From Candidatus Neomarinimicrobiota bacterium (GTDB taxonomy: Bacteria; Fidelibacterota; UBA2242; B5-G15), in the NCBI GenBank assembly GCA_017656425.1, contig JACDNV010000008.1, positions 62,001 through 126,000 on the forward strand: a stretch of DNA of 64,000 bases, read 5' to 3'. Positions 1 to 64,000 of this stretch are shown here, piece after piece. Below the pieces are notes generated by a model that was given only the letters and a program-made list of their open reading frames with translations, had not been told where the DNA came from and made no database searches. The stretch's first letter is position 1. Each line of letters opens with the position of its first letter. A program made the translations under genes and the position numbers.

Positions 1-759
1 CTGACGAATTATTTGTTCTTCTTTTGCTCGTGGATCAATTTTGCCATAGGCTTTAATTTCATTAATCTTGGACTTTAATTCTGCAGAATTATTATCTATT
101 TTATTAGCAGATCCAATGATTTCGGAAAGATCTACTGTTACTACTGTTATACCTGATGCCTGAAGGAGCTTTTCGCTTGCACGCATTGTCTGAAAAGGGG
201 ATGGACGAGCACCAATTGCACCTATACGAGCATTCCTAAGCCCATTTACAACACGACAAATAGCAGCAAACTTTCTTACATCTTGATCGAACATCTCACT
301 GTCTAACGGATAGGTGTGGTACGTTGTATCAGTAAACTTTATTCCATACTGATAAAAATTATTGCAAACACTTATTTTACCACAGAAAGCATCTCTTCGG
401 CTATAGACATCTACTTTGTCATTATCATCATCACAGGCCTGAACAAGTATGGGTACATTTAATCCTGATAATTTGATTGCATTTACAATTCCTAATTCAT
501 TACTAAAATTTGGAAGAACTACAATAACTCCGTCTATTTTCTCCAGATTTTCACGGAAAAATTTCGCACATTTCTTGCCGTCTTCATAAGTATCGACAAC
601 GCCACTGGGAGTTTCTGTTGTAGGTAGAATGACATAATCATAGCCTAACTTTTCCATTTTGCGTAACAAGACCTCTCTAGCTTCTTGGGCAAGCTTTACG
701 TTGAAAATATCTCTTGTGCCTACGATGAGGCCAAATGTAAGTTTTTGTTTGTACGCCAT
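1..759 (-). CDS. FucI/AraI-like sugar isomerase family protein, 3' end outside window
   Basis: Reading the minus strand from the ATG at 759, an open frame of 253 codons runs off the left edge, so the C-terminal part is missing. The start MAYKQKLTFGLIVGTRDIFN follows a good ribosome binding site (GGAGGGTAAACA). The visible part resembles the N-terminal domains of the L-fucose/L-arabinose isomerase fold: it opens with a beta strand and GTRD, has VVLPNFSNE near residue 80 and ACDDDNDKVDVYSRRDAFCG near 110-130, where related isomerases carry conserved charged residues. It is the last visible gene of a minus-strand run with a sugar kinase and a split transketolase, so it probably supplies a ketose for phosphorylation. 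The substrate cannot be told. Family assignment is by recognition of overall sequence character, so moderate confidence. Confidence 0.6.
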   Translation of the reverse strand, partial: MAYKQKLTFGLIVGTRDIFNVKLAQEAREVLLRKMEKLGYDYVILPTTETPSGVVDTYEDGKKCAKFFRENLEKIDGVIVVLPNFSNELGIVNAIKLSGLNVPILVQACDDDNDKVDVYSRRDAFCGKISVCNNFYQYGIKFTDTTYHTYPLDSEMFDQDVRKFAAICRVVNGLRNARIGAIGARPSPFQTMRASEKLLQASGITVVTVDLSEIIGSANKIDNNSAELKSKINEIKAYGKIDPRAKEEQIIRQ

Positions 760-787
760 TGTTTACCCTCCTTTATATTGGTTTTTG

Positions 788-2263
788 TTATAAGATAGTA
801 CGTTGTATTGCTTTTTTCCAGCCATTATAAAGAGATTCAACTTTTTCTATTGACATCTTTGGTACAATATATTCATTTCCTTTTCGCAATGAAGTAACGT
901 CTTCGAATTTAGTCCATCGTCTTAATGCGAATCCATTCATAATCACCGCACCTAAGGCTGATGCTTCCTCAATTGGTGAAACATTAATTTTTCTCTGTAA
1001 CATATCCGCTTGAAATTGCATCAAGAATTTATTCCTAGTTGGTCCGCCATCAACGCGTATCTCAGTTATTTCGATACCAGACTCTTGAATAAGCGTTATT
1101 AAATCTTTTATTTGGTAGGCAATTGATTCCAACGCTGCACGTACTATGTGCGCTTTTGTGGTTCCACGATTCATTCCACAAATTAGTGCTTTTGCATTGT
1201 GATTCCACCATGGTGCACCTAATCCTGCAAATGCCGGAACAAAATAAACTCCATCTGTACTTTCAACACTATTTGCAATTTCCTCTGTTTCTTCTGCAGA
1301 TTGAATAAGCATTAAATTATCTTGCAACCACTTTATTGTACCACCAGTGCAATGAATGTTGCCTTCATATTCATAAAAAACTTTTCCAAGAGAAGAAAAT
1401 GCAACCGAGGTTACTAAACCTCGAGGGGGTAGCTGTACTTTTTCACCTATGTTTATTGCGATAGAAGAACCTGTACCATAAGTGGCTTTTCCCATTCCGG
1501 GAGAAAAACACATTTGCCCTACCAACGCTCCATGCGAATCACCTAATACCCCCGCAATGGGAACTTCGGGTAATAAACCGCTCATGTTTGTTGTTCCATA
1601 ATGTGCATCGCAAGGTAGTACTTCTGGCATCATGGATCGTGGTATTGTAAAGAGCTCTAGTAATTCGTCGTCCCAATCCAGAGTATTTATATTAAATAGA
1701 AGTGTACGCGAAGCATTGGTATGATCAGTTGCATGTATTTTTTTTGAAGTAAGATTCCAAATTAGCCACGTATCTATCGTCCCTAAAATCAGGCGACCTT
1801 CGTACGCCGCTTGTCTGGCATTTTTCACATTATCGAGTATCCATTGAACCCCACTTGCTGGGAAATAAGGATTAATTATTAGTCCTGTTTTTTCTAAAAC
1901 TTTTTGCTCATGTCCTTGCGCAATTAAGTCTTCACAAATTTTTGCACCACGATTACATTGCCAAACAACAGCATTATAAATTGGTTTCCCCGTAAACTTA
2001 TCCCACACAACAACTGTTTCACGTTGATTTGTTATAGCTACAGAAGAAACCTCATTTGGAGTAATTTTACTTTTTTGCAATAGTAGTTCTACAGATTTGT
2101 ATGTGTTATGGAGAATTTCTTCTGCATCATGTTCAACCCAACCAGGTTGAGGATAATATTGCTTGTGCTCAACTGATGCTCGAGCGACTAAGTTTAATTT
2201 CTCGTCAAATAACATTGATTTTGTTGCTGAAGTACTTTGATCTATGGCTACTATATATTTCAT
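788..2263 (-). CDS. FGGY-family carbohydrate kinase, glycerol-kinase-like
   Basis: An ATP-dependent kinase of the FGGY family (491 aa, usual length), closely resembling glycerol kinase along its whole length: N-terminal ATP-binding strand IVAIDQSTSATKS, TNQRE at 78-82, WQC at 101-103, DTWLIW, TNASRTLLFNI, and a C-terminal VDGGPTRNKFLMQFQADML. Of the E. coli GlpK glycerol ligands (Arg83, Glu84, Tyr135, Asp245, Gln246), the first four are present (R81, E82, Y133, D242). The last is Ser243, and QGTTSS at the N-terminus is QSTSAT. I chose the inner ATG because AGGAGGG lies just upstream; an outer ATG at 2302 would overlap the preceding transketolase gene. The position between an isomerase-like gene and a split transketolase suggests the substrate is a ketose rather than glycerol; that is inference. 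Confidence 0.8.
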   Translation of the reverse strand: MKYIVAIDQSTSATKSMLFDEKLNLVARASVEHKQYYPQPGWVEHDAEEILHNTYKSVELLLQKSKITPNEVSSVAITNQRETVVVWDKFTGKPIYNAVVWQCNRGAKICEDLIAQGHEQKVLEKTGLIINPYFPASGVQWILDNVKNARQAAYEGRLILGTIDTWLIWNLTSKKIHATDHTNASRTLLFNINTLDWDDELLELFTIPRSMMPEVLPCDAHYGTTNMSGLLPEVPIAGVLGDSHGALVGQMCFSPGMGKATYGTGSSIAINIGEKVQLPPRGLVTSVAFSSLGKVFYEYEGNIHCTGGTIKWLQDNLMLIQSAEETEEIANSVESTDGVYFVPAFAGLGAPWWNHNAKALICGMNRGTTKAHIVRAALESIAYQIKDLITLIQESGIEITEIRVDGGPTRNKFLMQFQADMLQRKINVSPIEEASALGAVIMNGFALRRWTKFEDVTSLRKGNEYIVPKMSIEKVESLYNGWKKAIQRTIL

Positions 2264-2277
2264 TGATTCTATCCCTC

Positions 2278-3246
2278 CTATAGATTTGTTGGTTTTTGAC
2301 ATTCAATAAAATTTAATGCTGTCTTAAAAATACCTTCACTGTCTAAACCATAATATTTGAATATCTCTGGAGGTTTACCATGAGCAGCAAACTCATCTGG
2401 TATACCGAGGATTTTAACAGGTACTGGATGATTTTGGGAGACTACTTCTGCCACAGAACTCCCCAAACCGCCGTAAATACTATGTTCTTCAACCGTAATA
2501 ATTTTACCTGTTTCTACTGCAGCTTTTATCACAATATCACTATCGAATGGTTTTATTGTATGCATATCAACGACCCGAGCTTTTATGCCTCTCTCATGCA
2601 GCATTTTCCCTGCTTGGTAGCAGTGGTAAACAGTTTCTCCTGTCCCAATTAATGTCAAATCATTACCATCAAGAAGTTGGTTTGCTTTACCAATTTTAAA
2701 TTCTATATTTTCATTTTCATATACATTCGGCACTGCATTTCTTCCAACACGAATATAAACAGGGGAAGGATAATCGATTAGCTCCTCTACTAACCGCTTT
2801 GTTTGATAGATATCGCATGGTAATACAATATTTAAACCGGGAAATGTTCTAAGTACTGCAATGTCATGAAGACTGTGGTGAGAATATCCTAATGCACCGT
2901 AACTAACTCCACCACTAACACCCAAAATTTTTACAGGATACCCTGAATAAACAATGTCTAATTTTATCTGTTCTAATGCGCGAGCGACGTAAAAACATGC
3001 TGGTCCACAAACAAATACCTTTTTCCCAGCTGAGGCTATCCCGGCCCCAACTCCAACGGCATTCTGCTCCGCAACACCGAGTTCTACAAATTGAGATGGA
3101 AGTTCTTTTGCAAAAGAATTAAGTGTTACAGAACCGCGGGCATCTGTGGTAATTGCAATAATGTTTTTATCCTTTTTTGCTAACTCCAATAGTGTATCTG
3201 TAAACATTCTTCGACATGGTATCGTATTTGTACCTGACATAGTCAT
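2278..3246 (-). CDS. Transketolase, C-terminal subunit (split form)
   Basis: The pyrimidine-binding plus C-terminal half of a transketolase split into two proteins (322 aa). Visible features are the TPP pyrimidine-domain signature GVAEQNAVGVGAGIASAGKK near residues 55-75, with the catalytic Glu in AEQN, FPGLNIVLPCD, PVYIRVGR, and a C-terminal domain with TVEEHSIYGGLGSSV. It pairs with the N-terminal subunit 6 bases upstream; the two would form one TPP-dependent active site transferring a two-carbon ketol unit. Two start ATGs lie close together (codons 1 and 3). Split transketolases often belong to dedicated sugar pathways rather than the central pentose phosphate route. The neighbouring kinase, isomerase-like gene and sugar permease support that reading here, but do not identify the sugar. 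Confidence 0.88.
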   Translation of the reverse strand: MTMSGTNTIPCRRMFTDTLLELAKKDKNIIAITTDARGSVTLNSFAKELPSQFVELGVAEQNAVGVGAGIASAGKKVFVCGPACFYVARALEQIKLDIVYSGYPVKILGVSGGVSYGALGYSHHSLHDIAVLRTFPGLNIVLPCDIYQTKRLVEELIDYPSPVYIRVGRNAVPNVYENENIEFKIGKANQLLDGNDLTLIGTGETVYHCYQAGKMLHERGIKARVVDMHTIKPFDSDIVIKAAVETGKIITVEEHSIYGGLGSSVAEVVSQNHPVPVKILGIPDEFAAHGKPPEIFKYYGLDSEGIFKTALNFIECQKPTNL

Positions 3247-3252
3247 ACTCCA

Positions 3253-4098
3253 CTAAGATCCTTCTAATTTTTGAATTTGTTCATCTATTTCTGCCATTGC
3301 TATTTTAAATTGTTCTTCATCTGGTACACCGTGATGCCATTTTGCTACTCCTTCGATAAATGATACCCCATAACCCTTTGTAGTCCTGGCAATTATCAAC
3401 TTTGGCTTTTTATTTGTATAATCCAATGAGTCAAACATTTTGATTAGGTCTTCAATATTATTCCCATTTACCTCAAAAACTTGCCAACCGAATGCTTCCC
3501 ACCGCGGCTTTAAGGGTTCCAATGTCATCACATCCTCTGTTCTTCCACTAATTTGTAACCTATTTCTGTCAATAATAGCTACCAGATTATCCAATCTGTA
3601 ATGACTTGCTGCCATGGCAGCCTCATAAACTGAACCTTCATCTAATTCTCCATCTCCCATTAATACATAAGTATGAAACGTTTTCTTATCCATTTTAGCA
3701 GCAAGGGATACTCCTACTCCGAAGGATAATCCATGCCCTAAGGCACCAGTATTTAATTCAATCCCTGGAATTTTATTTATCGGATGGCCAGCAAGTGGTG
3801 ATTTAAAAGAACCGTATGTATCAAGAAGACTATCCTCAAAAAAACCAGCTGAAGCCAATGTAGTATACAATGCTTCTACACTATGGCCTTTACTCATGAC
3901 AAAACGATCTCTATCATCTTTCTTTGGATTCTTTGGGTCAATGTTCATTACATGAAAATATAAAACAGTCAATATTTCTATGCATGACAAAGAGCCACCG
4001 GTATGTCCAGATTTAGCTAAATAGATAATTTCAAGTGTTTTTTTTCTGATTTTAGCCGCTCTAAGTTCTAATTCTTTGATTCTGCTTGTTCTTAACAT
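3253..4098 (-). CDS. Transketolase, N-terminal subunit (split form)
   Basis: The TPP diphosphate-binding half of the split transketolase (281 aa). It shows the classical N-terminal elements: SGHTGGSLSCIEILTVLYF near residues 30-48, RDRFVMSKGHS near 64-74, GSLGHGLS-like NTGALGHGLSFGVG near 115-130, and the TPP/Mg motif GDGELDEGSVYEAAMAAS near 148-165 (GDGE...N-type motif). KTTKGYGVSF-like RTTKGYGVSFIEG and WHHGVP near the end are also typical. It is the first gene of the minus-strand run that continues with the C-terminal subunit, kinase and isomerase-like gene; spacing of 6 and 14 bases argues for one transcript. Confidence 0.9.
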   Translation of the reverse strand: MLRTSRIKELELRAAKIRKKTLEIIYLAKSGHTGGSLSCIEILTVLYFHVMNIDPKNPKKDDRDRFVMSKGHSVEALYTTLASAGFFEDSLLDTYGSFKSPLAGHPINKIPGIELNTGALGHGLSFGVGVSLAAKMDKKTFHTYVLMGDGELDEGSVYEAAMAASHYRLDNLVAIIDRNRLQISGRTEDVMTLEPLKPRWEAFGWQVFEVNGNNIEDLIKMFDSLDYTNKKPKLIIARTTKGYGVSFIEGVAKWHHGVPDEEQFKIAMAEIDEQIQKLEGS

Positions 4099-4393
4099 TA
4101 TCCCCTTACCTCGCTATAGTTCAAAAGTCTACTTAAGTTACTTCAATCAAAAGGAACTAATTCATTTAATACAATGGGTATTAAACGTAATCACACAGCA
4201 ACCACAATGATATCTTATCTTTCATACTATTGGCTATGTCTGGATGATTAATGCCAAGTTCTTTATGGCTTTCCATACACTGATAAGCATTTCTGAATTG
4301 TTTGTATAAGATAGTCACTTTTGGATTACATGTTTTTTTCATATTCTTTCATCTACTGATAAGGTTTTTGCATCTGCCATTATATTTTTTTCA
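4099..4393 (-). other. Intergenic stretch with a possible small ORF
   Basis: The gap between the sugar permease and the split transketolase holds no clear gene. A minus-strand ATG frame of 53 codons (about 4342 to 4181, beginning MKKTCNPKVT and containing HKELGINHPDIANSM) is open, but I see no ribosome binding site and recognise no family. It may be a decayed gene remnant like others in this island. The promoter of the transketolase-kinase-isomerase run should lie in the half nearest 4099. Confidence 0.25.
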
Positions 4394-5416
4394 TTAAATA
4401 ACTTTAGATGCAGTAATTATAACGAGACCAATCAAGTATAAGGTGAACATAATCGCAAGAATTTTATTGGTTCCTGGAGGTGCATCTTTAAACTCTTTCC
4501 ATACAAATACACCCCAGAGCATTGCCACAACCGGTGCAGCATTACTGAGTGCGTACGAAACAGCTGGATCTCCAGCACCTACTGCCATAAAACTGACTGC
4601 CATGCCCGATGCCCAAATAAATCCGCCTAATACGCCTATTAAGTGTGTTTTCAGGTTACCTGAAAAATATTGTTTTATTTTAACAGGTTCGCCTTGAACT
4701 GGCTTTGCCATAAAAAATGGATTGAAAATAAATGTTGTTAGGAAAGCGCCAAGTGTGAAGAAAAACACTCCATTAAAAGGTCCGAGGTTTCCCATTCCTC
4801 CAGTTACGAATTGTGGATCAAGAGATTTCACAACAAATCCGTAGAAGAAAGCGATAAAGAGACCGGCCAGGATCGATAAAACAATACCCTTTGTGGATGT
4901 CTCCTGTTTTTGAGAAGTTAGTTTTTTATAAGCAACCATAATTAAGTAAATTGCAATTAAAACTATAATGACGCCAATGAGTAACATTACTGTTGGTAAA
5001 ACCGATACCTTAGCGCCACCACTTACTTCAATAATATAATTGAAGATAATCCCACCAAGCCATGCAATACCTCCGCCGATCGGAAACGCAACTGCCATGC
5101 CTGCTACAGCAATCGCGGCTACGAGAAGCAAATTTCCAATATTCCAGACTGTGCCGCCAAGCATCGCATAAAAAATACTTTGTAAATCAGCCTGTTGCAT
5201 GTCTACCCAAAAAGCCCTTCCATGTTTGCCGAGGCTTCCCAGAGTAAATCCCCACAAGAGCGATGTGAGTACCAATCCGGTTACAAAATCCCAATAGAAT
5301 AATTCAAAACGCCAAGTTTTCGCTGCAAGTTTTTGAGTATTAGACCATGATCCCCAACAAATCATACAAAAGATGAATGCACATACGGCCAACCAATAAT
5401 TACTTATTAATACCAT
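4394..5416 (-). CDS. Sugar permease of the DMT/GRP-RhaT type
   Basis: A polytopic membrane protein of 340 aa with about ten hydrophobic helices, most like the glucose/ribose porter and L-rhamnose-proton symporter branch of the drug/metabolite transporter superfamily. The first helix carries CMICWGSWSNTQKLAAKTWRFELFYWDFV; WGSW followed by a charged stretch and FYWDF is typical of the GRP/RhaT group. Later helices include GGGIAWLGGIIFNYIIEV and GGFIWASGMAVSFMAVG, and the protein ends in a helix with VIITASKVI. A strong ribosome binding site (GGGAGGA) precedes the ATG. It probably imports the monosaccharide handled by the downstream kinase and transketolase, a context-based inference. A more distant EamA-type exporter role cannot be excluded. 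Confidence 0.75.
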   Translation of the reverse strand: MVLISNYWLAVCAFIFCMICWGSWSNTQKLAAKTWRFELFYWDFVTGLVLTSLLWGFTLGSLGKHGRAFWVDMQQADLQSIFYAMLGGTVWNIGNLLLVAAIAVAGMAVAFPIGGGIAWLGGIIFNYIIEVSGGAKVSVLPTVMLLIGVIIVLIAIYLIMVAYKKLTSQKQETSTKGIVLSILAGLFIAFFYGFVVKSLDPQFVTGGMGNLGPFNGVFFFTLGAFLTTFIFNPFFMAKPVQGEPVKIKQYFSGNLKTHLIGVLGGFIWASGMAVSFMAVGAGDPAVSYALSNAAPVVAMLWGVFVWKEFKDAPPGTNKILAIMFTLYLIGLVIITASKVI

Positions 5417-5547
5417 AAGATCCTCCCTTTGATGTTTATATTAATTTTTTGACTAAACATGCCTTACACAAAAACCTTCAAAAATGAATATTAATTTATT
5501 GTTTTCATAAAACTATTGTTACATAAAAAATGAATAAATATTTAATA

Positions 5548-7176
5548 TTATCGAATCAATAACATACTTTTTGTCTCTTTGAATCTACCTGCATACAGTT
5601 TATAAAAGTATAAACCACTTGGTAAACTAGAGGCATTCCATTTTACTTGATATTTCCCTGCAACCTGTTTCTTTGCTACCAAACTCACTATTTCTTGCCC
5701 CAGAATATCATAGATTTTCAATGTGACAAACGAATTGAACGGAATTTCATATTCAATGACTGTCTCGCTATTGAAAGGATTTGGAAAATTTTGATGTAAC
5801 TTGAATGCTTTCGGAATTATGTCTGATTTCGATGATTCTACGCCAGTATTATTATTTACATTGATAATAATGCGTCTATATGCATAAAGATTAGGATTGC
5901 CTGAATCATGTAGTTCTAGAATTATATGTAGTTCCGCACTGTCTGCACCTGATGGAATATTTACCTTAGGAGTATCTGTGGTACTATTTTTAATGGTTAC
6001 TTTTTTCTTATATGTACTTGGATTCATATAATAGAACCATTTGAACGAAAGCGAATCACCATCAGGATCGTATGAATCTTTTGCACTCAGTGTGATGGTT
6101 TCTCCAGGTCTCGCATTCATTATTAAAACCTTTTTAGTGGAATCACCATTTACTATTGCAACAGGATGATGGTTTACTTCAGAATAATTACTTGTTATCG
6201 ACCAATCCATTCGCGTTGCAAAATCATTGTATATAGCATTCTTCCATCGACTTATAGAACCACTCCCTTCTGAAGTATTACCATACATGTAGTAGGGATC
6301 ATATTCTTCTTCACCACTCACGGCTGACATACCTCGAATACCAGCCTTTTTCTCACGGTCAAATCGACCACCCCAGCCACCCTGCCAGACTTCATCGGGA
6401 TTGTTGAGACCATTGGGAAAAACATGGAAGAATGACGGTGAATCTCCTTCTGTTGCCCATTTTCTATCAGGATATACGGCACCCAAAGGACCATGATTCT
6501 GTATATTAGTATCTATCCAAGTATCACTGTATTGCCAACCATAGACTCCTGTAGCCCTTATATAAATCACCTCTGGAAAATTTTTAGCTATCCAAGCGCC
6601 TGCATCATCTTGACCGAGAACATCATAAACGCGTATTTTACTTAAAAATTTTTGAACTTCTTCAGGAGTTCTTGTATTCTGTACTTTCCATAGTGCTTGA
6701 GCAAGTGTGTTAGCACCACCCCAACAACATATCCAAACAGGTCGTGGATCATCCTTATCAACAGCAGATATGATTAGTTCAGAACCAGGACTATCTTTGC
6801 CTGGACCAACATCGTCCATACCATAGCTGCGTTGACCCAATTTGGAAATGGACTGTAGGTATTCAAGAGATGGATAATCGGGATCATGTACTTTGAGATT
6901 GGAAACAATCTGCCCATAAGCATTTAGTATATCAATCAACATGTTTATATTTGATTGAGACTTTTTCCAGCAGCTGGTTGTTACAATAATCCCTTCAACA
7001 TCGAATTCGTTACTCATTAGTAGAAAGTGAACCATCGATTGCTGGTCATCCGGATCTGCTCCAAGATCAGTCATGATTATAATTCGTGGTTTTTGTTGTA
7101 TTCCATGTGCAAACTCTTGTGAAATCAGCGATAATAAAATTAACACTGGGAAAAAAATGGTTCTCATAATTATCAT
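5548..7176 (-). CDS. Secreted DUF1593 (nucleoside-hydrolase-like) protein with T9SS type-A tail
   Basis: About 542 aa. An N-terminal signal peptide (MRTIFFPVLILLSLISQEFAHG) leads into a DUF1593 domain: PRIIIMTDLGADPDDQQSMVHFLL resembles the Asp-rich metal site of nucleoside hydrolases, followed by DPRPVWICCWGGANTLAQAL. Around residues 355-445 is an Ig/PKD-like region (GETITLSAKDSYDPDGDSLSFKW), and the last 80 residues are a T9SS type-A sorting domain with HQNFPNPFNSETVIEYEIP and a closing YFYKLYAGRF...KSMLLIR. It would be exported by Sec and then by the type IX machine to the surface. DUF1593 proteins are linked to polysaccharide or nucleoside-like hydrolysis, but the activity is not established from sequence. 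A TTG at 7185 and an ATG at 7167 are alternative starts. A second DUF1593 gene lies at 10484-11764. Confidence 0.82.
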   Translation of the reverse strand: MIIMRTIFFPVLILLSLISQEFAHGIQQKPRIIIMTDLGADPDDQQSMVHFLLMSNEFDVEGIIVTTSCWKKSQSNINMLIDILNAYGQIVSNLKVHDPDYPSLEYLQSISKLGQRSYGMDDVGPGKDSPGSELIISAVDKDDPRPVWICCWGGANTLAQALWKVQNTRTPEEVQKFLSKIRVYDVLGQDDAGAWIAKNFPEVIYIRATGVYGWQYSDTWIDTNIQNHGPLGAVYPDRKWATEGDSPSFFHVFPNGLNNPDEVWQGGWGGRFDREKKAGIRGMSAVSGEEEYDPYYMYGNTSEGSGSISRWKNAIYNDFATRMDWSITSNYSEVNHHPVAIVNGDSTKKVLIMNARPGETITLSAKDSYDPDGDSLSFKWFYYMNPSTYKKKVTIKNSTTDTPKVNIPSGADSAELHIILELHDSGNPNLYAYRRIIINVNNNTGVESSKSDIIPKAFKLHQNFPNPFNSETVIEYEIPFNSFVTLKIYDILGQEIVSLVAKKQVAGKYQVKWNASSLPSGLYFYKLYAGRFKETKSMLLIR

Positions 7177-7237
7177 TATCCCCAATGCAATTATATTCTA
7201 GTAATAGAAGGAATGCTACATCTATTTCGGATAGAAT

Positions 7238-7272
7238 ATGCTGGATTCCTAGATTTTAAAGACTTTTGATGG
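7238..7272 (+). pseudogene. 5' remnant of an AraC-type regulator gene (copy A)
   Basis: Just upstream of, and divergent from, the first DUF1593 gene, the plus strand reads ATG CTG GAT TCC TAG ATT TTA AAG ACT TTT GAT, that is MLDS*ILKTFD. This matches the first codons of the intact AraC gene at 8931 (MLNSENLKTFD), including preceding bases (AGAATATGCTG in both). A stop replaces codon 5 and the similarity ends about 12 codons in. It is a fragment of a third copy of the regulator. Confidence 0.6.
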
Positions 7273-7492
7273 CAATTAACCTGCGATACTTTTATTGAAA
7301 CCAGAGAACTGAACCATCAGGCTACAGTTGCTATTAAAAAAGCGTTTCATTTATTCTGTTTCATTAGATCATGTCGCGTATTCAGTAATATAAAAATATT
7401 AACTTATTATTGTTGTTAATTATCAGAGATTATGATTTGAAGAATTAGTATGCCGGTTTTTATAATCACATAATTATATTCATCATTAATAT

Positions 7493-7537
7493 ATGGACGG
7501 ATTCAACACGGAGGGTAATCCTGTTGAATCCGTCCAT
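7493..7537. terminator. Long perfect hairpin, probable transcription terminator of the gene at 7554-8714
   Basis: Two perfectly complementary 15-base arms (ATGGACGGATTCAAC and its complement) flank a 15-base loop, ending about 16 bases beyond the stop codon of the minus-strand gene. There is no T-run directly after the stem on the minus strand (ATATATTAATG follows), so it is either a weak or rho-assisted terminator or an RNA-stabilising 3' stem. Confidence 0.55.
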
Positions 7538-7553
7538 GAGATAATATTTGAAA

Positions 7554-8714
7554 TTACTTGAGTAACAACATTTTTTTGGTCATCACATCTGAACCCGATT
7601 TCAGTCTGTAAAAGTAAATACCGTTGGCTAGATTTGTTCCGTCGAAATAAACGGTGTGTGTACCTCCCGATTTCTTCTCATTAACCAATTTAGCAACCTC
7701 ATTGCCATGCAAATCGAAAACAGTCAATGTAACATAACCCGGTCTGAAAAGGGTGTAATTGATGACCGTGATTGGATTAAATGGATTCGGATAATTCTGC
7801 ATAAGTTCAAAAGTCGCTGGTGTAGCGTTTGGTTCACTGGCTATCCTATTAGCAACTGATGCGTGGGTGATTCGGATCTCATCAACAGCAATCCATCCCC
7901 AGCCACCCTCAAAGGCATCCACAACCTCAATAATAACTTTCTGACCCGCCAGATCTGAAAGGTCGAGCTCAAAGGAATCTGGCTCTGCTCCAGCTTCTAG
8001 TGCTGTGGCTGCTATCAGTAAACTGGCTAGCAGTGAATTATCGTCAGCGGAGAGTACTGCTATACCACAGGAGTTTGTAGCGTAGCCTTCTCCTTCGACT
8101 GGATCAAATTCCGGGGCTATTCGGCTATCGCTACCGCCTGCAGCCCAAACCTTCAGAACTGCTCCCTCACCTAACAAAACGGGAGGAGATGTGGCAATCT
8201 GATCATTGTCTTCGGAGTGTAGATTGTCACCCCATTGGCTCAAATTGTAGGTATTGAGGTAACTGGACTGACCGCGAGCGTTTGTAAAGTCATAAGGCGG
8301 TTCGCCAAACACAGCTTTAAACGGATCGTTGCATGGACCATATTGTAATACGCCATCTACAACATGACAACCTTCTATAACTGCAGGCTGTTGGCCATCA
8401 AACTGGTTGGGAGGACCAATAGTCCAGGCTACACCAGCATACGGTAGACCTGTTTCTGGTGCTGCATTTGGCTCTGCTGGAGTCGTTACACCTGTTATTT
8501 GCTCATCACCAGCTATATCTGGATTATCGGCAGCAGGAGTCGCCGGTATTAAACACCTCAATTGAAATCCATGATCGTTTCCGTTTTCAAAATCCCAAAC
8601 AACTACGTCATTGGTGGCGGACTTGATCAGGTATGGATCAGCTGAAAAGGCAAAATTCAAGTACATTAACATTAGCAAAACAACCAAACCTGGTAAAATT
8701 CTCCTCGTTTTCAT
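7554..8714 (-). CDS. Secreted protein with T9SS type-A tail, function unknown
   Basis: 386 aa. The signal peptide MKTRRILPGLVVLLMLMYLNFAFSA precedes a mature part starting ADPYLIKSATNDVVVWDFENGNDHGFQLRC, which looks like a beta-sandwich, galactose-binding or discoidin-like region; residues 170-285 (LLGEGAVLKVWAAGGSDSR ... ELDLSDLAGQKVIIEVVDAFEGGWGWIAVDEIRI) strongly resemble carbohydrate-binding jelly-roll modules attached to sugar-active enzymes. The last 80 residues are a sorting domain (MQNYPNPFNPITVINYTL ... YFYRLKSGSDVMTKKMLLLK). No catalytic motif is recognised, so it may be a surface binding protein. The start at 8714 is chosen because AGGGGG sits 6 bases upstream; ATG 8720 is possible. 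It is divergent from the intact AraC regulator, its likely controller. Confidence 0.75.
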   Translation of the reverse strand: MKTRRILPGLVVLLMLMYLNFAFSADPYLIKSATNDVVVWDFENGNDHGFQLRCLIPATPAADNPDIAGDEQITGVTTPAEPNAAPETGLPYAGVAWTIGPPNQFDGQQPAVIEGCHVVDGVLQYGPCNDPFKAVFGEPPYDFTNARGQSSYLNTYNLSQWGDNLHSEDNDQIATSPPVLLGEGAVLKVWAAGGSDSRIAPEFDPVEGEGYATNSCGIAVLSADDNSLLASLLIAATALEAGAEPDSFELDLSDLAGQKVIIEVVDAFEGGWGWIAVDEIRITHASVANRIASEPNATPATFELMQNYPNPFNPITVINYTLFRPGYVTLTVFDLHGNEVAKLVNEKKSGGTHTVYFDGTNLANGIYFYRLKSGSDVMTKKMLLLK

Positions 8715-8858
8715 AAGCATCCCCCTTTTTTTAAATTAATAATACACCTAACCGTCTAATAATTACAGTATCATCAAGAATAGTTATTTTCTTCACCTCC
8801 TTTCCCAATGGTCTAAAACTTCAACAACTGGCTCACCAAATTCTTCGTAAAAATTGTC

Positions 8859-8887
8859 TTGACAATTAACCTTTGTCATATTATTTT
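8859..8887 (+). promoter_or_regulatory. Possible promoter of the AraC-type regulator
   Basis: TTGACA, 17 bases, TATTTT, about 44 bases ahead of the regulator start codon. The 216-base divergent region also must hold the promoter and AraC operator of the secreted-protein gene, but I could not define those. Confidence 0.4.
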
Positions 8888-8930
8888 ATTATATGAATAG
8901 TTTAAGGACTACCTTTTTTGAGAGCAGAAT

Positions 8931-9803
8931 ATGCTGAATTCCGAGAATTTAAAGACTTTCGATAGTAGTCGTCCTGAATTTAAACCTTATGGATTCACGG
9001 TAGAAAAGTGGATTCCTAATCTGATGCCCAGAGCTGATAGACATAATGAAATCGAAATTAATCTATTGACAGGTGGCTCTATTACCTATTTGGTTCATGA
9101 CAAGAAAATCACGATACCTTCAAAGCGGCTGACGGTTTTTTGGGCACTCATGCCCCATCAAATCATACGCTTCAGTCATCAAGTGCCCTATTATGTGTGC
9201 ACTATTCCTTTTGCGGAATTTATGGAGTGGCAATTGCTACCTTCATTTAAAGACCATATTTTAAAAGGCAAAGTTGTAATCGAAGCCATGGATACAAATT
9301 ATCAGTATGATAAATATTTGATGGAAAACTGGCTTCGAGATATTTCGACCGGAAATTTAAAACATATCGAAGTAGCAAAGATGGAAATACGTGCTCGTTT
9401 GAACCGGTTTGCACTTAACTCAATACCTGCTGAATGTGATGCGGATAAGGAGGGAGAACATGAGTTCTCGATGATCGACAGGATTGAGAAAATTATTATT
9501 TTTATTGCTCGTAATTATACGAAGCCAATTAAAAATGAAGATATCGCAAAGGCTGTTGGACTCCATCCCGATTATGCAAATACCATATTCAAAAAATCCT
9601 TTGGCATGACGTTGAATAAATATCTACTCATGCAAAGGATCCTTCATGTACAGCGACAGCTTTGTGTGTCTAGAAAGAAAATTACCGAAATTGCTTTTGA
9701 AGCAGGTTTTAATTCCCTAAGTCGATTTAATTCTGCCTTTCGAGAAATATGTCATTGTAGTCCTAAAGAATTTAGAAAAAGACATTCACCATTACTAGAC
9801 TAA
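8931..9803 (+). CDS. AraC-family transcriptional regulator, MelR-like
   Basis: 290 aa. The first ~160 residues form an AraC-type cupin sensor (HNEIEINLLTGGSITYLVHDKKITIPSKRLTVFWALMPHQ), very similar in style to MelR-type sugar sensors. Residues about 185-285 form the double helix-turn-helix DNA-binding domain: KNEDIAKAVGLHPDYANTIFKKSFGMTLNKYLLMQRILHVQRQL, then KITEIAFEAGFNSLSRFNSAFREICHCSPKEFRKRH, the AraC signature. It is divergent from the secreted sorting-tail protein and probably switches it and the neighbouring sugar genes on in response to a sugar. Two decayed copies of its 5' part lie at 7238 and 12021, each divergent from a DUF1593 gene. Confidence 0.88.
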   Translation: MLNSENLKTFDSSRPEFKPYGFTVEKWIPNLMPRADRHNEIEINLLTGGSITYLVHDKKITIPSKRLTVFWALMPHQIIRFSHQVPYYVCTIPFAEFMEWQLLPSFKDHILKGKVVIEAMDTNYQYDKYLMENWLRDISTGNLKHIEVAKMEIRARLNRFALNSIPAECDADKEGEHEFSMIDRIEKIIIFIARNYTKPIKNEDIAKAVGLHPDYANTIFKKSFGMTLNKYLLMQRILHVQRQLCVSRKKITEIAFEAGFNSLSRFNSAFREICHCSPKEFRKRHSPLLD

Positions 9804-10190
9804 AAGAATATTCCGTCACTCGATCCTCGTTGTTCACTTATTTATTTTAATTTTCAATCAGTTTTATAAGACTATCCGTTAAAATATATTAGAAAGCAAT
9901 GAAAGTTTTAACTATCATCTACGTTGTATAAAACTATGCGAAAACGGTCACAAAGATGGTATGGTATAGAAATTCACATTATTCAGGAAGCAATCCTATT
10001 GTATTTCCCTCTTTGACCAAGTTATCCCCCTACTTTTTTCAAGAGATCTGGAAACAAAGATCAATTCCCTTTAATTGAGATGCGAGAGGGGTACAATATT
10101 GCTCAATACCTATTAATTACTAATTAGTTGGTATTTTGAACAAGGCTAATAATTGACTCAATTTTATAAGTTTATATATCAAAATACTTA
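9804..10190 (+). other. Non-coding stretch after the AraC gene
   Basis: No gene, hairpin terminator or repeat is evident. One plus-strand frame of 48 open codons (about 9932-10078, including NSHYSGSNPIVFPSL and FFQEIWKQRSIPFN) reads like protein but has no start signal and no recognised family; in this decaying island it may be a gene remnant. Confidence 0.25.
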
Positions 10191-10445
10191 TTTCACAAGC
10201 AACATCTTTTTCTCAACGTGTAATTATTTGATTAATTTGTATAAAAATATACACTGGCAGTTAGATAACATGTATTGAAAGGTTACTGCATGATTCCATG
10301 CATCGTTATTGCCATTTATTAACATTGCTTCTTCTTTACTAAGTATATTATACACCCTCATTATTACAATATTATTTACTATTTTCTGGTATTTGATTGT
10401 CTATCCTATCCATGATGTTGGATTAAATGGATTCGGATAATTCCA
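10191..10445 (-). pseudogene. Decayed T9SS type-A sorting domain downstream of the second DUF1593 gene
   Basis: Directly downstream of the DUF1593 stop codon at 10484, the minus strand still encodes the scaffold of a sorting tail broken by stops and frameshifts: WNYPNPFNPTSWIG followed by a stop, then VIMRVYNILSKEEAMLING, QCIFLYKLIK and finally a VEKKMLLVK ending with TAA. These match, in the right order and spacing, the NYPNPFNP, VYNILGKEVA, YFYKL and KKMLLLK blocks of the intact tails at 5548 and 7554. The gene appears to have lost its secretion tail by mutation. Confidence 0.75.
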
Positions 10446-10483
10446 AGATAACATGAAATCTTGATATTGCTGCTTTCGTATGG

Positions 10484-11764
10484 CTACTTAAGTGGATTCT
10501 TACATCGATCCATACGCTTGGCAAAATCATTAAGGTAATCTACTCGCCATTTGTTTATTGTTTTTGCTCCAATATGTTCCTCTTCTTTCAACTCTTCTGA
10601 GGGATTATCTGTCCACCAGTTTGGCAAGTTCGGGTCTGGGTGCAGTTTGTTTGTCTCAGGAGTAGGATATACTGTTATAGTACCCATTTTATTTCTGAGC
10701 TCTGGTATATTACTACTAATTCTGTACCTAAATTTTCCAGCATATTTAGGAGAGAAAAGGAATATAACTGTATCTTTCACAACAAATCCGGGTATATCCC
10801 TGTCTATCTGCATTATTGCCATTGGGTCTGTAACTGTTGTTGTATCAAATGGTAAGTGTAATTCAAGTACGCCAAATACCTCCAGGCTGTCGCTTTCAGT
10901 AGTAAGTCTATTGAAAAGTTTATAGGGTCGATTCCATGCACGCACGTACTGACCACCCCAGCTGGGTTGTGTAGGATCGTCAGGGTTTCCATTAATTAAA
11001 CGAGCAACTGATGGTGTATCGCCCATTTTAAGTTCAGGTAGTTTTGAATAAAACAGATTCCCTAAGGCTCCATGACCCTTAACATGAGAATTCACAAAAC
11101 TGCTATTACTATATTCTCCAACTTGATATCCTCCTTTAAACCAGCCCCGATATGTTGCATTTGATTCAATGATCCATAACTCTGGAAAATTCTTTGCTAT
11201 ATACTGATATGCATTAACTGACCATTTTTTGTTAGGACCACCGATCCAATAAACACGTAGTTTTGGCACAATCTCTGGCGCATCATGTAATGCTTGAGCA
11301 AGGTCTTCAAGACCTCCCCAAACGAGAACATGTAGAGGTCTGGAATCATCTCGTTTTGCACATTCTATAATCCAATTAGAACCTTCTGTTGGATTACTAT
11401 AACCAATTGGATTGACAATTTCTATTGCTCCTTGTTTTACGATTTTACGCAATGAATCAGGATGAGGATAGTCAGAAGAATAGGTTATAAGATTGGGATA
11501 ATCTTTTTCATATGCGTTAATAACTTCAAGGATATGCTGTTTACGTCCATTTCCATAGGGAGAAGAAATAAGACCTTCGATATCAAACATATCGGCATAA
11601 ACTAGCAGATGCACCATTGATTGAAAATCATCATTATCTGTCCCACCTATGTCTGTGCTAACGATAATACGAGGTTTAGTTGGGTTACCATCTCCTGAAG
11701 CACAAGTACTATTAAAAATTATAAATGGTATCATAAATAATGTCAGAAAAATTTTAAATTTCAT
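10484..11764 (-). CDS. Secreted DUF1593 (nucleoside-hydrolase-like) protein, tail lost
   Basis: 426 aa, preceded by a strong AAGGAGGT site. A hydrophobic leader (MKFKIFLTLFMIPFIIFNSTCAS) could be a signal peptide or a weak lipobox ending at Cys22. The DUF1593 core has PRIIVSTDIGGTDNDDFQSMVHLLVYADMFDIEGLISSPYGNG, DSRPLHVLVWGGLEDLAQAL, RVYWIGGPNKKWS and KGHGALGN, matching the paralogue at 5548 block by block. The end (RVDYLNDFAKRMDRC) corresponds to the end of the enzymatic part of the paralogue (NAIYNDFATRMDW), and the sorting tail that should follow is present only as a decayed stretch downstream. The protein may therefore stop in the periplasm or be lipid-anchored. Activity unknown. Confidence 0.78.
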   Translation of the reverse strand: MKFKIFLTLFMIPFIIFNSTCASGDGNPTKPRIIVSTDIGGTDNDDFQSMVHLLVYADMFDIEGLISSPYGNGRKQHILEVINAYEKDYPNLITYSSDYPHPDSLRKIVKQGAIEIVNPIGYSNPTEGSNWIIECAKRDDSRPLHVLVWGGLEDLAQALHDAPEIVPKLRVYWIGGPNKKWSVNAYQYIAKNFPELWIIESNATYRGWFKGGYQVGEYSNSSFVNSHVKGHGALGNLFYSKLPELKMGDTPSVARLINGNPDDPTQPSWGGQYVRAWNRPYKLFNRLTTESDSLEVFGVLELHLPFDTTTVTDPMAIMQIDRDIPGFVVKDTVIFLFSPKYAGKFRYRISSNIPELRNKMGTITVYPTPETNKLHPDPNLPNWWTDNPSEELKEEEHIGAKTINKWRVDYLNDFAKRMDRCKNPLK

Positions 11765-12020
11765 CCTTACCTCCTTTTAACTGTGCATATAGTAGATTAA
11801 CACGTTTACTAAAAGCATTTTATCAATATCATCTTTTTCGATAATATTTGTTTTACACACCTTGGTCGAACTATATTTATGACACTGCTCAAATTATTTG
11901 TTTCAAAATAATCTTCCTGTATGACTGCTAGTTTCTCTCCTTTGAATACTTCAGCCACATAATTCAGTACTTATATTACTCTAGTAATACAGTAAATACT
12001 ACATATATTCCGATTATAAT

Positions 12021-12203
12021 ATGCCGATATCCGAGGTACTAAAATTGTTTGACAACATTCGTCTTGAATCCAAATCTTATGGGTTTACTGTAGAAAAGTG
12101 GATTCCCAACCTGCTGTCAAGAGCTGATTGACATAACTAGATATGGATTAATCTATTGACATGTTACTCTATTACCTATTTGATTCACGACAAGAAAATC
12201 ACG
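12021..12203 (+). pseudogene. 5' fragment of an AraC-type regulator gene (copy C)
   Basis: From ATG at 12021 the plus strand translates, without any frameshift, to MPISEVLKLFDNIRLESKSY, then GFTVEKWIPNLLSRAD, stop, HN, stop, IWINLLTCYSITYLIHDKKIT. This aligns residue by residue with the first 61 residues of the intact regulator at 8931; Arg and Glu codons have become TGA and TAG. Similarity ends sharply at 12203, where a glycosidase remnant on the other strand begins. It is divergent from the second DUF1593 gene, as in the intact arrangement. Confidence 0.85.
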
Positions 12204-12204
12204 T

Positions 12205-12600
12205 TGCAGTTTGCTTCCACATTCGTTTACAATGATATTCTCAAGTATTACTTCTCGTGTGGAGATTGATTGATTCCAGATTCTCGTTTCTACACAAACA
12301 GTTGCTTCGTCTTCAGATATAGTCAGGGTGGACACATGAATGACACAAAGCGCTATATTGACGGGATTGGTTTATGTTAACTTGCACATTTGGATAAATG
12401 TCTGCACCTGAATAACAATTCTAGAAAGGTTGCTTTATATCAGCACTCTATAACAGGAAATTTTTATTGTTTCTAAGGCATTCGGTTGATTCATATTAAA
12501 GGCTGAAGTAACCATAGGGTAGGTTGCCGAGATAAGTGACATTAACCCAGGTGTCGTCATATACTCTCCATTAAATTTTATGGACACTAGCCTGCCCTAA
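12205..12600 (-). pseudogene. Remnant of a GH2-family glycosidase (beta-galactosidase-like)
   Basis: The minus strand holds, in order but in different frames, pieces typical of glycoside hydrolase family 2 N-terminal domains: VYDDTWVNVTYLGNLPYGYFSL (compare the family's usual 'WVNGHYLGNRPYGY' block), then GADIYPNVQVNI (compare 'SGAGIYRNVWL'), then VSTLTISEDEATVCVETRIWNQS and TREVILENIIVNECGSK, matching the Ig-like domain that follows. Several stops and shifts interrupt it, and the catalytic barrel is absent. A lost glycosidase fits the sugar-use island. Confidence 0.7.
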
Positions 12601-12920
12601 TGATCCTGGCTTTTATTGCCAATTTTTTGATAGAGGTTATAATTTCAAGCTAATTGCCGGATTTAGCAGTGGATAGGAAGTTAATATTTATATTTACCGT
12701 TATTAGCCCAAGTTTTTTTGTTATGTATCTGTTTGATATTCCTGTACTTTTCTTTGAAATTCCATATTGTTTCTTTTCAGGAATTCTAAAATTCTTGTAT
12801 TGTTTAAATGACCATATAAATCTGCATGGACACTTCTGGCTTTATTGTAGATTATACTTTTCATTTTTCAATAATTAATTTCTCAAAAATATTGAAAGAT
12901 TTAAAAGGATAAGATTTGAA
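12601..12920. other. AT-rich spacer without recognisable gene
   Basis: A plus-strand frame of 74 codons exists (12654-12878) but has low-complexity hydrophobic composition, no ribosome binding site and no recognised family. Nothing else seen. Confidence 0.5.
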
Positions 12921-12948
12921 TTGAGTTTTACAACTAACCGTGTATAGT
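12921..12948 (+). promoter_or_regulatory. Possible uvrA promoter
   Basis: TTGAGT, 16 bases, TATAGT, about 90 bases before the proposed uvrA start. No SOS-box-like palindrome was identified near it. Confidence 0.4.
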
Positions 12949-13038
12949 AATATGGAGTTGTGAGAAAATTTAGCTAATAATAATTTAAATCAAGTTAAAA
13001 TTTTGGTAAATTTATTGGTTTTTTTGATTGGTAACGAG

Positions 13039-15864
13039 GTGAAAAACAAGTATATATTAGTAAAAGGGGCGAGAGAACATAATTTAAAAAACATAAATGT
13101 AAAAATACCGAGGAGTAAGCTTGTAGTCATTACTGGTTTATCTGGATCGGGGAAGTCTTCTCTTGCATTTGATACGATATATGCTGAAGGGCAGAGAAGA
13201 TATGTGGAATCTCTGTCAGCGTATGCAAGGCAGTTTCTTAGCCTTATGGAAAAGCCCGATGTAGATTTTATAGAAGGATTATCACCAGCGGTTTCTATTG
13301 AGCAGAAATCTGTCTCCCGGAATCCACGTTCAACTGTGGGTACAATAACGGAGATTTATGATTATCTCAGGTTATTATTTGCGAGGATAGGAATACCTTA
13401 TTGTTATTCATGTGGCAGAAGAATACAGAAACAGACACCCCAGCAGATAGTTGATGATATTCTCAGTCTGCCTGAAGAATCAAGAGTTATTATTCTTGCA
13501 CCAATTGTAAGGGGACGGAAGGGAGAGTACAGAGATGTTTTTAAATTAATTAGGAGAGAAGGCTTTATTCGGGTTAGAGTAGACGGTGAGATAATGGATG
13601 TAGAACGTGATATACGTCTTGATAAAAATAAGAAGCATAATATAGAGTTGGTTGTTGACAGATTGATTATAAGAGATGGTATTAAGGAGAGATTAAGTGA
13701 ATCTGTAGAGCTTGCTCTAAGAAAGGGGGATGGGCTCCTTATTGCTCTAATTAATGGGGGAGAAGAAAAAATCTATAGTGAAAACTTTGCCTGTCCAGAA
13801 TGTGGTATAAGTTATGATGAAATATCTCCAAGGATGTTTTCTTTTAACAGTCCATATGGCGCTTGTCCAGCGTGCGATGGTCTGGGGATGAAAATAGAAG
13901 TTGATCCTGACCTTGTGGTTCCCGATAAAAGTAAAAGTTTGAGTGAAGGTGCTGTTGTCCCGTTAGGTGAACAGCCAAGGGGTGGTTGGTTTTCCTCTAT
14001 TTTGAAAGCCCTCGCCAAAAGATATGGGTTCGATTTCGTAACACCTTTTAAGGATTTGCCAAAAGAAGCTCAAATGGCGATTCTGTATGGTACTGGTGAT
14101 TCACCTCTCTCTTTTGACCTTAGATCCCAGAGAGTAATCGGTGAATATAATGCACCATTTGAAGGTGTTATACCTAATTTGCAGAGAAGATACAAAGAAA
14201 CGACATCAACTGGTATTAGAATGTGGATTGAGCAATTTATGAGTATGAGACCATGCAGCGAGTGTAGTGGGAGCAGATTAAGGAAGGAGTCTCTATCGAT
14301 AAAAATTAATGGATTTTCAATTAGTGATATTTCAAGAATGACAGTAAGACAGTGTTACAATTTCTTTGAAAATTTGAAGCTTTCTAAATACGAATATCAA
14401 ATTGCCCGACAGATATTGAAAGAAATAAAAGAAAGGTTGCAATTTTTAATTAATGTAGGAGTAGATTATCTAACACTGGATAGGTCGGCTCAGACTTTAT
14501 CAGGGGGTGAAGCACAAAGGATAAGGCTTGCTACACAGATTGGGTCTCAGCTTGTTGGAGTTTTATATATTCTTGATGAGCCGAGCATTGGTTTACATCA
14601 GAGAGATAATAAAAGATTGATTCAGACTCTAGAAAGATTAAGGGACCTTGGTAACACTGTGCTGGTTGTAGAGCATGATCGTGAGATGATTGAGTCTGCA
14701 GATCACGTAATTGACCTTGGACCTGGAGCTGGTGAGAATGGTGGTTATGTTGTCGTAGAAGGACCACCATCAAAGATAAAGATTAGTAAAAAATCTTTAA
14801 CCGGTAAATACTTGAGTGGTAAGGAAGAAATCCCTGTCCCTGCTGTAAGAAGAAAACCTACTGATAAAAAACTTATTCTCTACGGTGCAAGAGGGAACAA
14901 TTTAAAGAATATAAATGTGGTATTCCCTTTGGGATTATTTATTTGCGTAACAGGAGTATCAGGTTCAGGTAAGAGTTCCTTAGTTAATGAGACATTATAT
15001 CCAGCCCTTCATAGATATTTTTATAATTCTCGTATGCCCACTCTTCCTTATGATAAAATAGAAGGTATCGAATATATAGACAAAGTCATTGATATCGATC
15101 AATCTCCCATAGGTAGGACTCCAAGGTCAAATCCAGCAACTTACACAGGTTCCTTTGATTATATTAGAGCCCTATTTGCTTCTTTAAAAGAATCGAAGAT
15201 CAGAGGTTATAAACCGGGGAGATTTTCTTTTAATGTTAAGGGAGGCCGATGTGATGCATGTGATGGTGATGGTATAAAAAAGATTGAGATGCATTTTCTT
15301 CCTGATGTATATGTTAAATGTGAAGAATGTAAGGGGAAAAGATACAATAGAGAAACGCTTGAGATAAAGTATAAAGGTAAAAACATTGCAGATGTCCTCG
15401 ATATGACAGTGGATGAGGCTTATGAGTTTTTTAAAAATATCCCAAAAATTGAAAGAAAGCTATTAACTCTTAAAGATGTCGGACTTGGTTACATAAAGCT
15501 TGGTCAGCAGGCTACAACCTTATCTGGAGGAGAGGCGCAAAGAGTTAAGCTTGCTACAGAATTAAGCCGCCATTCCACTGGAAGGACAGTTTATATACTG
15601 GATGAACCGACGACAGGTTTACATTTTCATGACATAAAAATGTTGTTAAAGGTGCTCAACAGGCTTGTTGATCAGGGTAATACTGTAATTGTAATAGAAC
15701 ATAATCTGGATGTTATAAAAGTTGCAGATTATATAATAGATCTGGGTCCTGAAGGTGGAGAAGATGGTGGCTATATTGTAGCCACAGGCATGCCTGAAGA
15801 AGTAGCAATGGTTGAATCTTCATATACTGGGATGTACTTAAAAAAAGTACTTGGAATTGAATAA
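13039..15864 (+). CDS. uvrA: Excinuclease ABC subunit A
   Basis: UvrA, the damage-sensing ATPase of nucleotide excision repair, 941 aa from the proposed GTG (E. coli 940 aa). Two ABC modules are present: Walker [14 protein letters not shown] with [19 protein letters not shown] early, signature [16 protein letters not shown] and [13 protein letters not shown] mid-protein, then a second Walker [18 protein letters not shown] and [15 protein letters not shown] with [12 protein letters not shown]. Zinc-binding Cys pairs appear as CYSCGRR, CPECG/CPACDG and [16 protein letters not shown]. An open frame begins earlier with TTG at 13003, but the family begins at the sequence [18 protein letters not shown], which favours GTG at 13039; the ribosome binding site is weak for both. 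It stands alone, with no uvrB or uvrC nearby. Confidence 0.97.
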
Positions 15865-16830
15865 ACTTTTGTAGTATTCTTAATACATATTTGTAGTATC
15901 ATAGCAACACGTTTTATCTATATGTTTTTTTTTTTATAGACGAGAGAATCGTTTGGCACACATATTGAGTAATATAATAACTAATTTGATATTTGAATAC
16001 CCCCTCACCAATCCCCACAATAAATGACACTGCCCCTTAGGCTGATTGGTGTTCCGCCCGGAACACGGTCAGCCATTTTTTATATATACCCATGTGGTTA
16101 ACCGAACTTGTTAAGACTCGTTAAGAACTGGATTTAAGGAAGAAAATTAGTGATTATCCGTAAAATTTTGTTATGATAAGTAAAATAGGTGAATTGTTGG
16201 AGAATAAAATCGAATCATGTTACAGTTTTGCTTAAAGGAATTTGATAATTTTGGAATTTCATTACTTTTTTAAGAACATGAGGAATTTTTGATATATTGA
16301 ATGTGAATACTATTGGTAATAAATGCAGATTCAAGATTTATCCCAATTTGATGGTATGTGCAAAAAAGAGAATAGTATATAGAGTTCATCTGCGGTTTAA
16401 AGGCTAAATTTAATATATCGTTGTGACATCATAACAGGACAAGTTACAATATTGGGATATTCCTCTAGGCGACAATTCAGTCATAATGATTTTTAACGTA
16501 GAAACTGAATTATCTGAAAAAGCAATCCAGTAGCGAATTGTGTTTTGGTGATAGCACAGTTTGAATTTACTGAAAGTTGCAGCATAATTGTCTTGGATAG
16601 TATATGGTATATGCACTTTTATGAAGGTTTATAGATACAGTGATTGCAGAGTCCGAGCTATATCTGGAAGCTATTTGAAATAGAGATACTTGCCTTGAAA
16701 ATAAAATATATAAAAAGTATTATAAGAAGGGATGATTTGATAGAAAGAAAGTTACTTAATAAAATTGAAAATGTGGAAATTGATAGTAAATAAGCCAATT
16801 GAGAATGTGAGCAATAATTAACAAATAAAT
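15865..16830. other. Long intergenic region between uvrA and rocD
   Basis: About 1 kb of AT-rich DNA. I see one strong terminator hairpin (16040-16081, listed separately) and no convincing gene; a 68-codon minus-strand frame around 16410-16616 lacks a start signal and coding character. Confidence 0.5.
16040..16081 (+). terminator. Rho-independent terminator downstream of uvrA
   Basis: Stem GGCTGATTG / TCAGCC with an inner perfect GTGTTCCG-CC-CGGAACAC, followed by ATTTTTT. It lies about 175 bases after the uvrA stop. Confidence 0.75.
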
Positions 16831-16859
16831 TTGATACTTTGAAAATTTTTAATTATAAT
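16831..16859 (+). promoter_or_regulatory. Promoter of the rocD-pepD unit
   Basis: TTGATA, 17-base spacer, perfect TATAAT, about 48 bases before the rocD start codon. It is the best sigma-70-like site near the gene. Confidence 0.6.
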
Positions 16860-16906
16860 CAGGGGGTTAATTTGTATAATTTTGCTAAAATTTTTTATTG
16901 GAGTAG

Positions 16907-18112
16907 ATGATGAATGCCAGAGAATTGATAGAGCTGGAACAAAAATATGGAGCCAGAAATTATAATCCGCTTGATATTGTAATTACAAATGCGTACGGAG
17001 TCTGGGTTGAAGATATAGAAGGCAAAAAGTATATGGATTTTCTTTCTGCTTATTCAGCTGTAAATCAAGGGCATTGTCATCCCAGACTCGTTAAAGTTAT
17101 GCAGGAACAATGCGCAAAGCTGACTCTAACCAGTCGTGCTTTCAGAAACGATCAGTTACCACTCCTTGCAAAGGAATTGTGCGAGCTTACTGGCTATAGC
17201 AAAATGATACCCATGAATTCTGGTGCTGAGGCAGTAGAAACTGCAATTAAAGCAGTGAGAAAGTGGGGATATAAAGTTAAAAAGGTTGAAAAAGATAAAG
17301 CTGAAATAATAGTATGTGAGGGGAACTTCCATGGGAGAACAATATCAATAATCTCTTTTTCAGGGGAAGAACAGTATAAAAGTGGCTTTGGACCATTGAC
17401 TCCAGGATTTGTTATTGTACCATACGGTGATGTTGATGCGCTTCGGAAGGTTATAAATAAGAACACTGTTGGGTTTCTGGTTGAGCCAATACAAGGAGAA
17501 AATGGGGTTGTGATACCGCCTGATGGCTATTTGAGGAAAGCTTATGAAATATGTAAAGAAAACAATGTTATATTTATGGCAGATGAGATCCAGAGCGGAT
17601 TGGGAAGAGCTGGAGCTCTTTTCGCTTGTGAACTTGAAGGGGTAAGACCTGATGTATTGATAATTGGTAAAGCTCTTGGCGGCGGTATGTATCCTGTATC
17701 AGCGGTTTTATCAGATGATGAGATCTTGGGTGTTTTTAATCCTGGAGATCATGGTTCAACTTTTGGTGGTAATCCACTTGCCTGCGCTGTAGCGAGGGAA
17801 GCTTTGAAAATAATAGTTGAAGAAAACCTTCCGGAAAGATCAAGGAAGCTTGGAAAATATTTGATTGAGAGGTTAAAAAATATAAAGAGTCCTTTTATAA
17901 AGGAGATTAGAGGTAAAGGATTGTGGGTAGGTATTGAATTGAAAAAGGAAGCCGGTGGAGCAAGGAGATTTTGTGAAGCCTTAAAGGAAGAAAGGGTATT
18001 AGCTAAGGAAACCCATGAACATGTGATAAGGTTAGCACCACCACTAATTATTGAAAAAGATGAACTTGACTGGGCAATTACAAAGATTGAGAAGGTTTTA
18101 AGAAGCAATTAA
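16907..18112 (+). CDS. rocD: Ornithine aminotransferase (class III, PLP-dependent)
   Basis: 401 aa, standard for ornithine--oxo-acid aminotransferases, which convert ornithine and 2-oxoglutarate to glutamate semialdehyde and glutamate. The N-terminus ELIELEQKYGARNYNPLDIVITNAYGVWVEDIEGKKYMDFLSAYSAVNQGH is characteristic of the OAT branch rather than acetylornithine aminotransferase. The class III elements follow: MNSGAEAVETAIKAVRKWGY, GNFHGRT, EPIQGENGV, ADEIQSGLGRAG and IGKALGGGMYPVSAVL with the PLP-binding Lys. Two ATGs lie in tandem; GGAG is a few bases upstream. It is followed after 20 bases by a dipeptidase gene, suggesting co-transcription and amino-acid catabolism. Confidence 0.92.
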   Translation: MMNARELIELEQKYGARNYNPLDIVITNAYGVWVEDIEGKKYMDFLSAYSAVNQGHCHPRLVKVMQEQCAKLTLTSRAFRNDQLPLLAKELCELTGYSKMIPMNSGAEAVETAIKAVRKWGYKVKKVEKDKAEIIVCEGNFHGRTISIISFSGEEQYKSGFGPLTPGFVIVPYGDVDALRKVINKNTVGFLVEPIQGENGVVIPPDGYLRKAYEICKENNVIFMADEIQSGLGRAGALFACELEGVRPDVLIIGKALGGGMYPVSAVLSDDEILGVFNPGDHGSTFGGNPLACAVAREALKIIVEENLPERSRKLGKYLIERLKNIKSPFIKEIRGKGLWVGIELKKEAGGARRFCEALKEERVLAKETHEHVIRLAPPLIIEKDELDWAITKIEKVLRSN

Positions 18113-18132
18113 AAAAATTATAGGAGGGTGTA

Positions 18133-19590
18133 ATGGCAAAAGATGTTATTGAAGGACTAAAGCCGGAGAGATTGTGGCATTATTTTTATCAAATAAGTCA
18201 GATACCAAGAGAGTCAAAACATGAGGAGAAGATTATTGGATATATTATAAAAGTAGCCAATGAGCTTGGTCTGGAATATAAAAAAGATGAATTTGGGAAT
18301 ATTGTTGTGATAAAGCCTGCAACAGAGGGTAAGGAAAATTCGCCTGGGGTAGTAGTGCAGGGACATCTTGATATGGTATGCGAAAAGAATAAGGATGTTC
18401 ATCATGATTTTTCCAAGGATCCAATTAAACTTAAAAGAGAAGGTGATTATATAACTGCGGATGGGACGACACTTGGCGCTGATAACGGTATTGGGGTTGC
18501 AGCGATGCTTGCACTTATGGAGTCTAAGGATGTTAGACATCCCAGATTAGAACTTTTATTCACAGTTGATGAAGAGACAGGGCTGACTGGAGCGAGTGCT
18601 TTAAAGCCAGGTTTTATTACAGGTAAATATATGATAAATTGCGATTCCGAGGAAGATAATGCTATATATATTGGCTGTGCAGGTGGAAAAGATACAGAAA
18701 TAACACTTGCAATAGAGTGGGATAAAAAACCTTCAGATTATATTGATATATTATTAAAAATTACTGGTTTAAAAGGTGGGCATTCCGGGCTCGATATTCA
18801 TCTGGAGAGAGGTAATGCAATAAAATTAATGAACAGGCTATTGTGGGATCTTAATAATGAAGTTGATTTTATGATGTTTTCAATAGATGGAGGTAGCAAG
18901 CACAATGCTATCCCACGTGAATGTGAAGTTAAGATTTCATTAAAATCGGATGACGTCGAAATTTTGGAGAATTACATAAAGAGATATCAGGAGATTTTTT
19001 TAAAAGAACTGGATAAGATAGAAGAGGATGTTAAGATAAGTTACCAGGTATTGGATATAAAAAATAAGACAACCTTTTCGAAGCCATTCCAGAGGAAGCT
19101 GTTAAATCTGTTATATAGCATTCCTCACGGTGTGATTAAGAAAAGCCAGCAAATACCTGATTTAGTAGAGACGAGTACAAACCTTGCAACTGTAAAAATT
19201 GTTGACGGAAAAATTAAAATAGGAACCAGTCAGAGAAGTTCGGTTTCAACAGAAATTATCGATATCGCAAATCAAGTAAAGGCATGTGGATTACTAGCGG
19301 GTGCAGAGGTTACACAGGGTGCCGGATATCCTGGATGGACACCAAATATGGATTCTGAAATTCTGAGGATAATGAAAGAAACATATAAGGAGTTATTTGG
19401 GGAAGAGCCTGAGGTTAAGGCTATTCATGCTGGTCTTGAGTGTGGTATAATTTCTGAAAAATATCCTGGTCTTGATATAGTTTCATTTGGTCCAACAATT
19501 ATAGGCGCACATTCACCTGATGAGAGGGTTTTCATCCCTTCAGTTGAAAAATTCTGGAAACTTATAACAGAAGTGTTAAATAAAATATAA
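18133..19590 (+). CDS. pepD: Aminoacyl-histidine dipeptidase (M20C, PepD-like)
   Basis: 485 aa, the usual length of cytosolic beta-Ala-His (Xaa-His) dipeptidases of peptidase family M20C, which cleave unspecific dipeptides with two metal ions. The opening GLKPERLWHYFYQISQIPRESKHEEKI is diagnostic. Metal and catalytic elements are QGHLDMVCEKN, DGTTLGADNGIGVAAML, TVDEETGLTGASAL and INCDSEE; the lid domain carries GLKGGHSGLDI. The C-terminal AIHAGLECGIISEK and SFGPTIIGAHSPDERV complete the site. AGGAGGG precedes the ATG. It is probably co-transcribed with rocD. Confidence 0.93.
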   Translation: MAKDVIEGLKPERLWHYFYQISQIPRESKHEEKIIGYIIKVANELGLEYKKDEFGNIVVIKPATEGKENSPGVVVQGHLDMVCEKNKDVHHDFSKDPIKLKREGDYITADGTTLGADNGIGVAAMLALMESKDVRHPRLELLFTVDEETGLTGASALKPGFITGKYMINCDSEEDNAIYIGCAGGKDTEITLAIEWDKKPSDYIDILLKITGLKGGHSGLDIHLERGNAIKLMNRLLWDLNNEVDFMMFSIDGGSKHNAIPRECEVKISLKSDDVEILENYIKRYQEIFLKELDKIEEDVKISYQVLDIKNKTTFSKPFQRKLLNLLYSIPHGVIKKSQQIPDLVETSTNLATVKIVDGKIKIGTSQRSSVSTEIIDIANQVKACGLLAGAEVTQGAGYPGWTPNMDSEILRIMKETYKELFGEEPEVKAIHAGLECGIISEKYPGLDIVSFGPTIIGAHSPDERVFIPSVEKFWKLITEVLNKI

Positions 19591-19629
19591 TTTCAAAAAG
19601 TCTAGCTAAGTTTCATAGCTTGATTGAGC

Positions 19630-19658
19630 TTGACATTAAATACAATTATAGGTAAGAT
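19630..19658 (+). promoter_or_regulatory. Promoter of the rdgB-sprA run
   Basis: TTGACA, 17-base spacer, TAAGAT, about 33 bases before the rdgB start codon, in the 100-base gap after pepD. Confidence 0.55.
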
Positions 19659-19690
19659 AGCTTTAGATTATTGAATAGAAAGGAGAATTA

Positions 19691-20302
19691 ATGGTTGATA
19701 TTGTATTGGCAACCAAGAATGAAGATAAGATTAAAGAAATCGAGAAGATTTTTAATGTTGAAGGTGTAAGAATTCATTATCTTTCGGAGTTTAAGGATAT
19801 TGGTAATATTAGAGAAGATGGAACCTCTTATTATGAGAATGCATTAAAGAAAGCGACAGCTGTTTATAATGCAACAAAAATGCCTGCAATTTCTGATGAT
19901 TCCGGTTTGGAGGTAGAAATTTTGAATGGGAGACCAGGTATTAATTCTTCAAGGTATGCCGGTGCAAAGGCGAGTTATTCTGATAATATTTATAAGTTAA
20001 TTCACGAGGTAAAACGCTATCCCGTAAGTCAGCGCAGAGCTGTTTTTAAGTGTGTAGCACTTTTTTATCATCCTGATTTGATATTGCATGAAGAGGGAAC
20101 TGTTGAGGGACTTATTATTACAAATCAACTTGGCAGGAATGGATTCGGGTATGATCCTATATTCTTTTTGCCTGATCTTGGAAAAACTTTTGCCGAGTTG
20201 GAAATTGATGAAAAGTGTCAGATAAGTCATAGAGGTATTGCTTTTAGAAAGCTTGCAGAATCAATAAAATCAAATCTGGATAAAATTGAACAATTAAGTT
20301 AA
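19691..20302 (+). CDS. rdgB: XTP/dITP diphosphatase (HAM1/RdgB family)
   Basis: 203 aa, normal for the family that removes deaminated purine nucleoside triphosphates (XTP, dITP, ITP) from the pool, releasing pyrophosphate. The defining blocks are all present: VLATKNEDKIKEIEKIF at the N-terminus, SDDSGLEVEILNGRPGINSSRYAG around residues 70-92, GRNGFGYDPIFFLPDLGKTFAEL around 150-172 and ISHRGIAFRKL near the end. A good AAAGGAG site precedes the ATG. It is the first gene downstream of a clear promoter and 71 bases ahead of sprA. Confidence 0.95.
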   Translation: MVDIVLATKNEDKIKEIEKIFNVEGVRIHYLSEFKDIGNIREDGTSYYENALKKATAVYNATKMPAISDDSGLEVEILNGRPGINSSRYAGAKASYSDNIYKLIHEVKRYPVSQRRAVFKCVALFYHPDLILHEEGTVEGLIITNQLGRNGFGYDPIFFLPDLGKTFAELEIDEKCQISHRGIAFRKLAESIKSNLDKIEQLS

Positions 20303-20373
20303 TACCTGGGGATATAAAACCGAAACCGTTACCTAATAAATTTTCAAAAATAAATAGGAAACATAAATTGATA

Positions 20374-23300
20374 ATGTTAAATGGGAAACTTGTAGTTATA
20401 ATAGTTCTGCTGAATTTTACCCCACTAGTTATGGCTAGTGGTATATCTGGCATTACATTTCCAATTAAAGCTGATTTAATTAAAAATTGGTTTTCAGATT
20501 CTTCATTAGATAAAAGGTCAGGAATAACTTTATATGGAGATAGTTCACTGTGTAATTACATCTGCAAAGATATCTTGAAGGTTAATGTTAGAAATATTGA
20601 GAAAATATGTGAGACAGATTACAGTTATAAGAATTTTGTTTTTAGAACCTTTCATCACGAAATGGAAATTTTCCTGCCAAAGGTAATCCCAGTTGAAGAT
20701 TATTACAGAATAAAATGCGGTATAAATGCAAGGAATCTTCTTGTAGAATCATTGTGGAAAGAAGAAGAGGGTGAGGAAGGTAGGAAGACGAGGCAGATAG
20801 AATTAAAAGTTGCGGATATTGCGGGTCAAAGCGTATCGTTGAGGATTTCCGGTAATATAAATATAAATGGTAAGTTACAAAATCAGTCACGCTCTCAGGT
20901 ACGTACGGGTATAAGGGAGGGTAGGTCAACTACATTTATTATTGACCAAAAACAACAGTTAAATATTGAGGGACGTATTGGAGATAGGATAAATCTGCTG
21001 GTAGATCAGGATAGTGAGCGGGAATTCGATTTTGAAAATAATTTACGCATATTGTATACAGGTAATGAAGATGAAATAGTTCAGAAGATAGAAGCAGGAA
21101 ATGTTACTTTAAGCTTGCCTGCAACACAATTTGCTACGTATTCAGCTAAGAACAGCGGTTTATTTGGTTTTAAAACTTTAATGAAAATTGGTGGGCTGGA
21201 TATTACAACTATAGCAAGTGTTGAGAGAAGTAAGAAAAACGCATTGAGTGCTGCAGGTGGCGAGACTGAGACCACTTATGAAATCTATGACTATGAATAC
21301 CGTAAAAATTTGTACTTCTTTCTTGATGAAACATTTAGGGCAAATTTTTATCCTCTGATAGATGGCAAATTCAAATATAGAAACGAGGTTGTTGATGTTA
21401 TAGAAGTTTATAAATCGGTTAATGTTGAAGAACCCGGAGTTGTTTATGGTGTTGCTTATGTAGACCCAAATGACCCGTCTAAGTATCCTAATTTAGCCGA
21501 GAAGAGACTGTTTATAAGACTTGAGCCCGATAAGGATTATGAAGTTAATAGAGATCTCGGTTTCATTAAATTTAGTACTTCTTTAAGAGAGGATGAGGTT
21601 GTAGGAGTTGCCTATCGTGTCATTGATCCTATAAGTGGTAATACTGTTAGAGAATACGGTGATTGGGATAGAGATTTAGCGGATACAACTCAGATAACAC
21701 TTAAATTATTGAAGCCAAAAAATATGTTGCCAAGTCATCCATGCTGGAATTTGGAGTTTAAAAATGTGTATTATCTCGGGTCGACAAATATCAAAAAGGA
21801 AGGTTTTGAATTAAAAATTGTGTACACACGGGGAAGCACCAAGAAGGATGAAGTTGCCGATGATGGACAATCATTTTTGCAGAAGTTTGGGCTCGATGTA
21901 AGAGATCAAAATGGTAATCCTACTCCGGATGATATACCCGACCTTGATATAGGGGCAATATTTAATCTTCAAACGGGTGAGTTATGGTTTCCTTATTTGA
22001 GACCATTTCAATATGGTTCACAGGATGAAAGTGGTGAAAAAAATCCTAATCTGAGCGAAAAATATAGCTGTTCTGCAATGTATGATAGTAGTAGAACAGA
22101 TTACAATGATATCTATAGTGACAGTAAGTTCAAGATAATTGTAAAATATAAAAATAGAAGTTCTGTAATAAACCTTGAACCCATGATTATAGAGGGAAGC
22201 GAAGAGATTACTCTAAATGGTTCACAATTAAGAAGGGGGGTAGATTATACACTAGATTATTTTTCAGGTACACTTACCCTGCTAAATGAAGCGGCCCTTG
22301 ATCCTAATGCGGATTTAAGAATAAGCTATGAGACAAATGAATTGTTCCAGGTAGATAAAAAGACTATTCTTGGTGCTCGTGCACAGTATAGCATAAATGA
22401 AAGGTCATTCATAGGTGCTACGTTACTTTATTATTCAAAGTCAGTTATGGAAAATAAGGTTGAGTTAGGCTATGAGCCCATGAGAAATTTCCTATGGGAT
22501 ATAAATGGAAAATATTCTACCAATTTGAACTTTTTGAATAGAGCTTTAAATATGATTCCAGGTTTAAGATTGGAACAGGAATCGAGCTTCGACATAGAAG
22601 GTGAAATTGCTCAAATTAGATCAAATCCCAATACTATCAACAATAAAAGGACTGGTGATTATAATGGTGTTGGATTTATAGATGATTTTGAAGCCTCAAA
22701 GAGGACAATTTCGCCTCCAATTATAAGAAGATATTGGTCAATCTCATCTGCACCAGTAGGAAAGACTCAAAATGAGAGAGGTTATCTGTTTTGGTTTAAT
22801 CCCTTTGGTGGTGTGCCGACCCAATCAATCTGGCCTGATAAAGAGGTAAGTTATAGGAATCAATCGGATATTACAGAGGTTCTTGTATTGGGTTTTGTCC
22901 CCGATTGGGCTATATCAGTAACTGATGGGTTAGTACCAAGAGAAAGTGCATGGGGGGGAATAATTTATCCTTTTCCATCAAGTTACTATGACCAGACAAA
23001 AACTAAGTTTTTAGAAATTTGGATAAAAGGAGACCACGGAAGGCTTCATATCGATCTTGGTGAAATTAGTGAAGACGTAAACGGAAATGGTGTTTTAGAT
23101 AAAGAGGATAAACCTGATCCTGGCTCTGGTTATAAGTTTGGTAACGGAATTGTGGATCCGGGTGAAGACGTTGGACTGGATGGCGTACCCGATGAGGAGG
23201 AATATATTGTCACCACAAGTGGTGATACACTCAGGTATGGCGATGAAAGATTAAAGAGATATGGACGTGATCCCGAAGACCCTCATGGAGATAACTGGAA

Positions 23301-26300
23301 GTGGAAGGAAACATCAACCGATTATAGAAAAATCAATGGGACAGAGGGTAACTATAATAAGGATGTAGGGGGAAATTTCCCCGATACTGAAGATATGGAT
23401 AATAATTTGACGCTTGATAATAGGAATGATTATTTTACTGTATCATTTTACCTGGATGAAAGAGGTGACAAATACGTTGAGGGTAGGACATATTATGATA
23501 ATGGTAGGCCAACAGGCTGGAAATTATATAGAATACCGATTAGTGAATTTACAAAGATTGATCCAGCTGGAAATATTTCATGGGATAACATACGGATGTG
23601 CAGGTTATGGGTTGATGAATTCTCTAGAAGCGATACAATTATGATTGCAAAGATGGAATTTGTATCAAATGAGTGGGAAGAACTTGGAGTTGCTAATGGT
23701 TTCGACCAGCCATTCACGCAAAATGAGGAAGCTTTCGCGATAAAGGTCATTAATACTGAGGATAATCCCGACATATATAAACCTCCAAAAGGGGTCGAAG
23801 GGGAATATGATCGTGTGAATCAGATAAGATTAAAGGAACAGTCATTGGTGTTATGGTTTGATGGGGAGGAGGGGTTAAAACCCGGACAGATAGCCGCAGC
23901 AAGAAAGGATCTCAGGGAAGCATTAAGTTTTATAAATTATAAGAAGTTAAAATTATTTGTCCATGGTAAAGATATTAAAACAGCTGATGGCTTACGATTT
24001 ACAAAGAATGATACAACGGGATTAGTATTTTTTATTAGGTTTGGAGAAGATATAGATTATTATGAGTACAGACAGCCAATATTTTCAGATGAACAAATCT
24101 TTTGGGATAAAAGAAATTCTATAGTAATCGACTTTAATTTCATAACGGGATTAAAAACTTATATTAGAGAATCGGATTTCCCCGGTAATGATTCGGAGCC
24201 ACAACAGTTTTTCTTATACAGAGATGAGGAGGGGAAAATTATAAGAAGAGTCTGGAAGGAAGTCAAAGGCGGCAAATATACAGGTAGGGAAATAATAATA
24301 AACAGGGAACCAACTATAACAAAAGTGAAGACATTGACGGTGGGATTGATTAATACAAATGGGGCGAAGGTATATTACAATGTTAGAAGTGGTATTGAAG
24401 AGATAAAAATATTCAGGAAGAATTCCGTTAGAAATACTCTAAAAGGTGAAGTCTGGATTGATGAATTAAGATTATCTGATGTAAGGAAGGAACCGGCTAT
24501 TGCATATAGAACCAGCATCAATTTTAAATTATCTGATCTGGGGTCAATGAATATTCAGTTGAGCAGAAAAGATGCAGATTATCACACCGTGGAGCGGGGA
24601 CCGTCACAAAATGCAAATGCTCTTAATACCAATAAAGATTTCAGAATAAGTACAAGCTTGAATCTTCAAAAGTTTTTCCCGAGAAGCTGGGGTTTAAGAT
24701 TACCCGTCTCAGCCAGTTACAACCAGAACACTGCTATTCCCATGTACTTTATTGGGAAGGATATTCTAACGGGAGATAGTCCACCCGACAGCTTGATATC
24801 TAGTAGAAAGAGTTACGGTTATACAGTACGGTATAGCAAGACTCGCTCAGATAATTGGTTTACGAAATACACAATTGACCAGATCACTCTCAGCTTTTCC
24901 GCTTCTTTTCAGGATTTTTCGGATATTTATACAAGGTTTAATAGATCAAAAAGTTATAGAGGGAATTTTTCTTATTCTATCCCCTTTGGAAGGAATAATT
25001 ATGTAAAATTATTTTCGTGGGCTGAGTCTATTCCTATAATAGGTGAAAAGATAAAAGATTTAAAGCTTTATTATACTCCTGAGAAATTTTCTGTAAATCT
25101 TTCCAGTGGTGAGTCAATTTCTAAGAAGATTAGAAGAGATAACGGGGAAATTTATAATAATTATACGTTTGGATTGAATCGAACTTTTAATTTTTCATAC
25201 AAAATCTTTGATAATTTAAACTTTTCGATTAATAAAAGTATAGCTAGCGATATGCGGGAATTTGGAAATGACAAACTAAAAGCAATAAAAGAGCTAAAAC
25301 CAGGGAAAGTAAATAATATTTCGGAAGGATATGATATTAATTTTAATCCAACCATTGCTTTTTTAAGGCCAAATTTTTCCTACAGCTCCAATTTTGCATG
25401 GAGTGAACCTATTAATAGTACAACAAAAAGCATTGATCAGATTAGCAATCAAAATAGAATCATGACATCAGTAAGTATAAGTCTTAAAAGATTATTGGAA
25501 ACATTTTATAAACCAGAAGGCAGTTCGTCGTCTGGGAGAACAAAGAGAGGCCGTCGTAGACCTAGTCTGCCCACACCAACGGTAGATAAAAATAAAAGGG
25601 GTGAAAAGGTGAAGAATATCCCGATACTGGATCACCTATACAAGATTCTGGATAAAGTAAAACCAATATCATTTAGTTATTCATTAAGTAATTCTATTGC
25701 TAATTATGGTAGGTATGGAAGACCTGATCTTTCGTATAGGATAGGTTTTAAAAAAGATCCCGGTTTGCCAATTATTCAGGAGGAAATTGGTGCAAACATA
25801 GATAATATTGTGAATAATTTTGATCTTTCAGCTTCAACAGGTATTGATATTTCCAGAAATATAAAATTGAATTTTAATTACTCACAGAATTCCGCAATAA
25901 CCAGGACTCAGTTGCAAACAAACAAAAATTTGAATAGAAGCTTTTTACCACTTGGGAAAGATGGAAGCGACGGATTCCCTTTTCCCTCATGGCGTCTGAA
26001 TATTTCTGGATTACAGAAATTACCGATTTTAAATAAGTATTTAACTTCTCTTTCTTTGAGCCATTCATTTCTTGGAAAGTCTACGAAAATTATTCAGAAC
26101 GGGAGGATGATTAATACAATATATGTTTCAAACTTTCAGCCACTTGCTGGTTTAACCTTTAATCTTAAAAAAGGTATAAATGGTAACTTTAACCTTAGCA
26201 AAGGTAAAACGATTTCACTCAGGCAGGGAGATACAGAAATAACTGAAAAAATGAATATGGTTTCTACATTATCATATAGAAAAAGAGGTGGTTTGAATAT

Positions 26301-26586
26301 TCCATTGCCATTTTTAAATGATGTCCAGCTTGATAATGATATAACCTTCAATTTTAGTTTTGATTACAGCTATTCTGTTAAAAAGTCTAAAAGGAAGAAT
26401 GGTACAAGATTCACAAAACAGGGAGAAAATAAAAGCTGGCGAGTGTCTCCTAAGATTAGTTACTCTTTTACGAATAAAGTGACCGGTGGTATATTTTTCG
26501 AATATGGTGAAAGCTATGACATTTATACAGGCAAGAGAATAACAAGAAATGGTGGCTTTGATATAAACATTGCAATAAGGGGATAA
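20374..26586 (+). CDS. sprA: SprA, outer-membrane translocon of the type IX secretion system
   Basis: A giant protein of 2070 aa, in the size range of SprA/Sov, the outer-membrane channel through which T9SS cargo leaves the cell. A signal peptide (LVVIIVLLNFTPLVMAS) is followed by the long N-terminal SprA region with INGKLQNQ-type beta strands. The hallmark block GDYNGVGFIDDFEASKRTISPPIIRRYWSISSAP lies near residue 770, and a C-terminal half rich in alternating aromatic strands (SFSYSLSNSIANYGRYGRPDLSYR, GFDINIAIRG at the end) is typical of the barrel. An Asp/Gly-rich stretch about residues 900-950 (VNGNGVLDKEDKPDPGSGYKFGNG) may bind calcium. A TTG at 20368 is open, but ATG 20374, with AGGAAAC upstream, fits the signal peptide better. 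Confidence 0.93.
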   Translation: MLNGKLVVIIVLLNFTPLVMASGISGITFPIKADLIKNWFSDSSLDKRSGITLYGDSSLCNYICKDILKVNVRNIEKICETDYSYKNFVFRTFHHEMEIFLPKVIPVEDYYRIKCGINARNLLVESLWKEEEGEEGRKTRQIELKVADIAGQSVSLRISGNININGKLQNQSRSQVRTGIREGRSTTFIIDQKQQLNIEGRIGDRINLLVDQDSEREFDFENNLRILYTGNEDEIVQKIEAGNVTLSLPATQFATYSAKNSGLFGFKTLMKIGGLDITTIASVERSKKNALSAAGGETETTYEIYDYEYRKNLYFFLDETFRANFYPLIDGKFKYRNEVVDVIEVYKSVNVEEPGVVYGVAYVDPNDPSKYPNLAEKRLFIRLEPDKDYEVNRDLGFIKFSTSLREDEVVGVAYRVIDPISGNTVREYGDWDRDLADTTQITLKLLKPKNMLPSHPCWNLEFKNVYYLGSTNIKKEGFELKIVYTRGSTKKDEVADDGQSFLQKFGLDVRDQNGNPTPDDIPDLDIGAIFNLQTGELWFPYLRPFQYGSQDESGEKNPNLSEKYSCSAMYDSSRTDYNDIYSDSKFKIIVKYKNRSSVINLEPMIIEGSEEITLNGSQLRRGVDYTLDYFSGTLTLLNEAALDPNADLRISYETNELFQVDKKTILGARAQYSINERSFIGATLLYYSKSVMENKVELGYEPMRNFLWDINGKYSTNLNFLNRALNMIPGLRLEQESSFDIEGEIAQIRSNPNTINNKRTGDYNGVGFIDDFEASKRTISPPIIRRYWSISSAPVGKTQNERGYLFWFNPFGGVPTQSIWPDKEVSYRNQSDITEVLVLGFVPDWAISVTDGLVPRESAWGGIIYPFPSSYYDQTKTKFLEIWIKGDHGRLHIDLGEISEDVNGNGVLDKEDKPDPGSGYKFGNGIVDPGEDVGLDGVPDEEEYIVTTSGDTLRYGDERLKRYGRDPEDPHGDNWKWKETSTDYRKINGTEGNYNKDVGGNFPDTEDMDNNLTLDNRNDYFTVSFYLDERGDKYVEGRTYYDNGRPTGWKLYRIPISEFTKIDPAGNISWDNIRMCRLWVDEFSRSDTIMIAKMEFVSNEWEELGVANGFDQPFTQNEEAFAIKVINTEDNPDIYKPPKGVEGEYDRVNQIRLKEQSLVLWFDGEEGLKPGQIAAARKDLREALSFINYKKLKLFVHGKDIKTADGLRFTKNDTTGLVFFIRFGEDIDYYEYRQPIFSDEQIFWDKRNSIVIDFNFITGLKTYIRESDFPGNDSEPQQFFLYRDEEGKIIRRVWKEVKGGKYTGREIIINREPTITKVKTLTVGLINTNGAKVYYNVRSGIEEIKIFRKNSVRNTLKGEVWIDELRLSDVRKEPAIAYRTSINFKLSDLGSMNIQLSRKDADYHTVERGPSQNANALNTNKDFRISTSLNLQKFFPRSWGLRLPVSASYNQNTAIPMYFIGKDILTGDSPPDSLISSRKSYGYTVRYSKTRSDNWFTKYTIDQITLSFSASFQDFSDIYTRFNRSKSYRGNFSYSIPFGRNNYVKLFSWAESIPIIGEKIKDLKLYYTPEKFSVNLSSGESISKKIRRDNGEIYNNYTFGLNRTFNFSYKIFDNLNFSINKSIASDMREFGNDKLKAIKELKPGKVNNISEGYDINFNPTIAFLRPNFSYSSNFAWSEPINSTTKSIDQISNQNRIMTSVSISLKRLLETFYKPEGSSSSGRTKRGRRRPSLPTPTVDKNKRGEKVKNIPILDHLYKILDKVKPISFSYSLSNSIANYGRYGRPDLSYRIGFKKDPGLPIIQEEIGANIDNIVNNFDLSASTGIDISRNIKLNFNYSQNSAITRTQLQTNKNLNRSFLPLGKDGSDGFPFPSWRLNISGLQKLPILNKYLTSLSLSHSFLGKSTKIIQNGRMINTIYVSNFQPLAGLTFNLKKGINGNFNLSKGKTISLRQGDTEITEKMNMVSTLSYRKRGGLNIPLPFLNDVQLDNDITFNFSFDYSYSVKKSKRKNGTRFTKQGENKSWRVSPKISYSFTNKVTGGIFFEYGESYDIYTGKRITRNGGFDINIAIRG

Positions 26587-26607
26587 GATATTTTTAAACA
26601 TTTGAGA

Positions 26608-27510
26608 ATGTTAACACCTATCATTTTCATTTTTATTTTTATTATAAACTGCTCGAATGGGATGAAATTCGACGGAGAGAAAGCATATGAATATCTTAAA
26701 ATGCAGTGTAACTTAGGTCCAAGATATCCGGGCTCTGATGGACATATGGCATTACGAGATACATTGATTAATCATATGATAAATCTTGCTGATACCATAT
26801 TAATACAGGATTTTGAGGTGTATGTAGAACCTGATAAGAAAAGTCTGGCACTTACCAATATTATCGGTGTTTTTGAAGGAAGAAATAATAATAGAAGTAT
26901 TTTACTTGGTGCCCACTGGGACACAAGACCCAGGGCAGAGCTTCATCCCGATTCTGATAAGAGGTGCTATCCAATAATCGGAGCTAATGATGGAGCCAGT
27001 GGTGTGGCTGTGCTAATGCATATTGCTGAGATATTAAATATGTTTCAACCACCGTTGAATGTCATTGTTGCTTTCTTTGATGGAGAAGACTGGGGGTATC
27101 AGGGTAGTCTCGAATATTTCTGTCTGGGATCTAAACATTTTGCTAAAAACCTACCGATTAGAAAGCCCGATGAAGCTATAATTATTGACATGATAGGGGA
27201 TAATGACCTAAGGATTCCGATCGAAAGGTATTCCTATAGAATTGCTCCCGAACTTATAAAAGAAATCTGGAATATTGCTAACAAGAAAGGCTATAAACAG
27301 TTTGATTTCAGTCTGGGAAGTTTCATTTATGATGATCATATGCCTCTATATGAGATTGCAAAAATAAAGGCAGTTGTTATAATAGATTTTGAATATCCTA
27401 ATAGGTGGGTTAATTACTGGCATACTTTGTATGATACTATAGATAAATGCAGTGCCAATAGCCTTGCTATCGTGGGAGAAGTTTTACTGGAATACGTCTA
27501 TTCTAAATGA
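26608..27510 (+). CDS. M28-family lipoprotein, glutaminyl-peptide cyclotransferase-like
   Basis: About 300 aa. A lipoprotein signal (MLTPIIFIFIFIINCSNG, lipobox ending in Cys) leads into an M28/glutaminyl-cyclase fold: YPGSDGHMALRD, GAHWDTRPRAELHPDSDKRCYPIIGANDGASGVAVLMHIAEIL with the metal-binding His and Asp, FFDGEDWG with Glu, IIDMIGD, YDDHMPLYE and NYWHTLYDT with the last His. These blocks match bacterial glutaminyl cyclases better than aminopeptidases. Such cyclases turn N-terminal Gln of exported proteins into pyroglutamate, and in Bacteroidetes many T9SS cargo proteins begin with Gln after signal cleavage. Its place immediately after sprA supports that role; an aminopeptidase cannot be excluded. 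TTG 26602 is an alternative start. Confidence 0.78.
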   Translation: MLTPIIFIFIFIINCSNGMKFDGEKAYEYLKMQCNLGPRYPGSDGHMALRDTLINHMINLADTILIQDFEVYVEPDKKSLALTNIIGVFEGRNNNRSILLGAHWDTRPRAELHPDSDKRCYPIIGANDGASGVAVLMHIAEILNMFQPPLNVIVAFFDGEDWGYQGSLEYFCLGSKHFAKNLPIRKPDEAIIIDMIGDNDLRIPIERYSYRIAPELIKEIWNIANKKGYKQFDFSLGSFIYDDHMPLYEIAKIKAVVIIDFEYPNRWVNYWHTLYDTIDKCSANSLAIVGEVLLEYVYSK

Positions 27511-27516
27511 GAAATT

Positions 27517-28356
27517 ATGAATTTGAAAAAGCCCTTCTGGTTCAAAGTTAAATTGTCAGGCAATTTTGATAAGGAAATTGTTACATATATTTTATCGGAA
27601 GCTGGATCGTTGGGCTGTCAGGAGGTAGATGGTGCCCTGATAGCTTATTTCTCTCAAGAACTGAACATAAATAAAGTAAAGGAAAAAATTCACGAGAAGC
27701 TTACAGTGTTTAATATAAGTGATTATGAGATAAAAATTGATACTATCGTAGATGATGGGTGGTCTACCAGATGGAGAGATTATTATAAGCCAATTTTAAT
27801 AAATAATTGTTTCTATATTAGACCACCTTGGTATCCGAAATTAAGTAATGAATACATTGATATAGTTATAAATCCTGGTAGTGCTTTTGGAACAGGTACA
27901 CATCCTACAACTCAGATGTCTTTATATTTTTTGAAAAAATATATTTTAAATGATTCAAGGGTTCTTGACGCTGGTTGTGGCTCAGGGATATTAACAATTG
28001 CTGCCTTAAAGCTTGGTGCTGGATTTGTTATAAGTGTTGACAATGATAGCATGGTCAAGAATAATTACATAAAAAATTTAAAACTTAACAATATCAAAAA
28101 AGGTTATGAACTAATAATAAAAGATGTTACTTTATTAGAAGATTTTAATTTTGATGTAATTGTTTCAAATATTGATATAAAGAATAACATTAAACTTTTA
28201 AATTTACTACTTGAGGAGAGGTTAAGACCTAAAGTGATGATATTTTCTGGCTTTTTAAAAAGAGAAAATAGTAAAATTATGAAATTATTAAAGGAGTATA
28301 AAATCGATGTAAAAGACTCTGGCGAATTAAGAGGGTGGTATGCAGTTGTTATATAG
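27517..28356 (+). CDS. prmA: Ribosomal protein L11 methyltransferase
   Basis: 279 aa. An N-terminal substrate-recognition domain ends in VDDGWSTRWRDYYKPILI, the PrmA linker signature (compare 'DW...W...FKP'), followed by INPGSAFGTGTHPTTQMSLYFLKKY and the SAM-binding DAGCGSGILTIAALKLGAGFVISVDND. SNIDIKNNIKLL stands where the family has 'ANILA' as the NPPY-like active-site element, a slightly unusual variant. It trimethylates L11 in the cytosol. It starts 7 bases after the cyclase gene, and its end overlaps the next gene by 17 bases, so it is translationally coupled within the run. Confidence 0.9.
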   Translation: MNLKKPFWFKVKLSGNFDKEIVTYILSEAGSLGCQEVDGALIAYFSQELNINKVKEKIHEKLTVFNISDYEIKIDTIVDDGWSTRWRDYYKPILINNCFYIRPPWYPKLSNEYIDIVINPGSAFGTGTHPTTQMSLYFLKKYILNDSRVLDAGCGSGILTIAALKLGAGFVISVDNDSMVKNNYIKNLKLNNIKKGYELIIKDVTLLEDFNFDVIVSNIDIKNNIKLLNLLLEERLRPKVMIFSGFLKRENSKIMKLLKEYKIDVKDSGELRGWYAVVI

Positions 28357-29410
28357 AAAACTTTTTGTTCTTATTTTGGTTATAATTATTTCGCTTCTAA
28401 CCAATTGTTTTGACTCAAATGGCAATAAACAGGTCGAGGCTATTTTCGAGATTAGAGCTCTGGGATTTAACTACAGCTTTCAGGATACATCAATTTTTAT
28501 CTGGGCTGAAGTGTTCGATCCCGAAGGAAATGAAAATATTGACTCCGTTAGATTTAGTATATATAAAATTGCCGATTATTCAGATGAGATCTTAATTGAT
28601 AGCGGATTCCTCGATGACGATGGAACTGAAGGTGATATAATTTCAAATGATGGTATATATTCTAAAAAAATAATAGGTATTAATCTGGATGAAGGTTATT
28701 ACAAATTAATAGTGATTGCGGTGAATAAATCTGGCGAGGAAACTGAACCGGGTATATTTTCGGGTTATATTTCTATAAATAGTGCACCTGTAATCTACCT
28801 TCTTGAGGCTCCAAAAAGTTTTGAGAAAGGTGATACTTTAATTTTTAAAATAAGAGCAAGTGATCCACAGGGGCTTGATGATATAGTATCAGTAAGGTAT
28901 TTCATAAAACTACCCACAGGAGAGATAAAAACACACTATACATGGGCTTTGAGAGATGATGGACAGTTTGGCGATGAGGTTGCGGGTGATGGGATATATA
29001 CGGTGTATCAACCGTCGAATAAGAACAGCAAATATCAGGGAACTTTTAGCTTTTACTTTTACGCTCAGGATTTAAGCGGGTTGTTTAGTGATACGCTCAG
29101 AGTAGATATTAGAAATCCAGGTGTTACATTGAAATCACCTAATGGCGGAGAATGTTATAATTTAGGTGATACGATAAAAATCTCCTGGGAAAGTGCTTTT
29201 ATACTTCAGTTGAAGTTGGAAATTATAATAGTTGATAAAGATCAGACGATAAATATAGATACAGTATATGCAATGGTTGAAGAATATAACTGGGTGGTTG
29301 CTGCTGATTTCCCAATGCCCAGCAATTGTAAAATAAGAGTTTTTAATATAGAAAAGGACTCTCGATTTGATGAAAGTGATGGGGTTTTTAAAATAGGGGA
29401 TTGTAATTAG
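28340..29410 (+). CDS. Lipoprotein with Ig-like repeats, function unknown
   Basis: 356 aa. LFVLILVIIISLLTNCFDSNG is a lipoprotein signal with a Cys at about residue 23. Two similar modules of around 100 residues follow, each with a DPEGNENIDSVRFSIY / DPQGLDDIVSVRYFIK strand pattern and a DDDGTEGDIISNDGIY / DDGQFGDEVAGDGIY loop; this Asp-Gly-rich loop looks like the calcium-binding turn found in secreted beta-sandwich proteins. A third C-terminal module starts LKSPNGGECYNLGDTIKISWES, the Ser/Thr-rich 'Kre9/KNH-like' pattern often found in secreted FCB proteins. It overlaps prmA by 17 bases with GAGGG ahead of its ATG. Likely outer-membrane anchored. Confidence 0.65.
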   Translation: MQLLYRKLFVLILVIIISLLTNCFDSNGNKQVEAIFEIRALGFNYSFQDTSIFIWAEVFDPEGNENIDSVRFSIYKIADYSDEILIDSGFLDDDGTEGDIISNDGIYSKKIIGINLDEGYYKLIVIAVNKSGEETEPGIFSGYISINSAPVIYLLEAPKSFEKGDTLIFKIRASDPQGLDDIVSVRYFIKLPTGEIKTHYTWALRDDGQFGDEVAGDGIYTVYQPSNKNSKYQGTFSFYFYAQDLSGLFSDTLRVDIRNPGVTLKSPNGGECYNLGDTIKISWESAFILQLKLEIIIVDKDQTINIDTVYAMVEEYNWVVAADFPMPSNCKIRVFNIEKDSRFDESDGVFKIGDCN

Positions 29411-29414
29411 AATT

Positions 29415-30992
29415 ATGAAAAGGTTTATATTATTTATAATTATTTCGTTAATAGGGATTACTACAAATGTACAATTAAATGCTCAGCTTTTCAGGCTCAT
29501 GAGTCCTGATATATCGGATACAACGATAACTTACCCTGGGCTTGCAAGTAATGGTGTAACGTCTATTCTGCCAATGGGAGAGGATAAAATATGGTTTGGT
29601 ACTGGTAGGGGTTTGTCGGTTACTTACAATTTTGGCAATAGTTTCGAGAGCTTTTTGCCTGGTGCAGGTATAATGCCAAAAGGTGGTATATCTGCAATGG
29701 ATATAGAGGATTCAACAATCTGGATAGCTGGTGTATTTGATACCCTGATAATGGGAGCTTATCTACAAGCGGGGGGTGGTCTTTCATATTCTATTGATGG
29801 TGGTAAGACATGGAGATGGATACCTCAGCCAGTTGATGATAAGTCGGATACAGTAGAAAATTGGTATGGGCATAAGGTGAAATTTTTACCTATTACGACT
29901 AATGTTCAGAATACTACATGGGATATAGAAATAACAGATAAATATGTTTACATAGTAAGCTGGGCAGGAGGGCTCAGGCGAACGTCTGATTTTGGTATGA
30001 CCTGGGAAAGAGTCCCATTGCCTGATGATGATTATAATTTTCTTAAATGCGGTCCTATTGATTATCCCATTGACCCTCGGGATCCACCTAATGGAAATCA
30101 TAATCATAAAGGATTTAGTGTGCTCGCGTATAAAGATACGCTATGGGTTGGCACTGCAGGTGGAATAAATCTTGGGATAGTTAATGAGAATGGATGTATT
30201 TCATGGAAAAGGTTTACTGCGCAGAATAGTGGGATATCGGGTAACTGGGTAGTTGATATAAAAAGACAGGTTTATAATGGTAAAAGCATAATCTGGGCTA
30301 TAACCCTGAGGGCAGATGATGTATCAGAATTTAATGCATTAAGTAAATCAATTGATGGTGGTAGAACGTGGCAAACCACACTAAGAGGTGTCAGAGCATA
30401 TAGTATCTCATTTTATGATTCTGTTGTATTTGCATGTACTGAGCAGGGTTTATATAAATCTCTTGATGGTGAAAATTGGGCTAAGTATAAACCAATTGTG
30501 GATGAGGTGAAACGAGAACGTATTTATTCTAAAGAGGTATTCTGTGTATTTATAGATAAAAGATTAACACCAAACCAAATGTGGGTTGGGACAGGTGATG
30601 GCGTAGCAAGGACAACGAATGATGGCCTGACCTGGGAAATATTTAGAGCATATCAATCTGCAAAGCAGGATGATAAAATGAAGGTCTATGCCTATCCGAA
30701 TCCATTCGCTCCGAATTATCATAATAGACTAGCAAATGATGGATATGTAAGAATTCAATTTTACTTGGATAATCCTGCTGAGGTACAATTAGAGACTTAT
30801 AATTTTGCTATGGAAAAGGTATATGAAAGTAATAAAAAGTATTTTCCATCTTCAGGTGATTATAGCATAGCGTGGACAGGGCGTGATAATGAGGGTAACC
30901 TAGTTGCAAATGGAGTTTATTTTTGCAAATTAAATATTGAAAGTAATGGGAGGAAAAAATCATACTGGACAAAGCTAATTATTATAAAATAA
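29415..30992 (+). CDS. Secreted beta-propeller protein with FlgD/T9SS-type C-terminal tail
   Basis: 525 aa. A signal peptide (FILFIIISLIGITTNVQLNAQ) gives a mature N-terminal Gln-like context, then repeats of the sortilin/BNR type: DKIWFGTGRGLSVTYNFGNSF, GGLSYSIDGGKTWRWIPQP, GGLRRTSDFGMTWERVPLP, LWVGTAGGINLG, SKSIDGGRTWQTT, GLYKSLDGENWAKY and VGTGDGVARTTNDGLTWEIF, each an Asp-box-like S-x-D-x-G-x-T-W. The last 85 residues (KVYAYPNPFAPNYHNRL ... YSIAWTGRDNEGNLVANGVYFCKLNI) form a FlgD-like Ig tail typical of T9SS cargo. It sits directly between a lipoprotein and a PorV-like gene in the sprA run. Function unknown; binding of glycans or surface proteins is conceivable. Confidence 0.72.
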   Translation: MKRFILFIIISLIGITTNVQLNAQLFRLMSPDISDTTITYPGLASNGVTSILPMGEDKIWFGTGRGLSVTYNFGNSFESFLPGAGIMPKGGISAMDIEDSTIWIAGVFDTLIMGAYLQAGGGLSYSIDGGKTWRWIPQPVDDKSDTVENWYGHKVKFLPITTNVQNTTWDIEITDKYVYIVSWAGGLRRTSDFGMTWERVPLPDDDYNFLKCGPIDYPIDPRDPPNGNHNHKGFSVLAYKDTLWVGTAGGINLGIVNENGCISWKRFTAQNSGISGNWVVDIKRQVYNGKSIIWAITLRADDVSEFNALSKSIDGGRTWQTTLRGVRAYSISFYDSVVFACTEQGLYKSLDGENWAKYKPIVDEVKRERIYSKEVFCVFIDKRLTPNQMWVGTGDGVARTTNDGLTWEIFRAYQSAKQDDKMKVYAYPNPFAPNYHNRLANDGYVRIQFYLDNPAEVQLETYNFAMEKVYESNKKYFPSSGDYSIAWTGRDNEGNLVANGVYFCKLNIESNGRKKSYWTKLIIIK

Positions 30993-31900
30993 TCTATATA
31001 GTATTAGCCATATTACTGATTTTTGTTCCTACAGCAGTATTTGCTGGTAATGGTGGATATGCAGGGTCTTTTTTAAGATTTGGTCTTGGTGTAGAATCTC
31101 TGGCAATGGGGAATACGGGAATAGCATCTGATCCAGATGGTTTTTCGTTTTATTATAATCCAGCCTCTCTTCCATTATTGGAAAGGAAATATTTATCTTT
31201 AAATTATTACTTCTTGACTCTGGATAGATTTTTTCATAGTGCAGGTTTTTCAATGCCCTTGAAACCATCGGCGGGTTTGTCAATTTGCTGGATAAGTGCT
31301 GGCGTAAAAAATATTGAGGGAAGAACTCTCTCCGGGCTGATTGATGAGATATATAATACCAGTGAAAATGCTTTTTATGTATCTTTTGGAAATAAATTTT
31401 TTAATAAAATTCTATTAGGTATCAATGTAAAAATTCTATATAATGATCTTGTTGAGGTGAAGGGTAAAGGTATGGGGGCAGACCTTGGGATTTTGTTTCT
31501 GGCTGGGGAAGATTTTAGAATCGGTTTAGTCGCAAAAGATCTGGGATCATCCTATTCTTATAATACCCAGAGTGTATTTGAAAGAGGTAGTAATTATATT
31601 GATAAATTCCCTGTAATTTATAAAGCTGGTGTATATAAAAAGTTTTTTGAAAAACTTGTATTTGCTATCGATGGTGGATACTCAGATAAAGAAGATTTTG
31701 TATATCATATTGGAACCTCTTATTTATTTAGTAAAATTCTTGAAATAAGAATGGGAGTAAATAATGGAAGCTTTACAGCAGGGTTTGGAACACAATATAA
31801 AGCTGGAGAAAGGATTGATTTAAATCTTGGTTATGCAATAATTTTCGGAATTGCAGGGGAAGGAGAAACACATGTCCTTTCATGGCAGTTTTTATTCTAA
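30965..31900 (+). CDS. PorV/PorQ-family outer-membrane beta-barrel protein, non-ATG start
   Basis: About 311 aa. The first in-frame ATG (31106) would remove the signal peptide, but the frame is open further upstream and reads ANYYKIIYIVLAILLIFVPT AVFAGNGGYAGSFLRFGLGV, a perfect leader plus the mature start expected for PorV-type proteins (AG...LRFG.G.ESLAMGNTGIAS). No ATG, GTG or TTG exists in that part; CTG at 30965 (or ATA at 30962) lies about 10 (7) bases after GGGAGGA, so a rare start codon is used. The body has FYYNPASLPLLERKYLSLNY, matching the 'NPAGLA' block, and ends in a strand with Phe (LSWQFLF). PorV shuttles T9SS cargo; PorQ-like and UPF0164 relatives are alternatives. It overlaps the upstream gene by 28 bases. 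Confidence 0.75.
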   Translation: MDKANYYKIIYIVLAILLIFVPTAVFAGNGGYAGSFLRFGLGVESLAMGNTGIASDPDGFSFYYNPASLPLLERKYLSLNYYFLTLDRFFHSAGFSMPLKPSAGLSICWISAGVKNIEGRTLSGLIDEIYNTSENAFYVSFGNKFFNKILLGINVKILYNDLVEVKGKGMGADLGILFLAGEDFRIGLVAKDLGSSYSYNTQSVFERGSNYIDKFPVIYKAGVYKKFFEKLVFAIDGGYSDKEDFVYHIGTSYLFSKILEIRMGVNNGSFTAGFGTQYKAGERIDLNLGYAIIFGIAGEGETHVLSWQFLF

Positions 31901-32807
31901 AGCTGTAATTGTAATGATTTTAATAGTTTTGTGTTTAAGTAATTTATTTTCTGGTGGTTTTAAAAACTATGGTATGGTATTTTTAACTATCCCTGTCTCT
32001 TCATCTTCGATATCAACTATGTCAGTTTTCTCTCCTTATTCAGGTAATCCGGGTGCAGTTTTTGAGCATCCGGCTGGGCTAAAGACCGATATGAAAAACT
32101 TCTCTTTTACACATTTATTCTGGTTTGCTGATGTTTCAGCAAATAATCTTTGTATTTCATTCCCATGGAACGAGAGCTCCTTTGGTTTAGGATTGGTAAG
32201 TTTTCGAATACCCGGAATAGAGATAAGACAAAAAGCTACCGATGATCCAGACGGGATTGTAGAAGCAAGTTATATTTCGGTGGCGGGTGGTTTTGCAAGG
32301 AAGATTTTAAATAGATTTACATTTGGTATCTCCATTAAATATATAGATGAGATAATGTACGATTATAGAAAGAATGGAATAAGTGGAGATGCAGGAATAA
32401 GAACCGATATCCCCGGAGATATGATTTTGTCAGTTCTTTTGCAAAACATTACCTTTTATGCGAAAAATAGCTTCGACGCAACTTATTTACCACGACTTTT
32501 AAAAATCGGAATTATAAGACCTGAGCTATTTGTTGGTTATCCAATAGTGGTTTCAGGTGGGATAAATTTAATCACAGAATTAAACAGTCAGATTAGTGGT
32601 TTTCAAGCGGCAGTAAAGATAAATCTCTATGATAAATTTGTAGCATCAACAGGGATGGAACAATCTGGAAATAATTCGAAATATAGTTTCGGGTTGGGAA
32701 TCAATTTGCGGAAGTTTGGTTTTTATTACAGTATAATCTTACTCCCCGAAGAGCTTGGCAATACAAAGGCATTAACAATAGATATTTATCCTGATCAAAT
32801 TTTTTGA
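31872..32807 (+). CDS. Second PorV/PorQ-like outer-membrane protein
   Basis: 311 aa from the ATG preceded by AAGGAG; an open TTG at 31851 is less likely. A signal peptide (KAVIVMILIVLCLSNLFSGG) precedes YGMVFLTIPVSSSSISTMSV and NPGAVFEHPAGL, which matches the 'NPAGLA' motif of the PorV/PorQ family; the rest alternates hydrophobic beta strands with short turns (FGISIKYIDEIMYDYRKNGISGDAGIRTDIPG). It overlaps the first barrel gene by 29 bases and probably closes the run that begins with rdgB and sprA. Whether it is a PorQ- or PorV-type partner of the sortase or a structural porin cannot be decided. Confidence 0.7.
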   Translation: MSFHGSFYSKAVIVMILIVLCLSNLFSGGFKNYGMVFLTIPVSSSSISTMSVFSPYSGNPGAVFEHPAGLKTDMKNFSFTHLFWFADVSANNLCISFPWNESSFGLGLVSFRIPGIEIRQKATDDPDGIVEASYISVAGGFARKILNRFTFGISIKYIDEIMYDYRKNGISGDAGIRTDIPGDMILSVLLQNITFYAKNSFDATYLPRLLKIGIIRPELFVGYPIVVSGGINLITELNSQISGFQAAVKINLYDKFVASTGMEQSGNNSKYSFGLGINLRKFGFYYSIILLPEELGNTKALTIDIYPDQIF

Positions 32808-33070
32808 GGCATTTTCTATTTTCAATTACAGCAAATAGCTAATTTATAAATATAGTGAAGAATAAGAGTAAATTTATCTTTATGCATTTTTAACCTCAGA
32901 GTCCAGCTTTTGGGTAAAAATCTCTTAGCGTTATATATTTGGGCATTATTGGAATTTATAAAAATAAATTGATGTTCTTTTTGGTGAGGCTCTATCATTT
33001 TGTTTCTATTAGACCTAACTTCAATCGAAGCAATGATTAATTTTTTTACCATTAGTTGTACTTAAAGGTT

Positions 33071-34444
33071 TTACTTTAATAGCAAAAGCTTCTTTGTGTC
33101 GTAGTAAGTTCCTGCGTGGAATCTACAGAAGTAAACTCCGCTTGGCAGATTAGAACAATTGAAGGAAACGGAATAGGTACCGGCATTCTCGCGCTTATTT
33201 ACCAGTGTTTTAACCTTCCTTCCGAGTATGTTGTAGATCTCTATTGTTACTTTTGTAGTAATTGGAAGTTGATAGGAAATCGTGGTAGACGAATTAAATG
33301 GGTTAGGGTAAATCTGTAAGAGAGAAAAATCCCTTGTAATTGCATATTTATCTTCTACAACATCAAATACCACACCTCCCTCACGGTACACAGCAAGTCC
33401 TCCACTCTCAGCTCCGATCCATTTGTTTCCCTCTTCATCTATCGCTATTGCATTGACCCAATTATTAGGCAATCCTGAATTACTTGTGTTGTAAACAGTC
33501 CAACTTACTCCATCGAATTTTGCAAGTCCTCCACCATCTGTTCCGATCCATTTGTTTCCCTCTCCATCTACTGTTATTACATTGACATCATTATCGGGTA
33601 ATCCTGAGTTACTTGTGTTATAAACTGTCCAGTTTACTCCATCGAATTTTGCAAGTCCATCGCCTGTTCCGATCCATTTGTTTCCCTCTTCATCTATTGC
33701 TATTGCTATGACATAATTATCAGGTAATCCTGAGTTACTTGTGTTGTAAACAGTCCAATTTACTCCATCGAATTTCACAAGTCCATAACCTGTTCCGATC
33801 CATTTGATTCCCTCTCCATCTATTGCTATTGCCAAGACATCATTATCATGCAATCCTGAGTTACTTGTGTTGTAAACAGTCCAATTTACTCCATCGAATT
33901 TTGCAAGTCCTCCACCCCATGTTCCGATCCATTTGTTTCCCTCTTTATCTATTGCTATTGCTCTGACATGGTCAGTGGGTAATCCTGAGTTACTTTTGTT
34001 ATAAGCAGCCCAATTTACTCCATCGAATTTTGCAAGACCTCCACCCCATGTTCCGATCCATTTGTTTCCCTCTCCATCTACTGTTATTACATTGACATCA
34101 TTATAGGGTAATCCTGAGTTACTTGTGTTGTAAACAGTCCAATTTACTCCATCGAATTTTGCAAGTCCATAACCTGTTCCGATCCATTTGTTACCCTCTT
34201 TATCTATTGCTATTGCTCTGACATAATTATCAGGTAATCCTGAATTACTTTTGTTGAAAAATTCTGTTTGTCCTGTCTGTTTATGTAGCTTTACAATGCC
34301 ACCAGTTGTCCCAATCCAAAGATAATTTCCTTCTTCAATTATTTCAGTTATTATTTTGCCTGAAGTATAATTAATCCACTCAGGATTTTGTGAAAATGCA
34401 AAAGTGAAAAATAAAATAAAAAGTATAATGCTTAAATTTTTCAT
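33071..34444 (-). CDS. Secreted Reg_prop-repeat propeller with T9SS type-A tail
   Basis: 457 aa. A signal peptide ([16 protein letters not shown]) yields a mature protein starting with Gln or Asn, then about eight tandem repeats of 41-43 residues with the pattern [37 protein letters not shown]. These are two-component-regulator propeller (Reg_prop) repeats and would close into a beta-propeller. The last 80 residues are a T9SS sorting domain ([19 protein letters not shown] ... [39 protein letters not shown] ... KKLLLLK). No enzymatic or DNA-binding domain is present, so it is a secreted propeller rather than a regulator. The repeats are almost identical at DNA level, so copy number may vary between strains. 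It is the first gene left of the cassette array. Confidence 0.85.
33418..34240 (-). repeat. Tandem coding repeats of 123-129 bases
   Basis: About six to seven near-identical units inside the Reg_prop gene, each containing on the plus strand CCGATCCATTTGTTTCCCTC and later AATCCTGAGTTACTTGTGTT. The period is 123 or 129 bases. They are coding repeats, not a CRISPR: the units are continuous with no variable spacers. Confidence 0.9.
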
Positions 34445-34594
34445 TTTTCCCCTCTAATGTTTCACTTTAAATAAAATTTATTTTTTTAATTTAAAAATAC
34501 AATATTCTTAATTTGAACGAAGGTTACTGTTGAATCTTATGGTGTTGCAGGCATGGTAGTAACTCTCAATTAATCTTGAAAAGGCAAATGTTCT

Positions 34595-34673
34595 GCTTAA
34601 CGTTGTGGGGATAAAAAGTTGCTGGAGACAATTTGGACCGAGCGTAGCGAAGCTACATATCCACATGTTAAGT
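34595..34673 (-). repeat. attC-like recombination site 1
   Basis: Plus-strand ends GCTTAAC and GTTAAGT are RYYYAAC and GTTRRRY boxes; inner arms GTGGGGATA and ATATCCACA pair with one bulged base; the centre holds GAGCGTAGCGAAGC and ATTTGGA. It lies downstream of the Cys-rich protein gene, where the attC of that cassette should be. 79 bases. Confidence 0.72.
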
Positions 34674-34728
34674 GACCTGAAGGGCAGGGTGCAAGGCGCT
34701 GCGGAGCCTGAGACAAGGTGCACTAAAA

Positions 34729-35931
34729 TCATTTAAGCCCACCTCTACATATTTCCCTACTAATCCCTTCTTTAATGATACAATTTTTCTCTTTACATCT
34801 GGCAATATAACCACAGCTTAATAAAGCTACAGGACAATATTTATCTTTTGTCGGAATGCAAATAAAATCAACACCATTTTCCCCGAAAAGACAAACATCG
34901 CATAATTTTTTATTGCACATTCTGGGAACAAAATCAAAAGTTATATCAAATTGTTCGGGATAAAAATCCTTAACATCTTTCTCATTTTTCAATTGATTAT
35001 AAATCTCCCTAACTATTCTTGGCATATTCCAAGTTTTAGGAATGTTACTAAGATCTAACACATCCACAAACAAATTATCCCTGAATAGAGGACTGTTATT
35101 CCAGACATCACCTGGTAATTCTATTTGATTCATGGGCAAATTATTCCAGACATTCAATAGTTCGTTTGCATGGTCATCGGGTACTACTTCTTTTATAGCA
35201 TCATTGAATATTTTGTTGTATAATCCTTTTTTATAGTCTCTAACACAACACCACAATCTCTTTTTTCCGCTCGTAGAGGTTCTTTTGAATTCATTAAGTC
35301 TTTCTTCAAATTTCTTATCATCGTTCAAAGTTTCTAGAATTTTGTAAGGTGTTGCCTTTTTTCCATCAAGATTATAAGTCAGTAAATGTAAGGCACATGC
35401 CACTCTTATAAGAAGGTCATCTTTCCCTCTAAATCGTTTAATAAAATATGATATAAAGGCGACAATATTCCTTTTATATTTATTTCCACCAATAGTTACT
35501 TCATATTTGTCTAGACATTCTAAGGTTTGGAGTATGTTTTGATAATCATCGGTGATATATCTGGATGCGAAGATAACATTATCAGTTTTAGATTTAAATC
35601 TGAATCGTTCTTTACCTTTATTATCACTATATTTTTCATAATATTCATTTAAAATCTCTTCCGGAGGTCCGTTTTGCTCTCTCGAATATTCATATATAAG
35701 TTCAGAAAAGACATATCCACCCTTATTCCATACGATTTCAAATGGCATCTGTCTGTCAGTAATATAACAAATCCAGTGTGTGAGTATTTTTTCACAGTTA
35801 GTTAAATCTTTTCTAAAGAAATTTACAAAGTTATAATTCTCTTTGGTACTCCATCTACGTGTATCTAACCAAGAAATTGTTTTGAAAATTCTAACAAGTA
35901 GTTCTTTGTTTATTATTTTTATTTTTCCCAT
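34729..35931 (-). CDS. Cassette-borne protein with Cys-rich C-terminus, function unknown
   Basis: 400 aa, not recognised as a known family. The N-terminal half is charged and probably helical (KELLVRIFKTISWLDTRRWSTKENYNFVNFFRKD; ILTHWICYITDRQMPFE). The last 70 residues contain about ten cysteines: MCNKKLCDVCLFG, FIC, YCPVALLSCGYIARCKEKNC and ICRG. CxxxxCxxC spaced with a later CP and C resembles the zinc or iron-sulfur clusters found at the end of some DNA-processing proteins such as HhH-GPD glycosylases, but no helix-hairpin-helix motif is seen. It is flanked by attC-like sites on both sides; its start codon follows the cassette boundary (TTAAGTGAAATC...) by 29 bases, with no clear ribosome binding site, as is common in cassettes. 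Confidence 0.6.
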   Translation of the reverse strand: MGKIKIINKELLVRIFKTISWLDTRRWSTKENYNFVNFFRKDLTNCEKILTHWICYITDRQMPFEIVWNKGGYVFSELIYEYSREQNGPPEEILNEYYEKYSDNKGKERFRFKSKTDNVIFASRYITDDYQNILQTLECLDKYEVTIGGNKYKRNIVAFISYFIKRFRGKDDLLIRVACALHLLTYNLDGKKATPYKILETLNDDKKFEERLNEFKRTSTSGKKRLWCCVRDYKKGLYNKIFNDAIKEVVPDDHANELLNVWNNLPMNQIELPGDVWNNSPLFRDNLFVDVLDLSNIPKTWNMPRIVREIYNQLKNEKDVKDFYPEQFDITFDFVPRMCNKKLCDVCLFGENGVDFICIPTKDKYCPVALLSCGYIARCKEKNCIIKEGISREICRGGLK

Positions 35932-35954
35932 TACAATACATTGACAGTGATTTC

Positions 35955-36037
35955 ACTTAACGGTTGGTGGATATATATGTAGTCACATTTTACGGGATTT
36001 GGGTGAGCGCAAGCAAGTACTTATCCATCTGTTAAGT
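35955..36037 (-). repeat. attC-like recombination site 2
   Basis: Plus-strand ends ACTTAAC and GTTAAGT extend to a perfect 9-base inverted repeat TCACTTAAC/GTTAAGTGA; inner arms GGTGGATA and TATCCATC; the centre has ATTTGGGTGAGCGCAAGCAAGTAC. 83 bases. It forms the upstream boundary of the Cys-rich cassette. Confidence 0.75.
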
Positions 36038-37277
36038 GATTCTACCTGGAGGCGTGTAGATCAAAGCATTGCAAAGGGCTGGATAGTTAAATGGTTTGGT
36101 AATTATATGACTACCTTCCATCATACTTGCGTAGAAAATTTTTACTATTTAGTCTTTTAAATATTTTCCTTATTTGTTTATTATATTCATCGTATGTTTT
36201 ATTCTCTTTTATTAATATCAACAATTACTAAATCATGATTCAAAGCGGATATATCAACCTGACTTCTTCATTAACTTTCTCATGGTTTACTTCATATCTT
36301 TATTATATTTGCATTTGATTCGCCTAGCGTTCGAGGGTTCTGAAACAAGCTCTATCTTTGCTTTACTTTCCTCTTTCTATATACCTTACCCGCTACTGAT
36401 TCAACATGTTTTAACTCTGTGCTAGTTTGGGTCGAGGGGGCATAGGACAACCAGCCCACAGCCCTTTAATTATGGTAAGCGTCGTCTTTAGATGAGTGTG
36501 AAAAATAGCCACTTGTGGAGTCTGTAATAGAATTTCAAGAACATTCTTGAGGATGTTGTCTCCTCAAAATCAATAGCTGCGAGGGTAAGGGATGAAGGTA
36601 CCACGGTGATATAAGCTGTTTCTAATTCTTGTTTAGTGGCACTGTAAAGTTCTATCACAATATCAAATCTGAATTGTTTTGATATTTGAATCTCATTTCC
36701 TGAACCAAATGTAACCCATTAACTTTTATCCCAACTTAGACAGTCAAAAATTGTTCCTACAGCCACTCTACTCTATTATGAATAATGTGTCTAATCTCTT
36801 TCATTTTAAAGATTGTCAACCAACTTATCAACTTGCCTTAGAGTAAACCCAAACTTTTTCTCGGAAGAATCTTACATCCATTGGAGGTCCTTTACGCCGA
36901 TGATCTTTATAATGAGGATAGTCGTAGCCACACCCTAATCGTCTGGTTACACATTAGACTCAAGAGTCCCTAATTCCAGTATCCAGAAGTAGCATCCTAC
37001 AAGGTTCAGACTGATATAGCATTACGTCGTTAAACAAAGTCGCATAGAAGTTGTTGCTCTACTCCTTTTGAAATGTGTGCACAATGCTGATTGGCTACTC
37101 TCAACCCTTTTCTCTAATTCCTAAACATCTAAATTCTCACAGTTGAAAGACAAGTTCCGAACTGTAATATAGTATATCGGCGAAAGGAATCGTGTGCCTC
37201 AACGATGATACAACTCATTTAAGCGTCCCATGATCTTTCCTATGGGCATTGCCACACATGTTGTCCTCTACGCTTTG
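36038..37277 (-). other. Cassette-array stretch without an intact gene
   Basis: About 1.2 kb between attC site 2 and the HEPN-like gene. One minus-strand frame (about 36718 to 36488) reads like protein (VTFGSGNEIQISKQFRFDIVIELYSATKQELETAYITVVP...) but is closed at both ends by stops and has no start signal, so it looks like a gene fragment. The attC expected directly after the HEPN gene is not clear; the imperfect inverted pair CTCATTTAAGCG and CGCTTTGCTATGAG around 37220-37284 may be its degenerate form. Base composition is more even than in the host genes. Confidence 0.35.
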
Positions 37278-37925
37278 CTATGAGCGATCCCAGATTCTGA
37301 GAAGCTGATTGATCACCGGCACTATGACTTTCTCCAAGTCATGTCCGATGCTCATGACCACTCTTAAGTTGAGAAAAACATGCGCATCAACGTTGCGGCG
37401 AATATCAGCAAGCGTTGTTAGATGGTGAGTAAGGTCTTCTTCCTCTTGCTTTGTTATGACACCGCTGGACGTTAACTTAGAGACAAACTTCTGGATGAGG
37501 GTGCCTAATGTGTGTGAGTTAATGTTCCATAGTGATTCAATCCCTGCAGAAATCAATTGCTTCTGAAGCCACGGGTTCGACTTTGCTACCACTTTAGTGC
37601 TCAGTGCAGCCTTATATACGGTATTATACGGTGCAACAGCTGATTCGAGACGGGTCTCGAGTGCTCTGTTCTTGAGATAGAGGCACCGATGCTTTAGTAA
37701 AACTGCTTTAAGGAGGCATTCGATTCCGATGCTTATGCCAATCCATTGAAGATGTGCCATTACTGGGTCATTCATTAGCTTGCGTGCCCATTCCCTGGAG
37801 TTTTTAGCTATGAATACCTCGACAGGATTTTCTCTCATAGAAAAGGGCCCAGATCGCATCAAAAGCGCTAGACTATGTGATCTAAGAGTTTTATCCCAAT
37901 TACTTATGTCTAGATATACTGTCAT
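37278..37925 (-). CDS. HEPN-like protein, probable RNase-type cassette gene
   Basis: 215 aa, all-helical by appearance. The centre WIGISIGIECLLKAVLLKHRC and the later IRRNVDAHVFLNLRVV give the layout of HEPN domains: a helix with conserved acidic and apolar residues, then R-x4-H, here R177-NVDA-H182, the usual RNA-cleaving motif. No transmembrane segment or signal peptide. HEPN proteins act as RNases in toxin-antitoxin and phage-abortive systems; no nucleotidyltransferase (MNT) partner gene is visible next to it. GC content is clearly higher than in flanking genes, suggesting foreign origin. The cassette start TTATGAG lies in attC site 3, 35 bases before the ATG. The domain call rests on pattern only. 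Confidence 0.5.
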   Translation of the reverse strand: MTVYLDISNWDKTLRSHSLALLMRSGPFSMRENPVEVFIAKNSREWARKLMNDPVMAHLQWIGISIGIECLLKAVLLKHRCLYLKNRALETRLESAVAPYNTVYKAALSTKVVAKSNPWLQKQLISAGIESLWNINSHTLGTLIQKFVSKLTSSGVITKQEEEDLTHHLTTLADIRRNVDAHVFLNLRVVMSIGHDLEKVIVPVINQLLRIWDRS

Positions 37926-37958
37926 ATAATGCCACTCGAACAGTTATTTTGACGTATC

Positions 37959-38046
37959 TCATAACGTTTTGGGACATTTGAAGTTTCGCGAAGCCGAATT
38001 TTGGCGGAGGTACGAAGCACCGTGGACAGATACCCGCTTGTTAGGC
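37959..38046 (-). repeat. attC-like recombination site 3
   Basis: The right end GTTAGGC fits GTTRRRY exactly; the left end TCATAAC comes from the neighbouring cassette and does not match it, as expected after cassette insertion. Inner arm CAGATACCCGC and centre ATTTTGGCGGAGGTACGAAGCACC match site 4 closely (about 35 bases of clear similarity from the right end). 88 bases. Confidence 0.72.
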
Positions 38047-38080
38047 GACAGCACCTTAAAGGTGTGTGTTTTGACAGTGC

Positions 38081-40057
38081 TCATTTTATCCCCTCATTAA
38101 TTTCTAAGATTTTGTACACAATCTCTTTTAATCTTCTTCTTTCTACAGCATTCTCTTCAAACCAATTTTTAAAATTATCAGACTTAGTAAATTCAATTAC
38201 ACCATTCGAGTTTTTATACCCATCAGGCAAAAAATCTTCTATTTCGCCATACTCAAATTTGTCTCCACCATATAGTATAAAAATATTTTTCTCCTCTTTT
38301 TGGTTTATATACTCTCTCAATTCATTAATATCTTTTTCTGTTAATCCATCTTTTAATTTCAAATGTCTATCTTTCATGTAATTCCATAAACTTTTTAGTT
38401 CTTCAGTTATTTTATTCACCTTTATTGCATCTTCAATTATTTCCGACAATCTTTTTCCATTAAGAGATTTTTTATATTTTATTGCTTTGTCGATAGATGA
38501 ATAATCAATGTTAAATAATGCTTTTATTTTATGATTTTCATCTTTTTCTGCTAATTCTTTAACATAGTCAAGATCAGCAATTATGTAATATTCACAATTT
38601 ATTTCTTCCAGAAGTTGCTCATATTTATCAAAATTATGTTTCCCACCAACATCTAATACTTCCACAACTTGAGGTTTGTCACTTTCTGATTGGTAAAAGC
38701 TTATCAATTTTTTAAAAATTAGTCTATCTATAACACCTTCTACTAACACGACTTTATCAGCAAAAAATAACTTTTCATTATTGTAGCTGTTCACTATATG
38801 AAGGATATCTCTTACTTGAGGTAAATATTCTTCTCTTATTTTTATGCTTTTGCTCGTCCCTGTATCATCCCTGTATATTCTTATTACGTTGGAGATCGTC
38901 TTTTCATCTATAAAAATAGCTGAATGTGTAGATACAATAAATTGATTGCTAGTCTTGATACTTAGTTCTACAAAAAGCTCTATTAGTAACTTCTGCCACT
39001 GCGGATGCAAATGTAGGTCTGGCTCATCAATAATAATTAATCCATTACTAATATTAAGGGCAAAAATACCTAGTAAGAAATTCATTATTTCTTTTTCACC
39101 AGAACTCGCTTGTGAGAGTGAGAATTCTTTTCCATCCTTTTTTAGAGTGATTTTATAAATATTTATATCAGGATTTTCAGGATTTATATCCCAATCATAG
39201 TTCAACTTTTTCAAATATCCAGTAATTAACTTGACTTCTTCATCATTTATCCAGTGATTATGGTAGCCATTATTTTTTGCACTTATTTCCATTCTTCTTC
39301 TTTTTTGAGAAAAATAGAAACACGCTAATTCTATCGCTGAAGATATAGACTTTGAAGTGGATTTTGCATAACTCTGATATAACTGATAAAAATTTCGGGC
39401 TGAAAGATTGGTCTGTAAATTGCTTACATCCATTGCTCTATACGGGGAAAAATAAAGATAAATTGGTTTTAAATTTATTTCTTCTTCGGAAAGAATCAGG
39501 AAAAGTTCAAAGTTATTTAGATAGCTTAAATAAGCTTTTTCATTATTTCCAGCTGGATTGGGTGGTTGATACTTTTGTATGATATATCTCAACTCCATTC
39601 CTTCTCTTAAATCGCTATTTTCAAAATTTTGGCAAACAGATTCTATGTTTCCAATAAAATTATATCCATTTCTGTATTTCCTTAAATTCCCTTTTAAAAT
39701 TTCTTTCTTGAGTTTTATCTCATTTATATTCTTAACGTCTTCCATAGTTAACTCGAAAACAATTTCTATTGATGAGATATTACTCTCATTGCCAATAAAT
39801 TTATCTAAGTAATTTTGTATTGGATTAAAAAGCGGGGATTTTTGAATGTTCCTAAAAAATCCTGTTTGATCACTCTGATCAATAACAGTGAATACTTCCA
39901 CAAAATAATGTCTAATTACTATTGTTATAATATCAAGTAAGTTACTTTTACCTCCAGCATTAGGCCCTATCAAAATATTGAAGCCTTTATCAAATTCAAT
40001 AGTAGTTCTTTCTCTAAAGCTTCTTATATTTTCAATTGTAATACTTTTTAACTTCAT
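38081..40057 (-). CDS. OLD-family endonuclease (ABC ATPase plus TOPRIM), class 1-like
   Basis: 658 aa from the ATG directly after AGGAGGTG. The N-terminal ATPase (residues 1-420) begins KSITIENIRSF with Walker A GPNAGGKS at 31-38, the ABC signature SQASSGEKE near 315-323, Walker B LIIIDEPDLHLHP at 340-351 and STHS with the H-loop at 376-379. The C-terminal TOPRIM nuclease shows VLVEGVIDRL with Glu440 and IIADLDYVK with Asp495/Asp497, as in OLD (overcoming lysogenisation defect) nucleases. OLD proteins nick or cut DNA and defend against phage. No UvrD-like helicase partner (Gabija type) follows, so it fits the stand-alone class 1 type. It occupies one cassette: attC sites 3 and 4 bracket it within 41 and 35 bases. 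Confidence 0.85.
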   Translation of the reverse strand: MKLKSITIENIRSFRERTTIEFDKGFNILIGPNAGGKSNLLDIITIVIRHYFVEVFTVIDQSDQTGFFRNIQKSPLFNPIQNYLDKFIGNESNISSIEIVFELTMEDVKNINEIKLKKEILKGNLRKYRNGYNFIGNIESVCQNFENSDLREGMELRYIIQKYQPPNPAGNNEKAYLSYLNNFELFLILSEEEINLKPIYLYFSPYRAMDVSNLQTNLSARNFYQLYQSYAKSTSKSISSAIELACFYFSQKRRRMEISAKNNGYHNHWINDEEVKLITGYLKKLNYDWDINPENPDINIYKITLKKDGKEFSLSQASSGEKEIMNFLLGIFALNISNGLIIIDEPDLHLHPQWQKLLIELFVELSIKTSNQFIVSTHSAIFIDEKTISNVIRIYRDDTGTSKSIKIREEYLPQVRDILHIVNSYNNEKLFFADKVVLVEGVIDRLIFKKLISFYQSESDKPQVVEVLDVGGKHNFDKYEQLLEEINCEYYIIADLDYVKELAEKDENHKIKALFNIDYSSIDKAIKYKKSLNGKRLSEIIEDAIKVNKITEELKSLWNYMKDRHLKLKDGLTEKDINELREYINQKEEKNIFILYGGDKFEYGEIEDFLPDGYKNSNGVIEFTKSDNFKNWFEENAVERRRLKEIVYKILEINEGIK

Positions 40058-40097
40058 TTTATACACCTCCTTGCTCATAGAGCACGGTCAAAATGTC

Positions 40098-40189
40098 GTC
40101 TAACGGTGCGGCGGGTATCTGAAGTCTGAGCGTAGTGAGGATTTGGGCTAAGATACGAAGCATCGTAGCCAGATACCCGCTTGTTATCT
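40098..40189 (-). repeat. attC-like recombination site 4
   Basis: The left end GTCTAAC is a perfect RYYYAAC box, the right end GTTATCT an imperfect GTTRRRY. Inner arms GCGGGTATCTG and CAGATACCCGC form a perfect 11-base inverted repeat; the centre has ATTTGGGCTAAGATACGAAGC. 92 bases. It separates the OLD cassette from the HsdR-N-like cassette. Confidence 0.75.
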
Positions 40190-40212
40190 GATGTTGCAGG
40201 CTTCTATGTTTT

Positions 40213-41245
40213 TTAGGGATACCACTTCCTCTTAGTTCGATAATGAACGTAGTAATGCCAAAGGAAATTATGAACCGCTGCCAATCCAAATCCAAAACCG
40301 TGTTTCTGTAATCTATCTTTCAATTTTTCCTCGTATAATCTCTTGCAAATTTCATTAATATATACATAACCATTTGCGGTATCGTTCTTGATCAAAATAT
40401 CTGTGATCTTCAAATGCCTGAGTGCTTTAGAAACGTTTTTTTCAAGAACAACATATTCATTTGGATGCGCGCCTGCAAGAAGCTGAGTGATAAAGAAAAT
40501 ACCACCCCCCCCTTAAGTAGAGATCTCCTTTTCTGTCCAACATCTGATTAATATTAATAACGGGTTCACCCTTGAAATCACGGATAAATTTAAGAACTTT
40601 TTTGAATTTATTAAAATCATTATCAATTTGTTTGAACAGCTTATTCCTATTTGGGGGTTTCATCATTACGTTATCTCTCAAAGCATTCTTTAACTTATGT
40701 GGGGAGATAGAATCTATCTGTTTGAACACTTTATTAAATAACTGTTTGGATGCATCATCGTGCCATTTTGTGTCCTCCAAAAATTTACTTTCATTTTTAA
40801 GTCCAATAAAAAACAAATCAATCAAATTATCGATTTGAGGGGGAAAAGAAATGTATTCTACACCCGTTTTCAAATATTCGGAAGAAGGCTTTGGTGGAAA
40901 GTTTTGAAGAGGAATACTTTTTCCTTGCGAATTCCCCGTGCTATAAAACTGAAACGAACTCCCATCTGTAACACAAAAGAAAGGTACATTAAGTATAAGG
41001 CTGTATGACTCTGCCTGTGGAATAGCCTCATGGTCTAGACTGGCACCCTTTTTTTTAACTTCGATAAGCAACCATGGAACTGCTCTTTGACCTTGTTAAA
41101 TATAGCAAACATAATCTGCCCAAACCGTAGACATACCAATTTGGATAGGAACACGACCATAAGAACTTATTAGCTTTTCAGGCCAACCATATTTGTCTCG
41201 AAAATAAGGCAAGACCTTTTTGATAGCGATTTCATATTCGTTCAT
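40213..41245 (-). pseudogene. HsdR-N-like PD-(D/E)XK nuclease, interrupted twice
   Basis: From ATG 41245 the frame reads MNEYEIAIKKVLPYFRDKYG ... IQIGMSTVWADYVCYI, then an in-frame TAA (41096-41098), then QGQRAVPWLLIEVKKKGASLDHEAIPQAESYS. This is the catalytic core of the type I restriction subunit N-terminal domain family: Asp44, Glu62-x-Lys64 and Gln77. The frame continues to a run of eight G (minus strand, 40505-40512), where one extra base shifts it; with seven G it would continue GGIFFITQLLAGAHPNEYVVLEKNV ... HNFLWHYYVHYRTKRKWYP to the stop at 40213. Intact it would be about 340 aa, without helicase domains, so probably a stand-alone nuclease. Either true decay or a sequencing error at the homopolymer; the TAA is harder to explain as an error. 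Confidence 0.72.
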
Positions 41246-41283
41246 TATCGTTCACCTTCTTGATTTCTCGAGCCTGCAATTTC

Positions 41284-41359
41284 TGATAACTCGTTCATAT
41301 CCGAACTTTTCGAATATGTTCCCGAATGATAAGTATATGCGAATAGTTCGCATATACTT
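41284..41359. repeat. Inverted repeats at the head of the cassette array (attI- or attC-like)
   Basis: CTGATAAC marks the boundary of the HsdR-N cassette (own R'' is ATCAGATAAC). Next to it are CATATCCGAA/TTCGAATATG and then a perfect 13-base inverted repeat AAGTATATGCGAA-TAG-TTCGCATATACTT. The palindromes sit between the recombinase remnant and the first cassette, where attI would be, but the form is not a classical attI. Confidence 0.4.
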
Positions 41360-41400
41360 CCTTCTAGATGATCATTTCTCTTTGTTTTTATCCTCATATT

Positions 41401-41850
41401 TCACACCTTTTTTAAAAGATTATCAAGAGGGTTTTTTATCGTAGAAAGATTTTTTGTGCTCACATGGGTATAAATCTCAGTTGTTTTATTATGCCTGTGA
41501 CGAACATATCTCGGATCTGTTCTGCTATATAATAAATGAGTGGCAAAACTTTTTCTTAAAGCATGAATTTTAACATCACTAAATGAATTAGATTGCTTCT
41601 TGGCTTTGTCCTTCGCAATGACGGGGTAGGTTGCAGCTTGCAGTGTGGGATCTACGCAAATTTCTTTGTCTTCAAAGGTTTTAGAGTCATACTCTAATGT
41701 ATTATCACTATTTGGGGAGCTAAGGTATTTACCAGAAGGGTGTAAACAAGAGTCTTGAATAGTTTTTGTTTTTTCAATAGTATAAGCATCATACAAAAAG
41801 TAATCCCTGATTTCACTCGAATTAATTTTATGAACATGAATCAGATGCAT
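41401..41850 (-). pseudogene. Tyrosine recombinase remnant (integrase C-terminal end)
   Basis: Only the last third is recombinase-like: KIHALRKSFATHLLYSRTDPRYV, then TTEIYTHVSTKNLSTIKNPLDNLLKKV, giving the H-x-L-R box and the Tyr nucleophile typical of XerC/D- and IntI-like enzymes. The four or so residues around 'ELLGHKS' are missing between the two parts. Upstream residues 1-90 do not look like a recombinase, and residues 66-85 are encoded by an inserted dispersed repeat. The N-terminal domain and first catalytic Arg are absent, so the gene is dead. It lies on the same strand as the cassettes, at the promoter-proximal end of the array. Confidence 0.7.
41591..41624 (-). repeat. REP-like dispersed repeat inside the recombinase remnant
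   Basis: On the minus strand, CCCGTCATTGCGAAGGACAA followed by AGCCAAGAAGCAATC. It closely resembles the widespread bacterial palindromic repeat of the form CGTCATTGCGA...GAAGCAATC. I see no second copy in this window. Confidence 0.55.
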
Positions 41851-42155
41851 TTATTTCTATTTTATCTTATCAAATTATAATAATAAAAAACTTTCCAAAA
41901 ATCAAACTGTTTTTTTATCCTTTTTCTGGAGTTGAGTAATCTAAGGGTATTTTTGTATCCGGTACAAGGCGTCACAGGAGTGATTAACAAATTTATCCTG
42001 AAGATTTCAGTCTATGATATTTGAGATGCGATATATGTTCTTTGTTCGAATTTCATCGGCAAATGAGCTTGTAAGAGATAACCAATGGCAGTAAATTATT
42101 GCGTTTTTATAACAGATGGACGAAAAAAGCTTTCACAAAAATAAGGAGAGACGCA

Positions 42156-43232
42156 ATGATAGAACTAAAAAAAGACGCTGAATTTGCTTTGCTGGTGCCA
42201 ACGAGTATGGGAGTGAGAATTACTCCGCTATTTAACCAGCCTGTGCATACGAGTCCGCTTTATTATATGCAGGCTACCAGTGCAGAATCCAATGTGGCCA
42301 GTATTTCTTCTTTTCTGGGAATGAAGGTTAAGGTTTTGACTGCTTTTGTGCAGGGTAGCCCAATTGCGCGGTTCATCAAAGATGACCTGAAGAAGAGAGG
42401 AATTGAGGTCGAGGCCAAAGAGGTACCGCAGGGTGGACCCTGGGGCTATCGGCATCAGTTCAATATTGCAGATACAGGATACGGTACACGTGGACCACGT
42501 GTGCACAACGATCGTGCGGGGGAAGTCGGTCGTACGCTAAGTGCGAAAGATTTTGATCTGGATCGAATTTTTGGAAAAGAAGGAGTCCAAATAATTCATA
42601 TGTCTGGTCTGATTGCTGCGCTTTCTCCAGAGACTGGAGAATTTTGTCTACAACTAGGAGAAACTGCGAAAAAATATGGCACTCGAATTTCTTTTGATTT
42701 GAACTACAGAGCTTCTTTCTGGAAAGGGCGTGAAAAAGAACTTCGAAAAATATTTACTCGCATTGCCAGTATTGCTGATATTCTGGTTGGTAATGAAGAA
42801 GATTTCCAACTTGCATTAGGAATACCCGGGCCAGAAACAGGGGGGAAAGATCTTTTGAGCAAAATTGATAGTTTTAAAGAAATGATCGGCAAGGTGCAAA
42901 AGGAATATCCTTCTGCATCGGTTTTTGGAACAACACTTCGAGAAGTATTGAGTGTAGAAAGCCACCTTTGGGGAGCAATACTTTCTGTAGATGATTCCTG
43001 GTATGAGGTTAGACCACGTGAAATTACTGTTCTTGACAGGATTGGTGGAGGGGATGGCTTTGTTGGAGGACTTCTCTACGCGATTCTCAAAGGTTGGGAA
43101 CCTGAAAAATGGATACAATTTGGATGGGCTTGCGGAGCATTGGCGACCACATTGCTTACGGATTATGCACAACCCCTCAATGAAGAAGAGGTCTGGAGTA
43201 TTTGGGAAGGTAACCCGAGGGTAAAGCGATAA
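42156..43232 (+). CDS. kdgK: PfkB-family sugar kinase, 2-keto-3-deoxygluconate kinase-like
   Basis: 358 aa from the ATG after AAGGAGAGACGCA; an open frame from 42099 has no such site. PfkB features: TSAESNVASISSFLGMKVKVLTAF near residues 42-65 (sugar-binding and Gly-Gly-like motif), SFDLNYRASFW near 177-187 (typical of KDG kinases: FD-N-R--LW), LVGNEEDF near 212-219, and the anion-hole/catalytic DRIGGGDGFVGGLLYAILKG near 290-310 with Asp in GGGD. It would phosphorylate 2-keto-3-deoxygluconate in uronate or pectin breakdown. Length is slightly over the usual 310-340. Composition is more GC-rich than its neighbours. It is a single-gene unit closed by a strong terminator. Confidence 0.82.
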   Translation: MIELKKDAEFALLVPTSMGVRITPLFNQPVHTSPLYYMQATSAESNVASISSFLGMKVKVLTAFVQGSPIARFIKDDLKKRGIEVEAKEVPQGGPWGYRHQFNIADTGYGTRGPRVHNDRAGEVGRTLSAKDFDLDRIFGKEGVQIIHMSGLIAALSPETGEFCLQLGETAKKYGTRISFDLNYRASFWKGREKELRKIFTRIASIADILVGNEEDFQLALGIPGPETGGKDLLSKIDSFKEMIGKVQKEYPSASVFGTTLREVLSVESHLWGAILSVDDSWYEVRPREITVLDRIGGGDGFVGGLLYAILKGWEPEKWIQFGWACGALATTLLTDYAQPLNEEEVWSIWEGNPRVKR

Positions 43233-43323
43233 GCAATAGTTATAAATGAAGTTCGGCATAGTAAATAGGTTTAATATCTATTAAATCTCCACGAACTTCG
43301 ATTTATTCCGGGGAAAACATATT

Positions 43324-43358
43324 ACGCAATGAGGAAAGTGCCTCATTGCGTTTTTTTC
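43324..43358 (+). terminator. Rho-independent terminator after kdgK
   Basis: ACGCAATGAGG, 6-base loop, CCTCATTGCGT, then seven T. A textbook intrinsic terminator about 90 bases after the kdgK stop. Confidence 0.88.
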
Positions 43359-43774
43359 TTTCTTCAATCATGCCGTGAAAATACTTGGAATCATCGAATG
43401 GGAAAGAATCGATTATGCCCACTGGATTGCAACTAGGAGACAAGAAAAATTTTGGCGATCAAAAAAACATGGTATTTAATTTCAGCGGTAAAAAACGAAA
43501 CTAATTATTAGTCCGCTTCATTTAGATGAGAAAATCATAGATAAGCCCAAAACATTTCATTCGGAATATATACACAAATGTTTCTTCACTTTGGAGTTAA
43601 TTTGGCATTCTTTTGCTTTTCAATTTGAATATTGGTTTTACAATCTGCAGCACAGGATTTCAGATCACTCAGCAAAAAATCAAATTTTGTATTGTCAAAA
43701 AGAAACGTCTATACAAAAGGTACAATAGGGAGGAGAGGTATTTTATTTATTTTTTGTCTTTTGTTAATAATGTG

Positions 43775-43847
43775 AGCCACCCGTCGGATTCGAACCGACG
43801 ACCTGCTCATTACGAGTGAGCTGCTCTACCAGCTGAGCTAGGGTGGC
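43775..43847 (-). tRNA. tRNA-Thr (anticodon CGT)
   Basis: Minus strand GCCACCC at the 5' end pairs with GGGTGGC at the 3' end. The D-arm is AGCTCAGCTGGTAGAGCA, the anticodon stem-loop GCTCA-CTCGTAA-TGAGC gives anticodon CGU, and the T-arm is GTCGG-TTCGAAT-CCGAC. 73 bases; no CCA encoded. Confidence 0.95.
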
Positions 43848-43915
43848 AAATAACATTTTAAATTTATTATATAGCAAGAAGTGTTGCAAAGGAAATAAAG
43901 GCTATATCAAGTTGT

Positions 43916-44203
43916 TTATTCTTCAATTTTACCTAATTCGACAATAGTAGCTCCGATCCCGGATGGATCTCCATACGCCATGTGGAAAAGTTTTACCCTG
44001 GGATTTTTTCTTAAAATACTATGAATTTTCTTCCTGAGAATTCCAGTACCTTTTCCATGTATGATGCGAATAGAATAAATTTCTTTTTTCAAACATTCTT
44101 CTATATAATCGCTTATAAGTTCTTTCACTTCCCTGGGATTAAATGTGTGTAAATCTAAAGTTCCATTTATTGGTAATTTATATATAGGTTTTTCGTTTTT
44201 CAC
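43916..44203 (-). CDS. Smr-domain protein
   Basis: 95 aa, a single small MutS-related (Smr) domain. The LDLHTFNPREVKELISDYIEECL start carries the LDLHG-type motif, and IRIIHGKGTGILRKKIHSIL is the second hallmark (HGKGxGxLR). Smr domains bind or cleave nucleic acid (DNA nicking or RNA cleavage at stalled ribosomes). Here no MutS2 part is attached, so the substrate is unknown. Its ATG overlaps the stop of the OPT transporter gene (ATGA-type), so it is translated from the same transcript as the last gene of the V-ATPase run. Confidence 0.85.
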   Translation of the reverse strand: MKNEKPIYKLPINGTLDLHTFNPREVKELISDYIEECLKKEIYSIRIIHGKGTGILRKKIHSILRKNPRVKLFHMAYGDPSGIGATIVELGKIEE

Positions 44204-46209
44204 TTTTTGATTCTTTTAGAATCAATATACATATATATACTCAGAAGTATAAACATGACAAATCCCAGTATCTCTGCACCTGAAGACTCTGCCCAATGCT
44301 CAGTCCCTATTGCTTTCATTAGTGACCAACTCTCCCCGGCGATCTGTTTACCAAAAAATATTATAAACGCGGAAATAACCCCCATAATTGCACCACCTGC
44401 TATAAACCCCGATGCTATTAATGTGCCTTTATCTTTCCTTTTAGCAGAAATATTGGGGTCTTTAGAACTTTTAGCAACAAAATGTGATATTAATCCACCG
44501 ATAAGAACCGGTGTATTAAGGTATATAGGTAAGTACATTCCCAGTGCAAATGCCAAAGGAGGTACTCCTATTATTTCCAGTATAATAGCAAGGAAAATAC
44601 CTGCAAGGTAAGCAAGCCAGGGAGCTGGTTGATTGCTCATTAGTGGTTTCAATACAGCAGCCATTGCTGATGCTTGTGGCGCTTCGAGTCCACCTGGGCC
44701 AAATCCATAAGTTTTATATAGTATCAGTATAACCAATCCTACTGATGCTGCGGCAAATAATGTACCCAGAAATTTAAATCGTTCCTGAGTCCTGGGAGTA
44801 GTCCCAAGCCAGTATCCAATTTTAAGATCGGTTATGAATCCACCAGCCATTGACAACGCTGTGCATACGACACTCCCGATTAATAGAGCTGCAAGCATAC
44901 CCATGGGTCCTGACAGACCTATATTTACAAGTATGACAGATGATATAATCAAAGTCATAAGAGTCATGCCAGAAACGGGATTAGTACCAACAATTGCAAT
45001 AGCACGTGCTGCAACCGTGGTAAAAAGGAATGCTATAATTGTTACAATTAATACACCCGCTGTTGCATGCTTTATATTAAAATCTACTGCCCCTACATAG
45101 AAAAATAAAAAAGTGGATACTATAATAAGTATTAGTAATGTTACAACCCATTTAATTTTTATATCTTTTTGTGTCCTTCTTTCATTTTCTTCTGCACTCA
45201 GGTGTTTACTTGTGAATTCTGAAAAGGCGAGTTTCAAAGCACCCCATATTATTTTCGATGATTTAATTATCCCTATTATACCGGCAGCTGCAATACCTCC
45301 TATACCAACATGTCTGACATAGTAAGTGAAGATTTCCTGAGGATTCATTTCACTAATAGGTTTTACTGCATTTAGAATAGGATGAGGTATATATTGTCCT
45401 ATGAAATAGACGATTGGAATTAGTACCCACCAGGCAAGAAATGAACCGGCTGCTATTATTGATGCATACCTGAGTCCAACTATATATCCGAGCCCCATAA
45501 CGGCAGCACCTATGTTCAGTTTGAATACCAGTTTCAGTTTATCAGAAAGCAGTTGACCAATTTTAAATACTTCAGTTGAAACTACTTCTTTCCAGAATCC
45601 AAATCCAGAAACAAAAAAGTCGTATAACCCACCGACAATTGCTGCTTTCACGAGAGTTTTAGCCTGCTCTCCTCCAGACTCTCCAGCGATTAGTACCTCT
45701 GTAGTTGCAGTAGCTTCAGGAAATGGGAATTCACCATGCATGTCTTTGACAAAATATTTTCTAAAGGGAATCAAGAATAATATTCCCAGTGCCCCTCCGA
45801 GGAACGATGCAATAAATATTTGCAGAAAATTGGCATTAAGTCCAAGGATATATAGGCCAGGTATTGTGAATATGGCGCCCGCAACTATTACACCTGAGGC
45901 AGCGCCTATTGATTGAATTATTACGTTTTCTTGTAAAGCATTTTTTCTTTTTAATAATACTGATGTTCCCACAGCAAGAATAGCAATTGGTATAGCGGCT
46001 TCAAAGACCTGTCCTATTTTAAGTCCAAGGTAGGCAGCAGCCATAGAGAAGAGAACAGCATAAAAAATTCCCCAAAGCAATGAATATGGGGTAACCTCTG
46101 GCATTATGACATCATCTGGTACTACTGGTATATACTCTTCTCCTGGTTTTAATTTTCTATAAGCATTTTCTGGTAGTTTTACACTACCAGAAATGTTTTT
46201 CTTTTTCAT
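44200..46209 (-). CDS. OPT-family oligopeptide transporter
   Basis: 669 aa with about 15 hydrophobic helices, of the bacterial oligopeptide transporter (OPT) branch. Characteristic N-terminal PEVTPYSLLWGIFYAVLFSMAAAYLGLKIGQVFEAAIPIAILAVG, then FPEATATTEVLIAGESG near residue 155, SFLAWWVLIPIVYFIG, and VGTNPVSGMTLMTLIISSVIL near 410. It would import short peptides (or metal chelates in some relatives) driven by an ion gradient. It follows the V-ATPase rotor gene after a 74-base gap on the same strand, so it may share the transcript and perhaps use the ion gradient the ATPase builds; that coupling is inference. Confidence 0.9.
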   Translation of the reverse strand: MKKKNISGSVKLPENAYRKLKPGEEYIPVVPDDVIMPEVTPYSLLWGIFYAVLFSMAAAYLGLKIGQVFEAAIPIAILAVGTSVLLKRKNALQENVIIQSIGAASGVIVAGAIFTIPGLYILGLNANFLQIFIASFLGGALGILFLIPFRKYFVKDMHGEFPFPEATATTEVLIAGESGGEQAKTLVKAAIVGGLYDFFVSGFGFWKEVVSTEVFKIGQLLSDKLKLVFKLNIGAAVMGLGYIVGLRYASIIAAGSFLAWWVLIPIVYFIGQYIPHPILNAVKPISEMNPQEIFTYYVRHVGIGGIAAAGIIGIIKSSKIIWGALKLAFSEFTSKHLSAEENERRTQKDIKIKWVVTLLILIIVSTFLFFYVGAVDFNIKHATAGVLIVTIIAFLFTTVAARAIAIVGTNPVSGMTLMTLIISSVILVNIGLSGPMGMLAALLIGSVVCTALSMAGGFITDLKIGYWLGTTPRTQERFKFLGTLFAAASVGLVILILYKTYGFGPGGLEAPQASAMAAVLKPLMSNQPAPWLAYLAGIFLAIILEIIGVPPLAFALGMYLPIYLNTPVLIGGLISHFVAKSSKDPNISAKRKDKGTLIASGFIAGGAIMGVISAFIIFFGKQIAGESWSLMKAIGTEHWAESSGAEILGFVMFILLSIYMYIDSKRIKK

Positions 46210-46283
46210 TTATGATTACCTGGTTATTTTTTACCAACTGTAATAACGACAATATAGTATTTATTTGCTTTATTCCCCTATAA

Positions 46284-46724
46284 TTATATTCTTGGGATAG
46301 CAGTCATACAGAAAACCATTACGAACAGAGCTACTGTCTCAATAACACCAAGAACCATTATGTAGTTACCAAAACCCTTGCCTGTCTCTGCAAGTGCATC
46401 GGCAGCTCTTGCACCTGCCTTACCCTGCATAAAAGCTGATAATCCCATAGCAAGACCCGCAGCGATACCTATTATCATCTGATATAAGTAAGATTCTGGT
46501 GGTAGATTTGCGGACTGAATAGCATTTCTTAATATCATACCATAGATAGTTTGTGAAAGGGGTGCTCCTACGAACGCAATAAGAATAAAAGGAGCTGCTT
46601 TATTCTGCGCAAAAGCTTTTTTCCAGGCGCCTATAGCTGCCATTCCTGCTACACCTGTACCCAGAGCTGAACCAATTGCAGCCAATGCCAGAGATAAATT
46701 CATATCACCTAATCCTTGTACCAT
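46284..46724 (-). CDS. ntpK: V/A-type ATPase subunit K (rotor proteolipid)
   Basis: 146 aa with four hydrophobic helices in two hairpins, the usual duplicated V-type c-subunit. Ion-site residues are visible: Ser57-Gln58 in APLSQTIYG (helix 2), Gln100 in SAFMQGKAG (helix 3) and Glu129 in GVIETVALF (helix 4). These line up with Thr64, Gln65, Gln110 and Glu139 of the Enterococcus hirae NtpK sodium site at constant spacing, suggesting sodium rather than proton binding. The first hairpin lacks the acidic residue, as in other V-type rotors. AGAGGTG precedes the ATG. It lies 37 bases after subunit I. Confidence 0.93.
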   Translation of the reverse strand: MVQGLGDMNLSLALAAIGSALGTGVAGMAAIGAWKKAFAQNKAAPFILIAFVGAPLSQTIYGMILRNAIQSANLPPESYLYQMIIGIAAGLAMGLSAFMQGKAGARAADALAETGKGFGNYIMVLGVIETVALFVMVFCMTAIPRI

Positions 46725-46761
46725 TTTTCACCTCTCCCTATTTAAATTTTTTCAACCTATA

Positions 46762-48531
46762 CTACTCTTTAAAGGGTTTATAAGGTTTACCTGACCACTC
46801 CATATTTAAGTGTCCAGAGAATTCAAGCATATTGAGTCTGATGCCATGTACTATTACAGCCATTAAACCAAGCAGTATGTTTAATCCGTGTCCAAATACC
46901 AGTATAAGGGCGGAGATAAGTCCCGCTATTGGATTGCTTATCCCTGCTCCTAAAGCCATGTCATTAAAGCTTGAGGCTACGATTACAGTTGCAAGACCTA
47001 CTGCGAATAAACGAATATAAGATACAATATCAGAGAATGCGCTTATTATGCTGAGGGGAAGATTTCCTATTCCTGAAAGTATACCCTTTAATATATTTTT
47101 CTGGGGATTTGCGAAACAGCCAGCTAGAATAAATCCAATTAGAAATAAATACACTGTGAATCCTGGCATAGGATTATTAAGAACAAGACCACCGGCAACA
47201 AAAAACAGTCCCCACATTATAAATATCCAGCCAATTTCTGATATTGCTTTTAAAGTATTAATGATCCTAAGTGCATTTATTAGATGTGCGAGTGATAGCT
47301 GAATAACCCCAATAAGAAAAGTTATGAACATCATGTTATTGTTATCTCTAATATATGAATTAACTTTGCCGATAAACTTAGGAATAAAAACTGCTTTATT
47401 GACATCAATAACGTAGCCAAAGAATGTTAGGGAAAGACTACCCCATAAAATGGTTGTTGCACTGAGTAGATAAAAAAGGGTAAATGGTTCTGATGGGGCA
47501 GATTTATATTTTTTCCTTAATAAAAATGTAGCGAGAAGAAAAGTAAGTCCATATCCGGCATCACCTATCAAAAGTGCAAAAAATATACTGAAGAAAATGA
47601 GGAACCAGAAACTTATATCGGTTTCGTGATAGCCGGGTAGTGTGCCCATAAATTTGAAAACAGGATCAATTATTCTTATCCACTTGGGATTTCTGATTAA
47701 GGTGGGTACTTCACTGGGATCATCCGGTTCTTCCACAATAAATCCCCAGCCATTTTTGTCAGCATTCTTTGATATGTCAGGGACATTATCTGTTGGACAA
47801 AATCCCTGAAGGAAGGCAATTCTTTCTTCACTCCCCATACCATATCGTACTAAGTTAAATTCGTGATTTTTTAAAAGTTCTGCATGATATTTTTCAAGGA
47901 TTTCTTTATATGCCGTAAAATCAGCAAGTTCTTTATTTATTTTTTGGAGTTCCAATTCCAGCTGATTATAACGATTGTATATATCATCGGGATTCACCTG
48001 TGGTATTATTTCTTCCTTTAGTTCCAGCCTGTCTTCTGGGTTTTGTCCAATCAATGCTAGATATACATAGAATTTGTCCTGATTAACAATAAAAATATTT
48101 TTATCCGCTGGTATTTTTTTTAGATAGCTCTTATCTACAGTATAAAGGTGGATATAGATTCCATATTTTTCTAATTCCTTAATACTGTCAAGGGATACTT
48201 TCCCCCACTTTTCAAACCATTGAATATAGGTTCTTAACTCTTCAAGCTCATTTAGCAGGCTATCTCTTTTCTGTGTTAATTCAACAAATTTATCAACTAT
48301 TTCTTCTGGATTTTTTGCTTCTTTTTGTGGTTTTAGTTGCTCAAAAGTATTTATATAGGTAATCAATTTTTCGGTATTGGATATTTTTTGTTCGATCACA
48401 GAAATATCTTCTGCAACAGGTGGTTTTATGTTTTTTATGTGTAAAGCACCGAGTTGTCTCAGTTTACGTAATGCTTCATCCTTTTCCTTTTCATAAACAA
48501 ATATAGTGACTTTTTTCATCGGAACTATCAT
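46762..48531 (-). CDS. ntpI: V/A-type ATPase subunit I (stator, a-subunit-like)
   Basis: 589 aa. The N-terminal ~290 residues are cytosolic with coiled-coil character (KLRQLGALHIKNIKPP; KFVELTQKRDSLLNELEELRTYI), followed by about seven membrane helices beginning GYHETDISFWFLIFFSIFFALLIGDAGYGLTFLLATF, a conserved hallmark (FFGDAGYG). Later ISAFSDIVSYIRLFAVGLATVIVASSFN carries the essential Arg (SYIRLFAVGLA) that faces the rotor Glu, and HGLNILLGLMAVIVHGIRLNMLEFSGHL follows. It forms the ion half-channels and stator. It starts 2 bases after subunit D ends. Confidence 0.95.
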   Translation of the reverse strand: MIVPMKKVTIFVYEKEKDEALRKLRQLGALHIKNIKPPVAEDISVIEQKISNTEKLITYINTFEQLKPQKEAKNPEEIVDKFVELTQKRDSLLNELEELRTYIQWFEKWGKVSLDSIKELEKYGIYIHLYTVDKSYLKKIPADKNIFIVNQDKFYVYLALIGQNPEDRLELKEEIIPQVNPDDIYNRYNQLELELQKINKELADFTAYKEILEKYHAELLKNHEFNLVRYGMGSEERIAFLQGFCPTDNVPDISKNADKNGWGFIVEEPDDPSEVPTLIRNPKWIRIIDPVFKFMGTLPGYHETDISFWFLIFFSIFFALLIGDAGYGLTFLLATFLLRKKYKSAPSEPFTLFYLLSATTILWGSLSLTFFGYVIDVNKAVFIPKFIGKVNSYIRDNNNMMFITFLIGVIQLSLAHLINALRIINTLKAISEIGWIFIMWGLFFVAGGLVLNNPMPGFTVYLFLIGFILAGCFANPQKNILKGILSGIGNLPLSIISAFSDIVSYIRLFAVGLATVIVASSFNDMALGAGISNPIAGLISALILVFGHGLNILLGLMAVIVHGIRLNMLEFSGHLNMEWSGKPYKPFKE

Positions 48532-48533
48532 GT

Positions 48534-49139
48534 TCAGGAAACCTCTCTCCTCTTTTCCAGCTTAGCCTTTGCTATCTTACCTCTTACAACTTCAGCTGTT
48601 TGTAAATCACCAAGGAATATCTGGATTTTTCTGATATTTTCATTTGTTTGTGGAATCATTACCTTTTCAAATAGATTTATACGTTGTATTGTTGTTCGTA
48701 ATTCCACTCTTAGAATTTTGATTTGATCTTCAAATATTTTAATTCTGATAAGCCTCTCTATTTGTTCTTTGACTGCCTCGATGGCAAAGTCAACCCAGAC
48801 AGGCATTTCCATAAGGTCATAATCTTCAATTTTAAATATTACTTCCTTAAAGATTGGAATATCAATTCCTGCTACATTTCCCTCTTCAGTTTCGATTTTT
48901 TCTACACTTATTAGTTCTTTAAGATCAATATCTTCGGCAAAGACATCTACCCATTTCATTATTCTTTTTTCAGCCTGTTCGATCTCTGCTTTTATCTGGT
49001 CAATCTGTCTCGTAATAGTCCTGATTTCATTTATCAATTGCTGCTTTTTTAACTCCAGCGTGGGTAGATATCTAGTAAGGCGAGCAAGTATTTCTTTCTG
49101 TCTTTTAAGCTCGTTTTTTGTTAATCGAATTTTTGCCAT
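48534..49139 (-). CDS. ntpD: V/A-type ATPase subunit D (central shaft)
   Basis: 201 aa, two long amphipathic helices with a hairpin between them. The N-terminus KIRLTKNELKRQKEILARLTRYLPTLELKKQQL and the C-terminus RINLFEKVMIPQTNENIRKIQIFLGDLQTAEVVRGKIAKAKL are typical of the D-type central stalk (the RVNALE-type C-terminal motif). It couples rotation of the catalytic head to the rotor ring. It is encoded 9 bases after subunit B and directly before subunit I. Confidence 0.94.
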   Translation of the reverse strand: MAKIRLTKNELKRQKEILARLTRYLPTLELKKQQLINEIRTITRQIDQIKAEIEQAEKRIMKWVDVFAEDIDLKELISVEKIETEEGNVAGIDIPIFKEVIFKIEDYDLMEMPVWVDFAIEAVKEQIERLIRIKIFEDQIKILRVELRTTIQRINLFEKVMIPQTNENIRKIQIFLGDLQTAEVVRGKIAKAKLEKRREVS

Positions 49140-49148
49140 TTTCTATTT

Positions 49149-50492
49149 TTATTTGACAGTTGCTTCTTTTATCTCTTCCTTTTCTTTTTCTACTTCTTTC
49201 AGGTCAGGCCAGAATTTTTTAATCAGTTCAGTTCTGAGTCCTGTCTCTTCGGGTTTGAAACATTCTGCCAGTATTTTCCATCCAAGATCGAGTGCTTCCT
49301 CAAGAGGTATATTTACTGATAAGTCCATCATTTTTTGTTCGAACAGCTTACCATATTTTAAGAGTTTTTTATCCCAATCAGTCATTCGGAATCCCATTGC
49401 TCTTTTTTCTTCTGTTTCTAAGTACTGAGCATAGAGCTGGATCATTCCGTCCATTATAGCTCTATGGTCTTCACGAGTTGCTGCATTGACGTTTTGCTTT
49501 AGTCGACTTAATGAACCAAATGGTTCGATTCTCCCATTCCTTAGATAAAACTGTCCTTCTGTAATATAACCTGTATTGTCAGGCACAGGATGAGTTACAT
49601 CATCGCCGGGCATCGTGGTAACTGCAAGGATTGTTACTGAGCCCGCTCCCTCAAAGTCAACGGCTTTTTCATATCTGGCTGCAAGCTGGCTATAAAGATC
49701 GCCAGGATATCCCCTATTTGAAGGTACCTGCTCCATTGTAATTGCAATTTCTTTTAGCGCATCTGCAAAGTTTGTCATATCAGTGAGTAGGACAAGTACA
49801 TCTTTTCCTTTTAGAGCAAACTTTTCAGCAACAGCGAGGCAGAGATCCGGAACCATTAAACCTTCAACTATTGGGTCAGAAGCTGTGTGTATGAAAAATA
49901 TTGACCTGAAGAGTGCACCACCTTCCTCAAGTGTATTTCTAAAGTACATATATTCATCGTACTTTAATCCAATACCGCCGAGTATGATCATGTCCACTTC
50001 TGCCTGGAGTGCTATTCTCGCTAAAAGTTGGTTATATGGTTCACCTGATACAGAGAATATAGGGAGCTTTTGAGATACTACAAGAGAATTGAAAACATCA
50101 ATCATGGGTATATTTGTCCTGATCATCCTGCGTGGAATTATTCTTTTTGCCGGGTTGACTGGTGGACCTGCTACCGGGATGAGCAAATCAGTTAAAGCAG
50201 GACCATTATCCCTGGGCATACCGCTTCCGTCGAAGATTCTACCCAGCATATTGTCGGAGAAAGTAACCAGCATAGGATGTCCAAGAAATCTTACTTCATC
50301 GTTTGTTGTGATACCCTGACTTCCAGCAAATACCTGTAAGTAGACAATGTCACCGTCAATTTTAATAACCTGTGCAAGCGACTTCCCTCGCTGAGTTGTT
50401 ATTTCAGCCAGCTCCTCATAGGCTACACCTGTAGCCTTCAATGATATGACGTTACCTGTTATGCTTAATATTTTGTTATATACTCTCTTCAT
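49149..50492 (-). CDS. ntpB: V/A-type ATPase subunit B (non-catalytic head)
   Basis: 447 aa. The N-terminal beta-barrel is followed by a nucleotide-binding fold without a true Walker A: the P-loop position reads [19 protein letters not shown] in place of GxxxxGKT, as in B-type subunits. Conserved [37 protein letters not shown] and [32 protein letters not shown] identify the family. It alternates with subunit A in the A3B3 head. Its start overlaps the end of subunit A by 17 bases, implying translational coupling. Confidence 0.96.
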
Positions 50493-52224
50493 TTTTAGTA
50501 TATTCCTCTACAAGTTGTTTAATAGATTTCTCCTGTTTATTGAATTCATCAGTGTCCATCTTAATATAGTTCCAGTCAATAAATGACTGGCGAAGTTTAT
50601 AGAAGAAATCACGTGCTTGATTCTTATCTTTGAAATTGTAATCTCTTTTTAAAATATCATATACTACATCGAATACATATTTTTGTCTTTCAGGGGAAGA
50701 TGCAGCGTCCACTTCATCAAATGCATTTTGTTGTAAATAGACAGCGTCAAGGAATTCAGATTTTAAATAAATTACAAAGTCCTCAAGGGATGTACCTTCC
50801 TCCCCAACTACAAGCATCATTTGATGGATTTCATTACCTTTGAATAAAATGCCTCTTGCATATTCAATTTTTTCTTTTTCTATAAAACTTCTATACTTTG
50901 ACCAGCTTTCAAGAGGGTGTATCGATGGGAAACGTCGAGCATTTGCTCTCTCCCTTGAGAGCCCGTGGAATGCACCAACTACTTTTAGCGTTGCCTGTGT
51001 CACAGGTTCTTCAAAATTACCTCCAGCAGGGCTTACTGTGCCTCCGATGGTTAAGCTCCCGAGTCTTCCATCATAGAGTCTAACAAGCCCGGCTCTTTCA
51101 TAGAATTGTGCTATTCTTGATTCCAGATATGCTGGAAACGCCTCTTCGCCGGGGATTTCCTCCAATCGACCTGATACCTCTCGCATTGCCTGAGCCCAGC
51201 GAGATGTCGAGTCCGCAAGAAGGAGCACATTTAATCCCATCTGCCTGTAATATTCACCAATTGTGGTTGCTGTATAAACAGAGGCTTCTCTTGCAGCAAC
51301 GGGCATAGAACTGGTGTTGCATATTATTACCGTTCTTTCCATCAGAGATCTACCAGTACGAGGGTCATTAAGCTCGGGGTATTCTCTTAAAATTTCTACA
51401 ACTTCCCCAGCGCGTTCTCCGCATGCAGCAATTATGACTACATCAGCTTCTGCATGTCTTGATGTGATATGTTGTAATACTGTCTTGCCGGCACCAAATG
51501 GACCTGGAATACAATATGTTCCCCCTCTTGCAATAGGGAAAAAGGTGTCAATAATTCTTACTTTTGTAACCAATGGTTCAGTAGGGACTAATTTCTCTTT
51601 ATAGGCTTTTATCGGTATCTTAACAGGCCAAGAGAAATGCATGGTAATTTCAATTTCTCTTCCCCTTTCATCCTCAATTATAGCTACAATATCTTTAACT
51701 TTATATATGCCCTTTTTAACAATATGTTTTATCTTGTATTCCTTATGTAGATAAAAGGGGACAAATATGTAATGTTTGAAAATACCTTCAGGTACCCAGC
51801 CTACAGCGATACCGCCTGTTACTGTATCACCGACTTTTACGGTAGGAGTAAATTCCCATTCACTTTGGTAATCAAGGGGATTTTCCATAGCACCACGAAC
51901 CAGAAAAAATCCATGTTTATCCGCAAGAGCATTTAGAGGGTTTTGCAAACCATCGTAAACCTTTGTTAGGATTCCCGGACCCAAATCCACAGATAGCATT
52001 TCTCCTGTGAATTCAACGGTATCTCCAATTCTTAACCCCTTTGTGCTTTCGAAAACCTGCATAAAGGCTCTATTGCCAGCTACTCGAATCACTTCAGATT
52101 TTAGGCTTTCTTTTTCTGTAGTGATGGCATAACCAACTTCATTTTGCATTATCTCGCCATCTACTTCCACGGCAATCATATTGCCTGTTATACCCGCTAT
52201 TTTTCCAATTTTTACTTTACTCAT
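50476..52224 (-). CDS. ntpA: V/A-type ATPase subunit A (catalytic head)
   Basis: 582 aa, standard for the catalytic subunit. The non-homologous bulge region [26 protein letters not shown] is present near residues 145-170; Walker A is [11 protein letters not shown], followed by the catalytic Glu segment [19 protein letters not shown] and the arginine-containing [33 protein letters not shown] and [18 protein letters not shown]. It hydrolyses or makes ATP while driving ion movement. It overlaps the DUF2764 gene by 8 bases at its start and subunit B by 17 at its end. Confidence 0.97.
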
Positions 52225-52717
52225 AGTTCACTTCACATGTTTGTTTGAATTTTTCAAAACCTTTCTCTTTGTTAAAGGTGAACAATCGTTCAAGTATTTG
52301 AAGCTTTAGTAAATAAGTTATTAGCTTTTCCAGATCAAAATGATGATCTATCTCAAGCTCATCAATAAAATCCCATCTTGCTTTCATTAGTGCTTTTTCT
52401 ATTTCAAGTGGAGTTGATTCTCTCAGAATTCCAGAAGGGACATACTTGGTCTTGTATTCTTGTGACATCTTCTTCGCTCTTCGATAATTTGCCATATCCA
52501 GGCGTAGTTCATATTCAAATTGTTTGTACTTTTTTACTATTTCAGGATCATACGGTTTTATCTGGTACTCATTGATATTTATGCTTTTTAAAACGTTATA
52601 ATCCTTATTTGATAGCCATTTTAAACCTTCGTTGAAGAACAATTCAATATTCATATATGTTTCTTTATCGAAATGTAAATAAGGTAATTGTGCTACAAAA
52701 TAGTAGTATTTATCCAT
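52217..52717 (-). CDS. DUF2764 protein of the V/A-ATPase operon (subunit C-like)
   Basis: 166 aa, beginning MDKYYYFVAQLPYLHFDKETYMNIELFF. A small protein with this start (YYYFVASLPxL) occurs between subunits E and A in short V/A-ATPase operons of Chlamydiae, spirochaetes and Bacteroidetes and is classed as DUF2764. It is rich in charged helices (RWDFIDELEIDHHFDLEKLITYLLKLQILERL) and is thought to take the place of the C (d-like) subunit that links the shaft to the rotor; no other C subunit is encoded here. It starts directly after subunit E and overlaps subunit A by 8 bases. Confidence 0.82.
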   Translation of the reverse strand: MDKYYYFVAQLPYLHFDKETYMNIELFFNEGLKWLSNKDYNVLKSININEYQIKPYDPEIVKKYKQFEYELRLDMANYRRAKKMSQEYKTKYVPSGILRESTPLEIEKALMKARWDFIDELEIDHHFDLEKLITYLLKLQILERLFTFNKEKGFEKFKQTCEVNYE

Positions 52718-53311
52718 TTATTTCTCAAGCAATTCTCTAACGGTTGGTGTCAAATAGTTTTTTAGTATTTCTGCCAATGTCTCATCGGTAAAGTCATAAT
52801 ATAGGTTTTCACCTTTGATCCCGATCTTGAATCCAGCAGTGATTGTTGGATCTGGCTTTATTGTCACGGTATTTTTCAGGTCCTTTTTTATTTTTAATGT
52901 TACCATGTCCCGAATTTTTTTTGCTTCATCCTGGCTGACAATTACATCAATGCTTTGATCTTTTACCCAGCTCTCTACTATTTTTATAATGATAGAAGAG
53001 ATCAAGTCCGGTTTCAGACTGCTGGAAATTTCGCGTTGTAACGTTTTTCCAAATAATTCCATTATTTTTTCTCTGGTGGAGAGTATGGTATCTCTGGCTG
53101 CCTGCTTGATTGAGGATTCAGCATTTTTGTATAACTTCTCAGATTCAGTATTAGCATTTTCTATGATCTTTTCAGCTTCTTTTTTTGCTTTTTCAATAAT
53201 TGAATTGGCGTTAGCTTTTGCTTCAGCTATTATTTTTTCTTTTTCTCTTTCAGCTTCCTCAATACCATCCTTCTTTATTTTCTCTAATAGTGAATCTAGT
53301 TTTACTTCCAT
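52718..53311 (-). CDS. ntpE: V/A-type ATPase subunit E (peripheral stalk)
   Basis: 197 aa. The N-terminal ~85 residues are a continuous coiled coil rich in Lys, Glu and Ala (KKDGIEEAEREKEKIIAEAKANANSIIEKAKKEAEKIIENANTES), and the C-terminal part is the globular domain that contacts subunit B (SLKPDLISSIIIKIVESWVKD; ITAGFKIGIKGENLYYDFTDETLAEIL). It is the first gene of the operon, with AGGAGAAAATAA ahead of the ATG and a good promoter about 37 bases upstream of the start codon. The operon order E-DUF2764-A-B-D-I-K, lacking F and G, matches the short V/A type. Confidence 0.88.
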   Translation of the reverse strand: MEVKLDSLLEKIKKDGIEEAEREKEKIIAEAKANANSIIEKAKKEAEKIIENANTESEKLYKNAESSIKQAARDTILSTREKIMELFGKTLQREISSSLKPDLISSIIIKIVESWVKDQSIDVIVSQDEAKKIRDMVTLKIKKDLKNTVTIKPDPTITAGFKIGIKGENLYYDFTDETLAEILKNYLTPTVRELLEK

Positions 53312-53347
53312 TTATTTTCTCCTGCTAGGTTTTCAAGGACAGCGTGA

Positions 53348-53376
53348 AATATACTTTTTTTTAATTGGTTAGTCAA
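53348..53376 (-). promoter_or_regulatory. Promoter of the V/A-ATPase operon
   Basis: On the minus strand: TTGACT, 17-base spacer, TATATT, ending 37 bases before the subunit E start codon. The only good sigma-70-like site in the 244-base divergent gap. Confidence 0.6.
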
Positions 53377-53555
53377 GATAAAGTAATTGAATGAGCATTT
53401 TATTCTTTAAAATGAAATTTAATAATTTCAATTATCTTAATTGAATATAACAACTACATATATCTGATATGAATTTTGTTGCTTTAAAATTATTTTTTTT
53501 AAATTAAAAATAAATTGAATGATGTAATGAATATCAAATAATCGAAGGGTTTTAT

Positions 53556-54455
53556 ATGAAAAAGAAGAAATGTATACTTTTGGTTTTATTTTCGACTATT
53601 TTGCTTTTTAGTTGTGCTAACTATGTGCCTCTTAAATATGTGCCTATTAGAAGGGAATCTTATACATATTCGGCAACATCAATACCATTGAATGTCGTTG
53701 ATAATGGAATTATACTCAGGAAGGGAGATGTTTATATTAGTGGTGGAGTTCAGAAGAAGTTTGGTAATACAAAAGTCACAAGAATGGATTCTGGGATTAT
53801 ATATACAGACACCACTTCGATTTATAATGTAAGTCACTTCTATATATACAACCTTCTATGGTTGGCAAATTTGGAAATGGGAGCTGGATTAAATGATTAT
53901 ATATCAGTTGGAATGAATATCACCGGCGCCTTTGGTAAATATGTGATACCCAAAAGAGTATATAGATATCATTTGAAGGAGAATTTGATATGGTCTGATG
54001 GTTTTGTAAGGGTAAATTTACCGTTAGGAAAATTTAATATGGTTATGAGATATGATAGGATAGGAAGTATGGCTTCCGGTTATAATGAAATAGTGACAGA
54101 ATATAAAGTAATTAATGATGAGGATTCCAGTGAAGTTTTTGTTGAGGAATCGGAAGCTTATGGATTTAGAACTTTTGATGTTGGTGAAAATGCTACTTTT
54201 GTGATAATGTACAGAAAATATATTAATTTGTCTTATTTTGTAGGTTTTCAAATAAGAAAAGTGACAGTGGAAAAAAATTTGCTGTTTGAAAATAAAAAAA
54301 TTAGTAACGCTTTTAATATTTATTTGGGTTCAAATATAGGGCTAAAGAATGGCATTGTATTATCGCCTTATATAACATACTCAATAATGGAAATGGACTT
54401 ATTCCCTAAGATATATTATAATGTTGGTTTTAAATTTACTTTTTTAAATAAATAA
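53556..54455 (+). CDS. Outer-membrane lipoprotein, beta-rich, function unknown
   Basis: 299 aa. The leader KKKKCILLVLFSTILLFSCANYVPLKY is a lipoprotein signal with the lipidated Cys at about 20 (LFSC). The mature part alternates short beta strands and turns with paired aromatic residues (FYIYNLLWLANLEMGAGLNDYISVGMNITGAFGKYVIP; NMVMRYDRIGSMASGYNE; NVGFKFTFLNK at the C-terminus ending in an apolar strand), as in small outer-membrane barrels. I do not recognise a named family. It is followed after 13 bases by another envelope protein gene and is probably co-transcribed with it. AAGGG lies upstream of the ATG. Confidence 0.6.
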   Translation: MKKKKCILLVLFSTILLFSCANYVPLKYVPIRRESYTYSATSIPLNVVDNGIILRKGDVYISGGVQKKFGNTKVTRMDSGIIYTDTTSIYNVSHFYIYNLLWLANLEMGAGLNDYISVGMNITGAFGKYVIPKRVYRYHLKENLIWSDGFVRVNLPLGKFNMVMRYDRIGSMASGYNEIVTEYKVINDEDSSEVFVEESEAYGFRTFDVGENATFVIMYRKYINLSYFVGFQIRKVTVEKNLLFENKKISNAFNIYLGSNIGLKNGIVLSPYITYSIMEMDLFPKIYYNVGFKFTFLNK

Positions 54456-54468
54456 GAAAGAGTAAAAA

Positions 54469-56280
54469 ATGAAAAGATGCAACATATTGCTCACGTTATT
54501 TTTGCTATATGTATTCATTTTTCAACTTAATGCGCAAGATTGGTTGAATATTTCCATATCACCCACATTTAATGGAATGGGGGAAGTGGGTTGTTCTCTG
54601 CCATCGAGTGATATATTTTCATATGTGTTTAATCCGGCGAATGGTTTGTACGATATGGAGGGATTGTCCATTGGGTTCAATTCTATGAATTCCCTAGAGA
54701 TAGAAAATGTTCATTTAAGAAATAATTTTATAAGTTTTTCCTTTAATAATCCCGGGAAAAGTCGAACTTTAAGCTTGAATGTTGGGAAAAATGTATTTGA
54801 TTTTGATGAAGTTCAATTAAGACAGTATTATAAAGATAATGAATCCGGGTACGAAACAGATAGTTTTAATGATTATTCCTTACATTCAAATACTATTAAT
54901 GCGAGTTATCTGACTGCAATTAAAAAGAATTACTTACATCTTCTGCTAAGTATCAGTGTAACTGGAAAATTTGTTGATGAAAGTCTGAAGAATTACCGAA
55001 CAATAAAATCAAAACTCATGGATTTAGGACTTATAGTAACTCTGCCCTTTGGTTTTTCTAGTGAGCAAAGTTATTTTAAATATGATTTTTGGATTTCGTT
55101 TGGTTACAGCTTGTGCAATATTGGTTTAGATAGAAAATCCTTAAGTCCTTCATATAGTTTAGAAAAAGTTCCCTACCCTTTAATTGGAAGATTGGGTACA
55201 TCGTTCACATTTGATATTTTAACAAGGGATAACTGGAAAATCTTTGAGTTAAAAGGAGCAAGGGAAGGTAAAGACAGTTTTGTTGAATTCTTTGGCAATG
55301 ATGGGGAGGATAACTACGAATATCAGTTGGTTTTTGGTGATATTGACTTTCTTAGAAATGTTATAAGATCAAAGCCAGATTATTTAGTTACTGTCATGAG
55401 GGGATACGAGATAGGATTTTTTGAAACCTTTTATTTTCGGGCGGGGAGAAGAATTGACTTATATAATGGATATGATATAAATGAAACAGGATATGGAATA
55501 AACAGTAAAGGTATTTTTTATTTAATGAATATATTGACTGGTTATGGTCTTTTTAAAAAAGTTGCAGAGAATATAGAATTGAGGTATAACGAATCATGGT
55601 GGGCAAATGTTGGTAATTCTGAATCCATGGAATATGATGGTATCAGATTTAAATCTTATACACTTAATTTAAAAAATTTGAATAGAATCGGGTTTAAAAA
55701 TACCGGCTTAAAAAAATATGCGGAAGGAAAAGTTGTTAATAATGATTTACGGCTATTTGTTGGTTTGAATAGATATCTACATCGTTTTGGTGAGTATATG
55801 TTCCGTTTATCTGAATTGATTTACTTTTACAAACAAAATGCAAAATACATTTCATCCTTTAGTCTTGGAATCGAAAAAACCGTTAACTTTTTAAATCTCG
55901 GGTTAGCTTTCCATAATAGCGGTTTTATTTTAGAGCATGATCCTGACGAATTAAAGGTATCAATCTTTATGCCTGAAGTGGAGTTTTATACGTTGTTGAG
56001 AATAAATCTGTTTGAAAATTATTATTTATCTGCAGGAGCAGGGTGTTTTAAAGAACTGGTTTTATGGATAAAAGGAAAAAGAGTAGGAGAAAAGAAAAAG
56101 TATTGTTTGCTTCAGGATTATGAATTCTGGGGTTCGAGTTTTATCTTTGGATTAAATTATGAATTGAACGATAAATGCACTATAAGATTAAGCTGGAGAG
56201 AAAGTAAAAGGCGTTTACATCAATTAGAGAGTCTTAAGGGGAAAGGGGGCGTGTCTATTATTTTATTGATGAAATTTTAG
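54469..56280 (+). CDS. Outer-membrane protein with PorV-like N-terminus, function unknown
   Basis: 603 aa. A signal peptide (CNILLTLFLLYVFIFQLNAQ, leaving Asp or Gln at the mature end) is followed by SPTFNGMGEVGCSLPSSDIFSYVFNPANGLYDMEGLSIGFNSMNS, which resembles the opening of PorV/UPF0164-type barrels (GMGGAG...NPAGLA). The remainder consists of alternating strands with many Tyr and Phe, large turns, and a C-terminal strand ending KGGVSIILLMKF with a terminal Phe, as expected for a barrel inserted by BamA. It is about twice the size of usual PorV proteins. Role in T9SS or in transport is open. It is preceded by a lipoprotein gene. Confidence 0.6.
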   Translation: MKRCNILLTLFLLYVFIFQLNAQDWLNISISPTFNGMGEVGCSLPSSDIFSYVFNPANGLYDMEGLSIGFNSMNSLEIENVHLRNNFISFSFNNPGKSRTLSLNVGKNVFDFDEVQLRQYYKDNESGYETDSFNDYSLHSNTINASYLTAIKKNYLHLLLSISVTGKFVDESLKNYRTIKSKLMDLGLIVTLPFGFSSEQSYFKYDFWISFGYSLCNIGLDRKSLSPSYSLEKVPYPLIGRLGTSFTFDILTRDNWKIFELKGAREGKDSFVEFFGNDGEDNYEYQLVFGDIDFLRNVIRSKPDYLVTVMRGYEIGFFETFYFRAGRRIDLYNGYDINETGYGINSKGIFYLMNILTGYGLFKKVAENIELRYNESWWANVGNSESMEYDGIRFKSYTLNLKNLNRIGFKNTGLKKYAEGKVVNNDLRLFVGLNRYLHRFGEYMFRLSELIYFYKQNAKYISSFSLGIEKTVNFLNLGLAFHNSGFILEHDPDELKVSIFMPEVEFYTLLRINLFENYYLSAGAGCFKELVLWIKGKRVGEKKKYCLLQDYEFWGSSFIFGLNYELNDKCTIRLSWRESKRRLHQLESLKGKGGVSIILLMKF

Positions 56281-56405
56281 TTTCACCTCGATATGAATTT
56301 TCTCCGGAGGCTTTAAATCGTAGTTCTACTATAAAAAATACCTTAATTATTTTAAAATAAGTTTTAAATTTGTGTGCGTCTTTGAAAGATTAAGGTAATT
56401 GAAAA

Positions 56406-56834
56406 ATGAGAGAAAGAAGAGCGGCAAGAGAATTAGTATTACAATCTTTGTATGCTCAGGAATTATCGGAAGATCCGGTGCAGACAGTTGAAGAATATAT
56501 AATAAATCAGTCTGATCTTTCGGAAGAGCTCAAGGAGTTTGCACGTGAGCTTTTCAAGAAAGCGGCAACTAATAAAGAAGAGTTAGATAAGTATATTAAA
56601 GAGAAGTCATTGAATTGGGAATTTGATAGGATAGCGGTTGTAGATAGATTAATCATGCGAATGGCTATTTGTGAATTTTTATATTTTGATGATATACCCC
56701 CGAAAGTCTCAATAGCAGAGGCAATAGAAATAGCAAAAAAATATTCTACGGATAATAGTAGTGCTTTTGTAAATGGTATCCTTGATGCTATACTGCGAAC
56801 TTTAATCGAGCATGGCTTAATAGAAAAGGTATAG
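56406..56834 (+). CDS. nusB: Transcription antitermination factor NusB
   Basis: 142 aa, the normal size of the all-helical RNA-binding factor that joins NusE on boxA to keep rRNA operons transcribed. Signature parts: RERRAARELVLQSLYAQELSEDPVQ at the N-terminus, NWEFDRIAVVDRLIMRMAICEFLYFDDIPPKVSIAEAIEIAKKYSTDNSSAFVNGILDAIL in the second half, including the highly conserved SSAFVNGILD. It stands between an outer-membrane protein and secA, with 86 bases before the latter. Confidence 0.95.
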   Translation: MRERRAARELVLQSLYAQELSEDPVQTVEEYIINQSDLSEELKEFARELFKKAATNKEELDKYIKEKSLNWEFDRIAVVDRLIMRMAICEFLYFDDIPPKVSIAEAIEIAKKYSTDNSSAFVNGILDAILRTLIEHGLIEKV

Positions 56835-56920
56835 CTCTTGTCGTGATTTTATTATAAGTGTAGAACATTATATTCTAAGATAAGTTTAATCCAACTGAGG
56901 ATTAAGTAAAGGTATTGATT

Positions 56921-59900
56921 ATGGGGTTTTTAAGTCTATTAACAAAAATTTTTGGTACCTCCAATGAGAGGGAGTTAAAAAAGCTGTATCCAATTGTAGA
57001 AAAAATAAACGAAATATATAAGTCCTTGTCAAATGTACCAATTGAGAAGCTTCGTCAGAGAACTGAAGAATTTAAACAGATGATAAAGAATGCAAGAGAA
57101 GAAGCTGAAAAATCAATTGAAAAAGATGATATTACAGAAGAGGAAAGAAAGAAGATAATTTTCAAAGCAGAACAAAGTGTACTTGATGAGATCTTGCCTG
57201 AAGCTTTTGCAATGGTCAAAGAGGTATGCAGGAGGCTGGTTGGTCAAGAGTGGACTGTTGTCGGACAGAAAACAACCTGGAATATGATCCCTTTTGATGT
57301 GCAGTTGATGGGTGCCATAGTTTTGCATCAGGGTAAAATAGCAGAGATGAAGACAGGCGAAGGTAAGACGTTGGTAGCTACAATGCCAGCTTATCTGAAT
57401 GCTCTGACTGGGAGGGGTGTCCATATTGTTACAGTTAATGATTATCTAGCCCAGCGAGATAGTGAATGGATGGGTATGATTTATAAAGAGCTGGGTTTAA
57501 CAGTGGGTTGTATTTTAAATAGTATGAATACTGAGGAAAGAAAGGCAGCGTATAATTGCGATATTACCTATGGTACCAATAATGAATTTGGATTCGATTA
57601 TTTGAGAGATAATATGGCTTTATCTCCTGATGATCAGGTTCAGCGGGGGCATTATTATGCAATAGTTGATGAGGTTGATAGTGTCCTGATTGATGAAGCA
57701 AGGACACCTCTTATTATATCAGGGCCTGTTTCAAGCACCAGGAACCAGGTCTTTAAGGAACTTAATCCAGCTGTTTCTAGACTTGTCAGATTACAGATGG
57801 AAACCATCACAAAGATGCTGTCAACAGTTCCTGATGATCCAGGAAAAGTAACAGATGAAAAAGAAATAGCGAGAACTCTTTTTATTGCATCCCAAGGTAT
57901 GCCGAAGCATAGAAGACTTAGAAGACTTCTTGAGGAGCCTTATTATCAGAAGGCGCTTCAGGAGGGAGAAAAAGAGTATCTACTACTTACAAGTTCGAAA
58001 ACCGGATCATCGATAAGCCAGGATGAATATTTCAAAGATCTTTATTATTTTATAGAGGAGAAACAAAATACAATAACTTTGACCAGCAAAGGCGAAGAAA
58101 AGCTTGCTTCATTTCTTGGTATATCTGTAGATGAGCTTGTAATCCCGGATATAGGTGAGGAGTTTGCGAAAATTGATAATGATGAATCTCTATCTCCGAA
58201 AGAAATAGAGATGAGGAAGCTAGAGATTGACAGAAGGCATTCAGAAATATCAGAGAGATATCATAATATTTCCCAGCTTCTCCGTGCCTACACACTTTTT
58301 GAAAAGGATGTAGAGTATGTTGTCCAAGATGGAAAAGTTTTAATTGTAGATGAGTTTACAGGCAGAATTTTACCTGGTAGAAGATATAGTGATGGATTGC
58401 ATCAGGCAATTGAGGCTAAAGAGGGTGTCAAGATTGAGGAAGAAACACAAACATTTGCTACTATTACTTTGCAAAATTATTTCAGAATGTACGAAAAGCT
58501 TGCTGGTATGACAGGAACAGCTGAAACGGAGGCGCAGGAATTTCATGATATTTATAAGCTGGATGTCGTTGTTATACCAACGAATAAACCATGCATCAGG
58601 ATAGATTACGATGATCAAGTTTATAAGACAAAGCGCGAAAAATACAACGCAATCATAAAAGAGATAGAGGAGTGCCATAGAAAAGGACGGCCTGTTCTCG
58701 TTGGGACTATCAGTGTTGAAGTTTCGGAGACACTCTCAAGGATGTTAAAACGTAGAGGAATACCCCATAATGTACTAAACGCGAAGCATCACAAAAGGGA
58801 GGCAGAGATTGTTGCCAGGGCTGGTGAGCGTGGTGCTGTAACTATTGCTACAAATATGGCGGGTAGAGGAACTGATATAAAGCTTGGTAAGGGAGTAAAG
58901 GAACTCGGAGGATTACATATAGTCGGTACAGAAAGGCACGAGGCAAGAAGAATAGATTTACAATTGAGAGGTCGAGCCGGGAGACAGGGTGACCCTGGTT
59001 CATCAAGGTTCTTTTTATCTCTTGAAGATGATTTAATGAGATTATTTGGAAGTGAAAGAATAGCCTCGATAATGGACAGATTGGGTGTAGAAGAAGGTCA
59101 GGTTATAACTCACCCTATGATAACTCGATCTATTGAAAGGGCACAGAAAAGAGTTGAGGCAAGAAATTATTATATAAGAAAACGGCTGCTGGAATTTGAT
59201 GATGTTTTAAATCAACAAAGAGAGGTTATTTATAAGAGAAGAAATTTTGTACTCAGGAATGATAACTTAAAAGAATTGCTTTTCGAAATGTTGGAAGATT
59301 GGATTGATGCAATTATAGAGAAATATACCCATAAGAGGGAGCACCCTGAAGATTGGGATTGGATTGGTTTAAAGGGTGAGGTATTCAACATCCTTGGTAT
59401 AAACATAGAGATGGAAGAATTACAGGAATATTCTATATCTGAGTTGAAGCGTTTAATTATTGAGAAAGCGGTAAAATATTATGATCACCGAGAGCAGTTA
59501 ATTGGCAATGAAAATATGAGATTACTTGAAAAATTCGTGATATTACGAACCATTGATGATAAATGGAAGGATCATTTATACTTTATGGATCAATTGAGGG
59601 AAGGGATTAATTGGCGGGCCTATGCTCAGAAAGACCCTCTCCTGGAATACAAAGCGGAGGGTTTTAACGCCTTTGTTGAAATGCTGGATGAGATTAATAG
59701 AGAGTCACTGAGATTGTGCTTTAGGGTGCAGATTGCTGTACCGGAGGAGGAGCGAAGGGTAAGGAGGCCGGCTCCTTACCGTACTGTGCATGAGGATTCA
59801 ATAGGGCTTGGCTTCATGGTGCCTGCGCGTGAAGTGCCTTCTCCTCCTTCAAATGCAGAATTCCGTCCGGGCGGTCCAACGGAGTCTCCGAGGGGAGTTC

Positions 59901-59992
59901 CCGTAAGGGTTACCCGAAAGGTTGGGCGTAATGATCCCTGCCCATGTGGAAGTGGGAAAAAGTATAAGAAATGCTGTGGGAGAAATTTGTAG
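56921..59992 (+). CDS. secA: Preprotein translocase ATPase SecA
   Basis: 1023 aa, about 120 longer than E. coli SecA. Motor motifs: Walker A MKTGEGKTLVATMPAYLNAL, DEVDSVLIDEARTPLIISG (Walker B DEVD), GMTGTAETEAQEF and TNMAGRGTDIKLG. An insertion of about 150 residues (roughly 285-440, containing SRLVRLQMETITKMLSTVPDD and RRLRRLLEEPYYQKALQEGEKEYLLLTS) lies after the first motor motifs, as in SecA of Bacteroidetes and relatives, and supports the FCB placement. The C-terminus ends in a Pro-rich linker and a SEC-C zinc motif, CPCGSGKKYKKCC. A TTG at 56915 is open; the ATG six bases on is preferred. Feeds all signal-peptide proteins in the window into the Sec channel. Confidence 0.97.
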   Translation: MGFLSLLTKIFGTSNERELKKLYPIVEKINEIYKSLSNVPIEKLRQRTEEFKQMIKNAREEAEKSIEKDDITEEERKKIIFKAEQSVLDEILPEAFAMVKEVCRRLVGQEWTVVGQKTTWNMIPFDVQLMGAIVLHQGKIAEMKTGEGKTLVATMPAYLNALTGRGVHIVTVNDYLAQRDSEWMGMIYKELGLTVGCILNSMNTEERKAAYNCDITYGTNNEFGFDYLRDNMALSPDDQVQRGHYYAIVDEVDSVLIDEARTPLIISGPVSSTRNQVFKELNPAVSRLVRLQMETITKMLSTVPDDPGKVTDEKEIARTLFIASQGMPKHRRLRRLLEEPYYQKALQEGEKEYLLLTSSKTGSSISQDEYFKDLYYFIEEKQNTITLTSKGEEKLASFLGISVDELVIPDIGEEFAKIDNDESLSPKEIEMRKLEIDRRHSEISERYHNISQLLRAYTLFEKDVEYVVQDGKVLIVDEFTGRILPGRRYSDGLHQAIEAKEGVKIEEETQTFATITLQNYFRMYEKLAGMTGTAETEAQEFHDIYKLDVVVIPTNKPCIRIDYDDQVYKTKREKYNAIIKEIEECHRKGRPVLVGTISVEVSETLSRMLKRRGIPHNVLNAKHHKREAEIVARAGERGAVTIATNMAGRGTDIKLGKGVKELGGLHIVGTERHEARRIDLQLRGRAGRQGDPGSSRFFLSLEDDLMRLFGSERIASIMDRLGVEEGQVITHPMITRSIERAQKRVEARNYYIRKRLLEFDDVLNQQREVIYKRRNFVLRNDNLKELLFEMLEDWIDAIIEKYTHKREHPEDWDWIGLKGEVFNILGINIEMEELQEYSISELKRLIIEKAVKYYDHREQLIGNENMRLLEKFVILRTIDDKWKDHLYFMDQLREGINWRAYAQKDPLLEYKAEGFNAFVEMLDEINRESLRLCFRVQIAVPEEERRVRRPAPYRTVHEDSIGLGFMVPAREVPSPPSNAEFRPGGPTESPRGVPVRVTRKVGRNDPCPCGSGKKYKKCCGRNL

Positions 59993-60213
59993 ATTACTTC
60001 AGTAGCTGGGCAAAGACTGGTTTCTTTCCATCTGTCATTGGGGATAATCCGAGATATTCTTTAAATGTTTCTTTTTAAGCGGTCTATCTCTTGGTGTTTT
60101 GGTAATGTTTTTTGGCTTTCCCTTGTTGAGGGGTTGGTCTAGTTTGCCCTTCTTGGTTATTTAAACAGGTTTGTCTAAACTTTTTAATGGTTGTTGAAAA
60201 GAGTGGAAATGGA

Positions 60214-62025
60214 ATGAGTAAGACCTTTCAACAGTTGTTTTTTGTTTTAGCTACCATTTTTGTTAGCACAGTTCTTGGATGGCAGGATATACGGAAAGCT
60301 CCCTATCTTATTTATAACGGTAATCCGGGTGAGATGGTGGTATTGTGGCAGATGAATAAAACGTTAACCTGTACTATTAGGTGGGGAGAGGATACTACTT
60401 TTTCCGATGGAGTGGCTCAGACGTCGGAATACAATAACGATCATCAACATAAGTACGTGATTTCGAATCTGGTTCCTGGAAATCTATATCACTATGAGGT
60501 GATAGCTGGAGTTGATACTTTCAGAGGTTCTTTTAGAGCTGCTCCTGAGGAGGATGTCTCCTCTGTAAAGTTTTTTGTCTATGGCGATACTCGTTCTTAT
60601 CCAGAGACGCATAATAGAGTCGCGAGGGGTATTAATGAGCTATATGAAGCTGATTCTTCTTTCCATACGCTGGTTATATCGGTTGGGGACCTTGTGAGTA
60701 ACGGAGACTCTGAAGATTACTGGGATGAACAGTTTTTTAATCCGTCCTATCCGGATATAATAAAGATGCTTGGTCACCTTCCGTATCAGGCCTGTATGGG
60801 TAATCATGAAAAAAACGGGGTGCTTTTTGAGAAATATTTTCCGTATCCATTTGTAGGAGGGAGATATTGGTCTTTTGATTATGGACCAGCTCATTTCGTT
60901 ATCCTCGACCAGTATACGGGCTATGATCCTGGTTCTGTTCAATATGAGTGGCTTGTTAATGACCTGGCTAGTACAGGAAAGAAGTGGAAATTTATTGTCC
61001 TTCATGAGCCGGGGTATACTGCAGGAGGTAAACATCCCAACAACGTTATGGTGCAAAATTATATACATCCGCTGTGCACCGAGTATGGTGTGTCTATAGT
61101 TTTTGCGGGACACAATCACTTTTATTCGAGGGCGGAAGTAGGAGATGTTGTTCACATTACAACGGGAGGAGGTGGAGCACCGCTTTACTCTCCAGTTAAA
61201 CAAGGAAATGTTGTTGTTGCTGCGATGGAGAACCATTTTTGTACTGTTGAGATTAGCGATAAGCTTTTGCATTTCCGGAGTATCAGTGACAAAGGAGAGG
61301 AGATAGATAGATTTAGTCTGAATGTTTACAAATTAAGACCTTATGATGTTTCAGTTTCACAGTTCTTTGCTAAGAAGGGGAAAGACTCTTTGATTGTGCT
61401 CTCACGCCTTAGAAATCCTTTTAATCGTAAAGTGGGTGTTTATACGGTTTTGTGTCCTTTTTATTCCGCGAAGCAGGATTCGTTTGCTATGTTTGATGAT
61501 GGTTCTCATGGTGATGATGGCGTAGGCGATGGTTTGTGGGGGTGCGGTATGCCTGTGCCCGATTTCGAGGATGAGTTTGAAATAGCCATTGCCGTAATCG
61601 ATTCGGAGGCGGATTTTTCTTTTTTGTCATATGATCAATCGCGTTTTACAACCATAGGTCCCGTGGTGCTTGAAAAATTTGAAATTACTTCTTCTGATAC
61701 GGTACCAAATCATGGTGATCGTTTGAAATTCCAATTCGTGTTGAAGAATACGAGTGAGGAAGCTACTGCTCGTGATGTGACGGCGAAGGTTTCATGTCTG
61801 GACACTTTTGCGACTTTGCCTGTAGTTGTGACCTCTTCTTATGGTGATATACCTCCTGGGACAGCAGCAGTTGGGGATAGAAAGCAGTATATAAAGTTTA
61901 GTAATACTGCTCCTGATAGTGCATATGCGAGGTTTAGAGTTGATATTATGAGCGGCGGTTCTGTGTTCTGGGTTGACTCTTTTTCAGTACTTATTACCAG
62001 GAGCTCGGCTGGTATTGGAGAATGA
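60214..62025 (+). CDS. Secreted metallophosphoesterase with purple-acid-phosphatase-like N-domain; T9SS tail cut off by in-frame UGA
   Basis: 603 aa to the first stop. A signal peptide (TFQQLFFVLATIFVSTVLG) is followed by a fibronectin-like domain typical of purple acid phosphatases (RKAPYLIYNGNPGEMVVLWQMNKTLTCTIRWG; YHYEVIAG), then the calcineurin-like core: YGDTRSYPETHNR, VGDLVSNGDSEDYWDEQFF, MGNHEKNG, VLHEPGY and FAGHNHFYSR, all metal-ligand blocks present. Residues 400-600 are beta-sandwich linker. The stop TGA at 62023 is followed, in the same frame, by a T9SS sorting domain (listed separately), so the full enzyme would be about 700 aa. Composition is more GC-rich than secA. ATG 60187 is possible, but GGAAATGGA precedes 60214 and fits the signal peptide. 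Confidence 0.85.
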   Translation: MSKTFQQLFFVLATIFVSTVLGWQDIRKAPYLIYNGNPGEMVVLWQMNKTLTCTIRWGEDTTFSDGVAQTSEYNNDHQHKYVISNLVPGNLYHYEVIAGVDTFRGSFRAAPEEDVSSVKFFVYGDTRSYPETHNRVARGINELYEADSSFHTLVISVGDLVSNGDSEDYWDEQFFNPSYPDIIKMLGHLPYQACMGNHEKNGVLFEKYFPYPFVGGRYWSFDYGPAHFVILDQYTGYDPGSVQYEWLVNDLASTGKKWKFIVLHEPGYTAGGKHPNNVMVQNYIHPLCTEYGVSIVFAGHNHFYSRAEVGDVVHITTGGGGAPLYSPVKQGNVVVAAMENHFCTVEISDKLLHFRSISDKGEEIDRFSLNVYKLRPYDVSVSQFFAKKGKDSLIVLSRLRNPFNRKVGVYTVLCPFYSAKQDSFAMFDDGSHGDDGVGDGLWGCGMPVPDFEDEFEIAIAVIDSEADFSFLSYDQSRFTTIGPVVLEKFEITSSDTVPNHGDRLKFQFVLKNTSEEATARDVTAKVSCLDTFATLPVVVTSSYGDIPPGTAAVGDRKQYIKFSNTAPDSAYARFRVDIMSGGSVFWVDSFSVLITRSSAGIGE

Positions 62026-62310
62026 GAGGAGAGGGTGTTAAGTTCGTGCGTTTTATCTCAGAATTATCCTAATCCTTTTAACAGAGTTACTGTAATAGAG
62101 TTTATAGTGACCAGGGATGAGAGGGTATCGTTGAAGATTCTTGATACGATGGAAAGAGAGGCTGCTGTTCCTCTGGAGAAAAAGAAGTATTCTCCCGGGA
62201 AGTATCTGGTCCGGCTGGATGGTATGCGGTTGTATGGTGGAGTGTATTTTTATGCGCTTGAAACTTCTACCGGGTTTGGGGAGGTCAGGAAATTTGTGTT
62301 ATTGAAGTGA
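62026..62310 (+). pseudogene. T9SS type-A sorting domain separated from its enzyme by an in-frame stop
   Basis: Continuing the frame of the phosphoesterase after TGA: EERVLSSCVLSQNYPNPFNRVTVIEFI, RVSLKILDTMEREAAVPLEKKKYSPGKYLVRLDGMRL, GGVYFYALETSTGFGEVRKFVLLK, then TGA. This is a complete, undamaged sorting domain with no frameshift. A GTG at 62035 follows GAGGAGAG, but a stand-alone tail without a signal peptide could not be exported. Either a recent nonsense mutation (GGA to TGA is one step), UGA readthrough, or a sequence error. Confidence 0.8.
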
Positions 62311-62451
62311 AGAGATTTTTCTTTGGTCTGGCAGTTAGTGCGGATTGGATGGAGCATTTCTTCGAAAAGGGGGTAAGTGTTTCCCTTTTTGCTTTTGGAT
62401 ATTTATCGATTTTCGGGTTAAATTTATTGGTTTTTTATGGGAACCTGATAT

Positions 62452-62535
62452 GCCGCGGTGGCGGAACTGGTAGACGCGCTGGACTTAGGATCCAGTGGTC
62501 TTGTGACCATGCGAGTTCGACTCTCGCCCGCGGCA
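62452..62535 (+). tRNA. tRNA-Leu (anticodon TAG)
   Basis: The acceptor GCCGCGG pairs with CCGCGGC, discriminator A, no encoded CCA. The anticodon arm CTGGA-CTTAGGA-TCCAG gives anticodon UAG (reads CUA/CUN), there is a variable arm TGGTCTTGTGACCA of the class II type, and the T-arm is GCGAG-TTCGACT-CTCGC. 84 bases. Confidence 0.96.
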
Positions 62536-62572
62536 CACGTTAAATTACTTGAACTTAAGAGGAAGGAATCTA

Positions 62573-63853
62573 ATGAAAGTTAGTGTTAAAGATATCGACC
62601 AGACAAAGAAAAAACTAACAGTAGAATTTGACTGGGAAGAAATCAGGGATCAATATGACAAAATTTTTGAGAAGCTAAGGGAAAACCTGTCTATAAAAGG
62701 TTTCAGGCCGGGTAAAGTACCCGTTAATATTGCTAAAAATATTTTGAGAGAAGATGTAGAAAGGGAATTATCAAGCAACATTATTTCAGAATCAATGGAG
62801 AAAATAATTAAGGATGAAAAACTTGAGGATTATGTAGATATAGCTATCGGCGATGTTACTTTAAAAGAAGATGAAGGATTTTTATTTACAACAGAGATTG
62901 AATTTGACCCTGAATTTGAGCTACCTGCATATAAAAAAGGATTTACGGTTGTGAAAAACAATTATATTATTTCAGACAAGGAGGTAGAAGCTTATCTTGA
63001 TGAATTAAAGGAGAACTATGCGCAATCCAGGGAAAAACTCGATGGGGCAGCAAACGGAGATTTTATAATCTGTGATATACAGGAATTGGGAGAAGGGGGT
63101 ATCCCGATATTAGGCAGGAAAATTGAGGATAGAATGATAAAAGTAGGTGAAGGTATTTTTGGTCAGCCAGGAGCTGAGGGACTCATCGGAGCGAAGAAAG
63201 GAGAAAAAGTTAAAATACGCTTGTCCGATGAAAAAGGAAATGAAAAAAGTTATGAAATTTCTGTAAAAAAGATCGAAGAAAAAATATATCCTGAATTAAA
63301 CGATGAGTTTGTAGAGAAAAATTTCGAGGGAGTAAAAAACCTTGAAGATTTGAAGAAAAAAGTATTTGAATATTTAAACTCGGAGTGGGATAGGAAGGCT
63401 GAAGAAGAGTTTGAAAGAGAGATAGTAAATTATTTTGTTTTGAATACTGAAATGAAAGTTCCTGAGTCAAGAATAAATGCCTACTTAGAAAAACTTATTG
63501 AAAATATAAGGGCAAGATCAAAAGAAGAAATAAATGAAGATAAAGTCCGAGAAGAATACCGCTCCATTGCAATACACGATATAAAATGGTTTTTGATAGA
63601 GAAAAAGATTGCCGAGGAAGAAAATATAACCGTAGATGCAATTGAGGTTGAAGACACAATCAAAGAGATTGCTAATAATTATCCAGAAGACCAGAGAATT
63701 AATATCATTAATTATTATCGAAGGAAGGATATCAGAAATAGATTGGAAATGGACCTGTTATCACAGAAGGTAATGGATCATATAAAACAATTTGCAAAGG
63801 TTAAAATAAATAAAATAAAAGTTAGTGACTTAATGAAGAGGAATATACAATGA
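62573..63853 (+). CDS. tig: Trigger factor (ribosome-associated chaperone and prolyl isomerase)
   Basis: 426 aa, standard length. The N-terminal ribosome-binding domain has the signature [21 protein letters not shown] (GFRxGKxP) near residues 40-60. The FKBP-type isomerase domain lies around 150-235 ([27 protein letters not shown]), and the helical C-terminal chaperone domain follows ([38 protein letters not shown]). The ATG at 62573 has AGAGGAAGGA upstream; an ATG 24 bases earlier is less likely. It lies 37 bases after tRNA-Leu and overlaps clpP by 4 bases (ATGA), the frequent tig-clpP arrangement. Confidence 0.96.
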
Positions 63854-64000
63854 AGAGAAATAAGAACGAAATCAATCAGGCATACGTTCCAATAGTTATA
63901 GAGAAAACCGGGGTTGTAGAACGTGCTTATGATATATATTCTAGACTCCTGAAAGACAGAATAATATTTCTTGGTCAGGCGATAGATGATCATGTTGCAA
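63850..64000 (+). CDS. clpP: ATP-dependent Clp protease proteolytic subunit, 5' part only
   Basis: The start codon overlaps the trigger-factor stop. The visible 50 codons read [20 protein letters not shown], then [20 protein letters not shown] and GQAIDDHVA, the highly conserved ClpP N-terminus; the catalytic Ser, His and Asp lie beyond the window edge. Confidence 0.95.

Follow-up and report, generated by a model that had tools for sequence, protein, structure and literature searches.

The closest described relatives of the locus analysed here are the sedentary chromosomal integrons. Common to both are a dedicated tyrosine recombinase, an adjacent attI site and same-strand gene cassettes that end in an attC site with the order R''/L''/L'/R' and are joined at G|TT. 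Integrons in the strict sense also possess an IntI-specific additional domain in the integrase, and the L'' arm of their attC carries an extrahelical base. The I2 helix of VchIntIA touches the extrahelical base G20'' (PMC3053210), and the joint origin of I2 and extrahelical bases has been presented as a chicken-and-egg paradox, because neither would be selected alone (Escudero et al. 2016, PMC4792948). The described archaeal integrons have the IntI-specific domain (PMC9668308), whereas the insertion is not fully conserved among integron-like recombinases, as noted by Smyshlyaev et al. 2021 (PMC8138268). In Treponema integrons the recombinase is transcribed toward attI (PMC3607928), as in the system described below. 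CALIN is the IntegronFinder term for an attC cluster without an integron integrase. In the open-licence literature, preprints excluded, searches on integron-like systems with other recombinases, on XerA with integrons and on FCB integrons gave no description of insertion-less recombinases at cassette arrays.

The 64-kb window, meaning the whole stretch of 64,000 nucleotides, comes from Candidatus Neomarinimicrobiota, which NCBI places in Fidelibacterota within the FCB group, in line with the FCB-lineage host proposed in a preliminary description made from the sequence. It contains a true array, in which four gene cassettes follow a broken recombinase (Table 1). This array is not a standard integron and is part of a widespread integron-like system, whose recombinases are here called type B.

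Table 1. Features of the cassette array in the window, with E values from covariance models R1 and R2
Feature	Coordinates	Strand	Description
Type B tyrosine recombinase remnant	41401..41850	(-)	N-terminal extension joined to C-terminus; middle, including the first catalytic Arg, deleted
attI	41290..41358	(-)	Inverted-repeat units 41332-41358 and about 41296-41318; ends at crossover G|TT (41290/41289)
Cassette 1	40104..41289	(-)	HsdR_N-like gene (PF13588), ATG ~41246, and its attC (site 4)
attC site 4	40098-40189	(-)	92 bp; R1 E 3.4e-24, R2 E 3.3e-11
Cassette 2	37965..40103	(-)	OLD-type ATPase/TOPRIM nuclease gene 38081-40078 and its attC (site 3)
attC site 3	37959-38046	(-)	88 bp; R1 E 7.9e-21
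Cassette 3	35961..37964	(-)	215-aa gene 37278-37925 (HEPN-like motif only), ~1.2 kb without clear gene, and attC (site 2)
attC site 2	35955-36037	(-)	83 bp; R1 E 4.3e-4, R2 E 6.7e-4; held out of R1
Cassette 4	34601..35960	(-)	400-aa gene 34729-35931, Cys-rich C-terminus, and its attC (site 1)
attC site 1	34595-34673	(-)	79 bp; R1 E 1.9e-8, R2 E 3.2e-8; held out of R1

The four foldable sites in one orientation, the minus-strand genes around them and the recombinase remnant at the array head, all reported in the preliminary description, are present. Each site has the ends NNNTAAC ... GTTANNN, paired inner arms and a centre that reads CCAAAT or CAAAAT on the minus strand (ATTTGG on the plus strand). 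The main window genes are all on the minus strand, and each site is located 3' of one of them. Covariance model R1 was seeded with sites 3 and 4, a further site of the same genome (contig C19) and a single site from each of two relatives. Searched over both strands of the window, it gives exactly four matches, including the two held-out sites. A plain box-and-arm scan recovers only two of the four, and over 100 shuffles its count averages 0.42 and reaches 2 at most; it is weak alone, and the claim therefore rests on the covariance model and on comparative data. A scan with strictly anchored arms misses the window sites because the R-L spacers are unequal, and its relaxed version finds site 4 and three sites on contigs C18 and C19 of the same genome. 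MAFFT alignment of the first ten sites misplaced the box ends, so divergent sites were excluded from the seed and served as test cases. Rfam gave no meaningful match.

The cassette genes agree in part with their earlier labels. The OLD nuclease is secure: its gene matches AAA_15 and OLD-like_TOPRIM in Pfam and Old (137 bits) and GajA (93 bits) in PADLOC. The HsdR_N-like gene is present but broken, with an in-frame stop at ~41099 and a frameshift at the C-run at ~40503 as judged by frame analysis, and the HEPN label depends on a motif. The 215-aa and 400-aa genes match no Pfam or PADLOC family, and cassette 3 is possibly a decayed composite. The gene of cassette 4 occurs in three of 199 genomes, and a 71% identical copy lies beside its own attC among different neighbours on another contig of the same order (G015:C157). 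R1 sites are present in 13 of the 23 genomes of the order, some of them single occurrences. Beyond the last site, GCCTGCAACACCATAAGAT at 34531-34555 resembles the R'' flank of site 4 and is perhaps the remnant of a lost cassette end. A TTGCC...GGTC-form hairpin is located just upstream of R'' at many sites (L047, L048, L010 12600-12720, window 34674-34730). Just past the array end, the gene at 33071-34444 contains tandem 126/129-bp repeats; its product, a propeller protein of the two-component-regulator kind, has a type IX secretion tail.

The recombinase piece at the array head is real and is an internally deleted pseudogene. Across 63 aa, its C-terminal part is 60% identical to the corresponding end of a type B protein (L024 of genome G019), and a second segment matches the type B N-terminal extension; because both ends are matched, the piece is read as a type B recombinase that has lost its interior. 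Identity to IntI is only 37%, and PF00589 is matched at the C-terminal end only. The attI adjoins this remnant, as attI adjoins the integrase gene in strict integrons. It aligns with the regions downstream of intact type B genes from G019, a deltaproteobacterium, Nitrospirae, Nitrospinae and a micrarchaeote, all of which end in RAG|TT. In genomes G014 and G017 the attI regions are near-identical up to GTT and then differ. The contigs of G006, G018 and G019 and the WOR-3 contig L157 stop at the attI GTT point, which suggests variable junctions but could reflect repeats instead of activity.

Type B recombinases form a clade of their own. In the IQ-TREE phylogeny, type B (38 rows), IntI (10) and Xer (8) each fall on one side of a branch, with support of 98/91, 100/99 and 100/98, respectively. 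The spacing from KGxKDR to HxLRHSFA is 58–61 aa in type B (40 of 40), compared to 100–103 aa in IntI (9 of 9) and 65–66 aa in XerC/D. The IntI-specific additional domain is absent from type B, and scores fall below the TIGR02249 cut-off. Four intact type B proteins score 228–248 bits against NF040815 (XerA_Arch, site-specific tyrosine recombinase/integron integrase), which has a cut-off of 220. XerA is the archaeal dif recombinase; type B differs from it by its location at cassette arrays and by grouping apart from Xer in the tree. Type B may correspond to the insertion-less members of the integron-like subgroup of Smyshlyaev et al. 2021 (PMC8138268), which the available part of that paper does not link to attI/attC arrays. 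Some type B proteins (L024, L026, L029, L031) have an extra N-terminal domain of ~100 aa of the GHRWHPEGKYWSF type, and a piece similar to this domain is found as a separate ORF beside IntI in L041. A third related recombinase group (L142, L112, L113; C-terminus STFNLNKVKSPAG) is sister to the rest of type B, and no sites were detected near its members.

Intact type B genes are found elsewhere in the order and far beyond it. A contig scan with the type B alignment gave 80 named loci, which are spread over many phyla and include Archaea. In several bacterial phyla and in Altarchaeum, intact type B genes are accompanied by a conserved attI and by arrays on the same strand. The larger covariance model R2, built from 43 sites of this order only, gives about 40 sites at E<0.01 in these loci, almost always on the strand of the recombinase. 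A model-free arm scan adds further arrays, among them those of Halanaerobacter jeridensis DSM 23230, Paenibacillus alkalitolerans and Spirosoma; apart from an opposite-strand array at L169, every array shares its strand with the recombinase. Across the phylum, 22 of 149 genomes have a site at E<=1e-4, and 13 of these 22 belong to this order.

The sites are distinct from those of IntI integrons. Like strict integrons, the array consists of same-strand genes that each end in an R''/L''/L'/R' site. In contrast to integron attCs, the L helix lacks an extrahelical base and the R box is extended (GTTANNNGAAAT). The L arms are bulge-free in 78 of 80 type B sites, whereas 13 of 14 IntI-type attCs have a bulge on the '' arm. 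The sites in A5 had been aligned to the model, and those of the arm scan had been selected as bulge-free. A covariance model of IntI-type attCs was also built (R3), which is a limited control as it consists mostly of class 1 sites. R3 matches none of the four window sites, even with filters off, and none of the other type B sites, and was dropped as a detector of them, while it detects IntI-type sites including a held-out one from the same order. R2 gives no match in class 1 loci or in the IntI-bearing contigs searched. The models of the two attC kinds thus do not cross-detect, and the covariance-model check proposed earlier came out differently for the two kinds of model, as R1 retrieves all four sites. 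The original reading as an integron is right as to the cassette array and the recombinase remnant, and an attI is present too, but the locus is not an integron in the strict sense: its recombinase is type B and not IntI, and R3 finds none of its sites.

These comparisons bear on the reading of the locus as a decayed ordinary integron, in which the array was assembled by a canonical IntI and has its type B remnant as a neighbour by chance. As in a CALIN, there are several attC-like sites and no intact integrase. Moreover, IntI above the family cut-off is present in nine of the 23 genomes of the order, IntI-like fragments occur on contigs C19 and C20 of the same genome, and the R boxes are similar to integron boxes. 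The window array differs from a CALIN by its attI, its type B remnant and its other kind of attC. The failure of R3 at the window sites despite its success at the held-out IntI-type site of the order, the lack of R2 matches in the IntI-bearing contigs, the type B attI adjoining the remnant and the same-strand arrays at type B loci far outside the order make a decayed ordinary integron improbable.

Cassette behaviour leaves a signature at the junctions. In a cassette circle the R' is formed with the cassette's own 5' end, and the sequence after the upstream G|TT should therefore match the cassette's own R'' flank. In cassette 1, 17 of 20 bases at the 5' end (41271-41290) agree with the cassette's own R'' flank (40183-40202); in cassette 2, the 5' end is complementary to its own R'' flank in a match that runs around an insertion; closure is weak in cassettes 3 and 4. 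Over 47 neighbouring pairs, the summed closure score is 724 against 526 ± 18 in permuted pairs, and none of 20,000 permutations is as high. Sites of other phyla that were found without a model give 243 against 156 ± 13, again with none of 20,000 as high. The nearest upstream ORF is on the same strand at 75 of 78 tested sites, mostly within 100 bp. A 198-aa GNAT cassette is common to the genome of the window, G010 and an Atribacteria MAG (68–69% identity). On the closure signature, the R1 matches and the recurrence of the cassette 4 gene beside its own attC, the cassette array with attC-like sites recognised in the preliminary description is upheld. The same sites do occur singly in relatives, as had been named among the outcomes that would speak against it, but with same-strand upstream ORFs at nearly all tested sites they are not unlinked to genes. 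Single sites across the order would also suit dispersed hairpin repeats, REP or MITE-like, that were inserted downstream of genes and have no cassette behaviour. The closure signature, the strand rule, the divergence of attI at GTT and the shared units of gene and site are not expected of repeats, and this explanation, which was rejected on closure and the strand rule, has next to no probability.

The locus is very probably a degenerate integron-like platform on which type B acted at attI and the attCs. Type B, a clade apart from IntI and without the I2 domain, is the putative catalyst, its link to the arrays being one of association, and would act at the adjacent attI and at the attC sites 3' of each gene. 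A cassette would be excised as a circle with a complete attC, and integration at attI would cut the site at G|TT, so that half of R' becomes the 5' end of the cassette. Most likely it is the folded single strand of attC that reacts, which would also imply a choice of strand. In the predicted fold, the R arm is followed by an asymmetric spacer (about 2 vs 5–6 nt), an 11-bp bulge-free L helix and variable side hairpins around CCAAAT. In the R2 alignment, 213 cells are changed on both sides of a pair, compared to 75 when shuffled and a maximum of 43 with slid partners, in an alignment that was fitted to the structure and so favours pairing. TAAC/GTTA is almost always paired, and the three outermost R pairs are open in 18–26 of 41 sequences, as is expected if the R' box is split and its tail is part of the next cassette.

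A variant of this platform, compatible with the cassette claim, is that type B uses ordinary double-strand exchange and that the hairpin arises only incidentally, from the symmetry of the binding arms. Xer-type recombinases work on double-stranded sites, and with bulge-free arms a site lacks what is reported to prevent second-strand exchange in integrons (PMC4792948). Against these points, the arm sequence varies while pairing is kept through paired changes, which suits recognition of shape and not of sequence, and the spacers are asymmetric; palindromic double-strand sites are thus somewhat unlikely, and folded single-strand attCs on a type B platform are preferred.

In the genome of the window, R1 gives 17 matches at E<=5, clustered on contigs C1, C6, C8, C18, C19 and C20, and no intact type B or IntI gene was found. 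Many attC clusters, including those of this genome, have no intact recombinase nearby. Unless a recombinase acts on it in trans, the window array is probably immobile. Contigs C1, C18 and C20 (L072, L011, L009) break off within an attC-like site or about 60 bp beyond one, so the arrays continue into unassembled sequence. The IntI-like fragments resemble true IntI of the additional-domain type (G000:C19:356-634 and C20:32617-32826; L006, L003); both kinds of recombinase may once have been present, and IntI could have moved some of the cassettes of this genome.

Defence genes are frequent in the arrays of this genome. A second minus-strand array on contig C19 (G000, L010; 5996-12619) carries a methyltransferase and a CfrBI-type nuclease, a GajB-like helicase, PDC-S02 and bSEFIR between attC-like sites. 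In the window array, the OLD/GajA-like nuclease is certain as the only secure defence gene. The earlier account of defence-type cassettes therefore holds for at least this one; PADLOC gave no match for the other three cassette genes, and the HsdR-like gene is broken. The cassettes of the window may serve in defence. A dedicated defence island was considered and dropped, as many cassettes encode GNATs, methyltransferases and membrane proteins.

Since the I2 helix contacts the extrahelical base and the type B system has neither, both partners are missing together. Type B is a related clade that lacks I2 and extrahelical bases and yet lies beside cassette arrays, which bears on the evolution of integrons. 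It is likely that these recombinases and sites represent a second integron lineage, with an I2-less integrase clade and attCs without extrahelical bases in many bacterial phyla and Archaea, and this lineage may preserve the state before the co-evolution of I2 and extrahelical bases. If the type B system is active, cassette capture would need neither I2 nor extrahelical bases, and the paradox of their joint origin would become testable. Searches that demand the IntI domain would then overlook one class of platforms for gene capture, which is present in Bacteria and Archaea, cultured strains included.
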